DNA of 64,000 nt from Reyranella sp. (GTDB taxonomy: Bacteria; Pseudomonadota; Alphaproteobacteria; Reyranellales; Reyranellaceae): assembly GCF_004297405.1 (NCBI RefSeq), contig NZ_SCVC01000032.1:1-64000 (forward strand), in the 5' to 3' direction. The position numbers were made by a program, and so were the translations under genes. Below, one piece after another: positions 1 through 64,000 of this stretch (positions within the stretch are counted from its first letter, which is position 1; each line of letters opens with the position of its first letter). Below the pieces are notes generated by a model. The model did not search any database. It saw only the letters and a program-made list of their open reading frames with translations, and was not told the DNA's origin.

Positions 1-1
1 C

Positions 2-133
2 AGCAAGGCCGACATCCTGTGGCGCAACATCGACGGCGCCGTCGCCCTCTGGAGCTCGACCCCGGCCGCGGGCGTGGGCTTCTCGGCCCAGGATATCGGC
101 GTTATCGGAAACGACTGGCACATTCAGGCCTAG
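2..133 (+). CDS. VCBS/FG-GAP repeat protein, C-terminal fragment
   Basis: The window opens inside a gene; only the last 43 codons are present, ending in TAG. The fragment reads DILWRNIDGAVALW and ends GNDWHIQA. This is the DILWRN-x-DG-x-VAxW and final W-H-I pattern typical of the closing repeat in secreted VCBS/FG-GAP beta-propeller proteins. Such proteins are usually large, secreted or surface-bound, and adhesive or calcium-binding. Nothing can be said about its length or partners because the start lies outside the window. The 68 bases to the next gene, which is convergent, show no clear terminator. Confidence 0.6.
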   Translation, partial: SKADILWRNIDGAVALWSSTPAAGVGFSAQDIGVIGNDWHIQA

Positions 134-201
134 CAGGCGGGTGTTTCCGTCTTTGGCATCGCGCCGCCACCTGATCCCGGTTGAAGGCGCGAGGCTATAG
201 C

Positions 202-1821
202 TCAGCTCAGCACCATCTCGCGATAGTTCGCCGCCGCGACCTCGTCGCAGCGGGCGCGGTAGGCCGGGGCGCTGCCGCTGTAGCGTGCGATGCGCCGGGT
301 CTGCTTGCCCTCGACATTGGTGTTGATGCCGGTGAACCACGAGTTCACCTCGTTGGAGAGCAATCCCACTGAGGCATCGAGCACCGTCTTCATCCAGGCC
401 TCGACGCCTTCCGGTGTGGCGTCGATGCGCGTCAGCCCGTGCTCGCGCATGAAACGCAGCAGGTCAGTCACCCATTCGACATTGTATTCGATGCTGCGGG
501 GGATATTGCCCAAAGCTGTATGGGGCCCCAGCAGCAGCAGCAGATTGGGAAAGCCCTCCACCGACATGCCGACGAAGGTCTCCGCCCCCTCGGCCCATTT
601 CTCCTTCAGCCGCCGGCCACCGACACCGCGGAAGTCGATGCGGTCGAAGGCGCCGGTCAGCGCATCGAAGCCGGTCGCATAGACGATCATGTCGAACTCG
701 AATTCGCGGGCGCTGGTTGCAATGCCGGTGGGCGTGATGCGCTGGATCGGCGTCTCGGTGATGTCGATCAGCTCGACATTGGGCTGGTTGTAGACCTCGT
801 AGTAGCGCGTCTCCAGTGGCACGCGGCGGGTGCCAAAGCCGTGGTTCTTGGGGATCAGCTTCTCAGCTACCGCCGGATCTTTGACGCGGCTCCTGATCTT
901 GCGTGCCACGAAATCGGAGATCAGCGCATTGGCCTTGGGGTCGGTCAGGATGTCGTTGAAGTTGCCGACCCAGATGCCAAAGCCGCGTTCGCCGTAGAGC
1001 TTCTCGAAGAAGGCCTCGCGCTCCTCGGCCGTTACGTCGAAGGTGGCGCGCGGATCGGCGGTGTGCAGGAAGCAGGCGAAGGTCTCCTGGCAGCGCCGGA
1101 AGATATCGGGATAGCTTTCGCGAATGGCGGACATCTCCGCCTTGTCGATCTTGCCGTTGTGCAAGGGCGCGCACCAATTGGGCGTGCGCTGGAACACGGT
1201 CAGGCTTTTCGCAGTTTTTGCGACCTCCTGGATCGTCTGCACGCCGGTGGCACCGGTGCCGATCACGGCGATGCGCTTGCCCTCGAAGTTCACCGGCTCG
1301 TGCGGCCAGCGCGCGGTGTGGCAGGACTGGCCCTTGAAGCTTTCGACGCCCTCGACGCGGGGCATCGTGGGCGCGGAGAGGGGGCCGATCGCCGTGATCA
1401 GGAAGCGCGCGGTCGCTGAACTGCCATCCTCCAGAGTTACGAGCCAGCTTCGCGTTTCCTCGTGCCAGTGGGCCGCCGCGACACGGCTCCTCAACTGGAT
1501 GTCGCGACGCAGGTCGAACTTGTCGGCGACATGGTTCAGGTAACGCAGCGTCTCGGGCTGGGGGGAGAAATGCTCGGTCCAGTCCCATTCCTCCAGCAGC
1601 TCTTTCGAGAAGGAGTAGCCGTAGGAATAGCTCTCCGAATCGAACCGCGCGCCGGGATAGCGGTTCCAGTACCAGGTGCCGCCGACGCCGGTGCCAGCCT
1701 CGAAGACGCGTACCTTCATGCCCAGTCCGCGCAGGCGGTGGAGCTGGAAGAGGCCCGACATGCCAGCACCGATGACGATGGCATCGAAGTCGGGCGCCGG
1801 TGTGCGTTGCTGGGCAACCAT
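202..1821 (-). CDS. FAD-dependent Baeyer-Villiger-type monooxygenase
   Basis: This 539-residue protein belongs to the flavin monooxygenase family. An N-terminal FAD Rossmann motif (GAGMSG, about residues 18-23) and a second NADPH Rossmann motif (GTGATG, about 188-193) flank FKGQSCHTARWP (about 162-173). That last motif matches the Baeyer-Villiger fingerprint FxGxxxHxxxW(P/D). The expected reaction is NADPH- and O2-dependent insertion of oxygen next to a ketone, giving an ester or lactone; the substrate cannot be read from sequence. The gene lies 12 bases after an SDR dehydrogenase on the same strand, an arrangement that fits alcohol-to-ketone-to-ester catabolism. Length is normal for the family and no active-site motif is missing. 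Confidence 0.88.
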   Translation of the reverse strand: MVAQQRTPAPDFDAIVIGAGMSGLFQLHRLRGLGMKVRVFEAGTGVGGTWYWNRYPGARFDSESYSYGYSFSKELLEEWDWTEHFSPQPETLRYLNHVADKFDLRRDIQLRSRVAAAHWHEETRSWLVTLEDGSSATARFLITAIGPLSAPTMPRVEGVESFKGQSCHTARWPHEPVNFEGKRIAVIGTGATGVQTIQEVAKTAKSLTVFQRTPNWCAPLHNGKIDKAEMSAIRESYPDIFRRCQETFACFLHTADPRATFDVTAEEREAFFEKLYGERGFGIWVGNFNDILTDPKANALISDFVARKIRSRVKDPAVAEKLIPKNHGFGTRRVPLETRYYEVYNQPNVELIDITETPIQRITPTGIATSAREFEFDMIVYATGFDALTGAFDRIDFRGVGGRRLKEKWAEGAETFVGMSVEGFPNLLLLLGPHTALGNIPRSIEYNVEWVTDLLRFMREHGLTRIDATPEGVEAWMKTVLDASVGLLSNEVNSWFTGINTNVEGKQTRRIARYSGSAPAYRARCDEVAAANYREMVLS

Positions 1822-1833
1822 GACTCGCCCCTC

Positions 1834-2805
1834 CTAACGGCCGACGGTCCAGCCGGCCTTGCCCGCGAAATCGGCGAAGAACTCGGGCTCGTAGGCCTTC
1901 TCCGGCGTCGCGCGCACCAGGTCGTCAATCAGTTCGGCGTCGCGACCGACCAGGATGCGCCAGCGCTCGTTGCGCACGCCGTCCAGAATGATGGTCGCAG
2001 CCTGGGCAGCTGTCGTCGGCGCATCCTCCAGGAAGCGCCGCGCCCGTTCGAGGATCATCTTGCGGATCTCCTCGTCGGAAACCTTGTCGATATCGGGGTT
2101 GCGCGCCGCGAGGCGCTTGCGGGCCAGTTCGATCTCGCGGGCAGTGATCTCCTCGCCCTGGTTGCCGGTCTGCACCTTGAGCGAATTCGAGGCGATCGAC
2201 GTGCCGATATGGCCCGGCATCACCACCGAGCATTTGATGTGAGGGGCGTTGAGGCGCAGGTCGGTGATCAGCGCCTCGGTGAAGCCCTTCACCGCGAACT
2301 TGGCGGCAGCATAGGCGGTCTGCGGGATGTCGGGTGCGATGAAGGCCCAGAAGCCGTTGACGCTCGACGTGTTGACGATGTGGCCGGCATCGGCGCGGCG
2401 CATCATCGGCAGGAAGGCACGCGTGCAGCGATAGACGCCACCCCAGCAGATGTCGAAGGTGCGCTCCCATTCGTCACGACCATTGACGAGGAAACTGCCG
2501 CCGCCGCCGATACCGGCATTGTTGAACAGCAGATGGATGCGGTCGGACTCCTGGTCCTTCTCGACTTCGTCACGGAAGCGCGCGACGTCGGCTTCCTTCG
2601 AGACGTCGGCGATGTGCGTGGTGATGCGCTGGCCCTGGCTCATGCCGCCGGCCTCGCAAAGCCGCTTGGTCTCGGCCATGGCGGCACCAGAGACATCGCA
2701 CATGGCGATGTTGCAGCCTTCGGCCGCCAACTGACGGGCCAGTTCGCGACCCATGCCCGTGCCGCCACCGGTGATGACGGCAATCCTCCCTGCGAAATCT
2801 TTCAT
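1834..2805 (-). CDS. SDR family NAD(P)-dependent oxidoreductase
   Basis: This is a 323-residue classical short-chain dehydrogenase. It has the cofactor motif TGGGTGMGR (about 12-20), NNAG (95-98), a serine in NTSSVNG (about 145-151) and the catalytic YAAAK (165-169). It is longer than the usual 250 residues, with an extra C-terminal region of roughly 60 residues. It probably oxidises a secondary alcohol or reduces a ketone for the Baeyer-Villiger enzyme encoded 12 bases downstream; this link is inferred from operon layout only. A purine-rich GGAGGGACC sits just ahead of the ATG. Confidence 0.88.
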   Translation of the reverse strand: MKDFAGRIAVITGGGTGMGRELARQLAAEGCNIAMCDVSGAAMAETKRLCEAGGMSQGQRITTHIADVSKEADVARFRDEVEKDQESDRIHLLFNNAGIGGGGSFLVNGRDEWERTFDICWGGVYRCTRAFLPMMRRADAGHIVNTSSVNGFWAFIAPDIPQTAYAAAKFAVKGFTEALITDLRLNAPHIKCSVVMPGHIGTSIASNSLKVQTGNQGEEITAREIELARKRLAARNPDIDKVSDEEIRKMILERARRFLEDAPTTAAQAATIILDGVRNERWRILVGRDAELIDDLVRATPEKAYEPEFFADFAGKAGWTVGR

Positions 2806-2865
2806 CGGTCCCTCCAGTGGCAGGAAGCACCGGATCGTGGCACGAGTCTAGGCGGGACGGAAAGC

Positions 2866-3780
2866 CTAAGTCCTGACGGGCGCCCTCTCGGCGGCCGCTT
2901 TGCGCAGGCGCGCAATCTCCTCGACGATGCTGATCTGCGACGTCTGTCGCGCCAGCTCCTCCGCCCGCTTGAGCTGCGGTGTCGCCGCCGCGGTGTCACC
3001 TTGCAACAGGCTGCTTCGGCCGGCGCGCAGGTAGAAGACGGCGGCCTCCGACGGCTTCCCGAGCTTCAGCGAAGCTTCACCTGCAAGGGCCAATACGCGG
3101 GCCATGCCGCGATAGTCGATCGCCTGCTGCCGGTTGGCGGCGGCCTGTTCGAAAGAGGTGAGGGCGGCACCTGCATTGCCGTCGAGCAAGGCGGCACGGC
3201 CCACCAGTTCCTGTCGGTCGGCCTGGATATCTGCCTGTTTGCTGGGCGCGATGGCAGCGATCGCTTGTGCCAGGGTGGCGCCATCGCCACGCTCCGCTGC
3301 GACCAGCCCGCGGATGAACCAGGCGCGGGGCGCCGTATCCACGTCGCGCGCCTTGAGTTCCAGTGCCTGCTGCGCAGCGGTCGCGGCCGTAGCGGTATCG
3401 CCCGCACGATAGGCGGCGGCGGCCTGAACCAGCATCAGCTCGGCCGGCACGGCGACCTGGCGCCGCTGCAGCTCGGCCTGCGCATTCCGTGTCGTCAGCA
3501 ACGCGGCCTTGGGATCGCCGGCGCGGATTTCTGCCAGGGCAAGATTGTAGGCCGTATCGGCGATGGCCTCGGCATCGTCGCGTTCGTAGGCGCGGGAGAG
3601 GGCGAGCTTGTACTGGCGCACAGCCTGCGCTGGCATACCGAGCGACAAGGCCTGTGTGCCGGCGCGGTTGGCCGTGTCGAGTTTGGTGTCGGGCGGCGGA
3701 CCCTGGTCGGCCGGCGTGCCACCGCCGCAGGCGACCAGCAGCAGTGCCGCCGCGATGGGAGCGGCGATCCGCAACACCAT
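2866..3780 (-). CDS. TPR-like lipoprotein of the MCE/Mla-type locus
   Basis: This is a predicted outer- or inner-membrane lipoprotein of 304 residues. I start it at the internal ATG (MVLRIAAP), not at the longer track start. That ATG gives a clean lipoprotein signal ending LVAC at about residues 15-18, and it overlaps the stop of the preceding mlaD-like gene in a TGATG junction. The mature part is Ala-rich and helical with TPR-like pairs (A-x-x-Y-x-L-A and G-x-x-x-A-A-L type), from about residue 40 to the end. Mla/Pqi-type loci often end with a small DUF330-type lipoprotein instead; this one has a different, tetratricopeptide-like architecture. It may act as a scaffold for the periplasmic MCE ring, which is inference. 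Confidence 0.7.
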   Translation of the reverse strand: MVLRIAAPIAAALLLVACGGGTPADQGPPPDTKLDTANRAGTQALSLGMPAQAVRQYKLALSRAYERDDAEAIADTAYNLALAEIRAGDPKAALLTTRNAQAELQRRQVAVPAELMLVQAAAAYRAGDTATAATAAQQALELKARDVDTAPRAWFIRGLVAAERGDGATLAQAIAAIAPSKQADIQADRQELVGRAALLDGNAGAALTSFEQAAANRQQAIDYRGMARVLALAGEASLKLGKPSEAAVFYLRAGRSSLLQGDTAAATPQLKRAEELARQTSQISIVEEIARLRKAAAERAPVRT

Positions 3781-4781
3781 CACGGCCGTACCTCGATCGC
3801 CGGGGCGCGGCGTCCGGTAGCCGGGGTGGCGTTGCTGCCGCTGCTGCCCCCGAAGAGCCAATGATGGCGCAACTGGCCAAGCAGGAGTTCGAGCTCGCGG
3901 GCGGCGAGCTGGGCCTGCAGCAGGGTCGTGGGCAGAGCGTCGGTCGTGTCGGTAACGTTGCGGGTGATCTGCGGAGTCGTCGCCGCGAGATTGCGTGTCG
4001 TAGTCTGCAGTGAGGCCAACACCGAATCGGTTTTCTGCAGGATCTGGCCGATGCGCGGATCCTTCGAGGTACGTTCGAGCTGGCTGGCGAGTTCGCGGAC
4101 GCTCACCAGGGTCGTTTCGAGATCGGTCGCCATCTTGTCGTTGGCGATCAGCCGGCCGACGACGCCTTCACCGCTCTCGACCCGCCGCGCGATGCCGGCA
4201 GCCGAAGACAGCGTCTGCTCCAGCGGTCCAGCCGGATCGCCGACGCGCTGGGCGACGGCCGTGATGGCAACCACGGCCTTCTGCACTTCGTCCAGGATGG
4301 GCAGGACCTTGGCGCGCACCTCGTCGATCATCTGGCCCAGCGTGTCGGTCGCGGCACGCTCGCTGTGGGCTATGACGACCGCGTAGGACCAGTCGAGCTC
4401 GGGCCCTGTGCCGCGCGAGATATCGAGATAGGCCGCACCCGCGACACCGAACTGGCGGCGGATCGAGACCTGGGAGTCGCGGCGGATGAATGGCCGCATC
4501 TGGTCCTCGACGCGGGCCACGGCATGCATGCGCTGGTTGGGGTCGATGACGATGCGCCGGATCTCGCCGGCGCGCGTGCCCAACACCTGAACCTCGGCGC
4601 CCGGCGCCAGTCCGGAGACGCCTTCATCGGGCAGCAGAATGCGCAAGGTGAAGGAGGGCTGGAACCAGTCCTTCAGCAGGCCGGCGTTGATCAGAACGGC
4701 GACGAACACGCCGATGCAGGCCAGCACGACGGCGCCGACGAGCTCGTCGAACTGGTAGACGCCGAAAATCGAGCGCTTCAT
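3780..4781 (-). CDS. MlaD-type MCE domain protein
   Basis: This 333-residue protein begins with a cytoplasmic stub, one membrane helix (about residues 13-33) and then an MCE domain (about 42-120), seen in LPDEGVSGLAPGAEVQVLG followed by GEIRRIVID. The rest is a long helical region with many polar heptads. MlaD-family proteins form periplasmic hexameric rings that carry lipids between MlaE permease and other components. The start overlaps the upstream ATPase-like gene by four bases (ATGA), and the stop overlaps the lipoprotein start by one base, so translation is probably coupled across the locus. Confidence 0.88.
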   Translation of the reverse strand: MKRSIFGVYQFDELVGAVVLACIGVFVAVLINAGLLKDWFQPSFTLRILLPDEGVSGLAPGAEVQVLGTRAGEIRRIVIDPNQRMHAVARVEDQMRPFIRRDSQVSIRRQFGVAGAAYLDISRGTGPELDWSYAVVIAHSERAATDTLGQMIDEVRAKVLPILDEVQKAVVAITAVAQRVGDPAGPLEQTLSSAAGIARRVESGEGVVGRLIANDKMATDLETTLVSVRELASQLERTSKDPRIGQILQKTDSVLASLQTTTRNLAATTPQITRNVTDTTDALPTTLLQAQLAARELELLLGQLRHHWLFGGSSGSNATPATGRRAPAIEVRP

Positions 4782-5476
4782 CGCCTCCTCACCTGCACCA
4801 GGCCATGGTCGCCGAGCCGGAACACCTGCTCGGCGGTCACGAAGCGAGCTGCTTCCGCTGCCAGGCTTTCAACGATCCACAGTACCGTTGCGCCGCGATC
4901 CAAGGCTTCGGCGATCGCCTGCGCCATCGGCACGGCGAGATCGGCCGTGGCCTCGAGCGATTGATCCTGCACCACTATGAGATCGGGTGCACCGAGAAAG
5001 CCGCGTACGCAGGCTGCACGAACGAGCGCACGCCGCGGCGTCGTCTCGCGCCGGCCAACCGGCAGGCCGGGCAGACCGAACAGGCGGGCCAGCGCCGTCG
5101 CTTCGGCGATCACCTCCTCGCGCGGCCGGTCGAAATGGTAGAAGCGCGCCACCAGCACGGATTCGAGAACGCTCATGTGCGCGGGCCAGACATGTGTCTG
5201 TACCACGGTGCCGATGCGGCGGCGGCGCGTCAGCCGCTCGCGCGCGCCACGCGCCTGCCAGTCGACGCCGAGGAAACGCACTTGCCCGTCGGTCGGCGCG
5301 GCGAGGCCGATGCAGAGGTCGACCAGCGCCACGGCATCGATCTCGTCGTCGACCTGCACCAGCGTGGCGCCGCCGCGCGGCAGCTCGAGGTCGATGCGGG
5401 TGGTCGTGGTGGAGAGCTGGCGCTCGCCTAAAGTTGCTGCTTGCAGGGAAAGGATCGATCGGGCGGGGCGCGCCAT
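4778..5476 (-). CDS. Degenerate MlaF-like ABC ATPase (pseudo-ATPase)
   Basis: At 232 residues this has the length and overall register of an MlaF-type ABC nucleotide-binding subunit and sits between mlaE-like and mlaD-like genes. The nucleotide motifs are gone. The Walker A region reads VQVDDEIDAVALVD instead of GPSGxGKTT. The signature LSGGMxxR is replaced by RRETTPRRAL. Walker B LIMFDEP is LIVVQDQ, and the switch histidine is E (IVES). The Q-loop glutamine (VVQTH) and the PDLI stretch remain, which anchor the alignment. The frame is open and translationally coupled on both sides, so this looks like a maintained pseudo-subunit and not a decayed gene. ATP hydrolysis by this chain is unlikely. 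Confidence 0.75.
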   Translation of the reverse strand: MARPARSILSLQAATLGERQLSTTTTRIDLELPRGGATLVQVDDEIDAVALVDLCIGLAAPTDGQVRFLGVDWQARGARERLTRRRRIGTVVQTHVWPAHMSVLESVLVARFYHFDRPREEVIAEATALARLFGLPGLPVGRRETTPRRALVRAACVRGFLGAPDLIVVQDQSLEATADLAVPMAQAIAEALDRGATVLWIVESLAAEAARFVTAEQVFRLGDHGLVQVRRR

Positions 5477-5477
5477 C

Positions 5478-6299
5478 TCAGCCCACCAGATCGAAGACGC
5501 CGTTGATCACCAGGATCGCCAGCGCCGACCGCACGAAGCCGCGCGGCACGATACGCTGCAGTTCGTCACCCTCGTCGCGACGGCCGAGTCCGGTCGCGCA
5601 GCAGACCAGCGCCACGAAGAAGCCAATGAAGATGCATTTCAGCGGTGGCACGATGAAGTCGCGCACCGTCATGGCGCGTTGCACCATGTCGGAGAAATCC
5701 CAGATCGAATAGGCGATGAGACCGAGACCGTGCGCGATCAGGTAGCCTGTGAGCAGGGTCGACAACAGCAGAACCGTTGCCATGCAGAAGGCACCCAGGG
5801 CAAAAGCCAGCGCCCGCGGCACGACCAGCAAGACCATCGGGTCGAGGCCCTGGATCTCGAACAGCCGCAGCCAGCCGCCGGTATGTGCTTCGCCCAGCTC
5901 GATCAGGGTGGCTGTGCCGTTGCGGCCGAAGATCAGCAATCCGACCAGGATCGGCACGAGTTCACGGATCAGCAGGATGACGATCACTTGGCCTACTAGC
6001 CCGGTCTGACCGGTCGCGGCGAGCCAGTAGACGGCCTGTGACACCAGGGCCACGCCGATCAGCAGGCCGGTCGCGACGGTGGTCGACAGCGACCGCACGG
6101 CCACGTTGTTCAGCATGCGCTTGAACTCGAGCCAGACCGGCCGACGCCAGGTCGAGCGGCGGCTGGCCACGACGAGTACCGTCGCGCTGAACGAGACGAA
6201 GAGCAGCAGGTTGCTGGTGCCTTGGCGCACGATCGCACCCAACCCGCCGAGCGCGCGTCGAATTCGACCGCGATCGAAGCTGTAAGTCGTGGGCGCCAT
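5478..6299 (-). CDS. MlaE-family ABC permease
   Basis: This 273-residue multi-spanning membrane protein has the MlaE/YrbE core. An N-terminal amphipathic segment is followed by about five hydrophobic helices. The conserved central stretch ELVPILVGLLIFGRNGTA is equivalent to the R-x-G-x-x-x-x-A-E-L-G-x-M region of the family, continuing as LIELGEA. It should form the inner-membrane channel of an MCE lipid transporter. I prefer the ATG that overlaps the upstream stop (TGATG) over a GTG one codon earlier. The next gene, encoding the ATPase-like subunit, begins one base after its stop codon. Confidence 0.85.
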   Translation of the reverse strand: MAPTTYSFDRGRIRRALGGLGAIVRQGTSNLLLFVSFSATVLVVASRRSTWRRPVWLEFKRMLNNVAVRSLSTTVATGLLIGVALVSQAVYWLAATGQTGLVGQVIVILLIRELVPILVGLLIFGRNGTATLIELGEAHTGGWLRLFEIQGLDPMVLLVVPRALAFALGAFCMATVLLLSTLLTGYLIAHGLGLIAYSIWDFSDMVQRAMTVRDFIVPPLKCIFIGFFVALVCCATGLGRRDEGDELQRIVPRGFVRSALAILVINGVFDLVG

Positions 6300-8701
6300 C
6301 ACGTGCGGCCGACCATGACGAAGGTCCGCATCGTGCCGGTCTCAGGCAGGAAATAACTGCCGCGCGGCCGGAAGAGAAAATCGCCCGACAACACTTCGTA
6401 GGCAGTCTCGGAGGCCGCGACGCTGCGTCGGCTGGCCGTCGCGGCCAGCACCTTGGCAACGCCCAGGGCCCCGCCCCACAGGCTACGGGTCGGCGGTTCG
6501 GTGCCGACGGTGGAGATCATCACCGTGCCGATATCGATGGCCAGACGGAAGTCGAGGCTGGTGCTCCACTGATCCTCGAACTCGATCAGCCGATCGCGCA
6601 GCGCCAGCATCGCCGTCGCCACGCAGCGCGCATTTTCACCGATGCTGTCGGCCTCTGGCGAAAACGCGGCCACGACGATCTGGTCGTCGAGCAGGGCGGC
6701 ATAGGTAGCGCCGCTGCGTTCGATCGAGAGGCGCAGCTCATGGACGATCGCATCCATCGCCGTGCGCTGGCCGCTGTCGGATGGCCGTTGCGTCACGCTT
6801 GTCCAGGTCGGCAGCTTGATCACGCCGACGGCCGCGCGGTCGACAGAGGATTCGCGCACATCTTCGAGAGCCGCGCCCTGCTGCAGCAAGGTGCGTTCGA
6901 GCCGAGCCTGGCGCTGCAGGAAACTGTCCGGCGGCCTCTCCTCGGCGGGGGGCGGCATCACGGCCGCAGCGAGAGCCTGCGAAGAGGTCGCCAGGGCGCC
7001 CGGTGTCGCGGCGGTGAACCGCAGCGCCAGCAGGATCGACAATGCATCGCAGAAGGCCGCGAGCCCCGCCGCGCGATCGCCTTGCCGCGGGTCCTCGACA
7101 CTCAGCAGGCCGATCGACTGTCCGGCCGCGACGATGGGGGCGAGGTAGACCCGCGAGATTCCCAAAGGCTCCAGATAGCTCGTGAACAGCTCGGAGGTGC
7201 GCCGGTCGCGTCCCGCATCGGCGGCGTCGATTGGTGCCCCCTTGTCGACGGCGGCGAAGAGATGAGGCATCTCATCGCGATGGAATTCGAGGCCGGCAGT
7301 ATGGTCGTCGACGGTGCGGTCGAAGCAATCCTCACAGGTGAGCGTGCGCCGGTCGGACGTGAGCCGCCAGATCGCCACGCGTTTGGCGTCGCATGCCGTT
7401 GCCGCACTTTCGGTTGCGCTCTGCAGGTTCTCGCCGGCAAGACCATCGGCAGTCGCAGCCCCTTGGGCGAGGTCGACGAAGGCCTGCGTGCGAAGCTCCA
7501 GGGCCTGTTGCCGGGTTGCGGCGGCGGTAGCACGGCGGTCGGCCAGCATGGAGCGCCAGGCCATCAGGCCGGTCAGTCCTGCTATGAGCAGCACCACGAC
7601 CACGGACATGAACAGCGCCGCCCAGCCGCTATCGACGACAAAGCCCGTGAAATCGGTCTCGGGCACGACGATCAGGACCACCCAGTTGTGGCCGCTCAAC
7701 ATCTTTACGGGCTCGGACGAGACGATGATGCGGCGCTCGTCGATATCGAGAACCTGGCGGCCGTAGCCTTCGACGCGCAGCCGGTTGTAGACCCGCGTCA
7801 GCACCGGATCGCCGATCTCGTCGAGCAGCGGCGAGGTCACGTCGGGGCGGTCGGCCGGCAGCCAGTCGTCACTGGGATAGGCGACGATCCGGCCCTGCTT
7901 GTCGATGATCAGGGCCTTGCCACTGACGCCGATACCGAGCTGTTTCAGGAAGGCGCAAAGCGTGGCGAGCTCGATGTCGACACTGAGCACATTCACGAGC
8001 TTGCCGTCGGCGTCGTAGTTCGGAATGGCAAACGAGATGCCGGGCTTCTTGACGGTGAAGAACAGATAGGTGGGTGTCCAGAAAGGTTTCTTGCTCTGCT
8101 CCGCGCCCTGGTACCAGGGCCGCGTCCTGGGATCGAAGGTGTCGGACGGATCGGTTTCGGTCGCCGTCACCTTGCCGGTGGCGTCGCGCCGAACCCAGGT
8201 GACGCGGCGGTTGCCGTCGCGGACGTCGATCGTCTTGGTGTCGTAGCCGCCCTGCTCGTTGCGGACGATGAACTGGAAGTTGCCCTCGGGATCGGCATAG
8301 CTGAAACCAGTGACCGGCCCAATCGTCGGCAGGGCATTCAGCGCGAATCGTTCAGCTTCGGGACCGCCCTCGGCAACGCTGCGGCCCTGCGCTGCCGCGC
8401 CCGCCAGTTCGAGGAACTGCTGCGCCGGCGAGAGATAGGCGTGCATCTGGACTTCGACACGCCGGTCGATGGCAGTGATCAGGTCGTTGGATAGGATGAT
8501 CGCGCCGCGGCGGTTGCTGTCATAGACGTAGAAGGCAATGGCCGAGATAAGCAGGACCACGGCGATCACGCCGATCACCGGCAGGCTGCGGCGCAGCCAG
8601 GTCCGCCAGGGCGCCTCGTTGCGGCCGGACCGACCGGCGCCTGAGAATACGGCCATGGCGCGAGCCATGGGGCGTGAGGCAGGTTTGGGCGGGCGTGCCA
8701 T
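6299..8701 (-). CDS. dCache-GAF sensor with degenerate class III cyclase domain
   Basis: This is an 800-residue membrane sensor. It has a first membrane helix (about 39-60), a periplasmic double-cache domain with the hallmark DPRTRPWY (about 190-197), a second helix (about 359-382), a GAF-like domain (about 400-560) and a C-terminal class III nucleotidyl cyclase fold (about 625-800). In the cyclase part the first metal Asp (usual LFADI) is Lys (VIKL). The transition-state Asn and Arg of the usual GDAVNxAARL are absent (GGALGVAKVL). The second metal Asp survives (LLDDQ). Catalysis is therefore doubtful. Its stop overlaps the mlaE-like start, so it probably senses an external ligand and regulates or joins the transporter; that role is inference. 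Confidence 0.75.
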   Translation of the reverse strand: MARPPKPASRPMARAMAVFSGAGRSGRNEAPWRTWLRRSLPVIGVIAVVLLISAIAFYVYDSNRRGAIILSNDLITAIDRRVEVQMHAYLSPAQQFLELAGAAAQGRSVAEGGPEAERFALNALPTIGPVTGFSYADPEGNFQFIVRNEQGGYDTKTIDVRDGNRRVTWVRRDATGKVTATETDPSDTFDPRTRPWYQGAEQSKKPFWTPTYLFFTVKKPGISFAIPNYDADGKLVNVLSVDIELATLCAFLKQLGIGVSGKALIIDKQGRIVAYPSDDWLPADRPDVTSPLLDEIGDPVLTRVYNRLRVEGYGRQVLDIDERRIIVSSEPVKMLSGHNWVVLIVVPETDFTGFVVDSGWAALFMSVVVVLLIAGLTGLMAWRSMLADRRATAAATRQQALELRTQAFVDLAQGAATADGLAGENLQSATESAATACDAKRVAIWRLTSDRRTLTCEDCFDRTVDDHTAGLEFHRDEMPHLFAAVDKGAPIDAADAGRDRRTSELFTSYLEPLGISRVYLAPIVAAGQSIGLLSVEDPRQGDRAAGLAAFCDALSILLALRFTAATPGALATSSQALAAAVMPPPAEERPPDSFLQRQARLERTLLQQGAALEDVRESSVDRAAVGVIKLPTWTSVTQRPSDSGQRTAMDAIVHELRLSIERSGATYAALLDDQIVVAAFSPEADSIGENARCVATAMLALRDRLIEFEDQWSTSLDFRLAIDIGTVMISTVGTEPPTRSLWGGALGVAKVLAATASRRSVAASETAYEVLSGDFLFRPRGSYFLPETGTMRTFVMVGRT

Positions 8702-8818
8702 TCGACTGTAACCTTACCATCGTTCCGGCGACGCAGGCATAGTGCGTGAGGCATGCACGCCTATCGCGCGCCATATTCGCGGTTCAGGAGTCCTCTCCCC
8801 TCTACCCAAGGAGAAGAC

Positions 8819-9688
8819 ATGCCTGCACAGCTCGCCCGCCGCGCCGTCCTCGCAGCACCCCTTCTGACCGTTCCTCTCCTGGCAATGCCGGCTTTTGCCA
8901 ACGATGCGACGGTCAAATTCGCCGAGCTGGAACGCCGCAATGGAGGTCGGCTGGGGGTGGCAGCCTTCGACTCGGCGAGCGGCCGGCGCATCGGCTATCG
9001 CGGTGAAGAACGCTTCCCGATGTGCAGCACCTTCAAGTTCCTGGCGTCAGCCTTCGCTCTGGCGCGCGTCGATCGCGGCGAGGAACGGCTCGATCGCCGT
9101 ATCGTCTACTCGGCCCAGGATCTCGTGACCTATTCGCCGATCACCAAGGACCATGTCGGTCCGGCGGGTCTGTCGGTGGCGGAGCTGTGCGATGCCACGA
9201 TGACGCTCAGCGACAACACCGCGGGTAATCTGCTGCTCGCGAGCTTTGGCGGGCCGGCCGGACTCACCGCCTATGCGCGCAGCCTGGGCGATCAGACGAC
9301 TCGGCTCGATCGTATCGAGACTGCACTCAACGAGGGCCTGCCCGGTGACCCGCGCGACACCACATCGCCTGTCGCCATGCTGGGCACGATGCAGCGGCTC
9401 CTTCTTGGCGATGCACTGTCGGCTGCGTCGCGCGAACGCCTCACTGGGTGGCTGCTCGCCAACAAGACGGGCGACAAGCGCCTGCGCGCCGGGATGCCAG
9501 GATGGAAAGTGGGCGACAAGACCGGTACGGGCGGCAATGGCAGCGCCAACGACATCGCGATCGTCTGGCCGACCGGCCGCGCGCCGCTGCTGGTGACGGT
9601 CTACTACACCGGCTCGACGATATCGGACGAGGCGCGCAACGACGTGATCGCCGAGGCCGGCCGCATCGTGGCAGCCAGCCTCAAGTGA
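8819..9688 (+). CDS. bla: Class A serine beta-lactamase
   Basis: This 289-residue secreted enzyme hydrolyses beta-lactam antibiotics in the periplasm. The ATG I use is preceded by AAGGAGAAGAC, a strong ribosome site; the longer track start lacks one and would hide the signal peptide. The export signal has twin arginines (ARRAVLAAP) and ends AMPAFA. All class A motifs are present in register: S-T-F-K at 70-73, SDN at 131-133, the omega-loop E-T-A-L-N from residue 167, and KTG at 234-236. Cys69 precedes the nucleophile but no Cys is seen at 238. No ampR-type regulator is adjacent; the divergent neighbour is the cache sensor. Confidence 0.93.
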   Translation: MPAQLARRAVLAAPLLTVPLLAMPAFANDATVKFAELERRNGGRLGVAAFDSASGRRIGYRGEERFPMCSTFKFLASAFALARVDRGEERLDRRIVYSAQDLVTYSPITKDHVGPAGLSVAELCDATMTLSDNTAGNLLLASFGGPAGLTAYARSLGDQTTRLDRIETALNEGLPGDPRDTTSPVAMLGTMQRLLLGDALSAASRERLTGWLLANKTGDKRLRAGMPGWKVGDKTGTGGNGSANDIAIVWPTGRAPLLVTVYYTGSTISDEARNDVIAEAGRIVAASLK

Positions 9689-9697
9689 TCGCCGTGG

Positions 9698-10957
9698 CTA
9701 CCTATTGAGACTGGGGTGACGCGGCAGGAACGCCGTGAGCAGGCCCAGCAGCAGCAGGAACGGCGTCACCTTGTAGACGGCCTCGATGCCGGCATGGTCG
9801 GCAATCTCGCCGAGGGCGGCCGCGCCGAGGCCGCCCAGACCGAAGGAAACACCGAAGAACATGCCGGCCACCAGACCGACGCGACCGGGCAGCAGATCCT
9901 GCGCATAGACCAGGATGGCGGAGAAGGCCGAGGCCATGATGATCGCAACGGTGACAGCCAGCACGCCGGTCCAGAACAGGTTGGCGTGGGGCAGCATCAG
10001 GGCGAAGGGCAGAGCGCCCAGGATCGAGAACCACATGACTGGGATGCGACCGACCTTGTCACCGACCAGACCACCCAGGATCGTGCCGACGACGATGCCG
10101 ACCAGGAAGGCGAAGAGGTAGAGCTGCGCGGTCTGCACCTCCATGCCGAACTTCTGGATCAGGTAGAAGGTGAAGTAGGAGCCGAGGCTGGCGCTGTAGA
10201 CGTTCTTGGAGAAGAGCAGCGCCACCAGGATCGCCACAGCGATGCCGACGCGACGGCGCGTCAGCGGGGCGGCGCTTGCGCCTGTATCCGCGGCTGCCTT
10301 GCGCGCTGCCGGCTTCGACACCGTGCGGCGCGCCTTGTACCAGCTGCCGACCTGGAACAGCACGATCATGGCCACGAGAGCCGCGGCCGAGAACCAGACG
10401 ATGCTCTGCTGGCCGTGCGGTACGACGATGAAGGCTGCCAGCAGCGGACCCGCGGCCGAGCCCATGTTGCCACCGACCTGGAACAGCGACTGGGCGAGGC
10501 CGTACCGGCCGCCCGCCGCCATGCGCGCGACACGCGAGGCTTCGGGATGGAACACCGAGGAGCCCATGCCGATCAGTGCGGCGGCCAGCAGAATCACCGG
10601 ATAGGAGCTGGCCTGGGACATCAGCAGCAGGCCGACCAGGGTGAAGCCCATACCGACCATCAGGGAATAGGGTTGGGGCTTCTTGTCAGTGTACATGCCG
10701 ACGACGGGCTGCAGCATCGATGCAGTGCACTGGAAGGCGAGGGTGATGAACCCGATCTGGCCGAATGTCAGTGCGTATGAATCCTTGAGGATGGGATAGA
10801 GCGCCGGCACCAGCGACTGCATCATGTCGTTGAGCAGATGGCAGAAGCTGAGCGACAGGATGACCGCAAAGGTCGTGTTGTTGGCGGAGGCCGCTGCTGT
10901 CGGAGAGGCTTGCACCGCCGCGGGCGCTGAACCCGCGGCCATCGTATTGTCGGTCAT
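9698..10957 (-). CDS. fsr: Fsr-type MFS efflux transporter (fosmidomycin resistance family)
   Basis: This 419-residue, 12-helix major facilitator closely follows the E. coli Fsr pattern as I remember it. Matching stretches are LCHLLNDMMQSL-type helix 1 (here FCHLLNDMMQSLVPALYPIL), GSSVFHPEASRVARMA, GGRYGLAQSLFQVGGN and SAILVYAQDLLPGRVG. Fsr exports fosmidomycin and related small molecules by proton antiport. The central loop between helices 6 and 7 is Ala- and Lys-rich. The gene converges with the beta-lactamase gene with only nine bases between stops, so the two are not co-transcribed although both may confer resistance. Confidence 0.88.
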   Translation of the reverse strand: MTDNTMAAGSAPAAVQASPTAAASANNTTFAVILSLSFCHLLNDMMQSLVPALYPILKDSYALTFGQIGFITLAFQCTASMLQPVVGMYTDKKPQPYSLMVGMGFTLVGLLLMSQASSYPVILLAAALIGMGSSVFHPEASRVARMAAGGRYGLAQSLFQVGGNMGSAAGPLLAAFIVVPHGQQSIVWFSAAALVAMIVLFQVGSWYKARRTVSKPAARKAAADTGASAAPLTRRRVGIAVAILVALLFSKNVYSASLGSYFTFYLIQKFGMEVQTAQLYLFAFLVGIVVGTILGGLVGDKVGRIPVMWFSILGALPFALMLPHANLFWTGVLAVTVAIIMASAFSAILVYAQDLLPGRVGLVAGMFFGVSFGLGGLGAAALGEIADHAGIEAVYKVTPFLLLLGLLTAFLPRHPSLNR

Positions 10958-11036
10958 GGCGCCACTCTAGGTGGCAGGCCGCCCGCTCACCAGCGCGGCA
11001 TCGGCAAACCAGCGATGCAGGGGCGCGCGATGCCTG

Positions 11037-12011
11037 TCAGCCGTAGCCGCCGATCACCGGCAGGATTTCACCGGTTATGTAACTGGAGCAATGGGGCGAG
11101 GCGAGGAAGACGAACGCCGGCGCGATTTCCTCGGGCTGCGCGGGGCGTTTCATCGGCACATCGGCGCCGAACGTCGCGACGTCGGACGCTTTCTTGTCGG
11201 CGGGATTGAGCGGTGTCCATACCGGCCCGGGCGCGACTGCATTCACCCGGATGCCGCGCGGCACCAAATGCCCAGCGAGCGAACGCGTAAACGCATGGAT
11301 GCCGCCCTTGGTCATCGAATAGTCGAGCAGATACTTGCTGCCGTGCAAGCCGGTCACGGAGCCGTTGTTGACGATGGCCGAACCCGGCTTCATGTGCGGC
11401 ACGCTCGCCTGAACCATGTGGAAGTAGCCATAGAGATTGGTCTTGAGCGTACGGTCGAACTGCGCCTCGCTAAGATCCTCGACACGCAAGGCATGGAGCT
11501 GGAAGGCCGCATTGTTGACCAGCACGTCGAGACGACCGAATGCCTTGACTGTGCGCTCGACAGCGCGGAAGCAGAAGGCGCGACGGCTGACGTCGCCTTG
11601 CAGCACCAGGCAACGCCGCCCTTCGGCTTCGACGGCGGCGCGCGTGATCTCGGCATCTTGTGCCTCGTCGAGATGGATGATCGCCACGTCGGCGCCCTCG
11701 CGTGCGAAGAGCACGGCCACGGCGCGGCCGATGCCTGAATCGCCACCCGTGACGAGTGCCACGCGGCCCAACAGCTTTTCGGAGCCGCGATAGAAGGGCG
11801 CTTCATACATCGGCGGCGGATCGAGCCGGGTTTCGTGGCCGGGCTTTGCTTGATGCTGTCGAGGCAAGGGTGGCACGGGATAAGGCCGTGCCCCGGCCTG
11901 CATCGCTTTGTCGGCCGCGAACGGCGGGCGGCTACGGTCAGCCCGCGCTCTGCGGCGCTGGAGGCTGCGATAGCGTGCGGCAACTTTCTTCGGGGACCGA
12001 GCTGCTGCCAT
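11037..12011 (-). CDS. SDR oxidoreductase, general-stress (YghA/GSP39) type
   Basis: This is a 324-residue short-chain dehydrogenase with an 80-residue basic, proline-rich N-terminal extension. The extension leads into PMYEAPFYRGSEKLLGR, a hallmark of the stress-associated SDR subgroup. Cofactor motif TGGDSGIGR is at about 88-96, followed by NNAA and the catalytic Y-S-M-T-K. The C-terminus ITGEILPVIGGYG is typical. The ATG follows AAGGAAGG. It is the last gene of a cluster (membrane protein, 25-residue peptide, this SDR) that is preceded by an EcfG-like promoter. Substrate is unknown; in other bacteria this subgroup is stress-induced. Confidence 0.85.
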   Translation of the reverse strand: MAAARSPKKVAARYRSLQRRRARADRSRPPFAADKAMQAGARPYPVPPLPRQHQAKPGHETRLDPPPMYEAPFYRGSEKLLGRVALVTGGDSGIGRAVAVLFAREGADVAIIHLDEAQDAEITRAAVEAEGRRCLVLQGDVSRRAFCFRAVERTVKAFGRLDVLVNNAAFQLHALRVEDLSEAQFDRTLKTNLYGYFHMVQASVPHMKPGSAIVNNGSVTGLHGSKYLLDYSMTKGGIHAFTRSLAGHLVPRGIRVNAVAPGPVWTPLNPADKKASDVATFGADVPMKRPAQPEEIAPAFVFLASPHCSSYITGEILPVIGGYG

Positions 12012-12050
12012 TATCGACCTTCCTTGTACGCCTTTCTGACTAGGGGATAC

Positions 12051-12128
12051 CTAACGCCAGAAGATCGCGAGCAGGATGATGATCGGAATAGGAACGCCGA
12101 GCAGCCAGAGCAAGATGGAACGACCCAT
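12051..12128 (-). CDS. 25-residue hydrophobic membrane peptide
   Basis: This gene is too short for the ORF track. It encodes 25 residues, MGRSILLWLLGVPIPIII followed by LLAIFWR, i.e. one Leu/Ile-rich helix with charged ends. A textbook ribosome site, AGGAGG, lies five bases before the ATG. I recall near-identical microproteins (MGRSILLWLLGVPIPI...) annotated as hypothetical in many alphaproteobacteria, often next to stress genes, but cannot verify that here. It sits between the 285-residue membrane protein gene and the SDR, with 35- and 39-base gaps, all on one strand. Function is unknown; a small inner-membrane or stress peptide is likely. Confidence 0.8.
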   Translation of the reverse strand: MGRSILLWLLGVPIPIIILLAIFWR

Positions 12129-12163
12129 GATATCCTCCTTTTGAGTAAATGATTGCCAGCCGA

Positions 12164-13021
12164 CTAAGATCGCCCGTCGCGGGCGGCACCGCCTTCAGCG
12201 GCGGTAAGGCCTGCTGCCACGGCGCCCATGAGCAGTGACGCGACCAACCAGAACGATAGATGGGCGGCGGCACGGCGTGCGGCATCGGCTTTGACCCTCA
12301 CCTCCGCCTCGATTGCGCTGACGCGCTGCTCGGCCGCGGCCGGTTCGAGCCCGGTGCGGGCCGCGACCATCTGCGCGAGGTACTGCCGGTCATCACCGGT
12401 GAACTCGGTCCGGCCTCGCTGGTCGAAGGTGAGCAGGATACGCCGTGCGACGTCGCGATCGGCCGCAAGATCACGGCCGCCGGCAAAGACGCCTGCCGCT
12501 CGCTGACCGGTACCGCCCGCCAATGCGCCGTAATCCGGCCGGAACAGGCGATCGAGGATCGACGCGGTGGGATCGGCGATCGATTGGCTCGCGCCGTTCT
12601 GGTTGGAGCGGCTGGCAATGCCGCCACTCACGACCGTCGCTGCCGAGGCCAGCAAGGCCGCGCCCATGACGGTCGCGAAGGCCCAGCATACCACCCCGTG
12701 CGCGGTATCGCGGAAGTAGACTTCGTCGAGCGGCGCCTGCGCCCAGCCGGTCCGCAGTCGACCGGTGATATAGCCGCCAATCGCCGAGGACAGCACAGCA
12801 GTCACCGCCATGTAGATGCCGCCCACTGTTGCGGCGGTGGTTGTGCTGATGTCGGGTGGGCCCGACCAGGGCGAAACGACGCTGAAACCCAGTCCGGCGC
12901 CCAGGGCCAGAAGCATCAGGGTAAGGGCGGCCGCTACGAAACCGCCGGCGATGATCGCCGGCCACGACACCGTCGATCTCATCGGTACGGGATGGGTTTC
13001 GACTACGACTGCGTCCACCAT
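12164..13021 (-). CDS. Hypothetical inner-membrane protein, stress cluster
   Basis: This 285-residue protein has about four hydrophobic segments: SWPAIIAGGFVAAALTLMLLA, the GGIYMAVTAVLSSAIGGYI region with its GYITGRLR end, a VVCWAFATVMGAALLASA segment, and one near the C-terminus (LSFWLVASLLMGAVAAGL). Between the third and fourth lies a charged soluble stretch of about 110 residues. I use the ATG of MVDAVVV because GAGGAG precedes it by six bases; the track start would overlap the putative promoter. No enzymatic motif is seen. It heads the cluster that continues with the 25-residue peptide and the SDR, and the EcfG-like promoter places it in the general stress response. Confidence 0.65.
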   Translation of the reverse strand: MVDAVVVETHPVPMRSTVSWPAIIAGGFVAAALTLMLLALGAGLGFSVVSPWSGPPDISTTTAATVGGIYMAVTAVLSSAIGGYITGRLRTGWAQAPLDEVYFRDTAHGVVCWAFATVMGAALLASAATVVSGGIASRSNQNGASQSIADPTASILDRLFRPDYGALAGGTGQRAAGVFAGGRDLAADRDVARRILLTFDQRGRTEFTGDDRQYLAQMVAARTGLEPAAAEQRVSAIEAEVRVKADAARRAAAHLSFWLVASLLMGAVAAGLTAAEGGAARDGRS

Positions 13022-13048
13022 GTGCATCTCCTCGCCTTCTGCCCTTCC

Positions 13049-13073
13049 AACGGGCACTCGGCGTGAGAGTTCC
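13049..13073 (-). promoter_or_regulatory. EcfG-type general stress promoter (exact consensus)
   Basis: On the minus strand GGAAC is followed after exactly 16 bases by CGTT. This matches the alphaproteobacterial sigma-EcfG consensus GGAAC-N16/17-CGTT. The predicted transcription start lies about 20 bases before the ATG of the membrane protein, leaving room for its GAGGAG ribosome site. Downstream genes on the same strand include a stress-type SDR, which fits. Confidence 0.65.
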
Positions 13074-13118
13074 ACTGATTGTGACTAAGGCTAGGCGGGC
13101 GCTTTCCTCCCCAGCGCC

Positions 13119-13143
13119 GCAACTGACGTGCGGCTTCATCGTT
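13119..13143 (+). promoter_or_regulatory. Probable EcfG-type promoter for the BON protein
   Basis: On the plus strand GCAAC is followed after 16 bases by CGTT, one mismatch from the EcfG consensus. It faces away from the exact-consensus promoter, so the two would drive divergent stress genes. The predicted start of transcription falls at or next to the ATG of the BON gene. Confidence 0.4.
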
Positions 13144-13149
13144 GTCTGT

Positions 13150-13494
13150 ATGGGAGATTCTTTTGCGGAGGCCGGCTTGGCCAACAAATCTGGAAGTTAT
13201 GGCGGCGCGTCGCATGTCGGTCGCGAACGCGCCAACGCCTTTACTTATGATCAAGCGGGGCGACCGGTCCGAGCGGCTTACAGGCGTCTCGACAGCCAAA
13301 TACGCGAAGACATTTGCGAATGCATGGCCGCCGATCCGTTGCTCGACGCCTCGAACGTCGAGGTTCAGGTCGACGACGGTGAAGTGACACTGACGGGCAC
13401 TGTCGCGGATCAGCCGGAGCTACTTCGTGCCCAGGACGTAGCGGAGCAGGTCTACGGCGTTAAGAACGTCCGCAATGGTCTGACGATCAGGTGA
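13150..13494 (+). CDS. BON domain protein
   Basis: This 114-residue protein has a BON domain in its second half: D-S-Q-I-R-E-D-I near residue 45, then VEVQVDDGEVTLTGTVADQ and V-Y-G-V-K-N-V-R-N-G-L at the end. BON domains bind membranes or phospholipids and occur in osmotic-shock proteins such as OsmY. The start is uncertain: the ATG has no Shine-Dalgarno ahead of it, and no signal peptide is visible, unlike OsmY. It is divergent from the stress membrane protein and is preceded by a near-consensus EcfG promoter, so a stress-envelope role is a fair inference. Confidence 0.7.
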   Translation: MGDSFAEAGLANKSGSYGGASHVGRERANAFTYDQAGRPVRAAYRRLDSQIREDICECMAADPLLDASNVEVQVDDGEVTLTGTVADQPELLRAQDVAEQVYGVKNVRNGLTIR

Positions 13495-13562
13495 AACTCG
13501 ACAGGGTGGGACAGATTAAAGGTTCCGGGCTAAATCGCGCGTATTGAACTATCCGGCGGCTG

Positions 13563-14999
13563 GTGCGTTGCACCCCGGTGCAAACCGACGTCCCCGCGCG
13601 CCTTGATCGCCTTCCCTGGAGCCGTTTCCACCGCCTGGTGGTGATTGCGCTCGGCATCACCTGGATCCTCGACGGGCTCGAGGTTACCCTGGCGGGCTCG
13701 GTGGCGGCGGCGCTACAGACCAGCCCGCGGCTCCAACTCACGGCGGAGCAGGTGGGCCTCACCGGTAGCGCCTATCTCGCAGGCGCCGTGCTGGGAGCAC
13801 TGTTCTTCGGTCACCTCACGGACCGATTGGGCCGCAAGAGGCTGTTCAATGTGACGTTGGGCGTTTACCTCGTCGCCACGGCGGCGACGGCCTTCTCGTG
13901 GGACTTCACGAGCTTCATGCTGTTTCGCTTCCTGACCGGCGCCGGCATCGGCGGTGAGTACGCCGCTATCAACTCGGCGATCCAGGAACTGATCCCCGCG
14001 CGCCTGCGCGGCCGCATCGATCTCGCCATCAACGGCAGCTTCTGGGTCGGTGCAGCGATGGGCGCGCTGCTCTCGGTATGGCTGCTCGATCCCGAGTTCC
14101 TGAGCCCCGACATGGGCTGGCGGGTCGCTTTCGGCAGCGGTGCCGTGCTGGGACTGGTCATTCTCTACCTACGGCGATTCCTTCCGGAGAGTCCGCGCTG
14201 GCTGATGCTTCACGGCCGCCCGCGCGAAGCGGAGAAAGTGATCGAAGAGATCGAGGCGAGGATCGTGGCGGATGGGAAGGTCGTCCTCGAGCCGGTGAAG
14301 GCGACGCTGCTGCTCGGAGAGACTCACAAGACGACGCTGCTTTCCGTCGGCCGGACGTTGCTCCGGGTCTATCCCGGTCGTACGACCTTGGGCATCGTGC
14401 TGATGGCGGCGCAGGCCTTCGTCTACAACGCGATCTTCTTCACTTACGCGCTGATCCTGTCGCGCTTCTACGGCGTGCCGGCTGACAAAGTTGGCCTCTA
14501 CATCCTGCCATTCGCGATCGGCAACTTCCTGGGCCCACTGCTGCTCGGGCCGCTGTTTGACAGCTGGGGACGTCGACAGATGATTGTGACCACCTATGCT
14601 CTGTCCGGTGTCCTGCTGGCGCTGACCGGCTGGATGTTCCATGCCGGCCATCTCGACGCGACCACGCAGACAGCAATGTGGAGCATCGTCTTCTTCTTTG
14701 CGTCAGCCGCGGCAAGCTCGGCCTACCTCACGGTGGGCGAGTGTTTCCCGCTCGAGATCCGTGCCCTCACCATTGCGCTCTTCTATGCCTTCGGCACGTT
14801 GTTCGGTGGCGTCGGCGGGCCGTGGCTGTTCGGCGTCCTGATCGAAGGCGGCAGCTCGTTAGAAATCTTCTGGGGCTATCTCCTGGGGGCAGTGCTGATG
14901 ATCGCGGCTGCACTGGTCACCCTGAAGCTCGGCGTCGCGGCCGAGTGCAAATCGCTGGAAGAGATCGCACCGCCGCTTTCGAGTCGTCGCTCTAGCTAG
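13563..14999 (+). CDS. MFS transporter (sugar/aromatic-acid porter type)
   Basis: This 478-residue, 12-helix transporter starts at GTG. Family signatures are GHLTDRLGRKRLF between helices 2 and 3, RFLTGAGIGGEYAAINSAIQE in helices 4-5, and PESPRWLMLHGR after helix 6. GPLFDSWGRRQMI marks the second-half copy of the loop 2-3 motif. These motifs place it with the sugar porter and aromatic-acid symporter groups that import organic acids or sugars with protons. The substrate is not evident. The stop overlaps the convergent HxlR gene by four bases. No enzyme gene is adjacent that would suggest a pathway. Confidence 0.85.
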   Translation: MRCTPVQTDVPARLDRLPWSRFHRLVVIALGITWILDGLEVTLAGSVAAALQTSPRLQLTAEQVGLTGSAYLAGAVLGALFFGHLTDRLGRKRLFNVTLGVYLVATAATAFSWDFTSFMLFRFLTGAGIGGEYAAINSAIQELIPARLRGRIDLAINGSFWVGAAMGALLSVWLLDPEFLSPDMGWRVAFGSGAVLGLVILYLRRFLPESPRWLMLHGRPREAEKVIEEIEARIVADGKVVLEPVKATLLLGETHKTTLLSVGRTLLRVYPGRTTLGIVLMAAQAFVYNAIFFTYALILSRFYGVPADKVGLYILPFAIGNFLGPLLLGPLFDSWGRRQMIVTTYALSGVLLALTGWMFHAGHLDATTQTAMWSIVFFFASAAASSAYLTVGECFPLEIRALTIALFYAFGTLFGGVGGPWLFGVLIEGGSSLEIFWGYLLGAVLMIAAALVTLKLGVAAECKSLEEIAPPLSSRRSS

Positions 15000-15439
15000 C
15001 ACGCCTTCACATAGGTGTCTTCCGGCTCCAACAGGCGGCCGTCCTGAGCGCGCAGCTCCAGCCGGCGCACGGGCTTGCCGCGTTTGCGGTCGACAAGCGT
15101 GACGTGGCCCTCGCTCGGCCGGAAGAAGTAGTCCTCGCCCCATTGCCGCAAGGCGACCAGAAGGGGGAACAGCCCGCGGCCTTTCTCGGTCAGCACATAC
15201 TCCTGATAGGCGCTGCCGTCCGATGCCGGGACAGTCTCCAGCACATCGTGCTCGACGAGGTTCTTCAGGCGTGCCGAGAGGATGTTCTTGGCCAACCCCA
15301 GGCTCTTCTGAAACTCCCCGAATCGCCGTAGCCCGCCGAAGGCATCGCGGACGATGAGCAGCGACCACCAATCGCCGATCGCGTCGAGCGGCCGTGCGAC
15401 GGGGCAAAGCGCATCCCGGTGACTAATCCGTTTGACCAT
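14996..15439 (-). CDS. HxlR family transcriptional regulator
   Basis: This 147-residue winged-helix regulator carries HxlR hallmarks: C-P-V-A-R-P-L-D-A-I-G-D-W-W-S-L-L-I-V-R-D near the N-terminus, then RRFGEFQKSLGLAKNILSAR and YVLTEKGRGLFPLL. I use the ATG of MVKRISHRD; the longer track start is a TTG that would run through an operator-like dyad. HxlR proteins often sense electrophiles or oxidants, here possibly through the single Cys near residue 12. The gene is divergent from an MFS exporter, with two matching dyads between them, suggesting it represses both. Confidence 0.88.
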   Translation of the reverse strand: MVKRISHRDALCPVARPLDAIGDWWSLLIVRDAFGGLRRFGEFQKSLGLAKNILSARLKNLVEHDVLETVPASDGSAYQEYVLTEKGRGLFPLLVALRQWGEDYFFRPSEGHVTLVDRKRGKPVRRLELRAQDGRLLEPEDTYVKAC

Positions 15440-15441
15440 TA

Positions 15442-15458
15442 GGTTGCATATTACAACC
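15442..15458. promoter_or_regulatory. Operator-like dyad 1 (HxlR-MFS intergenic)
   Basis: GGTTGCATATTACAACC is a 17-base dyad with five-base arms, lying three bases upstream of the HxlR start codon. It shares the GGTT-N9-AACC frame with a second dyad 37 bases away (centre to centre). A pair of equal-length dyads between a divergent regulator and transporter is the usual layout of an autoregulated HxlR operator. Confidence 0.5.
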
Positions 15459-15478
15459 AGACAAGTTAAAGGCAATGA

Positions 15479-15495
15479 GGTTTTAATTTAAAACC
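15479..15495. promoter_or_regulatory. Operator-like dyad 2 (HxlR-MFS intergenic)
   Basis: GGTTTTAATTTAAAACC is a perfect 17-base palindrome with eight-base arms, 29 bases upstream of the MFS start codon. It has the same length and GGTT...AACC ends as dyad 1. It probably covers the transporter promoter or its start point. Confidence 0.5.
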
Positions 15496-15524
15496 AGTCT
15501 ATCGAAACCGCCCCGAGGTCTCGC

Positions 15525-16760
15525 ATGAGCATCAACTGCAGTTCGGTATCGAATGATGCGGGAGCGGCGCCCGTCACGCTGTCCTTGTCCCGCGGCGTCG
15601 CGCTGCTGTTTTCCGTCGCCTGCGGGCTGGCAGTCGCGAACGTCTACTATGCCCAACCGCTGCTCGACACGATCGCCGATACCTTCGGGATCAGTCACGC
15701 CAACGTGGGCATCGTCATCACGGTCACGCAGATCGGTTATGGCGCCGGCCTGCTTCTGATCGTCCCATTGGGGGACCTGCTGGATCGCCGTCGCCTGATC
15801 CTGGGGCAGTCGCTCCTCTCCGTGCTGGCGCTGCTCGCTGTAGCCTTTGCCCCGACCAGTGTTGCCTTGCTGGCCGGCATGGCGATGGTCGGCCTCCTGG
15901 CGGTCGTGACGCAGGTGCTGGTCGCCTATGCCGCCCATCTCGCCGATCCGTCGGAGCGCGGCAGGATTGTCGGTGTGGTGACCAGCGGTATCGTTCTCGG
16001 CATCCTGCTGGCCCGTTCGGTGTCTGGCACTTTGTCGGATCTCTTCGGCTGGAGGTCCGTGTACCTAGTTTCGGCGGTCGCGACGCTGTTGGTCATCGCT
16101 GCGCTCAGTCAGGCGCTGCCGCGGCAGACCGAGCGCAGTGCGCGCGTTTCCTATCCACGCTTGATCGGCTCGGTGTTCATGCTGTTCGTCGAGGAGCCGG
16201 TGCTGCGCGTTCGCGCGGTCCTCGCGCTGCTGATCTTTGCAGCGATCACGACGCTGCTGACACCGATGGTGTTGCCGCTCGCAGCGCCGCCGTTCTCGCT
16301 ATCGCATACAGAGATCGGTCTGTTTGGCCTCGCCGGTGCCGCTGGTGCGCTCGGCGCGTCGAGGGCAGGCCGGTTGTCGGATCGAGGATTTGCGCAACGG
16401 ACAACCGGCATCGGATTGATCCTCATGTTTCTGTCCTGGGGCGTAATCGCGCTTCTTCCCTGGTCGTTGTGGAGTTTGGTCGTCGGCGTTGTGGCTATCG
16501 ATTTCGGTCTGCAGTCCGTCCATGTCGCCAATCAGAGTCTGATCTATCGCGTGCGACCTGAAGCGCGCAGCCGTCTCGTGGCGGGATACATGCTGTTCTA
16601 CTCGCTCGGCAGCGCCAGCGGATCAATCGGCTCGACGCTGATCTATGCCGAGGCCGGATGGAACGGCGTCTGCCTTCTGGGAGCGGTGCTCAGCGGAACC
16701 GCATTTCTCTTCTGGGCATTCACCAGGCACCTCACACCAGAGATGCGCAAAGGATCGTGA
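15525..16760 (+). CDS. MFS transporter (exporter type), HxlR-linked
   Basis: This 411-residue transporter has twelve predicted helices. Helix 1 contains ACGLAVANVYYAQPLLD and the loop 2-3 motif is GDLLDRRRLIL, features of the YnfM/YgaY-like drug exporter branch. RVRPEARSRLVAGYMLFYSLG near helix 10 is also typical of that group. The divergent HxlR regulator and the shared operator-like dyads suggest induction by a toxic compound that the pump exports; the compound is unknown. Confidence 0.85.
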   Translation: MSINCSSVSNDAGAAPVTLSLSRGVALLFSVACGLAVANVYYAQPLLDTIADTFGISHANVGIVITVTQIGYGAGLLLIVPLGDLLDRRRLILGQSLLSVLALLAVAFAPTSVALLAGMAMVGLLAVVTQVLVAYAAHLADPSERGRIVGVVTSGIVLGILLARSVSGTLSDLFGWRSVYLVSAVATLLVIAALSQALPRQTERSARVSYPRLIGSVFMLFVEEPVLRVRAVLALLIFAAITTLLTPMVLPLAAPPFSLSHTEIGLFGLAGAAGALGASRAGRLSDRGFAQRTTGIGLILMFLSWGVIALLPWSLWSLVVGVVAIDFGLQSVHVANQSLIYRVRPEARSRLVAGYMLFYSLGSASGSIGSTLIYAEAGWNGVCLLGAVLSGTAFLFWAFTRHLTPEMRKGS

Positions 16761-16837
16761 CGCCGTGCATCGGTTCTACTAGGCTTCGCCTCAACGTTGG
16801 GAAAACCCACGAAAAGAAAAGAGTCCGGAGGAAGCAA

Positions 16838-18184
16838 ATGTCGTCTCGTTCGATCACGCGTCGCCGTGCGTTGCAGGGGGCTGCTGTCCTGGGCGGTCTC
16901 GCCGCGCCGATGCTGAATACCGTCACTGCCTATTCGCAAAGCGGCGCCTTCAACTGGCAGCGCTTCAAGGGCCAGCAGGTCGAAGTGTTGATGGAAACCG
17001 GCCCACGCGCCGATCTGATGAAGAAGTATCAGAAGGAGTTCCTCGACCAGACCGGTATCAAGCTCGGTATCGAGGTGATCCCCGAGCAGCAGGCGCGGCA
17101 GAAGGTGGCGATCGAGCTGAACTCGGGCAAGCCGTCCTTCGACCTCTTCAACTTTGCCTTCCATGTCCAGAAGCGCCAGTTCGAGAAGGGCGGCTGGCTG
17201 CTCGAGATCACCGACTGGCTGAAGGATCCGCAGATGATGCCGGCCGAGTACGAACTCGGTGACATCTCGAAGCTCGGCATGAGCTTCGCGACCACGTCCG
17301 ACGGCAAGGTCAATGCCCTGCCGATCCTGTGCGACTACTTCATGGTCTACTACAACAAGGAGTTGTTCGCGAAGAAGGGCGTCGCCTTTCCCAAGACGCT
17401 CGACGAGATGATGACCGCCGCTGCTGCGCTCAACGATCCCGCGGCCGGAATCTCGGGCTTCGTCGGTCGTGGCGTGCGCAATGCCAATGTCGTGCTGTGG
17501 ACGCAGCTTCTCTCGGGCTGGGGCCAGGAGACCGTCGCCGGCAAGCCACTGAAGCTGATCACCGATACGCCCGACGCGATCGCCTCGGCGGCCTACTACA
17601 AGAAGCTACTCTCGTCCTATGGTCCGGCCGGCATCGCCGGCTTCAACTGGAACGAAGCGCAGGGCCTCTTCATGCAGGGCAAGGCGGCGATGTGGATCGA
17701 TGCCACGGGCTTTGCCGCACCCGTCGAGGACAAGACCAAGAGCCGTGTCGTCGGCAAGGTCGGATACGGCCTGCCGCCGTCCGGCCCGAAGGGACATGGT
17801 TCGGTGACTTTCGGCACCGGCATGGCCATCCCCAAGGCCAGCGCCCGCAAGGAGGCGGCCTATTACACGATGCTGTGGATGACCGGCCGCACCATGGCGG
17901 GCCGCATGCTGCAGGTAGGCGGCGGCATTCCGTTCCGTACGAATCCGCTCAAGGATCCGGCGGTGCTCTCGAGCCTCACCGTTCCCCGGGAATGGGCGGA
18001 GTGTGCTGCCGGCTGCGCGCCGATCAGCATGCCCGGCCTGCCTGTGATCGTGCCGGTGACCGAGTTCCGCGACGTCATCGGAACTGCGCTCACCAACCTG
18101 CTGGGCGGCGCCGATCCCGCCACTGAAATGAAGCGAGCGACCGCCGAGTTTCAGCCCGTTCTCGACAAGAGCGAGCAAAGCTAG
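16838..18184 (+). CDS. ABC sugar-type solute-binding protein (family 1)
   Basis: This 448-residue periplasmic binding protein belongs to the SBP family 1 group (maltose, glycerol-3-phosphate and similar). I start at the ATG preceded by GGAGGAAGCAA; the track ORF runs 60 codons further upstream without support. The N-terminus SRSITRRRALQGAAVLGG carries a twin-arginine signal, so it is probably exported folded. GKAAMWIDATGF and KVGYGLPPSGP are typical of the family's hinge and C-lobe. Two permease genes follow with gaps of 29 and 5 bases. No ATPase gene follows, so the importer must borrow one. Confidence 0.87.
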   Translation: MSSRSITRRRALQGAAVLGGLAAPMLNTVTAYSQSGAFNWQRFKGQQVEVLMETGPRADLMKKYQKEFLDQTGIKLGIEVIPEQQARQKVAIELNSGKPSFDLFNFAFHVQKRQFEKGGWLLEITDWLKDPQMMPAEYELGDISKLGMSFATTSDGKVNALPILCDYFMVYYNKELFAKKGVAFPKTLDEMMTAAAALNDPAAGISGFVGRGVRNANVVLWTQLLSGWGQETVAGKPLKLITDTPDAIASAAYYKKLLSSYGPAGIAGFNWNEAQGLFMQGKAAMWIDATGFAAPVEDKTKSRVVGKVGYGLPPSGPKGHGSVTFGTGMAIPKASARKEAAYYTMLWMTGRTMAGRMLQVGGGIPFRTNPLKDPAVLSSLTVPREWAECAAGCAPISMPGLPVIVPVTEFRDVIGTALTNLLGGADPATEMKRATAEFQPVLDKSEQS

Positions 18185-18213
18185 AAACACACAGGACGGG
18201 TCGGGCGTAGCGT

Positions 18214-19122
18214 ATGGCTGGGGCTGACGTAACGATAGCGGCAGGGACGCGGACGGCCGGCGAACGGCGTCTGCGGCCCTACCTTCTGTTCATCTGGCCG
18301 GCGCTGATCGTCAGTTCGGCGGTGATCATCTTCCCATGGATCTTCACGGTGTGGATGAGCCTGAACGATTGGCATATCGGCAGCAAACAGACCTTCATCG
18401 GGCTCGACAACTACGTGAACCTGATGACCAACCGGCGATTCCTCGAATCGATCGGCCACACGATCTATTTCACCATTCTGGCCGTCATATTGCCGATGGT
18501 ACTGGGCACGGTGTCGGCGCTGGTGTTTCACAAGAAGTTCCGTGGGCGCGGCTTCTTCCGTACGCTGTTCATCATGCCGATGATGGCGACTCCGGTCGCC
18601 GTGTCGCTGATCTGGACCATGATGTTCCATCCCCAGCTCGGCGTGTTGAACTACCTGCTGAGCCTCGTTGGCCTGCCGCCGTCGCAATGGGTCTATGCTC
18701 CGGGGACGGTGATCCCGAGCTTGATCCTGGTCGAGATCTGGCTGTGGACGCCGTTCGTGATGATCATCGTGCTGGGTGGGTTGGCATCATTGCCGACCGA
18801 GCCCTACGAGGCGGCGCTGATCGACGGTGCCAGCCAGTGGCAGATGTTCTGGAAGATCACCTATCCGCTGGTGGCGCCGTTCCTGGTCGTGGCGCTGATC
18901 ATGCGCACCATCGACGCGCTCAAGGTGTTCGAGACGATCTGGGTGATCTCCAACGGCGGACCGGGCACGGCGTCGGAGGTGCTGAACGTCTATCTCTACG
19001 CCCAGGCCTTTGCCTACAACCAGGTCGGCACGGCTTCGGCAGTGGTCGTGGTTTTCTTCGGCATCATCGTGGCGCTGTCTCTGGTGCTCCTGTGGGCGCG
19101 CCAGAAAGCCAAGTGGGCTTGA
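18214..19122 (+). CDS. ABC sugar-type permease, MalF/UgpA-like
   Basis: This 302-residue membrane protein has six predicted helices and the permease EAA loop EPYEAALIDGASQWQMFWKIT, which docks the ATPase. The LFIWPALIVSSAVIIFPW N-terminal helix and GGPGTASEVLNVYLY near the end are standard for the MalF/UgpA/LacF branch. It forms the channel with the next gene product and receives solute from the twin-arginine binding protein. The start ATG lacks a strong ribosome site, so translation may depend on coupling with the upstream gene. Confidence 0.88.
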   Translation: MAGADVTIAAGTRTAGERRLRPYLLFIWPALIVSSAVIIFPWIFTVWMSLNDWHIGSKQTFIGLDNYVNLMTNRRFLESIGHTIYFTILAVILPMVLGTVSALVFHKKFRGRGFFRTLFIMPMMATPVAVSLIWTMMFHPQLGVLNYLLSLVGLPPSQWVYAPGTVIPSLILVEIWLWTPFVMIIVLGGLASLPTEPYEAALIDGASQWQMFWKITYPLVAPFLVVALIMRTIDALKVFETIWVISNGGPGTASEVLNVYLYAQAFAYNQVGTASAVVVVFFGIIVALSLVLLWARQKAKWA

Positions 19123-19127
19123 ACTAG

Positions 19128-19970
19128 ATGGCTCTGACCGTTCGAACCAAACGCAAGATCCGCAAGGTTGTCGACAAGGTGGCGCTCGCGGCCACCGTCG
19201 CGGTGCTGCTGGCCCCTTGCCTGTTCGTGTTCTTCTGGATGCTGTCGCTCTCGTTGAAGTACGACATCGACAACACCGCCTGGCCACCGGTCTTCTGGCC
19301 GGAGGAAGTGACCTTCGACAACTTCGCCAAGGTCTTCGAAGAAAGCCCGATGTTCCTCTACTTCTGGAACTCGGTGCAGGTGACGGGCTCGGCCACCCTG
19401 GTGGCGCTGTTGCTCGGCGTGCCGGCGGGCTACGGCATCGCCAAGGCCCGGGCGCACAAGATGGCGGCCGTGTTGCTGCTCAGCCGCATGACGCCTGGCC
19501 TTTCCTACCTGATCCCGCTCTTCACCCTGTTCCAGGTGCTGGGCCTGATCGGCACGGTCTGGCCGATCGCGCTGACGCATATGGTGATCACCCTGCCGAT
19601 CGTGGTCTGGATCATGATCGGCTTCTTCGAGACACAGCCGCACGAGCTGGAGGAGGCGGCGCGCATCGATGGTGCCACCCTGTGGCAAGCCTTCCGTTAC
19701 GTCGCTCTGCCGCTCAGCCGGCCGGGCATCGTGGTCGGCGCAATCCTGGCCTTCATCTCGTCGTGGAACAATTTCATCTTCGGCGCGGTGTTCGCCGGTC
19801 GCACGACGCGCACCATGCCGGTCGCGGTCTACAACATGCTGACCTTCGAAAGCTTCGCCTGGGGCCCGCTCGCCGCCGCCGCCATCGTGGTCATGCTGCC
19901 GGTGATCGTGCTCACCATCATCATCCAGAAGGAAATCGTGCAGGGCCTGTCGGCCGGTGGAGTGAAGTAG
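19128..19970 (+). CDS. ABC sugar-type permease, MalG/UgpE-like
   Basis: This 280-residue protein is the second channel subunit of the importer. It has six helices and the EAA loop HELEEAARIDGATLWQAF, and it includes SSWNNFIFGAVFAG, a family signature after helix 5. The gap to the first permease is five bases. The reading frame ends KEIVQGLSAGGVK, as expected for MalG-type proteins. There is no ATPase gene after it: next comes an unrelated small protein gene. A shared MsmX/UgpC-like ATPase elsewhere is presumably used. Confidence 0.88.
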   Translation: MALTVRTKRKIRKVVDKVALAATVAVLLAPCLFVFFWMLSLSLKYDIDNTAWPPVFWPEEVTFDNFAKVFEESPMFLYFWNSVQVTGSATLVALLLGVPAGYGIAKARAHKMAAVLLLSRMTPGLSYLIPLFTLFQVLGLIGTVWPIALTHMVITLPIVVWIMIGFFETQPHELEEAARIDGATLWQAFRYVALPLSRPGIVVGAILAFISSWNNFIFGAVFAGRTTRTMPVAVYNMLTFESFAWGPLAAAAIVVMLPVIVLTIIIQKEIVQGLSAGGVK

Positions 19971-20018
19971 TACCGTCCCAGGGCGATCATGACGGTTCGT
20001 TAGGAGGGGCCTGCGGCC

Positions 20019-20318
20019 ATGACGACCATCGATACCTTCCGAAGCAGCCTGTCGGCGGCGACGCCTCCGGCCGATAGCACGCCGGCTGTGCAGGCCCTGT
20101 GGTGGCTGGCGCACGGTGATTGGGAACGGGCGCACGAGTGTGTCCAAAGTCACGAAGGCGAGCCGGATTGCGATCGGGTGCACGCGCATCTGCATCGCCA
20201 GGAAGGCGACCTGAACAACGCCGGCTGGTGGTATCGACGTGTCGGCCGGTCCGTTCCCGATCAGTCGCTGGAAGACGAGTGGACGGCCCTTGCGACGGAG
20301 CTGTTGGCCCGTAGATAG
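20019..20318 (+). CDS. Hypothetical small protein (GDW-AHE type)
   Basis: This 99-residue soluble protein has no signal or membrane segment. Its core, ALWWLAHGDWERAHECVQ then AHLHRQEGDLNNAGWWYRR, is rich in Trp, His and Asp. It looks like a short helical-repeat (TPR-like) fold that I recall from many proteobacterial hypotheticals. A good ribosome site (AGGAGG) precedes the ATG, 15 bases away, which is longer than usual. It lies 48 bases after the permease genes and may be co-transcribed. Function unknown. Confidence 0.65.
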   Translation: MTTIDTFRSSLSAATPPADSTPAVQALWWLAHGDWERAHECVQSHEGEPDCDRVHAHLHRQEGDLNNAGWWYRRVGRSVPDQSLEDEWTALATELLARR

Positions 20319-20370
20319 GCGGGAAGCGAGGGTTCCCGGAGCTGCAACAATGCTCAGCTAGGATGGGAAC

Positions 20371-21198
20371 ATGGTTTTCCGCATCGCCCAAATCTCCGAT
20401 ACGCATCTCAGCGAGGAGAAGCCGTTCTTCATTGAGAACTTCCGGCGGATCGGCGCGGCCTTGCGCGCGGATCCGCCGGATCTCGTGCTCAACTCGGGTG
20501 ATATCTCGCTCGATGGGGCGGCCGGTGACGCCGACCTCGCCGCGGCGCGCGCCTTGCACGACGCGCTCGATTTGCCGATCCGCTATCTGCCGGGCAACCA
20601 CGATCTCGGCGACAGCCAGGACGCGCCCGCCCACGGCGAGGGGGCGATCGATGCTGCCAGCCGCGATCGCTATCTCCGGCATTTTGATGCGGATTTCTGG
20701 TCGTTCGATGTTCCCGGCTGGAGGGTCCTGGGGATCAATGCCCAGCTTCTTGGCAGCGATCTCGAGGCTGCCGAAGAGCAGGAGACGGTGATCGCCGACG
20801 CGGCCGCGACGCTCGATGATCGAGCACTGGCGCTCTTCCTGCACAAGCCTTTGTTCGACCGCGACCGCGACGAGACGGCGGTCACCGGGCGGTTCATCAA
20901 TCCCGTGCCGCGTCGCCGCCTGCTGGCATTGCTGGCAGAAGCGCCGCCGGCGCTCGTCGCCTGCGGCCACGTCCATCAGTATCGCGAGACCCGAGCCGAC
21001 GGTGCGTTACACGTCTGGGGCACGTCGACGGCGTTCGTCATTCCGGACGCGCGCCAGCCGCGCTATGGCCTCAAGGAAGTGGGCTATGTCGAGCACCGTC
21101 TCGGCGCGGATGGAAGCGCCGAGAGCCGGCTCGTCCAGGTGCCCGGCGTGCCGACCCTGAACATCGCCGACTTTCCCGGCGCTTACGGTCCGCTTTAG
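20371..21198 (+). CDS. Metallophosphoesterase (CpdA-like calcineurin fold)
   Basis: This 275-residue enzyme has the full calcineurin-type metal site: QISDTHLS (residues 8-15), LNSGDIS, PGNHDLG and, near residue 195, ACGHVHQYR. This is the class III cyclic-nucleotide or phosphodiester hydrolase layout of CpdA and related proteins. The neighbouring sugar-type ABC importer without an ATPase could supply a phosphodiester substrate, but that is speculation. The stop is eight bases from the convergent GST gene's stop. Confidence 0.85.
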   Translation: MVFRIAQISDTHLSEEKPFFIENFRRIGAALRADPPDLVLNSGDISLDGAAGDADLAAARALHDALDLPIRYLPGNHDLGDSQDAPAHGEGAIDAASRDRYLRHFDADFWSFDVPGWRVLGINAQLLGSDLEAAEEQETVIADAAATLDDRALALFLHKPLFDRDRDETAVTGRFINPVPRRRLLALLAEAPPALVACGHVHQYRETRADGALHVWGTSTAFVIPDARQPRYGLKEVGYVEHRLGADGSAESRLVQVPGVPTLNIADFPGAYGPL

Positions 21199-21206
21199 CC
21201 GACGGC

Positions 21207-21932
21207 CTAGGCCGGAACCGGCCGGGCGCGCTGATTGTAGAGCAGCTTGCGGATGCGGGCCTGCTCCTCGGGCGGCAGCTTGGTGTTGTCGACCGAGAGA
21301 TCGGCGCCGACGGCCATGCCCTTCTGGACGGCAGGGCGTGCGCCAAGCTCATCGAACCAACGCTTGAAGTGCTTGAACTCCTCGATGTCCTGGCCCTGGA
21401 ACTTCCAGTTGATGGTCCACGGGTAACAGATCATGTCGGCGATCGTGTACTGGTCGCCCGCCAGATACTTGTGTTTGTAGAGGCGGTTGTTCAGCACGCC
21501 GTAGAGCCGGTTCACCTCGTCAGTGAAGCGAGTGATGGCATAGGTCTGGTCGCCTTCCTTGGCCTGATCGACCCTGCGGAAATGGCCACACTCGCCGCTC
21601 TTGGGCCCCTGGTTGGCCATCTGCCAGATCAGCCACTGGTTCACGTCGTAGCGTGTCCGTAGATCCTGCGGATAGAACTTCCCGGCCTTCTCGGCGATGT
21701 ACATCATGATCGCACCGGACTCGAAGATGGTGACCGGTGCACCACCGTCCTTGGGCGCATGATCGACCATCACTGGCATGCGATGGTTGGGGTTCATCTC
21801 CAGGAACTCGTCGGTGAATTGGTCACCACGCCCGATGTTCACCGGCACGATCTTGTAGGGCAGGCCGCACTCCTCCAGCAGGATGGTGACCTTCTTGCCG
21901 TTGGGCGTGGGCCAGTAGTGCAGATCGATCAT
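21207..21932 (-). CDS. Glutathione S-transferase, YfcG/Nu-like
   Basis: This 241-residue protein has an N-terminal thioredoxin-like GST domain: DLHYWPTPNGKKVTILLEE (residues 3-21), NPNHRMPVMVD with the cis-Pro, and FESGAIMMYIAEK as the glutathione-binding ES motif. An all-helical C-terminal domain follows, with YTIADMICYPW as the N-capping box. The T-P-N-G-K stretch is that of the YfcG/Ure2-like Nu class, which uses glutathione disulfide for disulfide-bond reductase activity. It is divergent from the Rieske oxygenase gene. Confidence 0.87.
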   Translation of the reverse strand: MIDLHYWPTPNGKKVTILLEECGLPYKIVPVNIGRGDQFTDEFLEMNPNHRMPVMVDHAPKDGGAPVTIFESGAIMMYIAEKAGKFYPQDLRTRYDVNQWLIWQMANQGPKSGECGHFRRVDQAKEGDQTYAITRFTDEVNRLYGVLNNRLYKHKYLAGDQYTIADMICYPWTINWKFQGQDIEEFKHFKRWFDELGARPAVQKGMAVGADLSVDNTKLPPEEQARIRKLLYNQRARPVPA

Positions 21933-22043
21933 TACTTGCTCCGAAAGACAGGGTTGCGTCAGGTGGCGGGAGCGTCCGCCCGTCGCCGCGGTCCGTCAAT
22001 GGTGTATGCTCGTCGTAACAAAGGGTCCGGGAGGACCGGCACC

Positions 22044-23117
22044 ATGGATGGAAAGTGGGTTCGCAACGCCTGGTACGTTGCCGGCTGGTCACACGATCTG
22101 GCGCCCGGCCGTATCGAAGCACGCACGATCATCGAGCAGCCACTGGCGCTTTATCGCAAGGGCGATGGCGGTGTGGTCGTGCTGGAGGATCGCTGCTGCC
22201 ATCGCTTCGCGCCGCTATCGATGGGCCGGCTGGAGCAGGACGATCTGCGCTGCATGTATCACGGCCTGAAGTTCGCGCCGGATGGACGTTGCATCGAGAT
22301 TCCTGGCCAGAAGCTGATCCCGCAATCGGCCTGCGTGCGGCGCTACCCTGCGGAGGAGCGCGGCGGCTGGATCTGGGTCTGGATGGGTGAGGCTGCGGCG
22401 GCCGATCCGGCATCGATCCCCGACTCGGTGCGGCTCAGCGATCCGGCTTACTGCATGCGCAGCGGACAGATGGATTATGCCGCGCACTATCTCCTGATCG
22501 ACGACAATCTGCTCGACCTCTCGCATCTCACCTTCGCGCATGAGAAGACGCTGGGCCTCGACATGCCGCAATGGGCCGACGAGCGGCCGCGCATTCAGCC
22601 GCTGGAGCGGGGCCTGCGCGTACAACGCTGGCTGCGCAACCAGCCGTCGCGCGGATTCATGCGTCGCTGGGGCGAGGTGCTCGACCTGTGGAACAGCTAC
22701 GACTTTCTGTTCCCGGGAATCTTCCTGTTGCGCACCGCTTTCTATCCGGCCGGCACCGCCGACCGCTGGAACCGTAAGGAACCCGACGAAGCGCCGCTCT
22801 TCCTGCGCTACGATGATCAGGCGGTGACGCCGATCGGCGACCGCACGGCGCGGTACTTCTATGCTGCCGGCGCTCGCAGCGCCGATATCGACGCCGAGCG
22901 GGTGGGTCGTCTGTTCGCCATCGTCGAAGCGGCGTTCGGCGAGGACAAGGCGATCATCGAGGCGCAGCAGAAACTGATCGACCTCGATCCGTCGCGCCGT
23001 ATGCTGCCGACCAGCCTCGATGCCGGACCGACGCAGTTTCGCAAACTCGTACAGGTCCTGCTCGACCGAGACGGACAACCAGGCCCGATGGCCGACAGCC
23101 AGGTGAAAGCTTCCTGA
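22044..23117 (+). CDS. Rieske non-heme iron oxygenase, VanA-like alpha subunit
   Basis: This 357-residue ring-hydroxylating or O-demethylating oxygenase has the Rieske cluster ligands in CCHRFAPLS (C-x-H) and CMYHGLKF (C-x2-H). The mononuclear iron site follows in DDNLLDLSHLTFAHEKTLG (D-x2-D...H-x4-H). I start at ATG in MDGKWVRNAWYVAGW, typical of VanA-like enzymes and preceded by GGGAGGACC; the track ORF extends 95 codons upstream without support. It needs a ferredoxin-reductase partner, and none is encoded nearby. The molybdopterin hydroxylase gene begins two bases after its stop. Confidence 0.88.
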   Translation: MDGKWVRNAWYVAGWSHDLAPGRIEARTIIEQPLALYRKGDGGVVVLEDRCCHRFAPLSMGRLEQDDLRCMYHGLKFAPDGRCIEIPGQKLIPQSACVRRYPAEERGGWIWVWMGEAAAADPASIPDSVRLSDPAYCMRSGQMDYAAHYLLIDDNLLDLSHLTFAHEKTLGLDMPQWADERPRIQPLERGLRVQRWLRNQPSRGFMRRWGEVLDLWNSYDFLFPGIFLLRTAFYPAGTADRWNRKEPDEAPLFLRYDDQAVTPIGDRTARYFYAAGARSADIDAERVGRLFAIVEAAFGEDKAIIEAQQKLIDLDPSRRMLPTSLDAGPTQFRKLVQVLLDRDGQPGPMADSQVKAS

Positions 23118-23118
23118 G

Positions 23119-25440
23119 ATGCCAGACACGAATGCAGACGTGCGGTCGATCCGCCGCCTCGAAGACGCGCGTTTCCTGTTGGGCCGAGGCCGCTACCTCG
23201 AAGATATCGCTGCGCCGACTGCGCTGGCGGGCCATGTGCTGCGCTCGCCGCATTCCCACGCCCTGATCCACCGCATCGATACCGTTCAAGCCGCCGCACT
23301 GCCCGGCGTGCAACTGATTGCAACGGCGGCGGACCTCGCGGCCGATGGGTTGGGACATCTGCCCTGCATGGCCGCCGTGAAGCCCTTGATCGTGCCGCCC
23401 CGGCCGGCGCTGGCCGAGGGACGCGTACGCCATGTCGGCGATCCGGTGGCGTTTGTCGTCGCCGACAATGCCGATATCGCCCGCGAAGCCGCGGAACTCA
23501 TCGAGGTCGACTACGAGCCGCTGCCCTCCGTCGTCGATGGCAGCGCGGCTCTCGCGGCAGAAGCCCCCGCGCTGTGGGAGCAGGCGCCAGGCAACCTCGC
23601 CTATCATGTGCAGCGCGGCGAGCACGATGCCGTGCAGCGCGCCTTGAAGGAGGCTGCGCATATCGTCGAAGTCGAGGTGATGAACAACCGGGTGGTGGTC
23701 GTCCCGCTGGAGCCACGCGCCGGCATTGCTCGCTACGACGCCGCCAGCGACGTCATGGATCTCGAACTGACGGGGCAGGGGCTGCATGGCATCCGTCGCC
23801 AGCTCGCCGAATTCGTGTTCAAGGTGCCGCTGGATCGCATCCAGCTCCACGCGCCCGATGTCGGCGGCGGGTTCGGGATGAAGAACTTCCTCTATCCCGA
23901 ATGGGTGCTTCTGCTCTGGGCGGCGCGTCGGCTGGGCCGGCCGGTCCGCTGGATCGCCGACCGGGCCGAGGAGTTCGTGACCGGTGCGCAGGGCCGCGAC
24001 ATCGAGGCCCGGGCGAAACTCGCGCTCGATGCTACAGGCCGCTTCCTCGCCCTCGATGTGGCAATGGTGGCCAATCTCGGCGCCTATCTCTCGGGCAATG
24101 GACCTGGCGCGTCGGTCGTCGCAGCGTCGACAGCACAAGGTGGCGTCTACGACATCCCCGCCATCGCCGTCGACATCCGCGGCGCACTCACCAACACGGT
24201 GCCGGTCGATGCCTATCGCGGTGCTGGCAAGCCTGAAGCCAATTACATCATCGAGCGCGCCATCGAGGCCGCAGCGCGTGCGATTGGGCGCGACCCTGCC
24301 GATCTGCGCCGTCAGAACCTGATCGCTGCTTTTCCGCATCGTACGGCGATGGGCATGGCGATCGATTCCGGTGGCTTCGGCGACAATCTCGAGGCCGCGA
24401 TCCAGCGTGCCGATACGGCAAGTTTCGAGACGCGACGGAAGGCATCGAAGGAGAAGGGACTGCTGCGCGGTATCGGTGTCGCCTGTTTCCTTGAAACCTC
24501 GCGCGGTGCGCCCAACGAAGGCGCGGAGGTGCGTTTTGAAAGCGATGGCACCGTGACGATCGCGGTGGGTACGGAGTCGAACGGACAAGGACACGAGACG
24601 GCTTTCGCACAGATCGCTGCCCAGCATCTCGGCCTGCCGATCGTGGCGTTCCGGTATGTGCAGGCCGACACACGCGCGGTACGCAGCGGTGCCGGCCATG
24701 GTGGCGCGCGGTCGATGCACATGGGTGGCGCGGCGCTGGTGAAGGCGATGGACGCGGCGTTGGCGAAGGCACGCCAGCTCGCCGCGCATCTGTTGCAGGC
24801 GACAACCGACGAACTCGACTACAAGGAGGGGCGCTTCACCGTCCGCGGCAGCGACCGCGCGATCGATCTCGCTACGCTGGCGCAGAGCGCCGGCGATCCG
24901 GCCAACCTGCCGGATGGAATGGCGCCGGGAACCGGTCTCGGCGAGCATGTGCTGAACATCACCGACGTCTTCACCTTTCCGAGCGGTTGCCATGTCGCGG
25001 AAGTCGAGATCGATCCCGAGACCGGCGCCATCCGGCTGGTCGACTATACGGCGATCGACGATTACGGCCGGCTGATCAACCCGATGCTGACGGAAGGCCA
25101 GGTGCAGGGCGGGGTGGCGCAAGGCATCGGGCAGGCCCTGATGGAACACACGGTCTACGACTCGCAATCCGGCCAGCTCCTCAGTGGCTCTCTGATGGAC
25201 TATGCCCTGCCACGCGCCGACGATCTGCCGTCATTCGACATCGCCCTGGTGGAGCGGCCGACCGCTGCAAATCCGTTGGGTGTAAAGGGCTCGGGTCAGG
25301 CTGGCTGTATCGGCGCACCGCAGACGGTGATGGCGGCTGTGCTCGATGCTCTGCGTACGGCGGGCGTGCAGAGCCTCGACATGCCGGCCACGCCGGCACG
25401 CGTCTGGGAGGCGCTGCAGGCGGCGAAGGCCAATCCGTAA
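23119..25440 (+). CDS. Xanthine dehydrogenase family molybdopterin-binding subunit
   Basis: This 773-residue large subunit is of the CoxL/XdhB hydroxylase family. Motifs seen are DARFLLGRGRYLEDI near the N-terminus, GGGFGMKNFLYPEW, AYRGAGKPEANYIIERAIE (molybdenum-site loop, CoxL form II type), GQGHETAFAQIAAQHLG and, near the C-terminus, NPLGVKGSGQAGCIG with the likely catalytic-Glu region altered to Q-A-G. The small 2Fe-2S and medium FAD subunits that normally accompany it are missing here. It is translationally adjacent to the Rieske oxygenase gene, so the two may act in one pathway on an aromatic or N-heterocyclic substrate. Confidence 0.87.
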   Translation: MPDTNADVRSIRRLEDARFLLGRGRYLEDIAAPTALAGHVLRSPHSHALIHRIDTVQAAALPGVQLIATAADLAADGLGHLPCMAAVKPLIVPPRPALAEGRVRHVGDPVAFVVADNADIAREAAELIEVDYEPLPSVVDGSAALAAEAPALWEQAPGNLAYHVQRGEHDAVQRALKEAAHIVEVEVMNNRVVVVPLEPRAGIARYDAASDVMDLELTGQGLHGIRRQLAEFVFKVPLDRIQLHAPDVGGGFGMKNFLYPEWVLLLWAARRLGRPVRWIADRAEEFVTGAQGRDIEARAKLALDATGRFLALDVAMVANLGAYLSGNGPGASVVAASTAQGGVYDIPAIAVDIRGALTNTVPVDAYRGAGKPEANYIIERAIEAAARAIGRDPADLRRQNLIAAFPHRTAMGMAIDSGGFGDNLEAAIQRADTASFETRRKASKEKGLLRGIGVACFLETSRGAPNEGAEVRFESDGTVTIAVGTESNGQGHETAFAQIAAQHLGLPIVAFRYVQADTRAVRSGAGHGGARSMHMGGAALVKAMDAALAKARQLAAHLLQATTDELDYKEGRFTVRGSDRAIDLATLAQSAGDPANLPDGMAPGTGLGEHVLNITDVFTFPSGCHVAEVEIDPETGAIRLVDYTAIDDYGRLINPMLTEGQVQGGVAQGIGQALMEHTVYDSQSGQLLSGSLMDYALPRADDLPSFDIALVERPTAANPLGVKGSGQAGCIGAPQTVMAAVLDALRTAGVQSLDMPATPARVWEALQAAKANP

Positions 25441-25452
25441 CCGTCGCTACGG

Positions 25453-26259
25453 CTACTGCGCCGCCGCCAGATAGCGCGCCAGCGAGCCGGCCTTGTCGGC
25501 GGGCAGCTTGCCCGGCGCTTCGTTGAGCTTGATGCCGAGATCGCACGCTTCCTCGTTGGAGAGGCGCTGCAGGGTGCGCAGCTTCTCGAAGTCGGCTGGC
25601 GTCAGCCCGGCTTCGCCGAGCACGACGGCGACATCGGCGTCACCGAGAGCGGGCGGTGAGATGGTTCCTGCCTTGAGGGCCGCGCGGCCGGCGCGATAGG
25701 CCTTCTCCATGGCCGTCAGCATGTCGCGCATCAGCTTCTGCGCCGTAGCGTCGAGTTTTTCACCACGCTGGATGCCGATCAGGACGAGTTCACGGCAGGT
25801 CGCCGGGTCGGTGCTCTTGAGATGGCGCATCAGAGCCAGCCGCGCGGCGAGGACCGCCTGAGCATCGGCCGCATTGGTCGCCTTGAGCGCAGGCACGATC
25901 TGGGTGGCGCGTAATTCGGTCATCAAGGCCAGCGGCCGTGGCGGGCCCTGGGTCGAGGGGCTGCGCAGCTCCTCGCTCAGCGCCGTGCGCAGCCGGGCCT
26001 CGGCGCCCGGCACATCGTCCAGCACCAGTCCGACCAGCGGCAGGGCGCGGGCCTCGCTTACCGCCTGGTCGACCAGCTCGGTATCGCTGCCGGTCAGATA
26101 GTCCAGCCCATAGACGGTCGCACCGCCGGCGATGGCGGCAGCAATGGCCGCGATCGTGGTGCGTCGGAGTTGCTGTGCCGCCGGCCGGGCGCGGCCGAAC
26201 AGATGGACGATGGCTGCCACCGCGACGGTGATGGCGACGACGATGGCGACCTTTTCCAC
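25453..26259 (-). CDS. Hypothetical membrane-anchored helical protein
   Basis: This 268-residue protein starts at GTG, with GGAG seven bases upstream. It has two N-terminal hydrophobic segments (about residues 3-20 and 37-55), then a largely helical, Ala-, Leu- and Asp-rich soluble domain ending SLARYLAAAQ. The TDPATCRELVLIG stretch contains one of only two Cys residues. I do not recognise a family or any catalytic motif. It converges with the molybdopterin subunit gene, 12 bases apart, and is divergent from a pair of small SpoIIAA-like proteins. Confidence 0.55.
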   Translation of the reverse strand: MEKVAIVVAITVAVAAIVHLFGRARPAAQQLRRTTIAAIAAAIAGGATVYGLDYLTGSDTELVDQAVSEARALPLVGLVLDDVPGAEARLRTALSEELRSPSTQGPPRPLALMTELRATQIVPALKATNAADAQAVLAARLALMRHLKSTDPATCRELVLIGIQRGEKLDATAQKLMRDMLTAMEKAYRAGRAALKAGTISPPALGDADVAVVLGEAGLTPADFEKLRTLQRLSNEEACDLGIKLNEAPGKLPADKAGSLARYLAAAQ

Positions 26260-26346
26260 TGACGATCTCCGGGTTGGCGCAACTCAAACAGCGACCGATC
26301 CTTGCGCAGGGCTGCGGTAAAATGTAGGCAGGCGAACATACGTTCC

Positions 26347-26727
26347 ATGCCTATCCACATCGATTTCTTCCACCCCAGCCGCCTGGCTATCATCGTGGTC
26401 CGCGGCGTCGTTACCGGCGAGGATATCACCGAGGGGATTCGCCAGATGTTGACGAGCGGTGCAATGCATTACCGCAAGCTCATCGACATTTCTTCCCCAT
26501 CGTCGCCGATGAGCGAAGAAGATATCGAAAGAACCGCCATTTTCATGCGATCCCAGCCTAACGCGGCGTCTCGCGGCCCGGTTGCCTTCGTAATGAGTCC
26601 CGGGAAGGCTGCCGACAATGCCGTGAAGTTCGCCAAGATGACCGAAGGCGAGCGGCCGGTGAGGGTGTTCCATAGCCTGCATGAAGCGCGGAAGTGGTTG
26701 GAGCAACAACCGGTGGGAACACTTTAA
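26347..26727 (+). CDS. Small STAS/SpoIIAA-like protein, paralogue 1
   Basis: This 126-residue soluble protein is related to the next gene product: both have HYRK-(L/I)-IDI near residue 50, RGP near 80, and a C-terminal RPV-x-VF-x-S-x-HEAR-x-WL. The alternating strand-helix pattern and central DIS/DIT turn resemble SpoIIAA-like/STAS domains, which act in protein-protein signalling; the assignment is tentative. I start at MPIHIDFF to match the paralogue's MPFKLDIF, 15 codons inside the track ORF. Confidence 0.6.
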   Translation: MPIHIDFFHPSRLAIIVVRGVVTGEDITEGIRQMLTSGAMHYRKLIDISSPSSPMSEEDIERTAIFMRSQPNAASRGPVAFVMSPGKAADNAVKFAKMTEGERPVRVFHSLHEARKWLEQQPVGTL

Positions 26728-26824
26728 GGCGATCTAATTGCGGCGTGGCTGCAAGGGTATGTCGTCGCGTGATCTGACAATGTCGAGGTAGCGTAAGCCC
26801 CGTCACTGACTTCAGGCAGGGGGC

Positions 26825-27199
26825 ATGCCGTTCAAGCTCGACATCTTCGCACCTGACCGGATCGTCGTTGGCGTCGCGCGTGGCGATATTTCCGCCACCG
26901 ACCTCGCCGCCTTCGTGAAGGAGATGATCGACGCCGGCGTTCTGCACTACCGCAAGATCATCGATATCACCTCGGCCACCTCGAGCATGGGCCAGGAAGA
27001 GCTGTCGGCGATTGCCGAGCGGCTGCGCTCTGCGCCGGTCCTAAAGCCTCGGGGGCCGCTCGCCATTGTCGCCGATCACAAGCGCGGCGAGCTGGCGCGG
27101 CTCTTCATGTCGATGACCTCCGATAAACGGCCAGTGGAGGTCTTCCGCAGCATCCACGAAGCGCGCAGGTGGCTGCTAGAATCGAAGCTCCCGTTTTAG
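26825..27199 (+). CDS. Small STAS/SpoIIAA-like protein, paralogue 2
   Basis: This 124-residue protein is the tandem paralogue of the preceding gene, separated by a 97-base gap in which I see no other feature. It has the same layout: LDIFAPDRIVVGVARGDIS at the N-terminus, LHYRKIIDITSA in the middle, and PVEVFRSIHEARRWLLE at the end. GGCAGGGGGC lies before the ATG. It may bind a regulatory partner in the manner of anti-anti-sigma factors, but the phosphorylatable Ser is not certain (IDITSATSS is a candidate region). Confidence 0.6.
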   Translation: MPFKLDIFAPDRIVVGVARGDISATDLAAFVKEMIDAGVLHYRKIIDITSATSSMGQEELSAIAERLRSAPVLKPRGPLAIVADHKRGELARLFMSMTSDKRPVEVFRSIHEARRWLLESKLPF

Positions 27200-27209
27200 C
27201 GAAGAAGCG

Positions 27210-27575
27210 TCAGTCGAAGCAGCGACCGCTGCGGATGGTGCAGGAATCGGCGAGCACACGGGCGTTGCACTCGTTCCAGGCCGATTGCTCCGCGGCATCC
27301 TTGGTCGGGCCGGCACCGTAGCCCGAGGCCTCGCCGTTGCCGCTGTGGGCGTAGGAAACGCAGCGAGCAGGTGCGGCGAGACGGATGATGCAGGTCGGGC
27401 CGCCGCCGCATTCGGCACGGGCCGAGATCTCGGCAGCCTCGCGCGTCGCCATGCCAACGGCGACGCCGAAGTTTCGCTGACCATCGGCGGCCACCGCGCC
27501 CCACACCTCTTGGGCCTCGGCGGCCGTGCTCATCGCGAGCAAGGCTGCCATTAGGATCGCTCCCTTCTGCATCAT
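27210..27575 (-). CDS. DUF4189 domain secreted protein
   Basis: This 121-residue protein has a signal peptide ending STAAEAQ and a mature DUF4189 domain: VWGAVAADGQRNFGVAVG, then TREAAEISARAECGG and a repeat-like TKDAAEQSAWNECNARV. Six Cys residues in the mature part (including GGPTCIIRL, ARCVSYA, DSCTIRSGRCFD) suggest disulfides. The start overlaps the hydrolase stop by four bases (ATGA), so it is translationally coupled to it. DUF4189 has no firm function; it is secreted or periplasmic in known cases. Confidence 0.75.
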   Translation of the reverse strand: MMQKGAILMAALLAMSTAAEAQEVWGAVAADGQRNFGVAVGMATREAAEISARAECGGGPTCIIRLAAPARCVSYAHSGNGEASGYGAGPTKDAAEQSAWNECNARVLADSCTIRSGRCFD

Positions 27576-28318
27576 GGCGTGTTCTTCTCCAGGAAGGCAC
27601 GCACGCGCTTGATCGACTCGTCCAGATAGGTCGGGCCGCGCCAGTCCTTCTGGACCTCGATGTTGGGCGCGAGGGCGGCGATCTCGTCGCTCGTCTTGGC
27701 CGGGTGCGGCTTGTCGGTACCGGGCTGCAGGAGGAGCGGTGTCTTGCAGTTCTTCACGAAGTCGCGCGTAACGGAGAAGACGAAGTCGCCGCCGAACATG
27801 TTGTGGCCGAACGCGTCGATGGTGGCCTGCGAAATGTTCGGATCGCGCCCCCGCACCGTCTCGCCATAGCCCTTGACGGCGGCATCCCAGGTGTCGCGGT
27901 TCTCGTGCAGGCCGATCGGGTTCTGCAGCACCGCCGCCGCCACGCGATCGGGCGCCTGCTCGATCGCCTCGAAGCAGTAGCTGCCGCCGATGCAGCCGCC
28001 CATGACATGGAACTTCCCGAAGCCGAGATGATCCATCAACGCGATGTGGTCGGCCGCGAAGGTGTGCCAGCCATGGTCGGGCTTCACGTCGGCCACCGAC
28101 TTGCCGGCGTTGCGCTGGTCCATGCCGATCACGGTGAATCGGTCGGAGAGCGCCTGCATCGGGTTCATCCAGGCGGCCGGCTGGCCGGGATTGGCCGGGC
28201 TCTCCTTCCATAGACCGAGCTGCGACTTCAATCCGCCGGGAGCATAAAGCAGCAGCGGGAAGCCCGTGCCGTGGACCTCGTAATAGATCTCGGCATCGGG
28301 CCTCTTCAGTGTCGGCAT
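27572..28318 (-). CDS. Alpha/beta hydrolase with cysteine nucleophile elbow
   Basis: This 248-residue protein has an alpha/beta-hydrolase fold: LLLYAPGGLKSQ oxyanion region near residue 25, VIGMDQRNAGKS, then the elbow MGGCIGGSY (about 113-121). The usual Ser is Cys there, as in dienelactone hydrolases. The acid is plausibly D in LLLQPGTDKPHP. No His is present in the C-terminal 40 residues where the catalytic His usually sits; the PHP His is the only late one. Substrate unknown. The gene is coupled to the DUF4189 gene and follows a Bug binding protein gene by 19 bases. Confidence 0.78.
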   Translation of the reverse strand: MPTLKRPDAEIYYEVHGTGFPLLLYAPGGLKSQLGLWKESPANPGQPAAWMNPMQALSDRFTVIGMDQRNAGKSVADVKPDHGWHTFAADHIALMDHLGFGKFHVMGGCIGGSYCFEAIEQAPDRVAAAVLQNPIGLHENRDTWDAAVKGYGETVRGRDPNISQATIDAFGHNMFGGDFVFSVTRDFVKNCKTPLLLQPGTDKPHPAKTSDEIAALAPNIEVQKDWRGPTYLDESIKRVRAFLEKNTP

Positions 28319-28337
28319 CGATCTCTCCCTTTGGGCG

Positions 28338-29330
28338 TCAACCCTGTGGCTTATAGCCGATCGAGTCGACAGTCTTCTTCCAGTCGCCGAGGTCTTTCAC
28401 CAGGCGCGCGGTGAATTCTGCAGGAGTTGCCGGCTCGACGTCGAGGCCCAGTTCGACCAGCTTCTTCTGCACTTCGGGCAGGGCAAGCACGGCGTTCAGC
28501 TCTTTGTTCCAGGCGTCGAGCAGGGGCGCGGACGTCTTGACCGGGGCGAAGAAGACGTACCAGCCCAGCGAGGCGAGCTGCGGATAGCCGAGCTGGCTGA
28601 TGGTCGGAATCTCCGGCGCCGAGGTGGTGGGCTTTACGCCCGAGGTGAAGATCACCTTCACCTTGCCGGCGCGGTGATGCTCCAGGAAGTCGGTGATGCC
28701 GCCGCAGCCGGCCGCGATATGGCCGCCCTGCAGGTCAGCCACCAGAGGTGCCGCGCCGCGATAGGGCACCGGCTCGAGCGGGACGCCGATTTCCTTGCCC
28801 GCCATGACGCCGAAGAAGTGGGTCGAGGAGCCCAGCGCCGTCGTGCCGAAGCTCTGCCGGTCCGGGTTCTTCTTCAGCCACGCGATATAGTCCTTGAGGC
28901 TGTTCACGCCGATGGTCGGCGAGACACAGAACGCCGTCTGGACCGTACCGGCCTGCGCGACCGGCGCGAGATCGGTCACGGGATCCCAGGTCACGCCCGG
29001 CATGGTGATCTTCTGGATGATCGTGGCGCTCGGCACGTAGGCGATGGTCGTGCCATCGGGCGGAGAGTTCTTCAGGGTTTCGATTGCGATGGTGCCCGAG
29101 GCTCCCGCCTTGTTGTCGACCAGGACATTACGGCCGGTGCGCTGCTTCAGCGGCTCGGCCAGGAAGCGCGCCATCACGTCGGTGCCACCGCCGGCCGGAA
29201 AGCCAACCAGGATCTTGAGCGGCTTGTCGGGCAGGCCCGTTTGCTGTGCGCGCACGGAGGCGAGGGGTGCTGCAGCAGCGGCGCCAGCCATGAGCAGCGA
29301 GGTACGGCGGGTGATCAGTTTCTTGGTCAT
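28338..29330 (-). CDS. Bug/TctC-family periplasmic solute-binding protein
   Basis: This 330-residue protein has a signal peptide (ITRRTSLLMAGAAAAAPLASV) followed by the Bug motif KPLKILVGFPAGGGTDVMAR and DNKAGASGTIA. Family members bind carboxylates or other small acids for TctAB permeases. No tctA or tctB gene is in the window, which is usual for expanded Bug families. It lies between a phosphotransferase gene (12 bases upstream) and the hydrolase gene (19 bases downstream), on the same strand and probably the same transcript. Confidence 0.88.
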   Translation of the reverse strand: MTKKLITRRTSLLMAGAAAAAPLASVRAQQTGLPDKPLKILVGFPAGGGTDVMARFLAEPLKQRTGRNVLVDNKAGASGTIAIETLKNSPPDGTTIAYVPSATIIQKITMPGVTWDPVTDLAPVAQAGTVQTAFCVSPTIGVNSLKDYIAWLKKNPDRQSFGTTALGSSTHFFGVMAGKEIGVPLEPVPYRGAAPLVADLQGGHIAAGCGGITDFLEHHRAGKVKVIFTSGVKPTTSAPEIPTISQLGYPQLASLGWYVFFAPVKTSAPLLDAWNKELNAVLALPEVQKKLVELGLDVEPATPAEFTARLVKDLGDWKKTVDSIGYKPQG

Positions 29331-29342
29331 CTGCGTTTACTC

Positions 29343-30398
29343 CTAGGACACGAGGCTCCAGGCGAGTTCGGCGCGCTCGCGCGCCGCCTTGCCCATCTTG
29401 ATTGATTCGGGATTTGCGGCGTTGCCGCCGAGCCCACGGCGGTAGACGCCCTGGGCAATCGCGGCGAGCCGGAACAGCGAGAAAGCGAGGTAGTAGTTCC
29501 AGTGCGGAATCGACGTACGGCCCGTGCGCCGGCAATAGGCCGCGACGTACTCTTTCTCTGTCGGCAGGCCGAGCTTGGCGAAGTCCACCGTGGCGTAGCC
29601 GTGTGGCGGCTCCTTCAGGTGATAGCCGAGGCAGTTGTAGGCGATGTCGCAAAGCGGATGGCCCAAGGTCGACAGTTCCCAATCGAGCACGGCGACGATG
29701 CGCGGCTCGGTGGGATGGACGATGAGATTGCCCAGACGGTAGTCGCCATGGGCGATGCTCGTGGGATCGCCGTCGTCGGGAATATTCTCGGGCAGCCAGG
29801 CCGAGAGCTTGTCCATCGCCGGGATGTCCTCGGTCTTGAGTTCGGCGTACTGCTTGCTCCAGCGCGAGACCTGGCGGGCGATGTACTGCCCGCTGCGGCC
29901 ATAGTCGCCGAGGCCGACCTTCACCGGATCGACCTTGTGGAGGCGGGCGAGTACGTCGTTCATCGAGTCGAAGATGGCGGCGCGTTCGGCCGGCGTCTGG
30001 GCGGGCATCGATGGATCGACGAGGATCCGGCCTTCGACGGCATCCATGACGTAGAACATCTGGCCGATGACCGAATCGTCGTCGCAGAGCAGGCGCGCGC
30101 GTGCGACCGGAACATCGGTGTCGGCAAGGGCCGAGATCACGCGATATTCGCGATCGACCTGATGTGCCGAGGCCACGAGCTTGCCCGGCGGCTTCTTGCG
30201 CAGCACGAAGTCCTGGCGCTGGCCGGTCGACATCTCGGCCGAGACGAAGAAGGTCGGGTTGGAATGGCCCGAGTCGAACTGTCGAACTTCCAGGCCGCCG
30301 CGATAGCCCTCAAGACGAGCGGTAAAGTACCGTTCGAGAGAAGAAACATCGAAGCGGTGGCGCTCCATGACGGGAACAGTGTTGGCGTAAGTCGACAT
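29343..30398 (-). CDS. Phosphotransferase family protein (APH fold)
   Basis: This 351-residue kinase-like protein has the aminoglycoside phosphotransferase fold. Visible elements are FVLRKKPPGKL (ATP Lys), the catalytic loop HGDYRLGNLIV (about 218-228) and the metal loop VLDWELSTLGHPLCDIAYN. This subgroup is often encoded near acyl-CoA dehydrogenases and resembles the N-terminal part of human ACAD10/11, so it may phosphorylate a hydroxy-acid or hydroxyacyl-CoA. An internal Met at residue 11 (MERHRFDV) is an alternative start. A drug-resistance role is unlikely. Confidence 0.85.
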   Translation of the reverse strand: MSTYANTVPVMERHRFDVSSLERYFTARLEGYRGGLEVRQFDSGHSNPTFFVSAEMSTGQRQDFVLRKKPPGKLVASAHQVDREYRVISALADTDVPVARARLLCDDDSVIGQMFYVMDAVEGRILVDPSMPAQTPAERAAIFDSMNDVLARLHKVDPVKVGLGDYGRSGQYIARQVSRWSKQYAELKTEDIPAMDKLSAWLPENIPDDGDPTSIAHGDYRLGNLIVHPTEPRIVAVLDWELSTLGHPLCDIAYNCLGYHLKEPPHGYATVDFAKLGLPTEKEYVAAYCRRTGRTSIPHWNYYLAFSLFRLAAIAQGVYRRGLGGNAANPESIKMGKAARERAELAWSLVS

Positions 30399-30511
30399 GC
30401 GCCGAACCTAGAGGCGACGGCGAGGGTTCGGCAAACACCTGGTCCCGCAGGGAGGAACGCATTTCCGGAATGGAGAGATTCTGACTGGAAGCCATGTCGA
30501 TCAGCGAAGTT

Positions 30512-30766
30512 TCAACGGCGCATCTTGATGAAACCCGCGACTCCTACGATGCCCCACACGCCGCCGACGATCGCCGAAGCACTCGCGGCGTCGAGTTGAC
30601 GTTCGAGCACAACGAAGGCCGCGAAGGTGAGGCAGACCGCGCTCACGGCCAGTGCGGCGCCGGCTCCGAGGGCGAGCAATACGCGGTTGACCGCCTTGTC
30701 CGTGGCGGCGCGCAACGAGCGGGCCGCAGAGACGGTCGCTGCGGCCCGCATGAGCGCACTGATCAT
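30512..30766 (-). CDS. Small two-helix membrane protein (holin-X-like)
   Basis: This 84-residue protein has two hydrophobic helices (about 28-50 and 62-79) joined by a short loop, with a basic amphipathic N-terminus and the C-terminus FIKMRR. It resembles the small phage-holin-like/DUF1469 membrane proteins that accompany DUF883 proteins in stress loci. It follows the DUF883 gene by 43 bases on the same strand and probably shares its EcfG-like promoter. Confidence 0.6.
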   Translation of the reverse strand: MISALMRAAATVSAARSLRAATDKAVNRVLLALGAGAALAVSAVCLTFAAFVVLERQLDAASASAIVGGVWGIVGVAGFIKMRR

Positions 30767-30809
30767 GGAAGGTTGCCCGGAGGGTTGCTTGGTGGGTCCG
30801 GAGTCCTTC

Positions 30810-31139
30810 CTAGGAGCGACGACAAAGATAGCCTGCTAGGAAGCCGATCCCGATGATCGCCGCCACGGTGGTGAGCGGCCGGGTCTCGGTCTGCTCGATC
30901 AAGGTATCGGTCGCCTTGTTCTTGAGGTTGATCGTGTCCTGGGCGACGGCCTTGGCCGTGTCACCATACTTGGCGATCAGGGCGCGCGCCGACTTGAGCG
31001 TTTCCTCGATTGCTTCCTCGCCGCGGGCCGCGATCGATTGGCCGGTACCGCTCATCGATTCCGTCAGCTCTTCGAGCTGGGACTTCAGAAGCGCGATCTC
31101 CTTGGCGAGGTCCTTGCCGTTGTGATGGGCTGTACGCAT
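30810..31139 (-). CDS. DUF883 (ElaB/YqjD-like) membrane-anchored protein
   Basis: This 109-residue protein has a long amphipathic, coiled-coil-prone N-terminal part (about residues 8-85) and one C-terminal membrane helix, TTVAAIIGIGFLAGYLCRRS. This is the DUF883 layout of YqjD and ElaB, which tether ribosomes or other partners to the inner membrane in stationary phase. The G-I-G-F-L-A-G-Y-L-x-R-R ending is the family hallmark. A near-consensus EcfG promoter lies 45-69 bases before the ATG. Confidence 0.85.
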   Translation of the reverse strand: MRTAHHNGKDLAKEIALLKSQLEELTESMSGTGQSIAARGEEAIEETLKSARALIAKYGDTAKAVAQDTINLKNKATDTLIEQTETRPLTTVAAIIGIGFLAGYLCRRS

Positions 31140-31183
31140 GTCAGGTCCTCCGAGGCTGCTGGTTGGGCATATCTCAGTGACAA

Positions 31184-31208
31184 AACGCTGGTCAGGGGAG
31201 GAGGTTGC
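31184..31208 (-). promoter_or_regulatory. Probable EcfG-type promoter for the DUF883 gene
   Basis: On the minus strand GCAAC-N16-CGTT precedes the DUF883 gene. It carries the same one-base change in the -35 element as the BON gene promoter. The spacing to the ATG (about 38 bases from the predicted start point) is normal. DUF883 genes are stress-induced in other bacteria, which supports the call. Confidence 0.5.
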
Positions 31209-31227
31209 AACCGCAGAGCGGGCCCGG

Positions 31228-31980
31228 TCAGCCGTCCCAGACGTTCGCGGGCATCGGCAGGCGTGCGAAATCGGCGTCGATCAGCGGGCGTTGAAAGGAC
31301 GCGCCTTCGCGTTCCAGCAGCATCATCCATTGCCGCACGTGCTGGCCGGAGTGCCAGGTGGTGCGCTCGAGCAATTCATGCAGGCTTTGCGCGCCATAGT
31401 AGGTGGCGAGCGATCGGGCCGGGTCGGTATCACCATCTGACCGCCAGGCGCGGAAGCGATCCCGTATGGCTGTACCGTATTCCACGAGAGCATCGCTGGC
31501 GGCATCGGGCGCCGGCTCTTCGCGGAACATCGCCTGCTCCAGGGTGAGGCCGCGCTCGGCATCGAGGAAGGCATCGACGACCTTGAAGAGGTGATAGGCG
31601 AGCGCGCGATAGCTGCGTGGCCGACCAGGCACATGGACGTGCAGGCGCTTCGCCGGCATCAGCGGCAGCAAGGCGATCGCCGCGCTCATGAACTTGTCGA
31701 GGCGCTGGGAGAGTTCGTCGGCCGAGAGGGCGGGGCCTGCCTTTTCGGTAAGCCCGAGGAACGCCACGATCTGCGGCAGGCTCTGGCCGAACACGAACTC
31801 CTTGCCGCGCGACAGCACCGGCACGGAACGCACGCCGAGCGCCTGCAGCTCGGCCAGGCCGGCCGGATCTTCGAGCACATTTATCGAAACGAAGTCGATC
31901 CCACGGACCGATAGAAACTCTTTGAGTCTCAGGCAGCTCGTTCAACCGGGCTGCCAGAAGACCTTCAATGGTTCCGTCAT
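31228..31980 (-). CDS. Glutaredoxin-DinB fusion, candidate selenoprotein (in-frame TGA)
   Basis: Read with TGA as an amino acid this is a 250-residue protein; the ORF track shows only the part after the TGA, from a GTG. The N-terminus is MTEPLKVFWQPG-TGA-TSCLRLKEFLSV. This is a glutaredoxin active site in which the first Cys of C-x-x-C is replaced by TGA (position 13), giving U-T-S-C. The thioredoxin-fold domain continues to about residue 80 (VRSVPVLSRG holds the cis-Pro). A DinB-like helical domain follows (about 90-240), with likely metal His in LAYHLF and ERTTWHSGQHVRQW. The ATG lies 15 bases after the upstream VOC stop. Sec decoding, a nonsense mutation or a base-call error remain possible; the intact flanking frame favours decoding. 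Confidence 0.6.
31895..31930 (-). promoter_or_regulatory. Candidate SECIS region: two hairpins after the in-frame TGA
   Basis: Two stem-loops lie inside the coding sequence just after the TGA, on the coding strand. The nearer is GAGACTC-AAA-GAGTTTC, seven pairs including one G-U, beginning 12 bases after the TGA. The second is TCGGTC-CGTGG-GATCGA, six pairs including one G-U, with a loop starting 37 bases after the TGA and a G at the second loop position. The second meets the published loose bacterial model (loop 16-37 bases away, G in the first two loop positions). Random hairpins are common, so this is supporting evidence only. Confidence 0.35.
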
Positions 31981-31995
31981 GGCTTGTCCTGCTGG

Positions 31996-32379
31996 TCAGG
32001 GTTTCTTGTGGCAGACAACACAGATCTTGTTGCCGTCGAGGTCACGCACATAGGCACCGTAGTAGTCGGGATGATAGTGCGACCGGAGGCCGGGAGCACC
32101 TTCATCCTTCGCGCCGGCACTCATGGCTGCCTTGTAGGCGGCATCCACGGAGCCCCGATTGTCGGCTTCGAGGCCGATGGTGACGCCATTGCCGACCGAG
32201 GCCGCCTTCTGGTCGAGCGGGCTCAGCACCCAGAGCTGCGGCCGGCCGCCGGGACGGCCATATCCAGCGGCTGTCGGAAAGTCGAGATGACGTACCAGGC
32301 CGAGCGGCTTCAGCAGCTCGTCATAGAACGGCTTTGCCTTGGCGAGATCGTTGCTGCCGATCGTGACATGGCTGAACAT
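31996..32379 (-). CDS. VOC family (glyoxalase-fold) protein
   Basis: This 127-residue protein is a single vicinal-oxygen-chelate domain pair: MFSHVTIGSNDLAKAKPFYDE with the first metal His, and HYHPDYYGAYVRDLDGNKI with the final His and the Y-x-x-D-x-x-G-N pattern. AAGGAGAAA precedes the ATG. Members detoxify aldehydes, cleave rings or bind drugs; the substrate is unknown. The glutaredoxin-DinB gene starts 15 bases after its stop, so both are probably made together, perhaps for thiol or electrophile metabolism. Confidence 0.85.
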   Translation of the reverse strand: MFSHVTIGSNDLAKAKPFYDELLKPLGLVRHLDFPTAAGYGRPGGRPQLWVLSPLDQKAASVGNGVTIGLEADNRGSVDAAYKAAMSAGAKDEGAPGLRSHYHPDYYGAYVRDLDGNKICVVCHKKP

Positions 32380-32409
32380 CGACGTTTCTCCTTCCCTCGA
32401 TTCATATGA

Positions 32410-33393
32410 TCAAAGGGTTGGCTTCATGCCGAGCCCTTGCAGCGTCGCCTGCCACTTCTTCATATGCGCCGCGAGACGCTCGGCACAGACGGCCGGCGTC
32501 GAGGTTTCGACCTCGAGGCCGAGCTGGGCAAGCTGATGGCTGACTTCCTTGTCCTTCAGTACGGCGGTGAGAGCACCATTCCAGAGATCGACCAGAGGTG
32601 GAGGCGTGTTGGCGGCGGCGAAGAATCCGTACCATTCCTCCATGGTGAGGCCCGGATAACCGGCCTCTTTCGCTGTCGGCAGGTCGGGCGCAACCGAGAC
32701 TCGCCTGGAGCCGGAGGTGGCGAGAACGCGCACGCGGTTGCCACGATGCGCTACCAGAAAAGAGGTGAGACCCGCGACGCCCGCCGGCACCTTGCCGGCT
32801 TCCATGTCGGTCACGAGCGGCGCAGTGCCACGGAAAGCCTGGCCCTCCATGGGCACACCGAACTCCCGGCCGAGCGCACGCGTGTAGAACTGCAGCATGG
32901 CGTCGCTGGCCGTCGTGCCGATCTTGTTGCGTCCCGGTTCGCCGGCCTTCAACCACTCGACATACTCCGCGATAGTCGCGACACCGATCTTGGGTGAGAC
33001 GGCGAAGGCGTCGATATAGGTGCCGGCGGTGGTAACTGGCGCCAGGTCGGTGGCCGGATCGAAGGGATAGGCGGGCGCGAAGAGCTTGGCGACCAGCGAG
33101 GGTGTCGGCATGAAGGCGACCATGCCGCCGTCGGTGCCGCCGAACTTGAGCGCTTCGCCAGCCGCCGCACCCGTACCGCCCGGGCGATTCTCGACAGTGA
33201 CCCTTCGCCCGACCCGACGCTCGAGTGCAGTGGCGATGAGCCGGGCCATGACATCGGAGCCGCCTCCTGCCGCGAAGCCGACGACGATCCGCAATACTCG
33301 ATCGGGCAGACTGGTCTGCGCATGCGCCAAGGCAGGGGCTGCTAGTGCTGCGCCGAGGATCGATCGGCGGAGGAGGGGTTTCGTCGATGTCAC
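32410..33393 (-). CDS. Bug/TctC-family periplasmic solute-binding protein
   Basis: This is a 327-residue protein with signal LLRRSILGAALAAPALAHAQ and the Bug core RVLRIVVGFAAGGGSDVMAR and ENRPGGTGAA. I prefer the GTG start (VTSTKPLLRRS) with CGAAAG ahead of it; the track begins 12 codons earlier at a TTG with an atypical leader. It shares the fold of the other two Bug proteins in this window. No permease genes are adjacent. It lies 30 bases ahead of the VOC gene and may be co-transcribed with the flavin monooxygenase gene upstream. Confidence 0.85.
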   Translation of the reverse strand: MTSTKPLLRRSILGAALAAPALAHAQTSLPDRVLRIVVGFAAGGGSDVMARLIATALERRVGRRVTVENRPGGTGAAAGEALKFGGTDGGMVAFMPTPSLVAKLFAPAYPFDPATDLAPVTTAGTYIDAFAVSPKIGVATIAEYVEWLKAGEPGRNKIGTTASDAMLQFYTRALGREFGVPMEGQAFRGTAPLVTDMEAGKVPAGVAGLTSFLVAHRGNRVRVLATSGSRRVSVAPDLPTAKEAGYPGLTMEEWYGFFAAANTPPPLVDLWNGALTAVLKDKEVSHQLAQLGLEVETSTPAVCAERLAAHMKKWQATLQGLGMKPTL

Positions 33394-33441
33394 CTTTCGA
33401 GGATGCCGCAGGTCATGCGCTCGCGGCAAGAGATTGGTGCC

Positions 33442-34761
33442 TCAATGATGCGTAGTTGGACGTGGTAAACCGAAATGATCGCGCAACGTTTTGCCTTCAT
33501 AGGCGCTGCGGAAAAGTCCACGCTTCTGCAACAGCGGAACCACTTCTGCGACGAAGACGTCGAGCATCGACGGCAGCAGCGGCGGCATCAGATTGAAGCC
33601 GTCGGCAGCACCGTCGTTAAACCAGTCCTCGATCAGATCGGCGATCTGCTCGGGCGTGCCGGCGGTGGTGAAGTGGCCGCGCGCGCCGGCGAGGTAAGCG
33701 AGAAGCTGGCGTAGTGTGTATTTCTCGCGACGGACCAGTCCCACGATCACCTCAGTGCGGCTGCGGGCCGCCTGCACGGTACCAGGATCAGGGAAGTCCT
33801 CTGGCGTCAGCGGCCTGTCGAGTGGGAGATGTGAGAAATCGTGACCGCCGAAGCGACCGCTCAGCCGTTTGCGTCCCACCTCGGGATCGGTGAGCTCGTT
33901 CAGATCGCGCGCCAGGTGTTGCGCCTCGGCCTCGGTCGACGCGATAACCGGACTGAGGCCAGGCAGGATCATCACGTGTTCGGGCTTGCGGCCCTCGGCT
34001 GCCGCCAGCGCCTTCAGGTCGGCGTAGAAATCCTGCGCTGTCTTCTTCTCCATCTGCGCCGTGAACACCGCCTCGGCGTGGCGGGCGGCGAAGCGGCGTC
34101 CGGTGTCGGAGGAACCGGCTTGCACGAACACCGGACGGCCCTGTGGGCCACGCGGCATGTTGAGCGGACCTGCGACGCGATAGTATTTGCCCTCATGGTT
34201 GATCGGCCGGATGCGATCGGCCCGGGCATAGTGACCGCTCACCCGGTCGTCGAGCACGGCGTCGTCGGCCCAGCTATCCCACAGGGCTTTCACGACCTGG
34301 ACGAATTCCTCGCCGCGCTCGTAGCGTTCATCGTGGCTGACCAGACTCTCGCCTCCATAATTGCGCGCGGCAGCGGCGAGCCAGGAGGTCACGATATTCC
34401 AGCCGACACGGCCGCCGCTGATATGGTCGAGGGAGCCGAAATGGCGGGCGAGATTGAAGGGCTCGGAATAGGTCGTCGACGCCGTTGCGATCAGACCGAT
34501 ATGGCTGGTCGAGCCGGCGATGGCGCCGAGCGTCGTGATCGGCTCGAGCCAGGTGCTGGCGGCATGCGCCACGGTGTCCATCAGCGCCAGGGTGTCGGCC
34601 AGGAAGATCGAATCGAAAAGACCGGCTTCGGCGCGACGTGCAAGATCGCGAAAGTACTCGATGTCGGTCAGCGCAAGGGCTGAAGAGTCGGGATGCCGCC
34701 ACGAGGCTTCGTGATGGCCGCGGCTCTGGATGAAAAGATTGAGGTGGATCTGTCGCTTCAT
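33442..34761 (-). CDS. LLM-class FMN-dependent monooxygenase (NtaA/SnaA/DszA type)
   Basis: This 439-residue flavin-dependent, FMNH2-using monooxygenase starts at MKRQIHLNLFIQ, with GTGAGGGG just ahead; the track start is 26 codons further up. Hallmarks are SGGRVGWNIVTSW, the GPQGRPVFVQAGSSDTGRRF region and FNLMPPLLPSMLDVF near the end. Members oxidise sulfonates, nitrilotriacetate or dibenzothiophene with a separate flavin reductase, which is not encoded here. The start lies four bases after the stop of the fused ABC exporter, indicating a shared transcript. Confidence 0.88.
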   Translation of the reverse strand: MKRQIHLNLFIQSRGHHEASWRHPDSSALALTDIEYFRDLARRAEAGLFDSIFLADTLALMDTVAHAASTWLEPITTLGAIAGSTSHIGLIATASTTYSEPFNLARHFGSLDHISGGRVGWNIVTSWLAAAARNYGGESLVSHDERYERGEEFVQVVKALWDSWADDAVLDDRVSGHYARADRIRPINHEGKYYRVAGPLNMPRGPQGRPVFVQAGSSDTGRRFAARHAEAVFTAQMEKKTAQDFYADLKALAAAEGRKPEHVMILPGLSPVIASTEAEAQHLARDLNELTDPEVGRKRLSGRFGGHDFSHLPLDRPLTPEDFPDPGTVQAARSRTEVIVGLVRREKYTLRQLLAYLAGARGHFTTAGTPEQIADLIEDWFNDGAADGFNLMPPLLPSMLDVFVAEVVPLLQKRGLFRSAYEGKTLRDHFGLPRPTTHH

Positions 34762-34765
34762 CCCC

Positions 34766-37700
34766 TCACTGTGCCGCGGGCGCGTAGACGGCGGCAAGCT
34801 GGCGTGAAACCAATCGTGCGTAGAGTCCGCCACGCGCAAGGAGCGAAGCGTGCGTTCCGCTTTCCGCTACGCGGCCTTCGTTGAGCACCACGATCAGATC
34901 GGCATCGCGCACGGTCGAGAGGCGATGGGCGATCACGATGGTGGTGCGATCGGCCTTCAGCACGTCGAGCGCGCGCCGCACGGCCTGTTCGTTCACCGCA
35001 TCGAGATGCGAGGTCGCTTCGTCGAGGATCAGGATCGGCGCATCCTTGAGGAAGGCGCGGGCGATCGCGACTCGCTGGCGCTGGCCACCGCTGAGACTGG
35101 TGCCACGTTCGCCGACCGGCGAGTCGAGACCTTCGGGCAGGGCGGCCACGAGTTCGCTGAGCGATGCATGCTCGATGGCGGCCTGCAATTCGGTTTCCGT
35201 GGCGTCGGGCCGAGCGATCAGGATGTTGGCGCGCAGCGTGTCGTTGAACAGGTACGTGTCCTGCGCGACGAGGGCCACGAGACCACGCAGGGCATCGAGC
35301 TTGTAGTTCTTGAGATCGGCACCGTTCAGCAGGATGCGGCCGGAGTCGGGATCCCAGAAGCGCATCAGGAGCTGCGCGGTCGTCGTCTTGCCGGCGCCCG
35401 AGGTGCCGACCAGGGCAATCGTCTTGCCGGCAGGAATGTCGAAGCTGACTTCGCTCAGCGCGCGGCGCGTCTGGCCGGGATAGGTGAAGGTCACCTTTTC
35501 GAGCGAAAGGGCGGCTGCCCCTCGCGTGACCGGGACGCCGGGGCCGTCGCGTACCGGGATCGGCTCGTTGGCCAGCGCATAGACACGACGGGTCGCGCCC
35601 AGCGTGTCGGCAAGCTGGCGGCCGATCTGCGCGATCTCGGAGACCGGCAGGAAGGCCGCCATTGCAAGGATGGTCATCAGCGGCAGCAGGCCCGGATCGA
35701 GCGCACCCTGCGCGGACAGGACCGCGCCGACCACGACGACCGCCAGGCCGCCCAGTCCGGTCAGCACTTCGAGGATCGCATGTTGAAGCGTGAGTTCGCT
35801 GAAGAAGGGCAGACGCAGCGAGATATGGCGCTGCGAGAGCTGGTCGAGCTTGTCGCCGCGCAAGTTCTCCTGCTGGAAGGCCACGATCTCGCCCAGACCC
35901 TGTACCGAGTCGACGGCAAAGGCGCCCAGCTCACCAGCGGCTTCGCGGGCCTGGCTGCCGAGCTTGTCGACGCGCTTTCGCATCAGGAAGGGGCTGAGGC
36001 CCACCGCCAGCAGGAACGGCACCAAGGCAAGCGCGAGCCAGCCGTTGGCTGTGGCGAGTGCTGCGACCACGACGGCCGGCACCAGGATCGCGACGAAGGC
36101 CGGCGCCACGGTGTGGGCGAAGAAGTATTCCACCAGCTCGATATCGTGGGTGGCCAGCGCCATCAGATCGCCTGTGCGGCGGCGTGTGAGATAGGCCGGG
36201 GCCAGCGCGTCGAGCTTGCGGAAGGCGTCGATGCGCATCTCGGCCAACAGGCGGAAGGCCATGTCGTGGGCCAACCAGGATTCCAGCCAGTGCAGCAGGC
36301 CAGAGAGTGGCGCCAGCACCGCGAGCGCGATGGCGAGCCCGCCATAGGGCTGGTGGTTCTTGAGCGCCAGTACGATCAGCGCCGACAGCACGCCGATGCC
36401 GATGAAGGCGACAACGCGCAACACACCCAGGATGAAGGTCGCAGTGAGCTTGCCCTTCCACGGCATGATGACCTTCATCAGCGCCGCGACCACCTGATAC
36501 CAGGTGAGCCCCTCGGCCTTGATGATGCCTTCGGTCACCAGCTTCACCGCGCCGCCTGGCGTATTGGCGACGGTCTCGGCGCGGGTCGGAACGTCGATCA
36601 CGTCGGCTGCCGCGGAGACTTGCTGCTCACGCGCCTGCTCGGCCATCAGCCGGGCATAGACGCCGCCCTGGTTCATCAGCGGCCCATGCTTGCCTTCCTC
36701 GGCGACATGGCCACGGTCGAGCACCAGAATGCGATCGCAGTCGATGACGCTCGACAGGCGATGGGCCAGGATGATCGTCGTGCGGCCTTGCATCAGGCGG
36801 TCCAGCGCTTCCTGGATCACGGCCTCGTTTTCGGCATCGACGGCGGAGAGCGCTTCGTCGAGCACCAGGATCGGCGTGTCGCGCAACAGAGCGCGGGCGA
36901 TCGCCAGACGCTGGCGCTGGCCGCCAGAGAGCTTGATGCCCTTCTCGCCGATCACCGTCTGATAGCCCTGCGGCAGGCTCAGGATGAACTCGTGGATGTT
37001 GGCGGCGCGGGCAGCGTCCTCCATTTCTTCCTGTGATGCGCCCGGCTTGCCCAGCCGGATGTTCTCCTCGACCGTGCCATGGAACAGGAACGTGTCCTGG
37101 TTCACCACCGAGATCAGGGAACGGATCTGTGCAAAGGAAAGCGAGCGCAGATCATGGCCGCCCAGCAGGATGCGGCCCTGGTCGGGATCGTAGAAGCGCA
37201 GCAGCAGACGCACGATCGACGACTTGCCGCCGCCCGAGGAGCCGACCAGGCCCAGCCGCTCACCGGCGGCTGCGGTGAAGGTGAGGTTGTCGTGCACGGT
37301 GCGGCGCGTGCCAGGATAGGCGAAGCGCACGTTCTCGAAAGTGATAGTGGGGGCCAGCACCGTGCTGAGCGTTGCCGGTGGCGCATCGGCCACGGAAGGC
37401 TTGTCGTCGAGAATGCGATAGATGCCCTGCGCCGCCGAGAGGCCGACCATGCCCTGGTGCAACACGGAGCGCAGTTCGCGCATCGGCCGGAAGATCTCGA
37501 TGCCGAGCATCAGGATCACCAGCAGGGCGGTGAGCGACATGGCGCCGGCTTCGACCCTCGAGGCGCCGTAGATCAGCGCTGCGGCGGCACCGCCGGCGAT
37601 CGACGTATCGGTGATGCCGCGCGCCAGCGAGTTGGTGCCCAGCACCCACATGGTGCGGCGGAAGAGATCGCGTGCTTCGACTTCGAGCTTGTCGGCGCGC

Positions 37701-38347
37701 GCCTTGCCCTGGCCGAAGGCCTTGAGCGTCGCGAGGCCCTGGATGGAGTCAAGGAATTCGGCCGCGAAGGACTTGTACGCCGTCATGCGCGCGATCGAGG
37801 CCCGCACGTCCCATTTGTGCCAGAGCGCGGGGGCGAACAGGGCCAGCAATGCGAAGCCCAGCATCACCGTCGCGACTGGCAGGTCGATGAAGGCGACGAC
37901 AACGAAGATCAGCAAAGGCGAAAGCAGTGCGATCATGAACTGCGGCAGGAACTGGCCAAAATAGGTTTCGAGCTGTTCGACGCCATCGATCATCGAAAGC
38001 GTGAGGCCGCCCGAGCGCTGGCGGCCGACCGTTCCTGGTCCAAGCGAGGCCACCTTGTCGTAGAGTGTCCGGCGCAGCGCCTTCTGAACCCTCGCCGCCG
38101 TCTCGTGTGCCATGACAGCGCGCCAATGCTCGGCGCCGCCGCGCAGCACCATAACGACGGCGATCAGCATCACCGGCAGCACCAGCTCCTGCAGAGGTTT
38201 GCCCGCGAAGACCTGGCCGATCAGCCAGCCCAACAGGGCGAGGCGGGCAATGCCGAGCCCGACGCCCAGCAGGCCAACGGCGACAGTAGCGGTGATGCGG
38301 GCGCGGACGCCCCGGGTGAACACGAGCAGGCGCGGTTCGATGTGCAT
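34766..38347 (-). CDS. Fused two-half ABC exporter, CydD-CydC-like
   Basis: This 1193-residue protein contains two complete exporter halves in one chain: six helices and an ATPase domain, then a second set. First half: Walker A GSSGGGKSS, signature LSGGQRQR, Walker B VLDEAL. Second half: GTSGAGKTT, LSGGQRQR, ILDEAT. Both sites look competent. The first half resembles CydD (SIQGLATLKAFGQGKARAD). CydDC normally consists of two separate subunits that export cysteine or glutathione for cytochrome bd assembly; no cyd oxidase genes are near. A helix-rich linker of about 50 residues joins the halves. It is divergent from a LysR gene. Confidence 0.82.
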   Translation of the reverse strand: MHIEPRLLVFTRGVRARITATVAVGLLGVGLGIARLALLGWLIGQVFAGKPLQELVLPVMLIAVVMVLRGGAEHWRAVMAHETAARVQKALRRTLYDKVASLGPGTVGRQRSGGLTLSMIDGVEQLETYFGQFLPQFMIALLSPLLIFVVVAFIDLPVATVMLGFALLALFAPALWHKWDVRASIARMTAYKSFAAEFLDSIQGLATLKAFGQGKARADKLEVEARDLFRRTMWVLGTNSLARGITDTSIAGGAAAALIYGASRVEAGAMSLTALLVILMLGIEIFRPMRELRSVLHQGMVGLSAAQGIYRILDDKPSVADAPPATLSTVLAPTITFENVRFAYPGTRRTVHDNLTFTAAAGERLGLVGSSGGGKSSIVRLLLRFYDPDQGRILLGGHDLRSLSFAQIRSLISVVNQDTFLFHGTVEENIRLGKPGASQEEMEDAARAANIHEFILSLPQGYQTVIGEKGIKLSGGQRQRLAIARALLRDTPILVLDEALSAVDAENEAVIQEALDRLMQGRTTIILAHRLSSVIDCDRILVLDRGHVAEEGKHGPLMNQGGVYARLMAEQAREQQVSAAADVIDVPTRAETVANTPGGAVKLVTEGIIKAEGLTWYQVVAALMKVIMPWKGKLTATFILGVLRVVAFIGIGVLSALIVLALKNHQPYGGLAIALAVLAPLSGLLHWLESWLAHDMAFRLLAEMRIDAFRKLDALAPAYLTRRRTGDLMALATHDIELVEYFFAHTVAPAFVAILVPAVVVAALATANGWLALALVPFLLAVGLSPFLMRKRVDKLGSQAREAAGELGAFAVDSVQGLGEIVAFQQENLRGDKLDQLSQRHISLRLPFFSELTLQHAILEVLTGLGGLAVVVVGAVLSAQGALDPGLLPLMTILAMAAFLPVSEIAQIGRQLADTLGATRRVYALANEPIPVRDGPGVPVTRGAAALSLEKVTFTYPGQTRRALSEVSFDIPAGKTIALVGTSGAGKTTTAQLLMRFWDPDSGRILLNGADLKNYKLDALRGLVALVAQDTYLFNDTLRANILIARPDATETELQAAIEHASLSELVAALPEGLDSPVGERGTSLSGGQRQRVAIARAFLKDAPILILDEATSHLDAVNEQAVRRALDVLKADRTTIVIAHRLSTVRDADLIVVLNEGRVAESGTHASLLARGGLYARLVSRQLAAVYAPAAQ

Positions 38348-38403
38348 GGGAGAATGCTAGGTCGAACATCCCTATTCGTCAGTCCACAAAATGGAAAAGT
38401 CGC

Positions 38404-38419
38404 TGTACAATTCTGTACA
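38404..38419. promoter_or_regulatory. Operator-like repeat TGTACA-N4-TGTACA at LysR start
   Basis: Two copies of the palindromic hexamer TGTACA flank ATTC; the second overlaps the first base of the LysR ATG. Such a site would block its own gene's translation start region and promoter, consistent with autoregulation. It also lies in the short divergent gap to the fused ABC exporter, so could control both. Confidence 0.4.
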
Positions 38420-39318
38420 TGGACCCCAACTGGGACGATCTCCGCGTTTTCCTCGCTTTGGCGCGCGAAGGCACGCTGACCACGGCGGCCCGGGCGCTGG
38501 GCGTCAGCCATCCGACCGTGTCGCGCCGCGTGGCGGTGCTCGAAAGGCAGATCGGTGCCCGACTGTTCGAGCGGCTGCCCGATCGCTTCGTGCCGACCAG
38601 CGCCGGCGAGGAGCTGCTGGCCGATACCGAGGCGATGGAGAAGGCCGCCCATTCGATCCACCGCCGCAGTGCAGGCCTCAGCGATACGGTGAGCGGCACG
38701 GTGCGGCTCTCCGCGGGCGAGGCGATGGCGGCCCTGATCGCCCGCCACCTCGCCGAGCTACGCGGAAAGCTGAAGCAGATCGAATTCGAGGTGATTGCCA
38801 GCCATACGCTGGCCAACCTGTCGCGGCGGGAGGCCGATCTCCTGATCCGCGAGCAGGTGCCGGAGCTGGGCGGCATCGTGGCGCGCAAGCTGGGTCGCGT
38901 TGCCTACGCGATCTACGCGGCCCGTGATTTTCCGGTAGGCCGCCCGGCCAAGGCCGATCCGGTGGCAGCCCTCGTCGACCACCCCTGGCTCGGCTTCGAC
39001 GACGACCACGGCTACATGCCGGGTCAGCAATGGCTGCTCGAGCGTTTGGCCGGCCGACGGTTAGCGGTGCGGGGCAACAATTGGCTGGTGTTGCACGAGG
39101 CGACGCGCGCCGGTGCGGGCCTCGCCGTGTTGCCCTGCTATCTCGGCGACCCGGACCCGGCCTTGAAGCGCGTGGGCGGAGTCATTGCTGAAGTCTTCGC
39201 CGACCAGTGGCTTCTCGTACATCGCGATCTGCGTGCGTTGCCGCGGGTGCGCGCCGTCATGGACGCCGTGATCGAACTCTTCCATCGCGAGCGAGCGCGG
39301 CTGGAAGGGCGGTCGTAG
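38419..39318 (+). CDS. LysR family transcriptional regulator
   Basis: This 299-residue regulator has an N-terminal winged helix (DLRVFLALAREGTLTTAARA, then SHPTVSRRVAVLERQIG) and a two-lobed effector domain. The helix-turn-helix matches the GcvA/YhjC-like branch. It is divergent from the fused ABC exporter, 71 bases away, and probably controls that operon including the flavin monooxygenase gene. The palindromic TGTACA pair at its start may be its operator. The ligand is unknown. Confidence 0.87.
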   Translation: MDPNWDDLRVFLALAREGTLTTAARALGVSHPTVSRRVAVLERQIGARLFERLPDRFVPTSAGEELLADTEAMEKAAHSIHRRSAGLSDTVSGTVRLSAGEAMAALIARHLAELRGKLKQIEFEVIASHTLANLSRREADLLIREQVPELGGIVARKLGRVAYAIYAARDFPVGRPAKADPVAALVDHPWLGFDDDHGYMPGQQWLLERLAGRRLAVRGNNWLVLHEATRAGAGLAVLPCYLGDPDPALKRVGGVIAEVFADQWLLVHRDLRALPRVRAVMDAVIELFHRERARLEGRS

Positions 39319-39339
39319 CGCTGCAGTGATTCGCCGGCG

Positions 39340-40437
39340 TCAGGCAGCGATGCGATAGCGCGTCACTGCCTCTTCGTTCCACTCGATCCCTGTCCCGGGC
39401 CGCTCTGGAATTTCGACGTACCCCGCCTTCACGGCGAAAGGTTCCTTGAGGATCGGGTCCGCCCAATCCTGCCATTCCAGCCAATGCGCGGTCTCGCTTA
39501 CACGCATCAGGTGCGCCGACACTTCGGGATAGAGGTGCGTTGAAATCTGGATGCCGGCCGCTGCCGCGATCGGCGCGGCGCGCAGCCAGCCGCTGACCCC
39601 GCCGATGCGCATGAGGTCGGGCATGACATAGTCGCCAGCACCGCCCTTGATCGCCGCGAACAGATCGCGTGGTCCGTAGAAATTCTCTCCGAGCTGGAGC
39701 GGTGTCCTGAGCTCGCGGGCCAACTGGGCGTAGCCCGCCAGATTGTCGTAGACGATGGGTTCTTCGAACCAATAGAGGCCCTGGTCGTCGAGGGCATGGC
39801 AGCGCATGAGAGCGTCGCCCAGCGACAGACCCTGATTGAAGTCCACCATCAGCTTGACCTCGTCGCCGGCTCCCTTGCGCACTTCGCGGATGGCTGCCAG
39901 GTCGTCGGCCAGGCGGTCGCGGCCGAGGCGAAGCTTCAGAGCGCCGAAGCCGCCTTCGGCCACAAGCGAGGCTGCCTCCTCGGCGAGTGTCCCCACATCG
40001 GTCAGCCACAGCCCGTTGCTGTTGTAGGCAGGAACCGGACCGAGCGATCCGCCCAGCAGGGTTGCGAGCGGCAGTCCTGCTGCCTTGGCCAGCGCATCCC
40101 ACAACGCCATGTCGAGTCCCGCCACGGCGATGGCGGCGACGCCGCCGTAGCCGACGAGGTTGAGCGATCGGCGGTTTGTCTGGAAGGCATCGAGCGGCGA
40201 TAGCGCCGCGCCCGTGCAGGCTGCGGCGAGGTCGCGGATCGCCGGCGCGATGTAGCGCACGGAGTTCACGAGGTAGGGTTCCAGATAGCTGCGGCCGACG
40301 ATGTCCCCACTCGTATGCAAGTCGATGAGGATCATCGGCCAGTTGTCGAAGCGGCCGACCTTGGAAACGACAGGCCGCCGCAGCGGTACGGAGACCGCCC
40401 GAACATCGACCGACTTCACTGTTATCGACGTCACCAT
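39340..40437 (-). CDS. Enolase-superfamily (mandelate racemase/muconate lactonizing) enzyme
   Basis: This 365-residue protein begins with the MLE N-terminal domain and continues in a TIM barrel. Candidate active-site elements are GALKLRLGRD (K-x-R where many have K-x-K), LMVDFNQG (metal Asp), YWFEEPIVYD (metal Glu), a third ligand in YVMPDLMRIGG, and STHLYPE with the catalytic His. This is the mandelate racemase/sugar-acid dehydratase subgroup. I start at the ATG after GGGGGA, not 19 codons upstream. It is divergent from a TetR regulator. The substrate, probably a hydroxy or sugar acid, is not fixed by sequence. Confidence 0.85.
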   Translation of the reverse strand: MVTSITVKSVDVRAVSVPLRRPVVSKVGRFDNWPMILIDLHTSGDIVGRSYLEPYLVNSVRYIAPAIRDLAAACTGAALSPLDAFQTNRRSLNLVGYGGVAAIAVAGLDMALWDALAKAAGLPLATLLGGSLGPVPAYNSNGLWLTDVGTLAEEAASLVAEGGFGALKLRLGRDRLADDLAAIREVRKGAGDEVKLMVDFNQGLSLGDALMRCHALDDQGLYWFEEPIVYDNLAGYAQLARELRTPLQLGENFYGPRDLFAAIKGGAGDYVMPDLMRIGGVSGWLRAAPIAAAAGIQISTHLYPEVSAHLMRVSETAHWLEWQDWADPILKEPFAVKAGYVEIPERPGTGIEWNEEAVTRYRIAA

Positions 40438-40455
40438 GGCGACATCCCCCGGTCT

Positions 40456-40476
40456 GCCAATCGACACCCGATTGGC
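40456..40476. promoter_or_regulatory. Operator-like dyad GCCAATCG-N5-CGATTGGC
   Basis: This is a perfect eight-base inverted repeat with a five-base centre in the gap between the enolase-superfamily gene and the divergent TetR gene. Its length and symmetry suit a TetR dimer. It lies 18 bases ahead of the enolase-superfamily ATG. Confidence 0.45.
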
Positions 40477-40508
40477 GCGGATGGGGGAGCACAAGTAAAC
40501 TCACTAGT

Positions 40509-40518
40509 CGGTATACCG
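40509..40518. promoter_or_regulatory. Palindrome CGGTATACCG ahead of the TetR gene
   Basis: This ten-base perfect palindrome ends 22 bases before the TetR ATG, close to where its promoter is expected. It is a second candidate operator in the same divergent gap and differs in sequence from the first dyad, so at most one may be the true TetR site. Confidence 0.35.
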
Positions 40519-40540
40519 CGAACTGCGGAGGCATGGCCCG

Positions 40541-41149
40541 ATGCCAAGGCAAGCCGGTGACACGAGGCGGCGGATCGTCGAAGCCGCCTACTATCTCTTC
40601 TACAGGCGCGGCTTCGCCCGCGTCGGCGTCGACGAGATTGCGGCCCGCGCCCGCATTACCAAGCGGACGCTCTATGCGCATTTCCGCAGCAAGGACGATC
40701 TGCTCGCCGCGGCGCTGCACGGCCAAGGCGACTTCGACCTGGCCCGGCTGCAGGTCATCGCGCGACATTTTCCGCCTGCCGTCGGGCCGATGCTCGACTC
40801 GTTCTTCGGTCAGCTCGCGGAGTGGGCCGCTACGCCGGGCTGGTCGGGCTCGGGGTTCACGCGCGTGGTCGTCGAGCTTGCCGACCTGCCGGGACATCCG
40901 GCACGGGCCATCGCTCGTCGCGCCAAGAACGTGACCGAGCACTGGCTGACCGATCAGTTGGCCAGTCGGCACGTTGCCGGACCTGGGCAATGCGCCAAAG
41001 AGATCATGGTGCTCATGGAGGGCGCGATGATCCTGATGCTGATGCACGGAGATCGCAGCTATGCCGATGTCGCGGCCCGGGCAGCGCGGCGGCTGGTGGA
41101 GCCTGCACGGGCCAGCGGGACGCGACGGAAATCTCCGGCTCGCCCATAA
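40541..41149 (+). CDS. TetR/AcrR family transcriptional regulator
   Basis: This 202-residue repressor has a TetR helix-turn-helix at its N-terminus (RIVEAAYYLFYRRGFARVGV, then ITKRTLYAHFRSKDDLLAAAL). The ligand-binding C-terminal domain is mostly helical. It is divergent from the enolase-superfamily gene and precedes a branched-chain-type binding protein gene by about 200 bases. It most likely controls the divergent enzyme; its ligand may be the enzyme's substrate. Confidence 0.87.
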   Translation: MPRQAGDTRRRIVEAAYYLFYRRGFARVGVDEIAARARITKRTLYAHFRSKDDLLAAALHGQGDFDLARLQVIARHFPPAVGPMLDSFFGQLAEWAATPGWSGSGFTRVVVELADLPGHPARAIARRAKNVTEHWLTDQLASRHVAGPGQCAKEIMVLMEGAMILMLMHGDRSYADVAARAARRLVEPARASGTRRKSPARP

Positions 41150-41352
41150 GCGACTTTACTCAGGCGAAACGTCACCGAGTCTGGCTTTCGTTACCCTGGC
41201 GGCGGCTGCGGAAGGGGCGTCGACACACCGCAGCGCGAGCCTTCTGGCGCAAGTCTGATCGTATGGTGGAAGGTGGCGCGCGTTCGGCCTTCTTTTCGCT
41301 GCCGATACCCGACAAGCTTTCGGACGATCTCAACAATGGGAGTGAATCGTCC

Positions 41353-42576
41353 GTGGGTATCAACAGGCGTAGTTTCGTAGGCGGTGCGTCAGTGTTGGCA
41401 GGGTTTGCCGGTACCAAGGCAGCGTTCGCGCAGAAAAAGTATTCCGACGGTGTCACCGACACCGAGATCAAACTCGGCCACACCGGACCCTATAGCGGCC
41501 CAGCCTCGGCTTACGGCACCATCGGCAAGGGCATCGAAGCCTATTGGAAGATGGTCAACGATCAGGGCGGCATCAACGGCCGCAAGATCAACTTCATCAC
41601 TTACGATGATGGCTTCTCGCCACCGAAGACGGTCGAGATGGTCCGCAAGCTCGTCGAGAACGACAAGGTCTTCGCGACCTTCCAGACGCTCGGCACGGCG
41701 TGCAATACCGCCATCCACAAGTTCATGAACCAGAAGAAGGTGCCGCAGCTCTTCGTCAGCACTGGCGCATCGAAGTGGGGCAACCCAAAGCAGTATCCCT
41801 GGACCATTGGTTGGCAGCCCGACTACATCACCGAAAGCGCCATCTACGCCAAGCACATCCTCGACCAGCACAAGGGAGAGAAGATCGGCATCCTTTGGCT
41901 CAACGACGATTCCGGCAAGGATTACGTCTCGGGCTTCATGAAGGGTCTCGGCAAGGAGAACGAGAAGCTCGTTGTATCCAACGTGAGCTACGAGGTGACT
42001 GACCCCACGGTCGAGAGCCAGATCATCCAGCTCAAGAGCTCCGGCGCCACGGTCTTCTTCTGCCACGCCACGCCCAAGCATGCGTCGCAGGCGATCCGCA
42101 AGGCCGCGGACATCGGTTGGAAGCCCTCCTTCTATCTCGTCAACGTTTCGATCTCGGTCGACTCGGTCCTGAAGCCGGCCGGCCTGGAGAACTGCCAGGG
42201 CATCATCACGGCGGCCTACTACAAGGACCCGACGGATGCACAGTGGGCCAAGTCGCCCGACTTCGTGCAGTGGAAGGCCTTCATGGACAAGTACATGCCG
42301 GCCGCCAACCAGGGCGATGCCTTCTACACCTATGCCTATGCGGTCGCGGCAACGATGCAGGAAGTGCTGAAGCGTTGCGGCAACGAGCTGACGCGCGAGA
42401 ACCTGATGAAGCAGGTCGCCAGCATGAAGGACGTCGAGATCCCGTTGTTGCTGCCAGGCATCAAGCTCAACACCAGCGCGACGGATTTCTATCCCATCCA
42501 GTCGATGCAGCTGCAGCGCTTCGAGGGTGACACCTGGAAGCTGTTCGGCAACGTGATCACCAGCGAGGCCGGCTGA
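41353..42576 (+). CDS. Branched-chain amino acid-type ABC solute-binding protein
   Basis: This 407-residue protein belongs to the LivJ-like family: GVTDTEIKLGHTGPYSGPAS near the start, NDQGGINGRKINFITYDDG in lobe one and YTYAYAVAATMQEVLK towards the end. I choose the GTG that gives VGINRRSFVGGASVLAG, a twin-arginine-type signal ending AAFAQ; an ATG 30 codons upstream is the alternative. GGGAG lies ahead of it. The usual LivHMGF permease and ATPase genes do not follow, so it is an orphan binding protein here. The 203 bases before it show no gene. Confidence 0.85.
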   Translation: MGINRRSFVGGASVLAGFAGTKAAFAQKKYSDGVTDTEIKLGHTGPYSGPASAYGTIGKGIEAYWKMVNDQGGINGRKINFITYDDGFSPPKTVEMVRKLVENDKVFATFQTLGTACNTAIHKFMNQKKVPQLFVSTGASKWGNPKQYPWTIGWQPDYITESAIYAKHILDQHKGEKIGILWLNDDSGKDYVSGFMKGLGKENEKLVVSNVSYEVTDPTVESQIIQLKSSGATVFFCHATPKHASQAIRKAADIGWKPSFYLVNVSISVDSVLKPAGLENCQGIITAAYYKDPTDAQWAKSPDFVQWKAFMDKYMPAANQGDAFYTYAYAVAATMQEVLKRCGNELTRENLMKQVASMKDVEIPLLLPGIKLNTSATDFYPIQSMQLQRFEGDTWKLFGNVITSEAG

Positions 42577-42580
42577 GCGG

Positions 42581-43441
42581 TCACTCTCGGGCGCACGCCG
42601 CGACGGCTTCGAGCGCCGCCGCGGCGTGAACGGGATCCTGGGCGAGCTCGGCCAGCTCCGACAGCCGCCAGACGTTATTCAACAAAGCCATACGCTCGCG
42701 ATCCAGAGTGCGACCGGCGAGAACTTCGTACTCGGTCACGATCCGGGTCGTGAGGTCGGCCGCGATCAGGTTGGAATAGATGAACTCCTGATGGAGCGGG
42801 CCGAAGCCCGAATCGCCGAAATCATAGAGGCCATTCAGACGCCGGCGCGCATGGTCGAACGCCATGTTCCAGCCGTGGCCGTCGAAGAAGCCATAGATCG
42901 TGCCATGGGGATCGGCCGGCAGCTTCTGCCAGGCTGCGATCGTTCGTTCGGCATAGGCCCGAAGTTCTTCCGAAAGCACAGGCCAGGTTCGCTGCAGAAT
43001 GTCGTCGGGCGGCAGCCAGGCCTTGATGGGCACGGCGCCGGCTGACGCCATGTCGTTCGCTGGCAGTCGGTGCAGCTCGGCGTAGAAGAGGGCGAGGTCG
43101 CAGGCCAGGCGCTGGCGGTCCGGTTCGGGCAGCCGCTCGTACGCCGCCGTCATGAGATGCTCGCCCGCGATCTTGTCGTGGCGTGAAAACTGCGTCGGCG
43201 GCGTGCCATGCAAGGTGAGGTACGGAACGGGCAGGGAGACGGCCGGGCGCACGATGTCGAGCACGCTCGACTCGACAATCAGCCGGCGGCGCGCCTCGTC
43301 GTGACGCGGAAACTTGAAGATCAGGCGGTCGTCGACATCGACCGCGACACTGTCCCAACCTTGCGTCAGGAGGCTGAACGACGCGGACGCGTGTTCGGGA
43401 AACGCGCCGACGATCGCGGCGCGCATCTCTTCCAGGGTCAC
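42581..43441 (-). CDS. Aminoglycoside phosphotransferase-fold kinase
   Basis: This 286-residue protein has APH-fold elements: an ATP-binding strand (RLIFKFPRHDEARRRL) and a Brenner-like loop in which the usual H-G-D is replaced by YGFFDGHGWNMAFDH. The metal loop is LYDFGDSGFGPLHQEF. The natural substrate is unknown, and the altered catalytic loop leaves activity uncertain. Translation starts at GTG with no gap after the TauD stop (TAG-GTG), so it is tightly coupled with that gene. Confidence 0.8.
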   Translation of the reverse strand: MTLEEMRAAIVGAFPEHASASFSLLTQGWDSVAVDVDDRLIFKFPRHDEARRRLIVESSVLDIVRPAVSLPVPYLTLHGTPPTQFSRHDKIAGEHLMTAAYERLPEPDRQRLACDLALFYAELHRLPANDMASAGAVPIKAWLPPDDILQRTWPVLSEELRAYAERTIAAWQKLPADPHGTIYGFFDGHGWNMAFDHARRRLNGLYDFGDSGFGPLHQEFIYSNLIAADLTTRIVTEYEVLAGRTLDRERMALLNNVWRLSELAELAQDPVHAAAALEAVAACARE

Positions 43442-44527
43442 CTAGCCGGCGACTTGCCGGATACCGCCGCGCGGCTGGCCAGCTTCGATATCCTGCCACA
43501 GGATTTCATGGCCCTTGGGCAGCGGCCGGTTGTTGCGCATGGTCAGCCAGAGCCGCATCAGCATGCGGTCGTTGCCGCTCGCGGCATTGTCCTCGAACGG
43601 CGTGCGCCCGTGATAGGTGACGTGGCTGTTGATGAGCTGCAGGTCGCCCGGCTCGAGAGTCATCTCGAAGCAGAGTTCCTCGGCGGTCGCCATGAGCATT
43701 TCGATGGCTTCGCGCTGGGCATCCGTAAGCTTCGGCACGTTGGGCGCCAGTTGGGCGGCCTCGATGAACGTCAGGGAGTAGTGCGAGGTGAACTTGCCAT
43801 CGCGCAGGCCGAAGATCGGCAGCGGGTAGGCGGTCTCCTTGGTCGTTCCCTCGCCATCCTTGGTCGTGCCTTCTTCGCCGAAGCGGCTGCGCCAGTAGTC
43901 CTGGAACAGCACTTCGAGCAGGTCGGGCCGGCGCTCGAGGATGGCATTGTGGATCGCCGGCGTGCTGGCGAGCTTGCTGACGCCGCCGGCGAGCGCCTGG
44001 CGCACGCAAAGCAGGCCGACCACGTCGGTGCGGTCGGTGTGGAAGCGCAGGCCGCCGTTGGTCAGGGTGCGGGCGTAGGAGGAAAGGAAGGTCGAACCCT
44101 TCTCGTCCTTGGTTTCGCCGTAGGTCCGGCCGACATGGGCGCCCTCGTCGCGGATGAGGCGCATCAGCTCGCCGGTGCGGTTCTGGAATACAGGCGTGCC
44201 GATATGCGTCCCGATGGCGAAGTAGAGCCGGCGCAAATCCTCTTCACTGTAGCGATCGACCGGGAAGCCGCGCAGCTTGACGATGCCGCAACCATTCTCG
44301 AGTTCGTCGGCGATATCGTCCCACAATTCGCCCAGGCTCGGCAGCCAGACGTCCTCGGCCCTGATCTCCGACCACTCCATGCCGCGCAATCCTTTGAGCG
44401 CAGCATCGAATTCCTCGCCGACTTCGGGCGGCAGGTCGCGGATCCAGCGTTTGGAGTCCTTGATATCCTTGCCGTGCCAGGCAGAAGGACCGGTGAGGGG
44501 CGCGCGATTGCTAGCAGGGGTGCTCAT
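43442..44527 (-). CDS. TauD/TfdA-family Fe(II)/2-oxoglutarate dioxygenase
   Basis: This 361-residue enzyme has the facial triad in RFHTDRTDVVG (H-x-D) and in SHVTYHGRTPFED (distal His), with the 2-oxoglutarate Arg in MRLWLTMRNNRP. It belongs to the TauD/gamma-butyrobetaine group and hydroxylates a small acid with O2 and 2-oxoglutarate. The ATG (MSTPASNR) is right after a hairpin that buries the GGAGG ribosome site. The track ORF begins 69 codons earlier without support. The kinase-like gene starts immediately after its stop, suggesting the two act together. Confidence 0.87.
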   Translation of the reverse strand: MSTPASNRAPLTGPSAWHGKDIKDSKRWIRDLPPEVGEEFDAALKGLRGMEWSEIRAEDVWLPSLGELWDDIADELENGCGIVKLRGFPVDRYSEEDLRRLYFAIGTHIGTPVFQNRTGELMRLIRDEGAHVGRTYGETKDEKGSTFLSSYARTLTNGGLRFHTDRTDVVGLLCVRQALAGGVSKLASTPAIHNAILERRPDLLEVLFQDYWRSRFGEEGTTKDGEGTTKETAYPLPIFGLRDGKFTSHYSLTFIEAAQLAPNVPKLTDAQREAIEMLMATAEELCFEMTLEPGDLQLINSHVTYHGRTPFEDNAASGNDRMLMRLWLTMRNNRPLPKGHEILWQDIEAGQPRGGIRQVAG

Positions 44528-44546
44528 GGAGGCGATTTTATCCTCC
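44528..44546 (-). promoter_or_regulatory. Ribosome-site-sequestering hairpin ahead of the TauD gene
   Basis: The 19 bases immediately before the ATG read, on the coding strand, GGAGGATAAAATCGCCTCC. GGAG pairs with CUCC, and GAU can pair with AUC around an AAA loop with two bulged bases. The only good Shine-Dalgarno sequence (GGAGG) is inside the stem and is 14 bases from the ATG. Translation may be repressed unless the hairpin is opened. Confidence 0.4.
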
Positions 44547-44570
44547 GCGACACCGGGATTGCCAAGAGGC

Positions 44571-45050
44571 TTAGACCAGAGATTTGCGCATGTTGATCGA
44601 GGTCGGATAATCGAACCCGGGATGCGCCTCGCGTGAGATTTCGCGGTAGCCGAGCGACAGGAAGAGGCGCTGATTTTCGGTGAGCGCGACGCGGACGCCG
44701 AGGCGAACACCGGCCAGGCCGCGTCGTCGAGCATCGGCTTCCACGGCCTCGATCAGCCGCCGGGCGAGCCCTGTGCCGCGCGCTACCGGCACCACGGCAA
44801 GTCGGCCGAAGTAGAGATCGCCCTCGACCTCATAGGTCATGACGCAGCCCAGTATTTCGCCGTTTCGCTCCGCGACGATTGCGCCGGCGTCTTTGGCCAG
44901 CTCCGCCGCGATCGCTTCAACGGTTTCCTGGAACGCACCGGAGGGGGGCACCAGCTTGCCGCGATACTGCTCGAAGGCAGCGGTGATGGTCGCCAGGATC
45001 TTCGACGCATCGGCAAGTGTTGCGACGCGCAAGACAAGAGTATCGCTCAT
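44571..45050 (-). CDS. GNAT family N-acetyltransferase
   Basis: This 159-residue acetyltransferase starts at MSDTLVLRVATLADA; the much longer track ORF is an unsupported upstream extension through the divergent dehydrogenase gene. The acetyl-CoA loop is VVPVARGTGLARRLIEAVE (Q/R-x-x-G-x-G/A pattern). FLSLGYREISREAH supplies the usual C-terminal FY motif. The substrate is unknown. It is divergent from the iron alcohol dehydrogenase gene, 48 bases away. Confidence 0.85.
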   Translation of the reverse strand: MSDTLVLRVATLADASKILATITAAFEQYRGKLVPPSGAFQETVEAIAAELAKDAGAIVAERNGEILGCVMTYEVEGDLYFGRLAVVPVARGTGLARRLIEAVEADARRRGLAGVRLGVRVALTENQRLFLSLGYREISREAHPGFDYPTSINMRKSLV

Positions 45051-45098
45051 CCGCTTCTTCTCGCGTAGGCTCGCGGCAAAATCGAGAGGGAATAGCGG

Positions 45099-46247
45099 AT
45101 GGCCTTGATCACCTATCTGACGCGCATTCAGTTCGACTTCGGCGCACTGAAGTTGCTGGACGCCGAACTGCAGCTCCTCGGCATCCGCCGGCCGCTGGTC
45201 GTCACGGACAAGGGCGTCATCTCGGCAGGCCTCTGGGCGAAGGTGAAGGACCAGCTCCCGGGCAACATGCCGCTGACCATCTATGACGGTACTCCGGAAA
45301 ACCCGACCGAAGCGGCGATGCGCGACGCGCTCAAGATTTACAAGGATGAAGGCTGCGACGGCATCATCGCCATCGGTGGCGGCTCGCCGATGGATCTCGC
45401 CAAGGCGGTTGCCTTGATGGCGACGCATCCCGGCAATTCGCTGCAGCCTTATTCTTTCGTCGAAGGCGGCGCGGCCAAGATCACCGCAGCCGTGGCGCCG
45501 ATCGTGGCCATTCCCACGACCTCGGGCACCGGCAGCGAAGTGAGCCGCGGCGGCGTCATCATCATGGACTCCGGCCGCAAGCTCGCCATCGGCAGCCCGT
45601 ATCTCATTCCGAGGCTGGCGCTGATCGATCCGGAACTCACCTTGAGCCTGCCGCCGCATCTCACGGCCGGCACTGGCATGGACGCCTTCACGCACAATAT
45701 CGAATGCTTCCTGGCCAACGTCTTCAATCCGCCGGCCGATTCGATCGCGCTCGATGGTCTGGAGAAGGCGTGGAAGTACGTCGAGCGTGCGACCAAGGAC
45801 GGGCAGGACCGCGAGGCGCGCTACAATATGGCGATGGCTGCAATGGAAGGCGCCATGGTCTTCCAGAAGGGCCTGGGCGCCGTGCATGCGCTCAGCCATC
45901 CAACCGGTGGTCTCAAGGGATATCGGCTGCATCACGGCACCTTGAACGCGATCTACCTGCCGGCGGTACTGCGCTTCAACGAGCCAGCCGTCGGCGAGAA
46001 GTTCAAGAAGGTGGCGCAGGTCCTGGGCCTGCCCGAGCGTGAGGGCAACGCCGAAGGCGTGGCGAACGCGGTCGCCGGGCTGAACGAGCGGTTGGGCATT
46101 CCCAAGGGCCTGGGTGCGATGGGTTTGGCTCAAGGTGAGGTCGAGAAGATCGCCGACGGCGCGATGGGCGACCACTGCCATCTCTCGACGCCACGCCAGC
46201 CGACCAAGGCGCAGTATGTCGAACTGATCGCGCAAAGCTGGGGGTAG
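45099..46247 (+). CDS. Iron-containing alcohol dehydrogenase
   Basis: This 382-residue group III dehydrogenase has the NAD motif IGGGSPMDLAKAVALM (about 91-106). The metal site is in TGTGSEVSRGG, GTGMDAFTHNIE, LGAVHALSHPTGG and YRLHHGTLNAIYLP, giving the D-H-H-H pattern of the family. It oxidises a primary alcohol or hydroxyacid with NAD+; the substrate is unknown. An SDR gene follows, separated by two GC-rich palindromes. Confidence 0.9.
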   Translation: MALITYLTRIQFDFGALKLLDAELQLLGIRRPLVVTDKGVISAGLWAKVKDQLPGNMPLTIYDGTPENPTEAAMRDALKIYKDEGCDGIIAIGGGSPMDLAKAVALMATHPGNSLQPYSFVEGGAAKITAAVAPIVAIPTTSGTGSEVSRGGVIIMDSGRKLAIGSPYLIPRLALIDPELTLSLPPHLTAGTGMDAFTHNIECFLANVFNPPADSIALDGLEKAWKYVERATKDGQDREARYNMAMAAMEGAMVFQKGLGAVHALSHPTGGLKGYRLHHGTLNAIYLPAVLRFNEPAVGEKFKKVAQVLGLPEREGNAEGVANAVAGLNERLGIPKGLGAMGLAQGEVEKIADGAMGDHCHLSTPRQPTKAQYVELIAQSWG

Positions 46248-46254
46248 CTGGGTG

Positions 46255-46274
46255 CGCGCGACTCCAGTCGCGCG
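46255..46274. repeat. GC-rich palindrome CGCGCGACT-CC-AGTCGCGCG
   Basis: This is a perfect nine-base inverted repeat around CC, eight bases after the dehydrogenase stop. No T-run follows, so it is not a standard intrinsic terminator. Its form is that of an extragenic palindromic (REP-like) unit or an mRNA 3'-end stabiliser. Confidence 0.5.
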
Positions 46275-46298
46275 ATCAAGCTCGTGACCAATGAAGAT

Positions 46299-46318
46299 CG
46301 CGCCACTGGATTGGCGCG
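46299..46318. repeat. GC-rich palindrome CGCGCCA-N6-TGGCGCG
   Basis: This is a seven-base inverted repeat with a six-base centre, 24 bases after the first palindrome and just ahead of the SDR gene's ribosome site. Together they form a two-hairpin element in the gap between the dehydrogenase and SDR genes. Confidence 0.45.
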
Positions 46319-46339
46319 CCCCCGGCAAAGGAGGAACGC

Positions 46340-47119
46340 ATGAAAGTCAAAGACAAGGTCTGCGTCGTTACCGGCGCGGCGGGTGGCATCGGCGAGGCGA
46401 TTGCGCGGCGTTACGCCCAGGAAGGCGCCAGGGGCGTCATCGTGGCCGACATGGATGCCGGCCGCCTCGACAAGGTCGCCAAGGATATCGGTGCGCTCGC
46501 GGTGGCCGGTGACATCGGCAAGGAAGCCGAGGTGAAGCGCCTGATTGCCGAAGCCGAAAAGAAGTTCGGCGAGATCGACGTCTTCTTTTCCAATGCCGGT
46601 ATTGGCCGTGGCGGCCACGAGGATGCCACTGACAAGGACTGGGCCGATTCGTGGGCAATCCACGTCATGGCCCATGTCTATGCCGCGCGGGCGCTGGTGC
46701 CGCAGATGCTGAAGCGGGGCGAGGGCTATCTGCTCAACACCGCGAGCGCCGCTGGCTTGCTGGCCTCGATGGGCTCCGCGCCCTACGGCGTCACCAAGCA
46801 TGCCGGCGTGGCCCTGGCTGAGCATCTTTCCATCCAGTACGGCGATCGCGGCATCCGCGTCTCGGTCCTGTGCCCGCAGGCGGTCGATACCAACATGCTG
46901 CGCATGGCCGGCGCCACCGCGGCGTCGGTCGATGGCGTGCTCAACACCGAGGCGGTCGCTCAGAGCGTGATCGAGGCGATGGACGAGGAGCGCTTCCTGA
47001 TCCTGCCGCACGCCGAGGTGAAGGACTACATGGCACGCAAGCTCGACCGCGACCGCTGGCTGCGCGGCATGCGCCGCCTGCGCGACAAGACCGGCGAGGG
47101 CCAAGGCAAACGCGCCTGA
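46340..47119 (+). CDS. SDR family oxidoreductase
   Basis: This 259-residue short-chain dehydrogenase has cofactor motif TGAAGGIGEA (about 11-20), acidic D39-type NAD preference (VADMDAGRLDKV), SNAGIG, NTASAAG and Y-G-V-T-K as catalytic pair. The C-terminal stretch is basic (RGMRRLRDKTGEGQGKRA). The ATG follows AAAGGAGGAACGC, an ideal ribosome site. It may use the product of the iron alcohol dehydrogenase upstream, but the palindromes between them might also separate their expression. Confidence 0.88.
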   Translation: MKVKDKVCVVTGAAGGIGEAIARRYAQEGARGVIVADMDAGRLDKVAKDIGALAVAGDIGKEAEVKRLIAEAEKKFGEIDVFFSNAGIGRGGHEDATDKDWADSWAIHVMAHVYAARALVPQMLKRGEGYLLNTASAAGLLASMGSAPYGVTKHAGVALAEHLSIQYGDRGIRVSVLCPQAVDTNMLRMAGATAASVDGVLNTEAVAQSVIEAMDEERFLILPHAEVKDYMARKLDRDRWLRGMRRLRDKTGEGQGKRA

Positions 47120-47269
47120 TGTTCCATTGCCGTTGACCGCAAGCAACAGATCGTCGATGGTCCACGCCGCATGAAACGACTGGCCGCGCTTCGACTTACC
47201 TGCTGACCCGCCGCTCTTAAAGAGCCGCGGGCTGTCGTCGTCCGCCTCTCGTTTCGAAGTTGTTGTTTC

Positions 47270-48034
47270 ATGCTCCCCTATATCCAGTCGTTGTTCGCCG
47301 AGACCGGCCTGTGGACCGCCATCGGTGTCACTCTGATCGCCGGCCTGATGCGTGGCTTTGCCGGTTTCGGCTCGGCCATGCTGATGGCGCCGATCTTCGC
47401 GATCCTCTTCGGCTCGGCCGAGATGGTCGTGACCGTCGTGGCCATCGAGCTCGTGGTCTCGCTGCAGCTCTTTCCGCAGGTGCGCAAGCACGCCGACTGG
47501 AAGGTGCTGACGCCCATGAGCATCGCCGCCTGTGCCGCCATGCCGCTCGGAGTCTGGCTGCTGGCAAGCGTCGACAAGAACACGATCGTGACAGCTGTCT
47601 CGGCCGTCATCGTGGGCTTCGTCGTCCTGATGTGGACGGGCTGGAAGTATCACGGCAAGCGCTCGACCGTGGCGACGGTGATCGTTGGTTCGCTGTCGGG
47701 CGCGATGATGGCCACGACCAGTGTCGGCGGCCCGCCGGTGCTGCTCTACCTGCTCTCCGGCAAGGACCCGCCCGAGGTCAATCGCGCCAACATCGTTACT
47801 TACTATTTCCTGACGCAGTTCCTGCTGATCGTCATCGTGCTGGCGACGGGGGTGGCGGGCGTCGATGCACTGGTGCGGGCGGTCGTGCTGTTCCCGGTCA
47901 TGGCATTGGGAGCCTGGGCCGGTGGCCGGATGTTTCACGGCCTTGCCAGCGAGAGGCTCTACCGTAACGTGGCCCTGGCCATATTATTCGCGACCGGCTT
48001 GTTTGGCCTGCTCCGGAACTGGTTGATCGGCTGA
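47270..48034 (+). CDS. TauE/SafE family sulfite/organosulfonate exporter
   Basis: This 254-residue membrane protein has about eight helices in two repeats. Each repeat opens with a family motif: LIAGLMRGFAGFGSAMLMAPIFA in the first and GSLSGAMMATTSVGGPPVLLYLL in the second. TauE/SafE proteins export sulfite, sulfoacetate or related anions. It is not next to sulfonate-degradation genes, although a TauD-type and an LLM-type oxygenase that can release sulfite occur elsewhere in the window. The 150 bases ahead hold no gene that I can support. Confidence 0.87.
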   Translation: MLPYIQSLFAETGLWTAIGVTLIAGLMRGFAGFGSAMLMAPIFAILFGSAEMVVTVVAIELVVSLQLFPQVRKHADWKVLTPMSIAACAAMPLGVWLLASVDKNTIVTAVSAVIVGFVVLMWTGWKYHGKRSTVATVIVGSLSGAMMATTSVGGPPVLLYLLSGKDPPEVNRANIVTYYFLTQFLLIVIVLATGVAGVDALVRAVVLFPVMALGAWAGGRMFHGLASERLYRNVALAILFATGLFGLLRNWLIG

Positions 48035-48083
48035 AACGCCGGGGCAGTCCGTGTATGATGGTGGCCTTCTTTTGGAGACTTCC

Positions 48084-48383
48084 ATGCGTGTGATCGCCCT
48101 TGTTTCTGGTGTTGCTCTTGTCGCGGGTCTGGCCGTGAGCCTGTCGACCGTTGCACGGGCCGACGATCTCATGCGCGAATGCATGGTCACGGCCTCCCAG
48201 CAGACGTGCCAGTGCATCATTGCGCGCATCCCGGCGGACCAGCGCGAGAACGCGATCCTGGGCCTGCGCAAGTCGAACCAGTCGGTGAGTGTCAGCGGTA
48301 ACCTGCTCAACCCCTCGAACCTGTCGCCTCAGGAAATGCAGGGCCTCAACGCCGTCGTCGCGGCGCAAGCCTATTGCATGTAG
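48084..48383 (+). CDS. Small secreted Cys-containing protein
   Basis: This 99-residue protein starts at ATG (MRVIALVSG) with TGGAGA upstream. It has a signal peptide ending STVARA. The mature part has several Cys (MRECMV, QQTCQCIIAR, AQAYCM), suggesting disulfides in the periplasm. The pattern C-M-x8-C-x-C resembles small alphaproteobacterial hypotheticals, but I do not recognise a named family. It follows the TauE gene by 49 bases. Confidence 0.6.
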   Translation: MRVIALVSGVALVAGLAVSLSTVARADDLMRECMVTASQQTCQCIIARIPADQRENAILGLRKSNQSVSVSGNLLNPSNLSPQEMQGLNAVVAAQAYCM

Positions 48384-48494
48384 GCCAGCTGCAGGGGTCG
48401 CGACACAATCCCTTCTAGGCTGCGGGCGCTCACCGCGCTATCGTCCCGCTCCATAGTGCGACGCCGGTTAACGGCGCGATCATCGGAGGGCAGG

Positions 48495-50030
48495 ATGAGA
48501 CTATTTTCACGCAGGTTCGGTCTGGTAGCGGCTCTGGCGGCCGGCATTGCGGCGCCCGCTCTGGCACAGGCGCCGGCATCGGCACCTGTACGCGGCGGTG
48601 CGCTCACCATCGGCGTCGAGAGCGATTTCGAAGGGTTCGATCCCATCCGCGCCGGCGTCTATTCCAATTCGACGGTCACGGCGGCGTCGCTGATCTACGA
48701 CACGCTGATGCGGCTCGACGACAAGGGTAACCTCATCCCCGCACTCGCCCTGTCCATGACGCCCAACGAGGACGGCAGCGTCTGGGTCGCCAAGCTGCGG
48801 CCCGGCGTTAAATTCCATGACGGCACGCCATTCACCGCCCAATCGGTGGCCGACCATTTCAACCGCCTGCTCGATCCGGCCAACCGCTTCGCTGGCCGCG
48901 CCTATATCGCCATCGAGAAGGTCGAGGTCGGGGACGACCTGACCGCCGTCTTCAAGATGCGCGGACCCAATGCGGCGCTGCCCAGGACCCTGGCCCAGCC
49001 CACCGTGGTGACGCTGATCATCTCCGTGAAGCAGGCCAACGAGAAGGGCGCCGATTACAACCGCAATCCGGTCGGCACTGGCCCGTTCGTGTTCAAGGAG
49101 TGGCGTGCGGCGGACCGTCTGGTGGCCGAGCGCAACCCGGACTACTGGGACAAGGACAAGCCCTATCTCGACCGCGTGACCGTGCGGCCGCTGCCCGACT
49201 CCGACGCCCGCTACGCCAGCCTGGTCAAAGGCGACGTGCAGGTGGTCTGGGAGGATCGCGCCGAGAACATCGTCAAGGCCAAGAAGGACAAGAACCTCGT
49301 GGTCCTGCAATGGGTGGGCAGCGGCGCGCTGGTAATCCCGCTCAATACCCAGCGCGAGCCGCTGAACGACAAGCGCGTGCGGCAGGCTGTCTCTATGTCG
49401 TTGAACCGCAAGGCCAATGCCGCGGTGCTGAGCCAGAACCTGCGCCCGGTCTATGACGATCCGTATGCGCCGTCGTCCGGCATCGTCTGCAAGGACACCG
49501 GCACGCTGGGCTACAATCCCGAGGCTGCCAAGAAGTTGATCGCCGACTACGGCAAGCCGGTGAAGCTCACCATGACCGTCACCGCCACGCCGCGTGGCCG
49601 TGAGGGGGCACAGGTCTTCCAGGCCGACATGAAGAAGGTCGGCATCGATGTCGAGATCAAGCCGGTCGACCAGACCCAGCTCGTCAAGGAAGCGCTGAGC
49701 CGCGACTTCCAGGTCACCGGCTGGCGCATCATCGATCTGGCCGATGTCGATCCGCAGATGTTCGCTAACTTCCACTCCAAGAGCCCGATCAACTTCTCTG
49801 GCTACAACAATGCGGAAGTCGACCGTCTGCTGCTGATTGGTCGCACCAGCCTCGACGAGAACAAGCGCAAAGAGGCTTACTGCGACCTGATCAAGATCCT
49901 GAACGACGACGCGGTGTGGCTGTGGAGCGGCAGCAACATCGACTTCGCCATCACCCGCAAGAACGTGCACGGCATTCCGGCGCTGCGGGGCGGTGCCGTG
50001 CAGGTCGAGGGAGCCTGGCTCTCCAAGTAG
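48495..50030 (+). CDS. Oligopeptide-type ABC solute-binding protein (SBP family 5)
   Basis: This 511-residue protein has a signal (RRFGLVAALAAGIAAPALAQ) and SBP-5 features: GGALTIGVESDFEGFDP near the start, LRPGVKFHDGTPFTAQSVADH, and NRNPVGTGPFVFKEWRAADR. I use the ATG after GAGGGCAGG; the track begins 13 codons earlier. This family binds peptides, nickel chelates or glutathione. It heads a complete importer with two permeases and two ATPases. Confidence 0.9.
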   Translation: MRLFSRRFGLVAALAAGIAAPALAQAPASAPVRGGALTIGVESDFEGFDPIRAGVYSNSTVTAASLIYDTLMRLDDKGNLIPALALSMTPNEDGSVWVAKLRPGVKFHDGTPFTAQSVADHFNRLLDPANRFAGRAYIAIEKVEVGDDLTAVFKMRGPNAALPRTLAQPTVVTLIISVKQANEKGADYNRNPVGTGPFVFKEWRAADRLVAERNPDYWDKDKPYLDRVTVRPLPDSDARYASLVKGDVQVVWEDRAENIVKAKKDKNLVVLQWVGSGALVIPLNTQREPLNDKRVRQAVSMSLNRKANAAVLSQNLRPVYDDPYAPSSGIVCKDTGTLGYNPEAAKKLIADYGKPVKLTMTVTATPRGREGAQVFQADMKKVGIDVEIKPVDQTQLVKEALSRDFQVTGWRIIDLADVDPQMFANFHSKSPINFSGYNNAEVDRLLLIGRTSLDENKRKEAYCDLIKILNDDAVWLWSGSNIDFAITRKNVHGIPALRGGAVQVEGAWLSK

Positions 50031-50056
50031 CCGTCGACACCGCGTAAGGAGTCTCG

Positions 50057-51010
50057 ATGCATTGGCTCGCACGCCAATTGCTGCGGCTGGTGGCCGTGCT
50101 GTTCTGCGTCACCCTGGTCACGTTCCTGATCGTCAATATCCTGCCGGGTGACGTGACGATCGTGATCCTGGGGACGCTGGCAACGCCGCAGGACATTGCA
50201 GGCCTGCGTGCCGATCTCGGCCTCGATCGGCCGATGCTGGTGCGCTACTTCGATTGGCTGGGGTCTGCACTCTCCGGTGATCTCGGCCGGTCCTACCGCA
50301 ACGGCGAGCCGGTGGCGCAGGCGATTGCCGACCGCCTGCCGGTGTCGCTCGAGCTGATGGTGCTGGCCCAGTTGGTGGCGCTCGGGATCGCCATCCCGGT
50401 CGCTCTCCTGTCGGTACGCAAGCCGGGCGGGTGGTTCGACCGGATCTCCGCCTCGGCGGCCTTCGGTTTCCTGGCGATGCCTAACTTCATGTTGGGCATC
50501 GTGTTGATTTACCTGTTCTCCGTGAGTTTCGACCTTTTGCCGGCGACCGGCTTCTCGCCGCTGTCGGATGGGCTGTGGGACAATCTCGAATCGATGATCC
50601 TGCCGGCCCTGACCTTGGGCCTGATCGAGTGGACGGTGCTGATGCGCGTGCTGCGCTCCGACCTGCTCACGACGCTCAAGGAGGACTTCATCCTGCTGGC
50701 GCGCGCCAAGGGCCTGCCGCCTTGGCGCGTGCTGCTGCAGCACGCGCTGCGCCCCTCATCGTTCACCTTGATCACCGTCCTGGGCCTCAATATCGGCGGG
50801 CTGATCGGCGGCGCCGTGATCGTCGAACAGATCTTCGCGCTGCCGGGTGTCGGCCGCCTGCTGCTGGGCGGCATCTTCAACCGCGACCTCATCCTCGTGC
50901 AGGGCACCGTGTCATTCATCGCCGCGGGGTTCGTGATCATCAACTTCCTGGTCGACATGCTCTACGCCGTGCTCGATCCGCGGGTCCGTCATGTCCGTTT
51001 CCGCAACTAA
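50057..51010 (+). CDS. Oligopeptide-type ABC permease, DppB-like
   Basis: This 317-residue permease has six helices. The N-terminal helix ends IVNILPGD, the DppB hallmark, and the EAA loop is LLARAKGLPPWRVLLQHAL. TAAGGAG precedes the ATG. The C-terminus (VLDPRVRHVRFRN) is standard. Its last 20 bases overlap the next permease gene in another frame, so translation is coupled. Confidence 0.9.
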   Translation: MHWLARQLLRLVAVLFCVTLVTFLIVNILPGDVTIVILGTLATPQDIAGLRADLGLDRPMLVRYFDWLGSALSGDLGRSYRNGEPVAQAIADRLPVSLELMVLAQLVALGIAIPVALLSVRKPGGWFDRISASAAFGFLAMPNFMLGIVLIYLFSVSFDLLPATGFSPLSDGLWDNLESMILPALTLGLIEWTVLMRVLRSDLLTTLKEDFILLARAKGLPPWRVLLQHALRPSSFTLITVLGLNIGGLIGGAVIVEQIFALPGVGRLLLGGIFNRDLILVQGTVSFIAAGFVIINFLVDMLYAVLDPRVRHVRFRN

Positions 51011-51860
51011 GTCCACTCTCGCGGCAGCACCCGCCTCGCGGCCGCGGCGGCGCCTGCACTGGGCGCTCGTCCTGCCGCTCGGCTGGCTGCTGCTGGTGGT
51101 CTTCCTGGCGATTACCGCCGACTGGATCGGCCTGCCCGATCCGGCCGCCCAGGAACTCATCCTGCGTCGCAAGCCGCCCTCGGCCGAGTATCTGCTGGGC
51201 ACCGACAATCTCGGGCGCGACATGCTCTCGCGCATCATCTACGGCGCCCGCACCTCGTTGATCGTCGGTATCTGCGCGCCGTTCCTGGGTTTCCTGGTCG
51301 GTGGCGCGATTGGCATGAGTGCCGGTTACTTCCGCGGCAAGATCGATCTGCTGGCCGTTGGCTTCATCGACGTGCTGCTGGCATTCCCTGCACTGGTGCT
51401 GGCGCTCACCTTCACCGCCTATCTCGGACAGAGCTTGTTCAACGTCACCCTGGCGCTGGGCATCCTGTCGATCCCGGCGGCAGCACGGGTGTCGCGCGCC
51501 AACACGCTGGCCTGGGCCAACCGCGACTTTGTGCTGGCCGCCCGCACCATCGGCGCCAGCAATTGGCGCATCCTGACGCGCGAGATCCTGCCCAACCTGC
51601 TGCCGCCGATGTTCGCCTTCTGGCTGGTAGCGATCAGCGTGATCATCGTGGCCGAGGGCGCGCTCTCCTTCCTGGGCCTCGGCATTCCGGCGCCGCAACC
51701 GAGCTGGGGCGGCATGATCGCCGATGGCCGAGAGGCGCTCGACGTCGCCCCGCACACGGCGCTGATTCCGGCGGCGGTGATGTTCGCCACCGTGCTGTCG
51801 CTCAACTTCGTGGGCGACATTGTGCGCAACATGGTCGATCCGCGCAGGTCCGCGCTATGA
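50991..51860 (+). CDS. Oligopeptide-type ABC permease, DppC-like
   Basis: This 289-residue second permease subunit has six helices. LGTDNLGRDMLSRIIYGARTS is the DppC hallmark and FVLAARTIGASNWRILTREIL the EAA loop. The C-terminal NFVGDIVRNMVDPRRSAL is typical. It completes the transmembrane channel with the previous subunit. The first ATPase gene begins ten bases after its stop. Confidence 0.9.
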   Translation: MSVSATKSTLAAAPASRPRRRLHWALVLPLGWLLLVVFLAITADWIGLPDPAAQELILRRKPPSAEYLLGTDNLGRDMLSRIIYGARTSLIVGICAPFLGFLVGGAIGMSAGYFRGKIDLLAVGFIDVLLAFPALVLALTFTAYLGQSLFNVTLALGILSIPAAARVSRANTLAWANRDFVLAARTIGASNWRILTREILPNLLPPMFAFWLVAISVIIVAEGALSFLGLGIPAPQPSWGGMIADGREALDVAPHTALIPAAVMFATVLSLNFVGDIVRNMVDPRRSAL

Positions 51861-51870
51861 GCTGGCTGTC

Positions 51871-52854
51871 GTGACCAACAAACCGCTTCTCTCCGTGCGC
51901 GATGCACGCGTTGGCTTCACGACGGTGCGCGGCGTCGTGCGGGCCGTCGATGGCGTGTCGTTCGAACTCGCCGAAGGGCGGACGCTGGGCATCGTCGGCG
52001 AGTCCGGCTCGGGCAAGTCGGTCCTGGTGCGGTCGTTGATCGGTCTGGTGAGCGCGACGACGGGCGTCGAGGTCGAGGGCCAGGTGGTGTTCGAGGGCAG
52101 GGACCTCCGGAAGTTGTCGCCTGCTGACTTCCGTCGCGTCCTGGGTAGCGAGATCGGCATCGTGTTCCAGGACCCGATGACCTCGCTCAATCCCGTGACG
52201 AAGATCGGCCGCCAGATCGGCGAGGGCCTGCGGCTCAATCGCGGCCTCGACCGGGCCGCCGCGGACAGGCGTGCTGTCGAACTGCTGTCGGAGGTCGGCA
52301 TCCCCGAGCCTGAACGTCGGGCAAGGCAGTATCCGCACGAGCTTTCGGGCGGCATGCGCCAGAGGGTGGCGATCGCTATTGCCATTGCCTGCGCGCCCAA
52401 GCTCCTGATCGCCGACGAGCCGACCACGGCACTCGACGTCACGGTACAGCGTCAGATTCTCGACCTGCTGCAGCGCGAGCAGCGCCAGCGCGGCATGGCA
52501 ATGATCCTGATCACTCACGATCTCGGCGTTGCTGCCAGCCGCGCCGACGACATCATGGTGATGTATGCCGGCCGCGCGGTGGAGGCGGCCTCGACGCGCG
52601 AGATCTTCCGCACGCCGCGCATGCCCTATACCGAAGCGCTACTGCGTTCCCTGCCGCGGCTGAGCGACCGCACCCATACGCGGCTCACCGCTATTCCAGG
52701 CCGCCCGCCCGACCTTGCGCGGCGAACCGGCGGCTGTGCCTTTGCGCCGCGCTGCAGCTACCGCACGGAACGCTGCGATGCCGAGCAGCCGATGCTGACC
52801 CGCGAGGGCGGCCACGGCTTTTCCTGCTTCCATCCGCTGGCGAACGGCGCATGA
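51871..52854 (+). CDS. Oligopeptide-type ABC ATPase, DppD-like
   Basis: This 327-residue subunit has Walker A GESGSGKS, signature LSGGMRQR, Walker B LLIADEPTTALD and the C-terminal oligopeptide domain with CAFAPRCSYRTERCD, whose Cys residues may bind an Fe-S cluster as in related importers. I use the GTG start (VTNKPLLSVRDA) ten bases after the permease stop; the track starts 17 codons earlier, inside the permease gene. It overlaps the next ATPase gene by four bases (ATGA). Confidence 0.9.
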   Translation: MTNKPLLSVRDARVGFTTVRGVVRAVDGVSFELAEGRTLGIVGESGSGKSVLVRSLIGLVSATTGVEVEGQVVFEGRDLRKLSPADFRRVLGSEIGIVFQDPMTSLNPVTKIGRQIGEGLRLNRGLDRAAADRRAVELLSEVGIPEPERRARQYPHELSGGMRQRVAIAIAIACAPKLLIADEPTTALDVTVQRQILDLLQREQRQRGMAMILITHDLGVAASRADDIMVMYAGRAVEAASTREIFRTPRMPYTEALLRSLPRLSDRTHTRLTAIPGRPPDLARRTGGCAFAPRCSYRTERCDAEQPMLTREGGHGFSCFHPLANGA

Positions 52855-53810
52855 ACGATCTCCTCCGCATCAGCGATCTCGTGGTCGAGTATCCAGTCGG
52901 TGGCGGTCGGCGCGTCCATGCCGTCAGCGGTGTGACGCTCACGGTCCGCGACGGCGAAACCCTGGGACTGGTGGGTGAGTCGGGTTCGGGCAAGTCCTCG
53001 TTGGCGCGCGCGCTGCTGCAGTTGCCGCCGCCGCAGGGCGGCAGCGTCCTGTTCGACGGCAACGAACTCACACAGTTGCGAGGGAAGGCGCTGCGCGCCG
53101 TGCGACCGCGGCTGCAGATGATCTTTCAGGACCCGATTGCCTCGCTCAATCCGCGTCGCAAGGTGGCCGAGATCATCGCCGAACCGCTGATCGTCTCCGG
53201 CGTCGCCGATGCGGCAGAGCGGACCCGGCGCGTGCGGTCCGTCATGGAAGCCGTCGGCCTCGACCCCGATCTGGTATGGAACCGCCGGCCGCATGAATTC
53301 TCCGGCGGGCAGTGCCAGCGCATCGCGATTGCCCGCGCACTGGTGCTGGAGCCCAGCCTGATCGTCTGCGACGAGCCGGTCTCCGCCCTCGACGTCTCGA
53401 TCCGCGCCCAGATCCTGAATCTGCTCGAAGACATGAAGGCGCGCTTCGGGCTGACCTTGCTATTCATCGCTCACGACCTGGCGGTGGTGAAGTCCGTCTC
53501 CGACCGGGTCGCCGTGATGTATCTCGGCAAGTTGTGCGAGGTGGCGAGTTCGGAAGACCTGTTCGCCTCGCCCGCGCATCCCTATACCGCCGCCCTCATG
53601 GCCGCGATCCCGGAGCCGGATCCGGACCTCCCGCTAGGGGACACCAAGCTCAAGCCCGGCGATCCGCCATCGCCTCTCGACCCACCCTCGGGCTGCCGTT
53701 TCCGAACCCGCTGTCCGCTTGCCGAGCCGCGCTGCGCCACCGAGGTGCCGCCGCTACGTGCGATCGCGCCGGGCCGCGAGGTCGCCTGTCACTTTCCACT
53801 GGTCGCCTGA
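52851..53810 (+). CDS. Oligopeptide-type ABC ATPase, DppF-like
   Basis: This 319-residue subunit has Walker A GESGSGKSS, signature FSGGQCQR, Walker B LIVCDEPVSALD and the C-terminal GCRFRTRCPLAEPRC domain. It pairs with the DppD-like ATPase to drive import. It ends the five-gene importer. The next gene, on the other strand, stops only two bases away, so there is no room for a terminator between them. Confidence 0.9.
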   Translation: MNDLLRISDLVVEYPVGGGRRVHAVSGVTLTVRDGETLGLVGESGSGKSSLARALLQLPPPQGGSVLFDGNELTQLRGKALRAVRPRLQMIFQDPIASLNPRRKVAEIIAEPLIVSGVADAAERTRRVRSVMEAVGLDPDLVWNRRPHEFSGGQCQRIAIARALVLEPSLIVCDEPVSALDVSIRAQILNLLEDMKARFGLTLLFIAHDLAVVKSVSDRVAVMYLGKLCEVASSEDLFASPAHPYTAALMAAIPEPDPDLPLGDTKLKPGDPPSPLDPPSGCRFRTRCPLAEPRCATEVPPLRAIAPGREVACHFPLVA

Positions 53811-53812
53811 AC

Positions 53813-54538
53813 TCACAACGCTCGTGTGGTCGTGCCCTTGTAGAGGATCGGCCCCGTCGGGCGGCCGGTCGGCGAACCGCCCGCGGGTTCTAGCGTGATC
53901 TCGAACAACTGATCGGCGGTCGTCCCCGGCAGCTTTTCGAGATCGAGCTGGGTCGCCCTCGCTCGGGAGAGCAGTCCAACCGAACGGGGGCCGATCTCCC
54001 TGTTCCACAGTGTCCACACCTGGAGTGCCCGTCCCTGGGGGACGTTCATGTCGACCAGCGGGATCATCTCGACGCGGCCGTCGGCAAAGGCGTTCACGAC
54101 CGCACCCGCTTGCCGGGTCGCATCGTCGATCAGGATCGCCACGTAGATTGGCTTGCGCGCGGCTACCTGCTGAGCGTGCTGCAGGGTTACCACGGCAACG
54201 ACGGCTAATAAGGCGGCCACAAGCGTGCTGCCCAGCGTCGCGATCCGCAGCGCGGCAACGCTTCTCCAGAAGCGACCGATCATGCCGACAGCAGGAACCT
54301 GCGCAACGGGCGCTTCCTTGGAAAGGCTGCCTTCGATTCGCTGCCAAAGATCGTGTGCTGGCACGATTTCCTCGGCGGTATCGTCGAGCGGGGAGAACCG
54401 GGCGCGCCATGTTTCGACCTGGCGCGCGAAGTCGGCGTCGGAGGCAATCCGGCGTTCGGCTTCGGCACGGGCCTCGGCGTCAAGCAAACCCATGACGTAC
54501 TCGGCGGCGAGGGGGCTGTCGTCGCGCGCCGGCGTCAT
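53813..54538 (-). CDS. Anti-sigma factor, RskA/ChrR-like with membrane helix
   Basis: This 241-residue protein has an N-terminal anti-sigma domain (AAEYVMGLLDAEARAEAERR, about residues 10-30), one membrane helix at about 98-118 (ATLGSTLVAALLAVVAVVTL) and a periplasmic RskA-type domain (PQGRALQVWTLWNREIGPRS). It should hold the ECF sigma factor at the membrane until a signal arrives. The start ATG overlaps the sigma gene's stop (ATGA), the standard coupling for such pairs; the track start is three codons earlier. Confidence 0.85.
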   Translation of the reverse strand: MTPARDDSPLAAEYVMGLLDAEARAEAERRIASDADFARQVETWRARFSPLDDTAEEIVPAHDLWQRIEGSLSKEAPVAQVPAVGMIGRFWRSVAALRIATLGSTLVAALLAVVAVVTLQHAQQVAARKPIYVAILIDDATRQAGAVVNAFADGRVEMIPLVDMNVPQGRALQVWTLWNREIGPRSVGLLSRARATQLDLEKLPGTTADQLFEITLEPAGGSPTGRPTGPILYKGTTTRAL

Positions 54539-55104
54539 CCCATGCACTCCTGCAGGGAGCGAAGGCCGCGGCGGACCCAGCTTTTCACGGTGCCGAGCGG
54601 CACGCCCAGCCGTCCGGCGAGCTCGCCGTGGCTGAAGCCATGGACGTAGGCCAGGACGATGGCGCTGCGCCTGCCAGTGTCGAGTTGCTGGAGACAGCGA
54701 CGCAACGCGCTCGACTCGGGCAGCCTTGATACCGCAGCCGTCAGGTCCGGTTCGTGACTTTCATCGAGCGTTTCGGCGTCGAAGCGCTGCTCGTTGCGCA
54801 GGCTCGTCAGGGCCTGGTTGCGGACGATGGCGAAGAGCCAGGCACGGGCGGTACCTCGTGCCGGATCGAAGCTTTGTGCACTGCGCCAGATGCGCAGGAA
54901 GGCCTCGTGCGTCGCCTCCTCGGCGAGGTCCTTGCGGCGCAGGATGCGCATTGCCACGCCTATCATTCGGGCGGCTTCGCGGTCATAGATGATCCGCAAC
55001 GCAAGCCGGTCGCCGCTCGCGCACCGGACGACGGCGGCGGAAATCTCCGCTTCAGCGGTCAAAGAGTGGTCCGAGTCGCCAGATGACGCCGGTGCGACCG
55101 TCAT
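54535..55104 (-). CDS. ECF-type RNA polymerase sigma factor
   Basis: This 189-residue sigma factor has region 2 (LRIIYDREAARMIGVAMRIL, then EEATHEAFLRIWRSAQSFDP with FAIVRNQALTSLR) and region 4 (QLDTGRRSAIVLAYVHGFSH, then RLGVPLGTVKSWVRRGLRSL). It is of the SigK type that pairs with RskA-like anti-sigmas. The ATG in MTVAPASSG is used; the track ORF extends 141 codons upstream without support. It is divergent from the DUF4394 gene, across a nested dyad that may be its own promoter region. Confidence 0.87.
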   Translation of the reverse strand: MTVAPASSGDSDHSLTAEAEISAAVVRCASGDRLALRIIYDREAARMIGVAMRILRRKDLAEEATHEAFLRIWRSAQSFDPARGTARAWLFAIVRNQALTSLRNEQRFDAETLDESHEPDLTAAVSRLPESSALRRCLQQLDTGRRSAIVLAYVHGFSHGELAGRLGVPLGTVKSWVRRGLRSLQECMG

Positions 55105-55204
55105 CGACTGCCCGCCTTGTGCCGACCGTCCGCTGTCATCCGTCCTGCCTCCGAGCCCATCCGGCCAGTCTACGCCTGAACACTGTACCGGCCGAATCGG
55201 CCAA

Positions 55205-55255
55205 TTGGATGCAGCCGGTAACGAAGAAAATGTTTCTTCTTCGAATGGCATCCAA
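55205..55255. promoter_or_regulatory. Nested inverted repeat between the sigma factor and DUF4394 genes
   Basis: An inner dyad GAAGAAA-ATG-TTTCTTC (seven-base arms) is centred within one base of an outer dyad TTGGATGC...GCATCCAA (eight-base arms). Both are perfect, with 10 and 8 bases between inner and outer arms. The element lies in the 220-base gap between the divergent genes and may be an operator, an RNA hairpin in the leader of either transcript, or both. Confidence 0.5.
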
Positions 55256-55324
55256 AGGCTTCTCCCGACCAGTAACCGCAACATGACCCGCTGCTGGGTC
55301 TGCAACGAACCGGGAGTGATCGTG

Positions 55325-56101
55325 ATGACAGTGAAGGCATTTCTGGCCGCTTCGGCGGTCACCGTAACGCTGGCGACCGCGGCACAGGCCGCCGACGTCG
55401 CGGCCCTGATCGGCAACGACACCATCGCCATCGTCGACACGACGGCGAAGAAGGCGACCAAGCGCATGAAGGTTTCTGGTGTCTCCGGTCCCTTGCTCGG
55501 GATCGACGTCCGTCCGGCAGATGGCATGCTTTACGCCCTGGCGGCGGACGGCACGCTCTACACCATCGGCATGGATGGCAAAGCGACCATGAAGTCCAAG
55601 ATGGAAACCATGCTGCCGGCCGGCGTCGTCGCGACGGTGGACTTCAATCCCGCGGCGGATCGCCTTCGTGTCATCGGCAGCGATGGCACCAGCCTGCGTG
55701 TCAACGTCGACGACGGAAAGGTCGTCAAGGACGGCAGCCTGAAGTTCGCGGAAACGGACGCTGCCAAGGGCAAGACGCCCAAGGTGGTCGCCGGCGCCTA
55801 CACCAATTCGGTGAAAGGCACCAAGGAAACGGCGCTGTTCGACATCGATGCGGGCACGGGCGCCCTGGTCAAGCAGGCGCCGCCGAACGACGGCATCCTC
55901 AATACCGTCGGGATGCTGGGCGCCAAGGTCGACACCATCGCCTTCGACATCTGGTCCGACGGCACCAAGAACGAAGCCTGGGCAATGACGGGCGATCAGC
56001 TCTGGTCGATCGACCTGGCGACAGGCAAGGCCACCGCGGTCGCCAAGATCGAGGGCGTTGGCGGGCCGGTGACGGATATCGCCATCCTCCCCAAGATGTA
56101 A
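55325..56101 (+). CDS. DUF4394 secreted beta-propeller-like protein
   Basis: This 258-residue protein has a signal peptide ending ATAAQA. The mature chain shows DUF4394 repeats: GPLLGIDVRPADGMLYALAAD, ATVDFNPAADRLRVIGSDG and LRVNVDDGKVVKDG. The family is secreted and repeat-rich; its function is not known. Association with an ECF sigma/anti-sigma pair suggests it is a member of that regulon. An intrinsic terminator follows before the tRNA gene. Confidence 0.82.
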   Translation: MTVKAFLAASAVTVTLATAAQAADVAALIGNDTIAIVDTTAKKATKRMKVSGVSGPLLGIDVRPADGMLYALAADGTLYTIGMDGKATMKSKMETMLPAGVVATVDFNPAADRLRVIGSDGTSLRVNVDDGKVVKDGSLKFAETDAAKGKTPKVVAGAYTNSVKGTKETALFDIDAGTGALVKQAPPNDGILNTVGMLGAKVDTIAFDIWSDGTKNEAWAMTGDQLWSIDLATGKATAVAKIEGVGGPVTDIAILPKM

Positions 56102-56149
56102 CTGTCCGACAGGGACCTTCACGGCCCCTGCTAGGTTCTTCCGAACCAC

Positions 56150-56179
56150 GAAAAACGGCGCGCATTGCTGCGCGCCGTT
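56150..56179 (-). terminator. Intrinsic terminator of the tRNA-Pro gene
   Basis: On the minus strand AACGGCGCGCA-GCAA-TGCGCGCCGTT forms an 11-pair stem with a GCAA tetraloop, followed by further T residues (TTTTTC). It lies about 35 bases after the tRNA 3' end. Confidence 0.8.
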
Positions 56180-56190
56180 GGTCTCGCCAC

Positions 56191-56215
56191 AACGCCGGTC
56201 TCCCGGCGTTTTATT
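56191..56215 (+). terminator. Intrinsic terminator of the DUF4394 gene
   Basis: On the plus strand AACGCCGG-TCTC-CCGGCGTT forms an eight-pair stem, followed by TTATT. The short T-run touches the CCA end of the tRNA gene on the other strand, so two opposing terminators are interleaved here. Confidence 0.65.
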
Positions 56216-56291
56216 GGTCGGAGTGAGAGGATTCGAACCTCCGGCCCCTAGCTCCCGAAGCTAGTGCTCTACCAGGCTGAGCTACACTCCG
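56215..56291 (-). tRNA. tRNA-Pro (anticodon CGG)
   Basis: The 77-base minus-strand sequence folds as a cloverleaf. The acceptor stem CGGAGTG/CACTCCG is closed by discriminator A and an encoded CCA. The anticodon arm is CTAGC-TTCGGGA-GCTAG, with anticodon CGG reading proline CCG codons. The T arm contains GGTTCGAATCC. The D arm has GCTC...GAGC with CCTGGTA. No intron or mismatch in the stems is seen. Confidence 0.96.
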
Positions 56292-56326
56292 TCAGAAACG
56301 GAGACACCCCGCGCGGCGAGGGCGGG

Positions 56327-56355
56327 TTTATAGCTGCCGCCCCCCGCGGTCGCAA
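56327..56355 (-). promoter_or_regulatory. Sigma-70-type promoter of the tRNA-Pro gene
   Basis: On the minus strand TTGCGA and TATAAA are separated by exactly 17 bases. The -10 element ends 35 bases before the mature 5' end, leaving a short leader for RNase P to remove. Confidence 0.55.
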
Positions 56356-56408
56356 GGGCCGCGCCGGGCCGCTATAGTCCTGCGGAACGACGCCGGCTGG
56401 GGGAGAAA

Positions 56409-57233
56409 ATGGCGAAGAACAAGCGATTGAAGATCGCCCTGATCGGCTATGGCGCCATCAGCCAGATGCTGTTCGACGTATTTCGCGAAAAGAAGCCGCC
56501 GATCGACATCGTCGGCGTGCTGGTCCGACCCGGCCGGGTCAAGGCGACGCAGAAGGCCGTCGGCAAGAAGGTTGCCGTCGTCGACACGCTGAAGGCGCTC
56601 CTGAAGCTCAAGCCGGACGTCGTGGTCGAAGCCGCCAGCCAGCAGGCGGTGCGCGACTGGGGCGAGGAGATCCTGAAGAAGGGGATCGATTTCATGGTGA
56701 TCGCGACCGGCGCCTATGGCGACCCGGTCCTGTGGCGAAAGCACGTGAAGGCGGCGGAGAAGGGCGGCGCCCGGCTGCGTCTGCCGTCGGGAGCCATCGC
56801 GGGCCTGGACGGCCTGCTGGCCATGCGGCTCGGCAAACTGGAGCGCGTGAAATACATCTCGATCAAGCCACCGCATGCCTGGAGCGGCACGCCGGCGGAA
56901 AAGGAATTCGACCTGCCGGCGATCAAGGAGCCGACAGTCATTTTCCGGGGCAAGCCCGCCGATGCCGGCCGCCTCTACCCGAAGAACGCCAATCTCGCGG
57001 TCACGGTCGCGCTTTGCGGCGCCGGGCTCGACCGTACCGAGATCGAGCTGGTGGCCGATCCCACCCTGCCACCGGGCACAAACGGAAGCCGCCTCGAGGT
57101 TGTCTCCGATTCCGGCGAGCTGAAGCTGGAGCGCCTGGGCCGCGCCATGCCGGACAATCCCAAGACCGGCGTGCTGACGGCGCTCACCATGGCCGACGAT
57201 CTGATGAAGATGGTGCGCTCCAGCGACTGGTAG
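56409..57233 (+). CDS. nadX: Aspartate dehydrogenase (DUF108 family)
   Basis: This 274-residue NAD(P)-dependent enzyme has an N-terminal Rossmann motif (ALIGYGAISQ), VVVEAASQQAVRDWG, and the family stretch LPSGAIAGLDGL followed by PKNANLAVTVALCGAGLDRT. Aspartate dehydrogenase makes iminoaspartate for NAD biosynthesis with quinolinate synthase; in some bacteria it serves catabolism instead. GGGGGAG lies ahead of the ATG. It converges with a LysR gene. No nadA or nadC gene is adjacent. Confidence 0.85.
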   Translation: MAKNKRLKIALIGYGAISQMLFDVFREKKPPIDIVGVLVRPGRVKATQKAVGKKVAVVDTLKALLKLKPDVVVEAASQQAVRDWGEEILKKGIDFMVIATGAYGDPVLWRKHVKAAEKGGARLRLPSGAIAGLDGLLAMRLGKLERVKYISIKPPHAWSGTPAEKEFDLPAIKEPTVIFRGKPADAGRLYPKNANLAVTVALCGAGLDRTEIELVADPTLPPGTNGSRLEVVSDSGELKLERLGRAMPDNPKTGVLTALTMADDLMKMVRSSDW

Positions 57234-57242
57234 CGCAGGCTT

Positions 57243-58127
57243 TTACGTCGTCGCCTCGGCTTCGGCGGCAAGAAAGCCACGGAAGGCCGCGAGCCTGGGA
57301 TCGTTGGCGCGCGCCAACGGATAGACGAGGTGAAACTCGCGCTTGCTGCGATGGGTGAAGGCGAGCGGCCGCACGAGCCTGCCGAGCGCCAGGTCTTCAG
57401 CCACCAGGCAGCCTACGCCCATGGCGACGCCGACGCCTTCGATGGCCGCCTGGAAGGCGAGACTCATCGTCTCGAAACGGGGGCCTCGCGCGCCGTTCAC
57501 GCCGGTAGCCCCTGCGGCCTGCAGCCAGCGCGGCCAGTCGTCGGGCCGCGGGTCGGAGTGGATCAGGACATGATGGCGAAGGTCGGTGGCGTCGCGTAGC
57601 CGCGCCGCGAGGGCAGGGCTGCAGACGGGAAAGACCTCGACTGCCGCCAGCCAGACCGCACCGTGGCCCGGCCAGTTACCGTCACCAATTCGCACGGCCG
57701 CATCGAAGCCGTCGCGCGCGACATCGACCGGCGCCAGCGATGTCGTGAGCTGCAGGTCGATGGCTGGGTGCATGTCGTGGAACCGTCGCCAGCGCGGCAT
57801 CAGCCAGCGCATGGCGAAGGTCGGATAGGCGCAGATGGCCAGCGGCCCCTGCGGGTCGCGGCCGCGGAGCTGCTCGGTCGCGAGGCCGAGCCGGTCGAAG
57901 GCTTCCTGCACCTGCCGGGCGTAGACCTGGCCGCGCGCGGTCAGTTCGACTGCGCGGTTGCCGCGCGTGAACAGGCGAACGCCGAGCGACGCTTCCAGCG
58001 CCTGGATCTGCCGGCTGACCGCGCCGGGCGTGACCGCGAGATCGGCCGCCGCGCGGGCGAAGTTCAGGCGACGGGCTGCGGCATCGAAGGCGCGCAGGGC
58101 GTTGAGAGGGGGCAGGCGAGGGATCAT
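57243..58127 (-). CDS. LysR family regulator, GcvA-like
   Basis: This 294-residue regulator has the GcvA-type N-terminus IPRLPPLNALRAFDAAARRL, then AADLAVTPGAVSRQIQALEASLG as helix-turn-helix. The effector domain includes PLAICAYPTFAMRWLMPRW and LAAVEVFPVCSPALAAR. It is divergent from an acyl-CoA dehydrogenase gene, which it probably controls, with a short dyad between them. The ligand is unknown. Confidence 0.88.
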   Translation of the reverse strand: MIPRLPPLNALRAFDAAARRLNFARAAADLAVTPGAVSRQIQALEASLGVRLFTRGNRAVELTARGQVYARQVQEAFDRLGLATEQLRGRDPQGPLAICAYPTFAMRWLMPRWRRFHDMHPAIDLQLTTSLAPVDVARDGFDAAVRIGDGNWPGHGAVWLAAVEVFPVCSPALAARLRDATDLRHHVLIHSDPRPDDWPRWLQAAGATGVNGARGPRFETMSLAFQAAIEGVGVAMGVGCLVAEDLALGRLVRPLAFTHRSKREFHLVYPLARANDPRLAAFRGFLAAEAEATT

Positions 58128-58144
58128 AGGTCGTCTTGAGTTGA

Positions 58145-58158
58145 GAATTAGTCAATTC
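58145..58158. promoter_or_regulatory. Operator-like dyad GAATT-N4-AATTC
   Basis: This five-base perfect inverted repeat lies 18 bases ahead of the LysR start codon in the gap shared with the acyl-CoA dehydrogenase gene. LysR proteins usually bind a T-N11-A site with dyad symmetry here. The sequence is AT-rich against a GC-rich background, so it could also be part of the promoter. Confidence 0.35.
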
Positions 58159-58233
58159 CAGATTACCGATAACTCGATTTATGAACCACTGTTTATGGCG
58201 CAGTTTCCCTCCGAATTTCTGGAGGGAAAGCGC

Positions 58234-59988
58234 GTGAATACCCTGACGAAGATGGCGTTCGAGCGGCCGATGTCGCGCTCCGACTTGATCGCTCCGGATT
58301 GTCGTGGTCTCAACTTCTGGTCGGTTGACCGCTCGGTGCAGGACCTGCTGTCACTGCACCTCGATCCCGCCGCCCTGGCGCATTTCACGCCGCATTTCGA
58401 GCGGCTGGGCGGAATCGCCGGCAATCGGCTCGATGAGCTCGCGCTTCAGGCCGACAAGCGCACCCCGATCCTGCATTTCCGCGACCGCTTCGGGCGCGAC
58501 GAGGATTGGGTCGAGTATCACCCGGCCTATCGCGAGATGGAGCAGATCGGGTTCGGCGAATTCGGCCTGCATGCCATGTCGCACAAGCCGGTGCTGGGCT
58601 GGCACGAGCCGGTGACGCCGCTGGTGAAGTACGCCTTCCAGTACATCTTCGCGCAGGCGGAGTTCGCGCTGCTCTGCCCGCTCTCCGTCACCGACACCTC
58701 GACCATGCTGATCCAGAAGTACGGCGACGAGGCGACCAAGAAGCGTTTCGTCGACCGCATGATCACGCAGGACATGAGCCAGCTCCTCAAGGGTGCACAG
58801 TTCATGACCGAGAAGGCCGGCGGCTCGGACGTCTCGGGCAATGCGCTCACCGCACGCAAGGTCGGCGACCATTGGGAGCTGTGGGGCGACAAGTGGTTCT
58901 GCTCCTGCGTCGATCACGACGTGATCCTGCTGCTGGCGCGCTGCGAGGGGGCACCCGCCGGCAATGCCGGCCTCTCGATCTTCGCCATGCCGCGCCGTCT
59001 CGATGACGGCAGCCGCAACCGCTACCGGGTCGTGCGGCTCAAGGACAAGATGGGTTCGCGCTCCATGGCTGCCGGCGAGACCATCATGGAAGGCGCCGTC
59101 GCCTACCTGATGGGCGAGCAGGGCCGCGGGCTGAAGCACATGATGGACCAGGTGAACCTGTCGCGTCTCAGCCATGGCTTCCGCGCCGCCGGCATGATGC
59201 GCCGCTGCCTCAACGAGGCCCTGCAGGTCGCCCGCCACCGCACCACCTTTGGCCGCACGCTGATCGACCATCCGATGGCGCGGCGCCAGCTCCTGAAGCT
59301 GATGCTGCCGACCGAGCAGGCACTGTCGGTCGGTCTCGCCGCAGCGGTGGCGATGACGCAAGGCAATGAGGCGGAGCTGCGCATCCTGACGCCGATGCTG
59401 AAATATCGCGCCAGCCGCGACAACATCACGGTGGCGACCGGTGCCATGGAGATGCGCGGCGGCAACGGCTTCATCGAAGATTGGGGCAACGCCAAGCTGG
59501 TGCGCGACGCCCATCTCGGCCTCCTGTGGGAGGGCACGTCGAGTGTCAACGCGCTCGACATCGTGCGCCGCGCCGTCGGCAAGGAACGCGCCCACGAGGC
59601 GCTGGCCACCGCCCTGCACAAGGATATCGAGAGTGCGCCGATCCCCGGCCAGTTCCGCGGCCGTGTCGCGCAGCTCGTCGACCGCGCCGTCGACTTCGCC
59701 GAGAAGGTGTCGAAGCAGCCGGAGGCCGAGGCCTCGTGCCGCAAGGCCGCCAGCGGCCTCTACCACGCGACCAGCGCCGCGCTGATGGCGGCAGAGGGCG
59801 CGCGGCTCGGCGAGAAGGGCGGCGACGCTCGCCGCCTGCTGCTGTCCCGTCTGGTCATCGACCACCGGCTAGGTAATGCCGATCCGTTCAGCCTGCCGGA
59901 CCATCGCGCCGAGGATGCGATGACGGCGGCGCTGCTCGACGACCGCGTCGTGACCTTGGACCGCGCCATGGAACTCCTCGGCGGCTGA
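58234..59988 (+). CDS. Acyl-CoA dehydrogenase family protein, AidB-like
   Basis: This 584-residue flavoprotein has ACAD features: SVTDTSTMLIQKYGD, FMTEKAGGSDVSGNAL (FAD and substrate loop), RLKDKMGSRSMAAGE, RTTFGRTLIDHPMARRQLLK and MRGGNGFIEDWGNAKLVRDAHLGLLWEGTSSV. The last stretch is the AidB/DUF5135-like form of the catalytic region. The GTG start with GGAGGG seven bases ahead is chosen over an ATG six codons later and over the long track ORF that runs into the LysR gene. AidB-like proteins bind DNA or oxidise unusual acyl-CoA; the substrate is not known. Confidence 0.85.
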   Translation: MNTLTKMAFERPMSRSDLIAPDCRGLNFWSVDRSVQDLLSLHLDPAALAHFTPHFERLGGIAGNRLDELALQADKRTPILHFRDRFGRDEDWVEYHPAYREMEQIGFGEFGLHAMSHKPVLGWHEPVTPLVKYAFQYIFAQAEFALLCPLSVTDTSTMLIQKYGDEATKKRFVDRMITQDMSQLLKGAQFMTEKAGGSDVSGNALTARKVGDHWELWGDKWFCSCVDHDVILLLARCEGAPAGNAGLSIFAMPRRLDDGSRNRYRVVRLKDKMGSRSMAAGETIMEGAVAYLMGEQGRGLKHMMDQVNLSRLSHGFRAAGMMRRCLNEALQVARHRTTFGRTLIDHPMARRQLLKLMLPTEQALSVGLAAAVAMTQGNEAELRILTPMLKYRASRDNITVATGAMEMRGGNGFIEDWGNAKLVRDAHLGLLWEGTSSVNALDIVRRAVGKERAHEALATALHKDIESAPIPGQFRGRVAQLVDRAVDFAEKVSKQPEAEASCRKAASGLYHATSAALMAAEGARLGEKGGDARRLLLSRLVIDHRLGNADPFSLPDHRAEDAMTAALLDDRVVTLDRAMELLGG

Positions 59989-60008
59989 ACTCAGGAAAGA
60001 CTGGAAAA

Positions 60009-61001
60009 ATGACTCACGCTCTTCGCCGGCGCTGGCTGCTTGGCGCCACCGCCGCCTCGTTCGCCACGCCGTTCCTCGCTCAGGCTGCTTTCGCGCAGGA
60101 CAAGTATCCCAAGGGACCCATCAAGCTGGTGCTGGGCTTCGCGCCCGGCGGCATCACCGACATCCTGGCGCGGCTCACGGCCGCTCGGCTGGAATCGGCG
60201 CTCAAGACGCAGGTGATCGTCGATAACCGGCCCGGCGCCGGCGGCAATATCGGCGCAGCGGCCGTCGCCCGGTCGACTCCGGATGGCTACACGCTGTTCT
60301 TCGGCGCGCTGGGGACTGCCGTTACCAATCAGTTCATCTTCGCCAACATGCCGTTCGACACGGCCAACGACTTCACGCCCGTAGCGCTTGTCGCCAGCGT
60401 CCCCAACGCCCTGCTGGTTCACAAGGACGTGCCGGCCAAGACGATCCAGGAGCTGGTTGCCCTGGTTAAGTCCAAGCCCGGCCAGATGACCTATGGCGCG
60501 GCCGGCCTCGGCAGCTCGACGCATCTCGCCATGGAGCTGCTCAAGACCGAGACCGGCATGCAGATCGAGAACGTGCCCTACAAGGGAAGCGCGCTTCTGC
60601 AGCAAGACCTGTTGGCCGGCCGTATCCCGGTCGCTATGGACAGCATCTCGATCCACTTGCCGCATATCCGCAGCGGCGCGGTGCGGGCGCTGGGCGTGAC
60701 TTCGCCGACGCGCGCGCCTGACCTGCCCGACGTCCCCACCATCGCCGAGGCGGCCGTGCCGGGCTACGACGCGGTGGTCTGGCTCTACGTCGCGGCGCCG
60801 GCGAAGACGCCGCCGGAGATCATAAAGCTCTTGAGCAACGAGATCGCGAGCGGCGTGAGGTCCGACGAAATGCAGGCAAAGATGCGCTCCGTCGGTGCGA
60901 TCCCGATGCCGGGCTCGTCCGAGGAGCTCGCCCGGCACATCAGCGCCGAAACCGTGCGCTGGAAGAAGATCGTCGACGCCGCCGGCCTCAAGCCGGAATA
61001 G
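60009..61001 (+). CDS. Bug/TctC-family periplasmic solute-binding protein
   Basis: This 330-residue protein has signal RRRWLLGATAASFATPFLAQA and Bug motifs GPIKLVLGFAPGGITDILAR, DNRPGAGGNIGAAAVA and TYGAAGLGSSTHLAMELL. It follows the acyl-CoA dehydrogenase gene by 20 bases on the same strand, so may bind an acid that the dehydrogenase's pathway uses. No TctAB permease is near. It is the third Bug protein in the window. Confidence 0.88.
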   Translation: MTHALRRRWLLGATAASFATPFLAQAAFAQDKYPKGPIKLVLGFAPGGITDILARLTAARLESALKTQVIVDNRPGAGGNIGAAAVARSTPDGYTLFFGALGTAVTNQFIFANMPFDTANDFTPVALVASVPNALLVHKDVPAKTIQELVALVKSKPGQMTYGAAGLGSSTHLAMELLKTETGMQIENVPYKGSALLQQDLLAGRIPVAMDSISIHLPHIRSGAVRALGVTSPTRAPDLPDVPTIAEAAVPGYDAVVWLYVAAPAKTPPEIIKLLSNEIASGVRSDEMQAKMRSVGAIPMPGSSEELARHISAETVRWKKIVDAAGLKPE

Positions 61002-61008
61002 GCGACGC

Positions 61009-61566
61009 CTAGCGGCGGTGGTGGCCGCCCATCATGCCGGCCATCATGGCGCGTGGACGATTGAACACCGCCTTCTGGTCGGCCGTGAGGGTGTTGTAGA
61101 GCGCCGTGAGCGAAGGCTTCACGGCCTCGATGGTGGCGACGCGGGCCTTCATCGCTTCCTCTTCCATGGTGAGCCGCTGGAGGTAGTCCGGCCGCTCTTT
61201 CATCTCCGTCGGCAGGGTGGCGCAGCGTGCCATCGACTTGGAGCTGGCCTCGTCGGCCGCCTTCTCGAAGGCATTCCAGGCAGCCATCTGCTCGGGCTTC
61301 AGTTCGAGCCGGGCCTTGATGTAGGCGCGATCGCCGATCCGGCGGGCGGCTATGTCCAGACACACGGCGCGGGGCGAGACGTTGCGTTCGCCCCGCATCA
61401 TCCGATCGGCACCAGGCGCCCCTGGAGCGCCAGGCGCCGGTGGCGCCGCCTGCGCCAGTTCCGTCGGACCATCGGTATCGAATGCCAGGGCGGGGCCGGC
61501 AAAGGCCAGGCCTGCGGCGAGGACGACGGCAGCCGAAGCGCCGAGAAGGAGGGGACGAAAGGACAT
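61009..61566 (-). CDS. Spy/CpxP-like periplasmic protein (LTxxQ)
   Basis: This 185-residue protein has a signal ending FAGPALA, a Pro/Ala/Gly-rich linker, then helices with two LTxxQ-like repeats: LELKPEQMAAW and YNTLTADQKAVF. Spy/CpxP proteins are stress-induced periplasmic chaperones or metal-responsive proteins. The C-terminus MMAGMMGGHHRR is Met- and His-rich and may bind copper or nickel. I use the ATG with GAGG six bases upstream; the track start is four codons earlier. Confidence 0.8.
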   Translation of the reverse strand: MSFRPLLLGASAAVVLAAGLAFAGPALAFDTDGPTELAQAAPPAPGAPGAPGADRMMRGERNVSPRAVCLDIAARRIGDRAYIKARLELKPEQMAAWNAFEKAADEASSKSMARCATLPTEMKERPDYLQRLTMEEEAMKARVATIEAVKPSLTALYNTLTADQKAVFNRPRAMMAGMMGGHHRR

Positions 61567-61645
61567 CGGAGACCTCATGCGGCGGAAGAGGGTGTTCCGA
61601 TGATACGAGCCGGCTCTGCCGGGCGTCCCCGGCGGGTTGGTTAAT

Positions 61646-63181
61646 TTATGTAAAGTTTGGTCGCTGCTCGTCCATCCAGCGTGCGAATTCCGTGCGCTGG
61701 GCCTCTGTCATGTGCAGGCCTTCCTTGGTCCGGCGCCACAGCACGTCCTCGGCCTCGACCGCCCACTCATCGCGCACCAGGTGCCGGACTTCGGCCTCAT
61801 AGAGGTAGCCGCCGAATTGGCGGCCAAGGTCGGCGACGCTCTTCACGCCTTCCAGAAGGTCGTCCAGGCCGGAGCCATGACGGCGCGCCAGCACATGCAC
61901 GAGATCCTTGGGCAGGTTGGGATAGGCGGCGGCGGCGCCGTCAACGAACTGCTCGAAGGCCTTCTCGAAGGTCGGTGCATCGGCCATCTCGCCGTCGTAG
62001 ACGGCGCGCGAATCGGTCCACGGCCCGCCCATCCGCGGGAAGTAAGGCTGCAGGTCCTTCAGCGCATGTTCGGCCAGCCGCCGGTAGGTGGTGATCTTGC
62101 CACCGAACACCGAGAGAAGCGGTGCCGTGCCGACCGCACCGTCGACCTCAAGATGGTAGTCGCGCGTCACCGCCGAGGGATTGTCGTCGCCATCATCAAA
62201 CAATGGGCGCACGCCGGAATAGGTCCACACCACGTCTTCCGGCCGCACCGGCTTCTGCATGTAGCGGCTGGCAATGTCGCAGAGATAGGTGATTTCCTTG
62301 GGTGAGCAGACAGGTGCCTCGCTCGAGTCGACGGCGATATCGGTGGTGCCGATCAAAGAGAAGGACCGCTCGTAGGGGATCACGAAGACAATGCGGCCAT
62401 CGCTGTTCTGCAGGATGAAGGCGTGATCACCTTCATGCAGGCGCGGCACGATGATGTGGCTGCCCTTGATGAGGCGAACGCGCTTGTTCGTCTTCACCTC
62501 GGTCTGTTCGTCGAGAAAATGCTTCACCCACGGGCCTGCCGCGTTCACCAGGCCGCGCGCCTGGAGTTGCACGGGAACGCCGCCGGGCCCTTCGAGTGTG
62601 ATATTCCAGAGCTTTCCGTCGGCACTGCGCCGGGCGGAAACGCAACGATGGCGGGCGAAGATCCGGGCACCCATCTCGCGCGCCGATTTCAGGTTGCAGA
62701 TGACCAGCCGCGCATCGTCGACCCAGGCATCGGAGTAGACGAAGCCTTTCTGGAAGGAGGGCTTCAGGCCAACGCCGAACTTGGAGGTCGGCAGGTCGAC
62801 GGCGATCGACTTGGGCAGGGTCATGTGCCAGTCGAGATGGTCGTAGAGGAAGAGGCCGAGCCGCAGCATCCAGCGCGGCCGCAGATGCGGTTCGTGCGGC
62901 AGCACGAAACGCAGTGGCCAGGAGAGGTGCGGCGCCTTGGCCAGCAGCACCTCGCGCTCCTGCAGCGCCTCGCGCACCAGCCGGAATTCGTACTGTTCCA
63001 GGTAGCGCAAGCCGCCATGGATGAGCTTGGTCGCCTTGGAAGAGGTGGCACTTGCGAAATCGTGCATTTCGCAAAGGCCAACTTTGAGCGCCCGTCCTGC
63101 TGCGTCGCAGGCGATACCCGCGCCGTTAATGCCGCCGCCGACCACGAACAGGTCGAGCGGACGGTCCCCCGTTTCATTCAT
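61646..63181 (-). CDS. glpD: Glycerol-3-phosphate dehydrogenase (FAD, aerobic)
   Basis: This 511-residue membrane-associated flavoenzyme oxidises glycerol-3-phosphate to dihydroxyacetone phosphate, passing electrons to quinone. The N-terminal FAD motif is LFVVGGGINGAGIACDAAGR, followed by SATSSKATKLIHGGLRYLEQYEFRLV, the GlpD signature. SVFGGKITTYRRLAEHAL is near the C-terminal third. The ATG in MNETGDRP is used; the track ORF starts 68 codons upstream. No glpF or glpK gene is near; the zinc-ribbon gene is divergent. Confidence 0.93.
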   Translation of the reverse strand: MNETGDRPLDLFVVGGGINGAGIACDAAGRALKVGLCEMHDFASATSSKATKLIHGGLRYLEQYEFRLVREALQEREVLLAKAPHLSWPLRFVLPHEPHLRPRWMLRLGLFLYDHLDWHMTLPKSIAVDLPTSKFGVGLKPSFQKGFVYSDAWVDDARLVICNLKSAREMGARIFARHRCVSARRSADGKLWNITLEGPGGVPVQLQARGLVNAAGPWVKHFLDEQTEVKTNKRVRLIKGSHIIVPRLHEGDHAFILQNSDGRIVFVIPYERSFSLIGTTDIAVDSSEAPVCSPKEITYLCDIASRYMQKPVRPEDVVWTYSGVRPLFDDGDDNPSAVTRDYHLEVDGAVGTAPLLSVFGGKITTYRRLAEHALKDLQPYFPRMGGPWTDSRAVYDGEMADAPTFEKAFEQFVDGAAAAYPNLPKDLVHVLARRHGSGLDDLLEGVKSVADLGRQFGGYLYEAEVRHLVRDEWAVEAEDVLWRRTKEGLHMTEAQRTEFARWMDEQRPNFT

Positions 63182-63233
63182 GGGATACATATAGCCCGCT
63201 TGACCGAGTTTCGCAGGAACCGCAAAAGGCCGC

Positions 63234-63512
63234 ATGGGTCTCCTGCTCAAGATCATCCTGTTCGGCGTCGCGCTGTACGGCCTGTGGAAGACATTCCGGC
63301 ACTGGAAAGGCCTGTTCGACCGCTTCGTCGGCAAGCCGGAAGTGCCGCCACAGCGGCCTCCCGCGCCGCCGCCAGCGGCGCCCAACCCTCCGGCTCCCGC
63401 AGTCCCGGCGCGGAAAGTGGTGGTGGAGGATACGGTCCAGTGCGCCGGCTGTGGTGCCTATATTTCGACCGCTGCTGAAAAATGCAGCCATTGTGGTCGT
63501 CCCCGGCCATAA
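63234..63512 (+). CDS. Membrane-anchored zinc-ribbon protein
   Basis: This 92-residue protein has one N-terminal membrane helix (LLLKIILFGVALYGLW), a Pro/Ala-rich linker (about residues 38-60), and a C-terminal zinc ribbon with four Cys: CAGCGAY and CSHCGRPRP. Such proteins are usually adaptors at the inner membrane; the function is unknown. It is divergent from glpD and is followed by glyQ after 125 bases with no other feature seen. Confidence 0.75.
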   Translation: MGLLLKIILFGVALYGLWKTFRHWKGLFDRFVGKPEVPPQRPPAPPPAAPNPPAPAVPARKVVVEDTVQCAGCGAYISTAAEKCSHCGRPRP

Positions 63513-63637
63513 GGCCGCATCACGGCTCCAGTCCGGGGCCATGCTTGACCGGGGTAGGGGGCGCTCCTATTTTGCCGCACCGCAAAAACGGCCTTAAGTC
63601 GCGGAAAGACAAGGCCTTCTGAGCTTCGGGGAATACT

Positions 63638-64000
63638 GTGTCGGACCCCTCGTCAGCGCGTGCCAAGCCGACGTGCTTCCAGGAACTGATCCTGACTCTG
63701 CAGGAGTATTGGGCCCGCCAAGGCTGCCTGATCCTGCAGCCCTTCGACATGGAGATGGGCGCCGGTACCTTCCATACCGCGACCACCTTGCGCGCGCTGG
63801 GGCCGAAACCCTGGTACGCCGCCTATGTGCAGCCGTCGCGCCGGCCCGGGGATGGCCGCTACGGCGAGAACCCCATGCGGCTGCAGCACTACTACCAGTT
63901 CCAGGCGATCCTGAAGCCGTCGCCGCCCGACATTCTCGAGCGCTACCTCGGCTCGCTGGAAGCGATCGGCATCGATACCTCCCTGCACGACATCCGTTTC
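63638..64000 (+). CDS. glyQ: Glycyl-tRNA synthetase alpha subunit, 5' part
   Basis: The first 121 codons of glyQ are present; the window ends inside the gene, so the ORF track omits it. Translation starts at GTG, giving (M)[16 protein letters not shown]. The alpha-subunit core is clear: [60 protein letters not shown] and RLQHYYQFQ. The enzyme is the bacterial alpha2-beta2 form that charges tRNA-Gly; glyS is expected next. Confidence 0.95.

Follow-up and report, generated by a model that had tools for sequence, protein, structure and literature searches.

A conserved five-gene MCE/Mla-type system with a predicted pseudo-ATPase subunit and an apparent pseudocyclase receptor in Alphaproteobacteria

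ABC-type lipid transporters are understood to be driven by ATP, and the question raised by a locus of Reyranella sp. is how an MCE/Mla-type transporter could operate with a nucleotide-binding subunit whose catalytic residues are gone. The locus lies in the first 64,000 nucleotides of contig NZ_SCVC01000032.1 (assembly GCF_004297405.1), a stretch called the window here, and its closest named relative is Reyranella massiliensis. Its gene (5476 to 4778, 232 aa) comes third in a row of five minus-strand genes, in the slot between an MlaE-type permease gene and an MCE (MlaD) gene, and the subunit is referred to below as the pseudo-NBD. A preliminary description of this DNA had placed it at the correct coordinates, without naming a strand, and had regarded it as a pseudo-ATPase subunit of a distinct Mla variant, working either without ATP hydrolysis or with a second ATPase supplied in trans. 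The genes and the positions on which the argument depends are as follows.

6299–8701, minus strand: receptor-like protein of 800 aa, with a transmembrane segment (about residues 42–60), a periplasmic dCache domain, another transmembrane segment (about 363–381), a GAF domain and a C-terminal class III cyclase-like domain; Pfam matches dCache_1 8e-19, GAF 4e-7 and Guanylate_cyc (PF00211) 3e-9, above the cut-off, and transmembrane segments by hydropathy.
6449–6478, minus strand: degenerate cyclase active-site segment WGGALGVAKV, where M. tuberculosis Rv1625c reads WGDAVNVASR; neither the catalytic Asn nor the catalytic Arg is left.
5478–6302, minus strand: MlaE-type permease of 274 aa, with a GTG start overlapping the receptor stop (PF02405 2e-36, cut-off passed).
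5814–5894, minus strand: coupling-helix region of the permease, where the canonical TMxVTEQIDAL is replaced by GEAHTGGWLRLFEIQGLDP.
4778–5476, minus strand: pseudo-NBD of 232 aa.
5330–5353, minus strand: Walker A position, VDDEIDAV, with neither Gly nor Lys.
5027–5041, minus strand: ABC signature position, TPRRA.
4961–4987, minus strand: Walker B position, PDLIVVQDQ, with Gln-Asp in place of Asp-Glu.
4862–4882, minus strand: switch (H-loop) position, LWIVESL, with Glu in place of His.
3780–4781, minus strand: MCE (MlaD-like) protein of 333 aa, with one transmembrane segment, one MCE domain and a long C-terminal tail (PF02470 1e-8, cut-off passed).
2866–3780, minus strand: TPR lipoprotein of 304 aa with the lipobox LVAC; its TPR_12 match is weak (3e-6, below the cut-off).

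All junctions between the five genes are overlaps or 1 nt wide. The MlaE stop is followed by the pseudo-NBD after a 1-nt gap, the pseudo-NBD stop and the MCE start share an ATGA overlap, and the remaining overlaps are GTGA between receptor and MlaE and TGATG between MCE and TPR genes; the coupling on both sides that had been reported for the pseudo-NBD is therefore correct.

The absence of the Walker A Lys, the signature, the Walker B Asp-Glu and the switch His, also noted in the preliminary description, was confirmed by alignment to E. coli MlaF, in which GPSGIGKT corresponds to VDDEIDAV, LSGGM to TPRRA, the Walker B D-E pair to Q-D and the switch His to Glu. Taken as a single sequence, the window pseudo-NBD has no Pfam match and its matches to MlaF are weak (3e-4); a profile of 16 relatives searched against the PDB reached ABC NBDs at 7e-16 and MlaF at 5e-13, and profile-profile comparison (hhalign) with 17 canonical MlaF sequences gave 99.2% and E = 3.6e-19 over 203 columns. 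An AlphaFold2 model of the pseudo-NBD, built from four near-identical sequences, has a pLDDT of 35.

The degenerate state is common to all 76 relatives, which come from four alphaproteobacterial family-level groups. Each of the 76 retains only 0–4 of the 12 catalytic residues, compared with 12 of 12 in 27 canonical MlaF proteins, and none of them places a canonical ATPase at this position. The Walker A Lys is kept in 0/76 and the Gly residues of the loop in 0–1/76, with acidic residues inside the loop; the Walker B Asp survives once and the Walker B Glu in 10 relatives, while the switch His and the first signature Gly are each found in two, and the Q-loop Gln is present in 29/76. Structural residues are retained, namely the signature-helix Arg (76/76) and the Pro preceding Walker B (75/76). 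Judged from these sequences, the pseudo-NBD takes the place of MlaF as an ABC-fold protein without its catalytic residues, and it cannot work as a conventional ATPase; the profile homology and the uniform degeneration thus support the pseudo-ATPase assignment.

Pairwise dN/dS values of the pseudo-NBD (Nei-Gojobori) are 0.06–0.18, with similar values for the permease and MCE genes, which indicates that the pseudo-NBD is under purifying and not relaxed selection. Its length is 221–247 aa in 75/76 relatives. A pseudogene or a sequencing error was ruled out by open frames at 52–95% identity and low dN/dS in 75 loci, and the inner TGA codons in three genomes (G846, G929 and G980) were set aside, as the frames are open once read by ORF. 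The exception in length is the one decayed locus (L191, genome G936), where the first four genes are all shortened (the pseudo-NBD to 166 aa) and the TPR gene was not found.

The family is well separated and widely distributed. In a profile search of 399 genomes of the window's phylum, six members were recovered at E ≤ 4.5e-87, and the next matches, generic ABC ATPases, came only at 1e-22. Carriers make up 17/75 genomes of the Reyranella family, 61/200 sampled genomes of a second family (f27), which looks like Acetobacteraceae, 5/17 genomes in the order of G111 and 3/43 in the order of G426; viral contigs and plasmids contained no relatives.

The five genes stand in one order and on one strand in 75/75 loci (Cache-GAF-class III cyclase-like receptor, MlaE, pseudo-NBD, MCE, TPR lipoprotein), and the TPR gene is missing from two of them, one at a contig edge (L159) and the other being the decayed locus. 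MlaB and MlaC are not in the operon, and the receptor and the TPR lipoprotein are there instead. The TPR lipoprotein has a detected lipobox in 59/73 relatives, and its Pfam TPR match is stronger in one relative (L070) than in the window copy. In a tree of 56 sequences, the permeases form one clade separate from canonical MlaE with support of 100/100. The system is a genuine, conserved variant of MCE/Mla, defined by the pseudo-NBD together with a pseudocyclase receptor, and it is apparently undescribed, since we did not find a description of the five-gene system in open-licence papers.

The cyclase domain of the receptor is recognised by PF00211 at 3e-9 in the window copy and at up to 9e-20 in a relative (L163), and by comparison with Rv1625c at 2e-8, but the transition-state Asn and Arg of Rv1625c are lost. 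Among the 74 relatives scored, the Asn is kept in two and the Arg in four, so this domain appears to be dead as well. Since the cyclase is degenerate in addition to the NBD, the operon encodes two predicted pseudoenzymes, and since the receptor and the TPR lipoprotein, which the preliminary description had missed, are equally conserved, the best model shifts towards a signal-gated system.

The permease and the MCE protein may still act as a pair. In MlaFEDB, the IF1 motif of the permease and a transmembrane glycine of the MCE protein bind each other, and the role of the permease coupling helix is taken from the same work (PMC7790496). Both contacts are retained, the IF1 (LxxLG) residues L18 and G22 in 89% and 99% of relatives, respectively, and Gly16 of the MCE transmembrane segment in 76/76, suggesting that permease and MCE protein still assemble into a complex. 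Between TM2 and TM3, the coupling-helix segment no longer carries the canonical TEQIDAL and is rewritten, consistent with a changed contact to the NBD.

Our best reading of these features is a receptor-gated MCE lipid conduit or transducer. In its specific form, to which we give about as much credence as doubt, the system is an Mla-type trans-envelope lipid conduit gated by its receptor, without ATP hydrolysis at its own NBD, which would serve as an adaptor. To hypothesize, a pseudo-NBD dimer would act as a structural adaptor, docked on the permease at the rewritten coupling helix, and the cyclase-like domain of the receptor would contact the pseudo-NBD, as gene order and co-conservation suggest. 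Sensing of a periplasmic ligand would then switch the permease-MCE channel open or shut. Lipids would move down their chemical gradient or by another energy source, and their route towards or away from an outer-membrane partner would be formed by the MCE protein and the TPR lipoprotein. A bolder form of this proposal is possible but doubtful, namely that the dead ABC NBD and the dead nucleotide cyclase make up a protein-protein switch by which a periplasmic signal, and not ATP hydrolysis, controls the movement of lipids between the membranes, making this a new class of MCE machine.

A counterpoint is that at least one canonical MlaE/MlaF pair is present in all 19 surveyed carriers, and that ATPase could be shared. 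The permease might thus run on a canonical MlaF belonging to another Mla system, and the pseudo-NBD might be a scaffold or one half of a mixed dimer. Sharing has a parallel in mycobacteria, where one ATPase (MceG) serves several Mce systems. There are also well-known ABC transporters in which a single site is degenerate (PMC7756269). However, MlaF-type ATPases pair one to one with canonical MlaE in 18/19 carrier genomes (in one of them, G843, after inspection), so no dedicated replacement ATPase, in the form of an orphan MlaF, was found in those 18. As the pseudo-NBD has neither Walker A nor signature, and has lost Walker B too, a mixed dimer would by the usual rules of ABC dimers lack a complete ATP site in either composite position, and the coupling-helix motif has diverged from that of permeases partnered with MlaF. 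We therefore consider borrowing improbable, and of the interpretation in the preliminary description the pseudo-ATPase subunit is supported, while the version with a second ATPase in trans is not supported. The canonical MlaF of G843 (L195:2931-3806, plus strand) carries about 30 extra residues past the Q-loop region, which lowered its score. The one genome without a one-to-one match, G851, has a single extra MlaF-like ATPase (L196:5526-6326, minus strand; 43% identical to Reyranella MlaF), without a detectable MlaE; its neighbours include type IV secretion-like genes and a gene for a LysR-type regulator.

It is equally improbable, in our view, that the operon is a signalling device with no net transport, in which the MCE protein, permease and pseudo-NBD would detect the lipids of the envelope and signal their state to the Cache-GAF-pseudocyclase protein, or the signal would run the other way. 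The receptor is always the first gene, and the two catalytically degenerate domains are both of a kind typical of protein-contact roles, but Pfam finds only dCache, GAF and cyclase domains in the receptor, with no recognisable output domain, and the MCE domain, the permease and their mutual contacts are all kept, as for a working conduit. Use of the proton gradient by the permease, with the NBD left as a structural remnant, has a precedent in SbmA, which has an ABC-like transmembrane domain, is powered by protons and no longer has an NBD or a coupling helix (PMC13316013). The charged residues R113, E114 and K222 are conserved in the permeases and could be counted in its favour; they are found in the canonical MlaE used for comparison too, no new conserved acidic ladder was seen in the permease, and the strong constraint on the NBD speaks against a mere remnant, so this option is quite unlikely. 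Finally, a cryptic ATPase, binding or hydrolysing ATP through unconventional residues, would fit loop lengths and an overall fold that appear to be kept and the Q-loop Gln of some relatives, but it is very hard to reconcile with a Walker A loop that has no Lys, almost no Gly and acidic residues instead, and no alternative conserved motif was seen.

Compared with known systems, the receptor-gated conduit that we favour shares with E. coli MlaFEDB the MlaE permease, the MlaD/MCE protein, an ABC-fold subunit in the MlaF position and the LxxLG and Gly contacts; unlike in E. coli, the NBD is predicted to be catalytically dead, the coupling-helix motif is rewritten, the permease belongs to a separate clade, and the operon has the Cache-GAF-pseudocyclase receptor and the TPR lipoprotein but no MlaB or MlaC. 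The minimal MlaEFD of the Veillonella type also has MlaE, an ABC subunit, a longer MCE protein and no MlaA, MlaB or MlaC genes alongside (PMC10665443), although its MlaF resembles that of model diderms, whereas the present system has a degenerate subunit, a shorter MCE protein and two more genes. PqiABC and LetAB are alike in performing MCE transport without an ABC ATPase of their own, but the PqiA and LetA membrane proteins are not MlaE permeases, and Pqi and Let are not known to have any NBD. An outer-membrane lipoprotein is present in Pqi too (PqiC; PMC10897342). SbmA/BacA (SLiPT) likewise represents an ABC-type transmembrane domain that runs without ATP after loss of NBD coupling (PMC13316013); there, the NBD is lost altogether and the transmembrane domain is akin to type IV ABC transporters, while the present system keeps an NBD under selection and has MlaE as its transmembrane domain. 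Loss of catalytic residues in an NBD is also seen in the degenerate-site transporters TAP, TM287/288 and ABCG5/G8, but these keep one functional composite site, whereas the pseudo-NBD has none of Walker A, Walker B, signature and switch left, and the operon does not supply it with an active partner NBD.

A widespread and selectively maintained MCE system of this kind offers a natural test of what an NBD does apart from hydrolysis and of whether ATP is dispensable for MCE conduits, and it bears on the direction in which lipids flow between bacterial membranes and on the energy for that flow. Some of the carriers have small genomes, which should make a genetic test practical.

The limits of the unit follow from its surroundings. 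Comparison of flanking genes showed no neighbour common across the groups and no further conserved gene; as the flanking genes differ between groups, the conserved unit is the five genes. In the window, a beta-lactamase family gene (PF13354 4e-44; 8753-9688, plus strand) is divergent from the operon, and downstream of it are a short-chain dehydrogenase gene (1834-2805, minus strand) and a flavin-binding monooxygenase-like gene (202-1821, minus strand).

What the first reader, a model, noticed from the sequence alone, without database searches (positions are those of the whole stretch)
31228..31980. Candidate selenoprotein: glutaredoxin-DinB with UxxC active site
An in-frame TGA sits exactly where the first Cys of a glutaredoxin C-x-x-C is expected (PG-TGA-TSC). 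The frame is open for 12 codons before and 237 after it, the ATG is 15 bases downstream of the VOC stop, and the N-terminus matches the Cys-form family pattern (WQPGCTSC as I recall it). Without Sec the product is either 12 residues or a truncated protein lacking the active site. A UxxC glutaredoxin fused to a DinB (thiol-transferase-like) domain would be an unusual selenoprotein.
Basis: partly seen in the sequence, partly recalled or inferred. Interest (0 to 1): 0.85.

Follow-up and report, generated by a model that had tools for sequence, protein, structure and literature searches.

The report
Selenium-containing glutaredoxin fused to DinB domain
A bacterial gene that appears broken by a stop codon almost certainly encodes an intact enzyme with selenium in its active site, because dozens of related species keep the same stop codon followed by the RNA signal that inserts selenocysteine; this combination of protein domains was not found among catalogued selenoproteins.

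Summary
The window lies in a Reyranella-type alphaproteobacterial genome that encodes selA, selB, tRNA-Sec (one cluster about 80 kb away, beside a Sec formate dehydrogenase) and selD. In 56 of 61 genomes of the genus the homologue carries exactly one in-frame stop, always TGA, always at the first position of U-T-S-C. Sec forms also occur in other Alphaproteobacteria, Acetobacteraceae and some Beta/Gammaproteobacteria MAGs. More distant homologues have TGC/TGT (Cys) there. From codon +4 to +17 after the TGA, synonymous codons are frozen on rare choices. This stretch holds a hairpin (UCGRUC-CGUGN-GAUCGA) with compensatory changes that fits the published bacterial SECIS model; Cys forms lack it. 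In one lineage the gene directly precedes selA-selB. The confident AlphaFold model (pLDDT 93) is a glutaredoxin domain plus a DinB/YfiT four-helix bundle with an invariant 3-His metal triad. A 2026 catalogue of 119 prokaryotic selenoprotein families lists UxxC Grx but no Grx-DinB. Verdict: a real selenoprotein, a new variant of the known UxxC-glutaredoxin kind. The most likely job is a selenol-assisted, glutathione-linked S-transferase or reductase; the substrate is unknown and nothing was tested at the bench.

The parts
31228..31980 (-). Selenoprotein gene: Grx-DinB fusion, 250 residues with U at position 13
31942..31944 (-). In-frame TGA read as selenocysteine (U13), first residue of U-T-S-C
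   Evidence: TGA in 81 of 81 distinct Sec forms; TGC in 9 Cys forms
31933..31935 (-). Resolving Cys16 of UxxC
   Evidence: invariant in 39 of 39
31895..31911 (-). bSECIS core hairpin UCGGUC-CGUGG-GAUCGA, apical loop 36 nt after the UGA
31914..31930 (-). Upstream hairpin GAGACUC-AAA-GAGUUUC, pairable in nearly all Reyranella and Acetobacteraceae Sec forms, shifted in register in the WQPH group; part of the frozen stretch, role uncertain
31756..31971 (-). Glutaredoxin domain (residues about 4-75)
   Evidence: Pfam PF00462; Foldseek 3zit TM 0.88, cGrx1 7c10 TM 0.88
31309..31722 (-). DinB/YfiT four-helix bundle (residues about 87-224)
   Evidence: Foldseek 6iz2 TM 0.80 to target, 1rxq YfiT, 2nsf mycothiol-dependent maleylpyruvate isomerase
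31591..31593 (-). His130, predicted metal ligand
   Evidence: invariant in 39 of 39
31339..31353 (-). His210-x3-His214, predicted metal ligands
   Evidence: invariant in 39 of 39
31996..32379 (-). VOC (glyoxalase-fold) gene upstream, probable operon partner within Reyranella
   Evidence: PF00903; same strand upstream in 51 of 93 loci, 21 directly adjacent

Best explanation
The gene encodes a selenoprotein. SelB and Sec-tRNA-Sec read UGA codon 13 as selenocysteine under the direction of a bacterial SECIS hairpin 36 nt downstream, inside the coding sequence (strongly supported by comparison, not shown at the bench; I put this part at about 0.97). The 250-residue product is a glutaredoxin domain with a U-T-S-C active site fused to a DinB/YfiT-type metal-binding four-helix bundle. 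Inferred mechanism (about 0.4): the three-His metal site of the DinB domain binds a thiol or electrophilic substrate, as in the bacillithiol, mycothiol and glutathione S-transferases of that superfamily. Sec13 attacks the mixed disulfide, thiol adduct or oxidised thiol, Cys16 resolves the selenenylsulfide, and glutathione regenerates it, so one chain both handles and reduces or deglutathionylates the substrate. The substrate is unknown.
For: Machinery: selA (6.7e-158), selB (9.1e-138), tRNA-Sec (75.4 bits, gathering 47; ARAGORN tca anticodon), selD, and a second Sec gene, fdoG with TGA at C44:106591. Conservation: 56 of 61 genomes of the genus and one of another family carry a homologue with one in-frame TGA; 80 named loci gave further Sec forms in Acetobacteraceae, other Alpha, Beta and Gamma MAGs; Cys forms have TGC/TGT at that codon. 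In a class-wide sample 18 of 19 Sec-form genomes have Sec machinery (SelB over cut-off; SelA for G016; the exception is 77% complete) against 3 of 13 Cys-only genomes, Fisher p = 4e-5. Coding on both sides: dN/dS 0.12-0.32 over codons 84-250 in seven pairs; T-S-C after the TGA is almost invariant in amino acids with varying third bases. SECIS: codons +4 to +17 frozen on rare choices (AGA and CTA 1%, TTT 8%, CGT 81/81 against 9% background), lost in Cys forms; the hairpin pairs in 99.6% of cells with compensatory changes at 2 of 6 pairs and beats slid controls; MFE -8.1 to -9.3; all four criteria of the bSECIS model in PMC13188914 are met. Linkage: in L127 the gene is followed directly by selA and selB. 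Fold: pLDDT 93.4, pTM 0.89; the best-scoring PDB sequence relative is cGrx1 of C. oremlandii, itself a native selenoprotein. The H...HxxxH triad is invariant and is that of BstA (H67, H160, H164) in PMC5815605.
Against: No protein or selenium measurement. Two incomplete MAGs of the genus (G019 89%, G040 60%) and G072 (77%) carry the TGA gene without detected Sec machinery, which assembly gaps can explain. MFE over the whole codon +1..+17 stretch is no lower than that of synonymous recodings (z -0.17); the excess appears only for +4..+17 (z -1.9). The DinB domain is weak by sequence in this member (below Pfam cut-off); its assignment rests on family members and the fold. The catalytic job, the metal and the glutathione dependence are inferred only, and the model's domain geometry could not be measured here.
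Confidence: 0.9

Rival explanations
1. Nonsense mutation, pseudogene or sequencing error at codon 13.
For: A single in-frame stop is what a fresh nonsense mutation or base error looks like.
Against: The same TGA stands in 57 genomes from separate assemblies and in 81 distinct sequences; the downstream frame is under purifying selection; no other stops; never TAG or TAA.
Confidence: 0.01
2. The TGA terminates a 12-residue leader and a separate protein starts downstream (for example the 216-aa GTG ORF at 31878), lacking the active site.
For: A mechanical ORF search gives that ORF.
Against: Residues 5-12 (first strand of the glutaredoxin fold) and 13-16 are kept as protein in Sec and Cys forms; Cys forms are continuous; synonymous third-base variation at codons +1 to +3 shows they are read as amino acids; the frozen codons and hairpin have no role in this reading.
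Confidence: 0.02
3. UGA is read through by a near-cognate tRNA or reassigned to a standard amino acid, without selenium.
For: Would also give a full-length product.
Against: TGA ends other genes here (the VOC gene and this gene itself); only Cys or Sec fits the site; no SECIS or Sec machinery would be needed, yet both track the TGA form.
Confidence: 0.02
4. A true selenoprotein whose glutaredoxin part has already been recorded among marine metagenome Grx or Grx-like UxxC fragments, so only the fused domain is unrecorded.
For: Sargasso and GOS surveys list UxxC Grx (10 and 2) and Grx-like (42) sequences from short reads (PMC1088965, PMC2398784); our family includes marine MAGs such as L127 and L138.
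Against: Those papers do not contain the word DinB, and the GOS paper reports several selenoprotein fusions but none of Grx with DinB; the 2026 catalogue and NCBIfam have no such entry. The reads themselves could not be compared here.
Confidence: 0.35

Closest known systems
Selenoprotein glutaredoxin (Grx, PF00462, UxxC), e.g. cGrx1 of Clostridium oremlandii (PDB 7c10)
   Same: Sec as the first residue of UxxC in a glutaredoxin fold; best-scoring PDB sequence relative (E 4.5e-11)
   Different: Single 84-residue domain from a Clostridium; here fused to a DinB bundle of about 165 residues, in Proteobacteria
DinB/YfiT S-transferase-like superfamily (BstA of B. subtilis, DR0053 of D. radiodurans, mycothiol-dependent maleylpyruvate isomerase)
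   Same: Four-helix bundle and H...HxxxH metal triad
   Different: No Sec is known in them to me; none of the DinB/YfiT structures matched carries a glutaredoxin domain
Uxx-star family (NF041212, NF041211, NF047338)
   Same: Glutaredoxin-like Sec proteins; weak NCBIfam matches (30.7 bits against a cut-off of 66)
   Different: Well below every cut-off; different Sec motifs (UxxT or GxGU in the review table) and no DinB domain
Cys-form Grx-DinB proteins annotated 'DinB family protein' or 'glutaredoxin domain-containing protein' (Roseomonas, Caballeronia, Variovorax, Rhizobium plasmids)
   Same: Same two-domain architecture over 98% of the length, 33-44% identity
   Different: Annotated as ordinary proteins; Cys forms examined here from other genomes lack the SECIS stretch. 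The plasmid copies' own codon was not inspected

Membership tests
Bacterial selenoprotein gene | In-frame TGA aligned with Cys of homologues | tested here: met
Bacterial selenoprotein gene | Genome encodes SelA, SelB, SelD and tRNA-Sec | tested here: met
Bacterial selenoprotein gene | bSECIS: 3-9 nt loop, 4-16 bp stem, G in the first two loop positions, 16-37 nt from UGA, MFE <= -7.5 | tested here: met
   loop CGUGG (or GUG), 6-7 bp, spacing 36-37, -8.1 kcal/mol; criteria
Bacterial selenoprotein gene | Full-length selenium-containing protein made in the cell | not testable with these tools
   needs 75Se labelling or mass spectrometry
Glutaredoxin (PF00462) | Score over the Pfam cut-off and glutaredoxin fold | tested here: met
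   41.1 bits against 22.9; TM 0.83-0.89 to several Grx-type structures
Glutaredoxin (PF00462) | GSH-dependent disulfide reduction | not testable with these tools
   no assay
DinB/S-transferase-like superfamily | Four-helix bundle with three metal-binding His | tested here: met
   triad as in BstA; ligand geometry itself not measured
DinB/S-transferase-like superfamily | Pfam DinB_2 or DinB over cut-off | tested here: inconclusive
   21.5 against 24.8 in this member; over cut-off in several relatives
DinB/S-transferase-like superfamily | Metal-dependent thiol transferase activity | not testable with these tools
   no assay
Uxx-star selenoprotein family | NCBIfam cut-off | tested here: not met
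   30.7 against 66, 25 against 97, 18.9 against 100

The most novel reading that the evidence does not exclude
A previously unrecorded selenoprotein family, widespread in Reyranella and patchy across Proteobacteria, in which a selenol glutaredoxin is built into a metal-dependent DinB thiol transferase. It would be the first Sec enzyme of that superfamily, and in some lineages it is encoded with selA and selB.
Probability: 0.6. Interest if true: 0.72.

Novelty: new variant of a known kind. Interest (0 to 1): 0.62.

Why it matters
It adds an architecture to the list of prokaryotic selenoproteins and shows a second Sec user beside formate dehydrogenase in this genome. A plain ORF search cuts it into a fragment without the active site. 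Cultured carriers (R. massiliensis, R. soli, R. aquatilis, Enhydrobacter aerosaccus) make it directly testable, and the naturally paired Sec and Cys forms (one genome, G365, holds both) allow a clean test of what selenium buys a glutaredoxin.

Tried and rejected
Rfam scan of the window: only a tRNA, no SECIS model hit. Folding UGA -12 to +60: mostly three small hairpins; the stem that encloses the UGA is not specific, since a Cys form also has it. MFE test over codons +1..+17: no signal, positive only for +4..+17. The first hairpin was considered as the SECIS but its AAA loop lacks the required G and it shifts register between lineages. The DinB-only profile against PDB sequences gave no confident hit; fold comparison was needed. 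Gene neighbours gave a VOC gene and a TctC gene in Reyranella only, nothing shared across other lineages. The 2011 paper on DinB-superfamily S-transferases is not held; I cite it only through PMC5815605.

Full report
Observation. On the minus strand the frame from ATG (31980) to the stop ending at 31228 is interrupted only by TGA at codon 13 (31944-31942), inside WQPG-TGA-TSC. Read as Sec, the product is a glutaredoxin domain (PF00462, 41.1 bits) followed by a DinB-like domain.

Genome. The window is C44:1-64000 of a 6.46 Mb, 98.8% complete assembly. The nearest named relatives are Reyranella (R. massiliensis 521 at 91% protein identity). The genome encodes selA, selB and tRNA-Sec in one stretch of C44 (111.7-116.2 kb) behind a formate dehydrogenase operon whose alpha subunit has its own Sec TGA, and selD elsewhere as an Ndh-SelD fusion with Cys.

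Conservation. Of 101 genomes searched, 57 hold the gene with one in-frame TGA: 56 of 61 in the genus and one from another family. Extracted sequences place the TGA at U-T-S-C every time, while the terminal stop varies. Two carriers in which selA was not found over the cut-off (G018, G050) do have SelB and tRNA-Sec, and G053, with only a partial selA, has both too; only incomplete MAGs lack all. The genome collection adds Sec forms in Acetobacteraceae, a WQPH-U group of Alpha, Beta and Gamma MAGs, and Cys forms with TGC or TGT. In a class-wide sample, 18 of 19 Sec-form genomes have Sec machinery against 3 of 13 Cys-only genomes (Fisher p 4e-5). G365 holds one of each form. A tree of 79 proteins needs 3 changes between Sec and Cys (bootstrap 3-4), so the trait is strongly clustered; weak deep branches do not rule out a single origin.

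Recoding signal. In 81 distinct Sec forms, codons +4 to +17 are held on choices rare elsewhere in the same genes (AGA 1%, CTA 1%, TTT 8%, CGT 9%, GGG 11%), and Cys forms lose this. Between relatives dS is depressed there (0-0.29, against 0.5-1.0 in codons 84-250), while dN/dS in codons 84-250 is 0.12-0.32. The stretch contains UCGRUC-CGUGN-GAUCGA: 6 bp, loop with G-U at positions 2-3, 36 nt from the UGA, -8.1 to -9.3 kcal/mol. On 45 diverse sequences 99.6% of cells pair, two pairs show changes on both sides (U-A to C-G in L168, L170 and L171; U-A to G-C in L156), and slid controls fall to 9-60%; RNAalifold finds the same helix unprompted. This meets the published bSECIS criteria (PMC13188914). 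The FdhA Sec site of the same genome has a comparable hairpin with G-U in its apical loop. The exact motif occurs once in the genome, at this gene.

Protein. AlphaFold on 39 family members gives pLDDT 93.4, pTM 0.89. Foldseek matches the N-terminal domain to glutaredoxins and the C-terminal domain to DinB/YfiT proteins, including YfiT and mycothiol-dependent maleylpyruvate isomerase. U/C13, Cys16, His130, His210 and His214 are invariant. PMC5815605 reports that eight B. subtilis enzymes of this superfamily are bacillithiol transferases whose only fully conserved residues are three His (H67, H160, H164 in BstA).

Context. In Reyranella a VOC gene lies upstream on the same strand in 51 loci, with other genes between in many. 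In Filomicrobium MED665 (L127) the gene is followed directly by selA and selB, and in G114 SelB lies about 7 kb away.

What it does. Shown by computation: Sec coding, SECIS, the two folds, the conserved residues. Inferred: a Sec13/Cys16 redox pair served by glutathione acting with a metal-bound substrate in the DinB domain. The substrate is not known.

Novelty. A 2026 catalogue of 119 prokaryotic selenoprotein families includes Grx (UxxC) but no Grx-DinB. Text searches for selenoprotein with DinB found nothing relevant, the deep-Sep and Secmarker papers do not mention it, and no NCBIfam selenoprotein model reaches its cut-off on the window protein (members). Earlier marine surveys list UxxC Grx-like fragments that could include its first domain. 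I therefore call it a new variant of a known kind.

Noticed in passing
L127:5001-9193: Grx-DinB, selA and selB follow one another on one strand in a marine Filomicrobium MAG: a Sec user encoded with its own insertion machinery.
   Followed up: partly
G000:C30:53295-54218 (L146): SelD is fused to an NADH-dehydrogenase-like domain and has Cys, not Sec, at its active site.
   Followed up: partly
window:34766-38347 (-): One 1193-residue ABC exporter whose halves match CydD and CydC (thiol reductant exporter), a single-chain CydDC-like protein, a few genes upstream of the finding.
   Followed up: no
G365:C24:4426-5184 and C25:5256-6005: One genome carries both a Sec and a Cys form of the protein.
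   Followed up: no
G256:C228: A Cys-form Grx-DinB lies about 15 kb from selB, perhaps a Sec-to-Cys replacement.
   Followed up: no
L122-L132, L138, L139, L141: A group of Sec forms has His instead of Gly before the Sec (WQPH-U-TSC); the reason is unknown.
   Followed up: no
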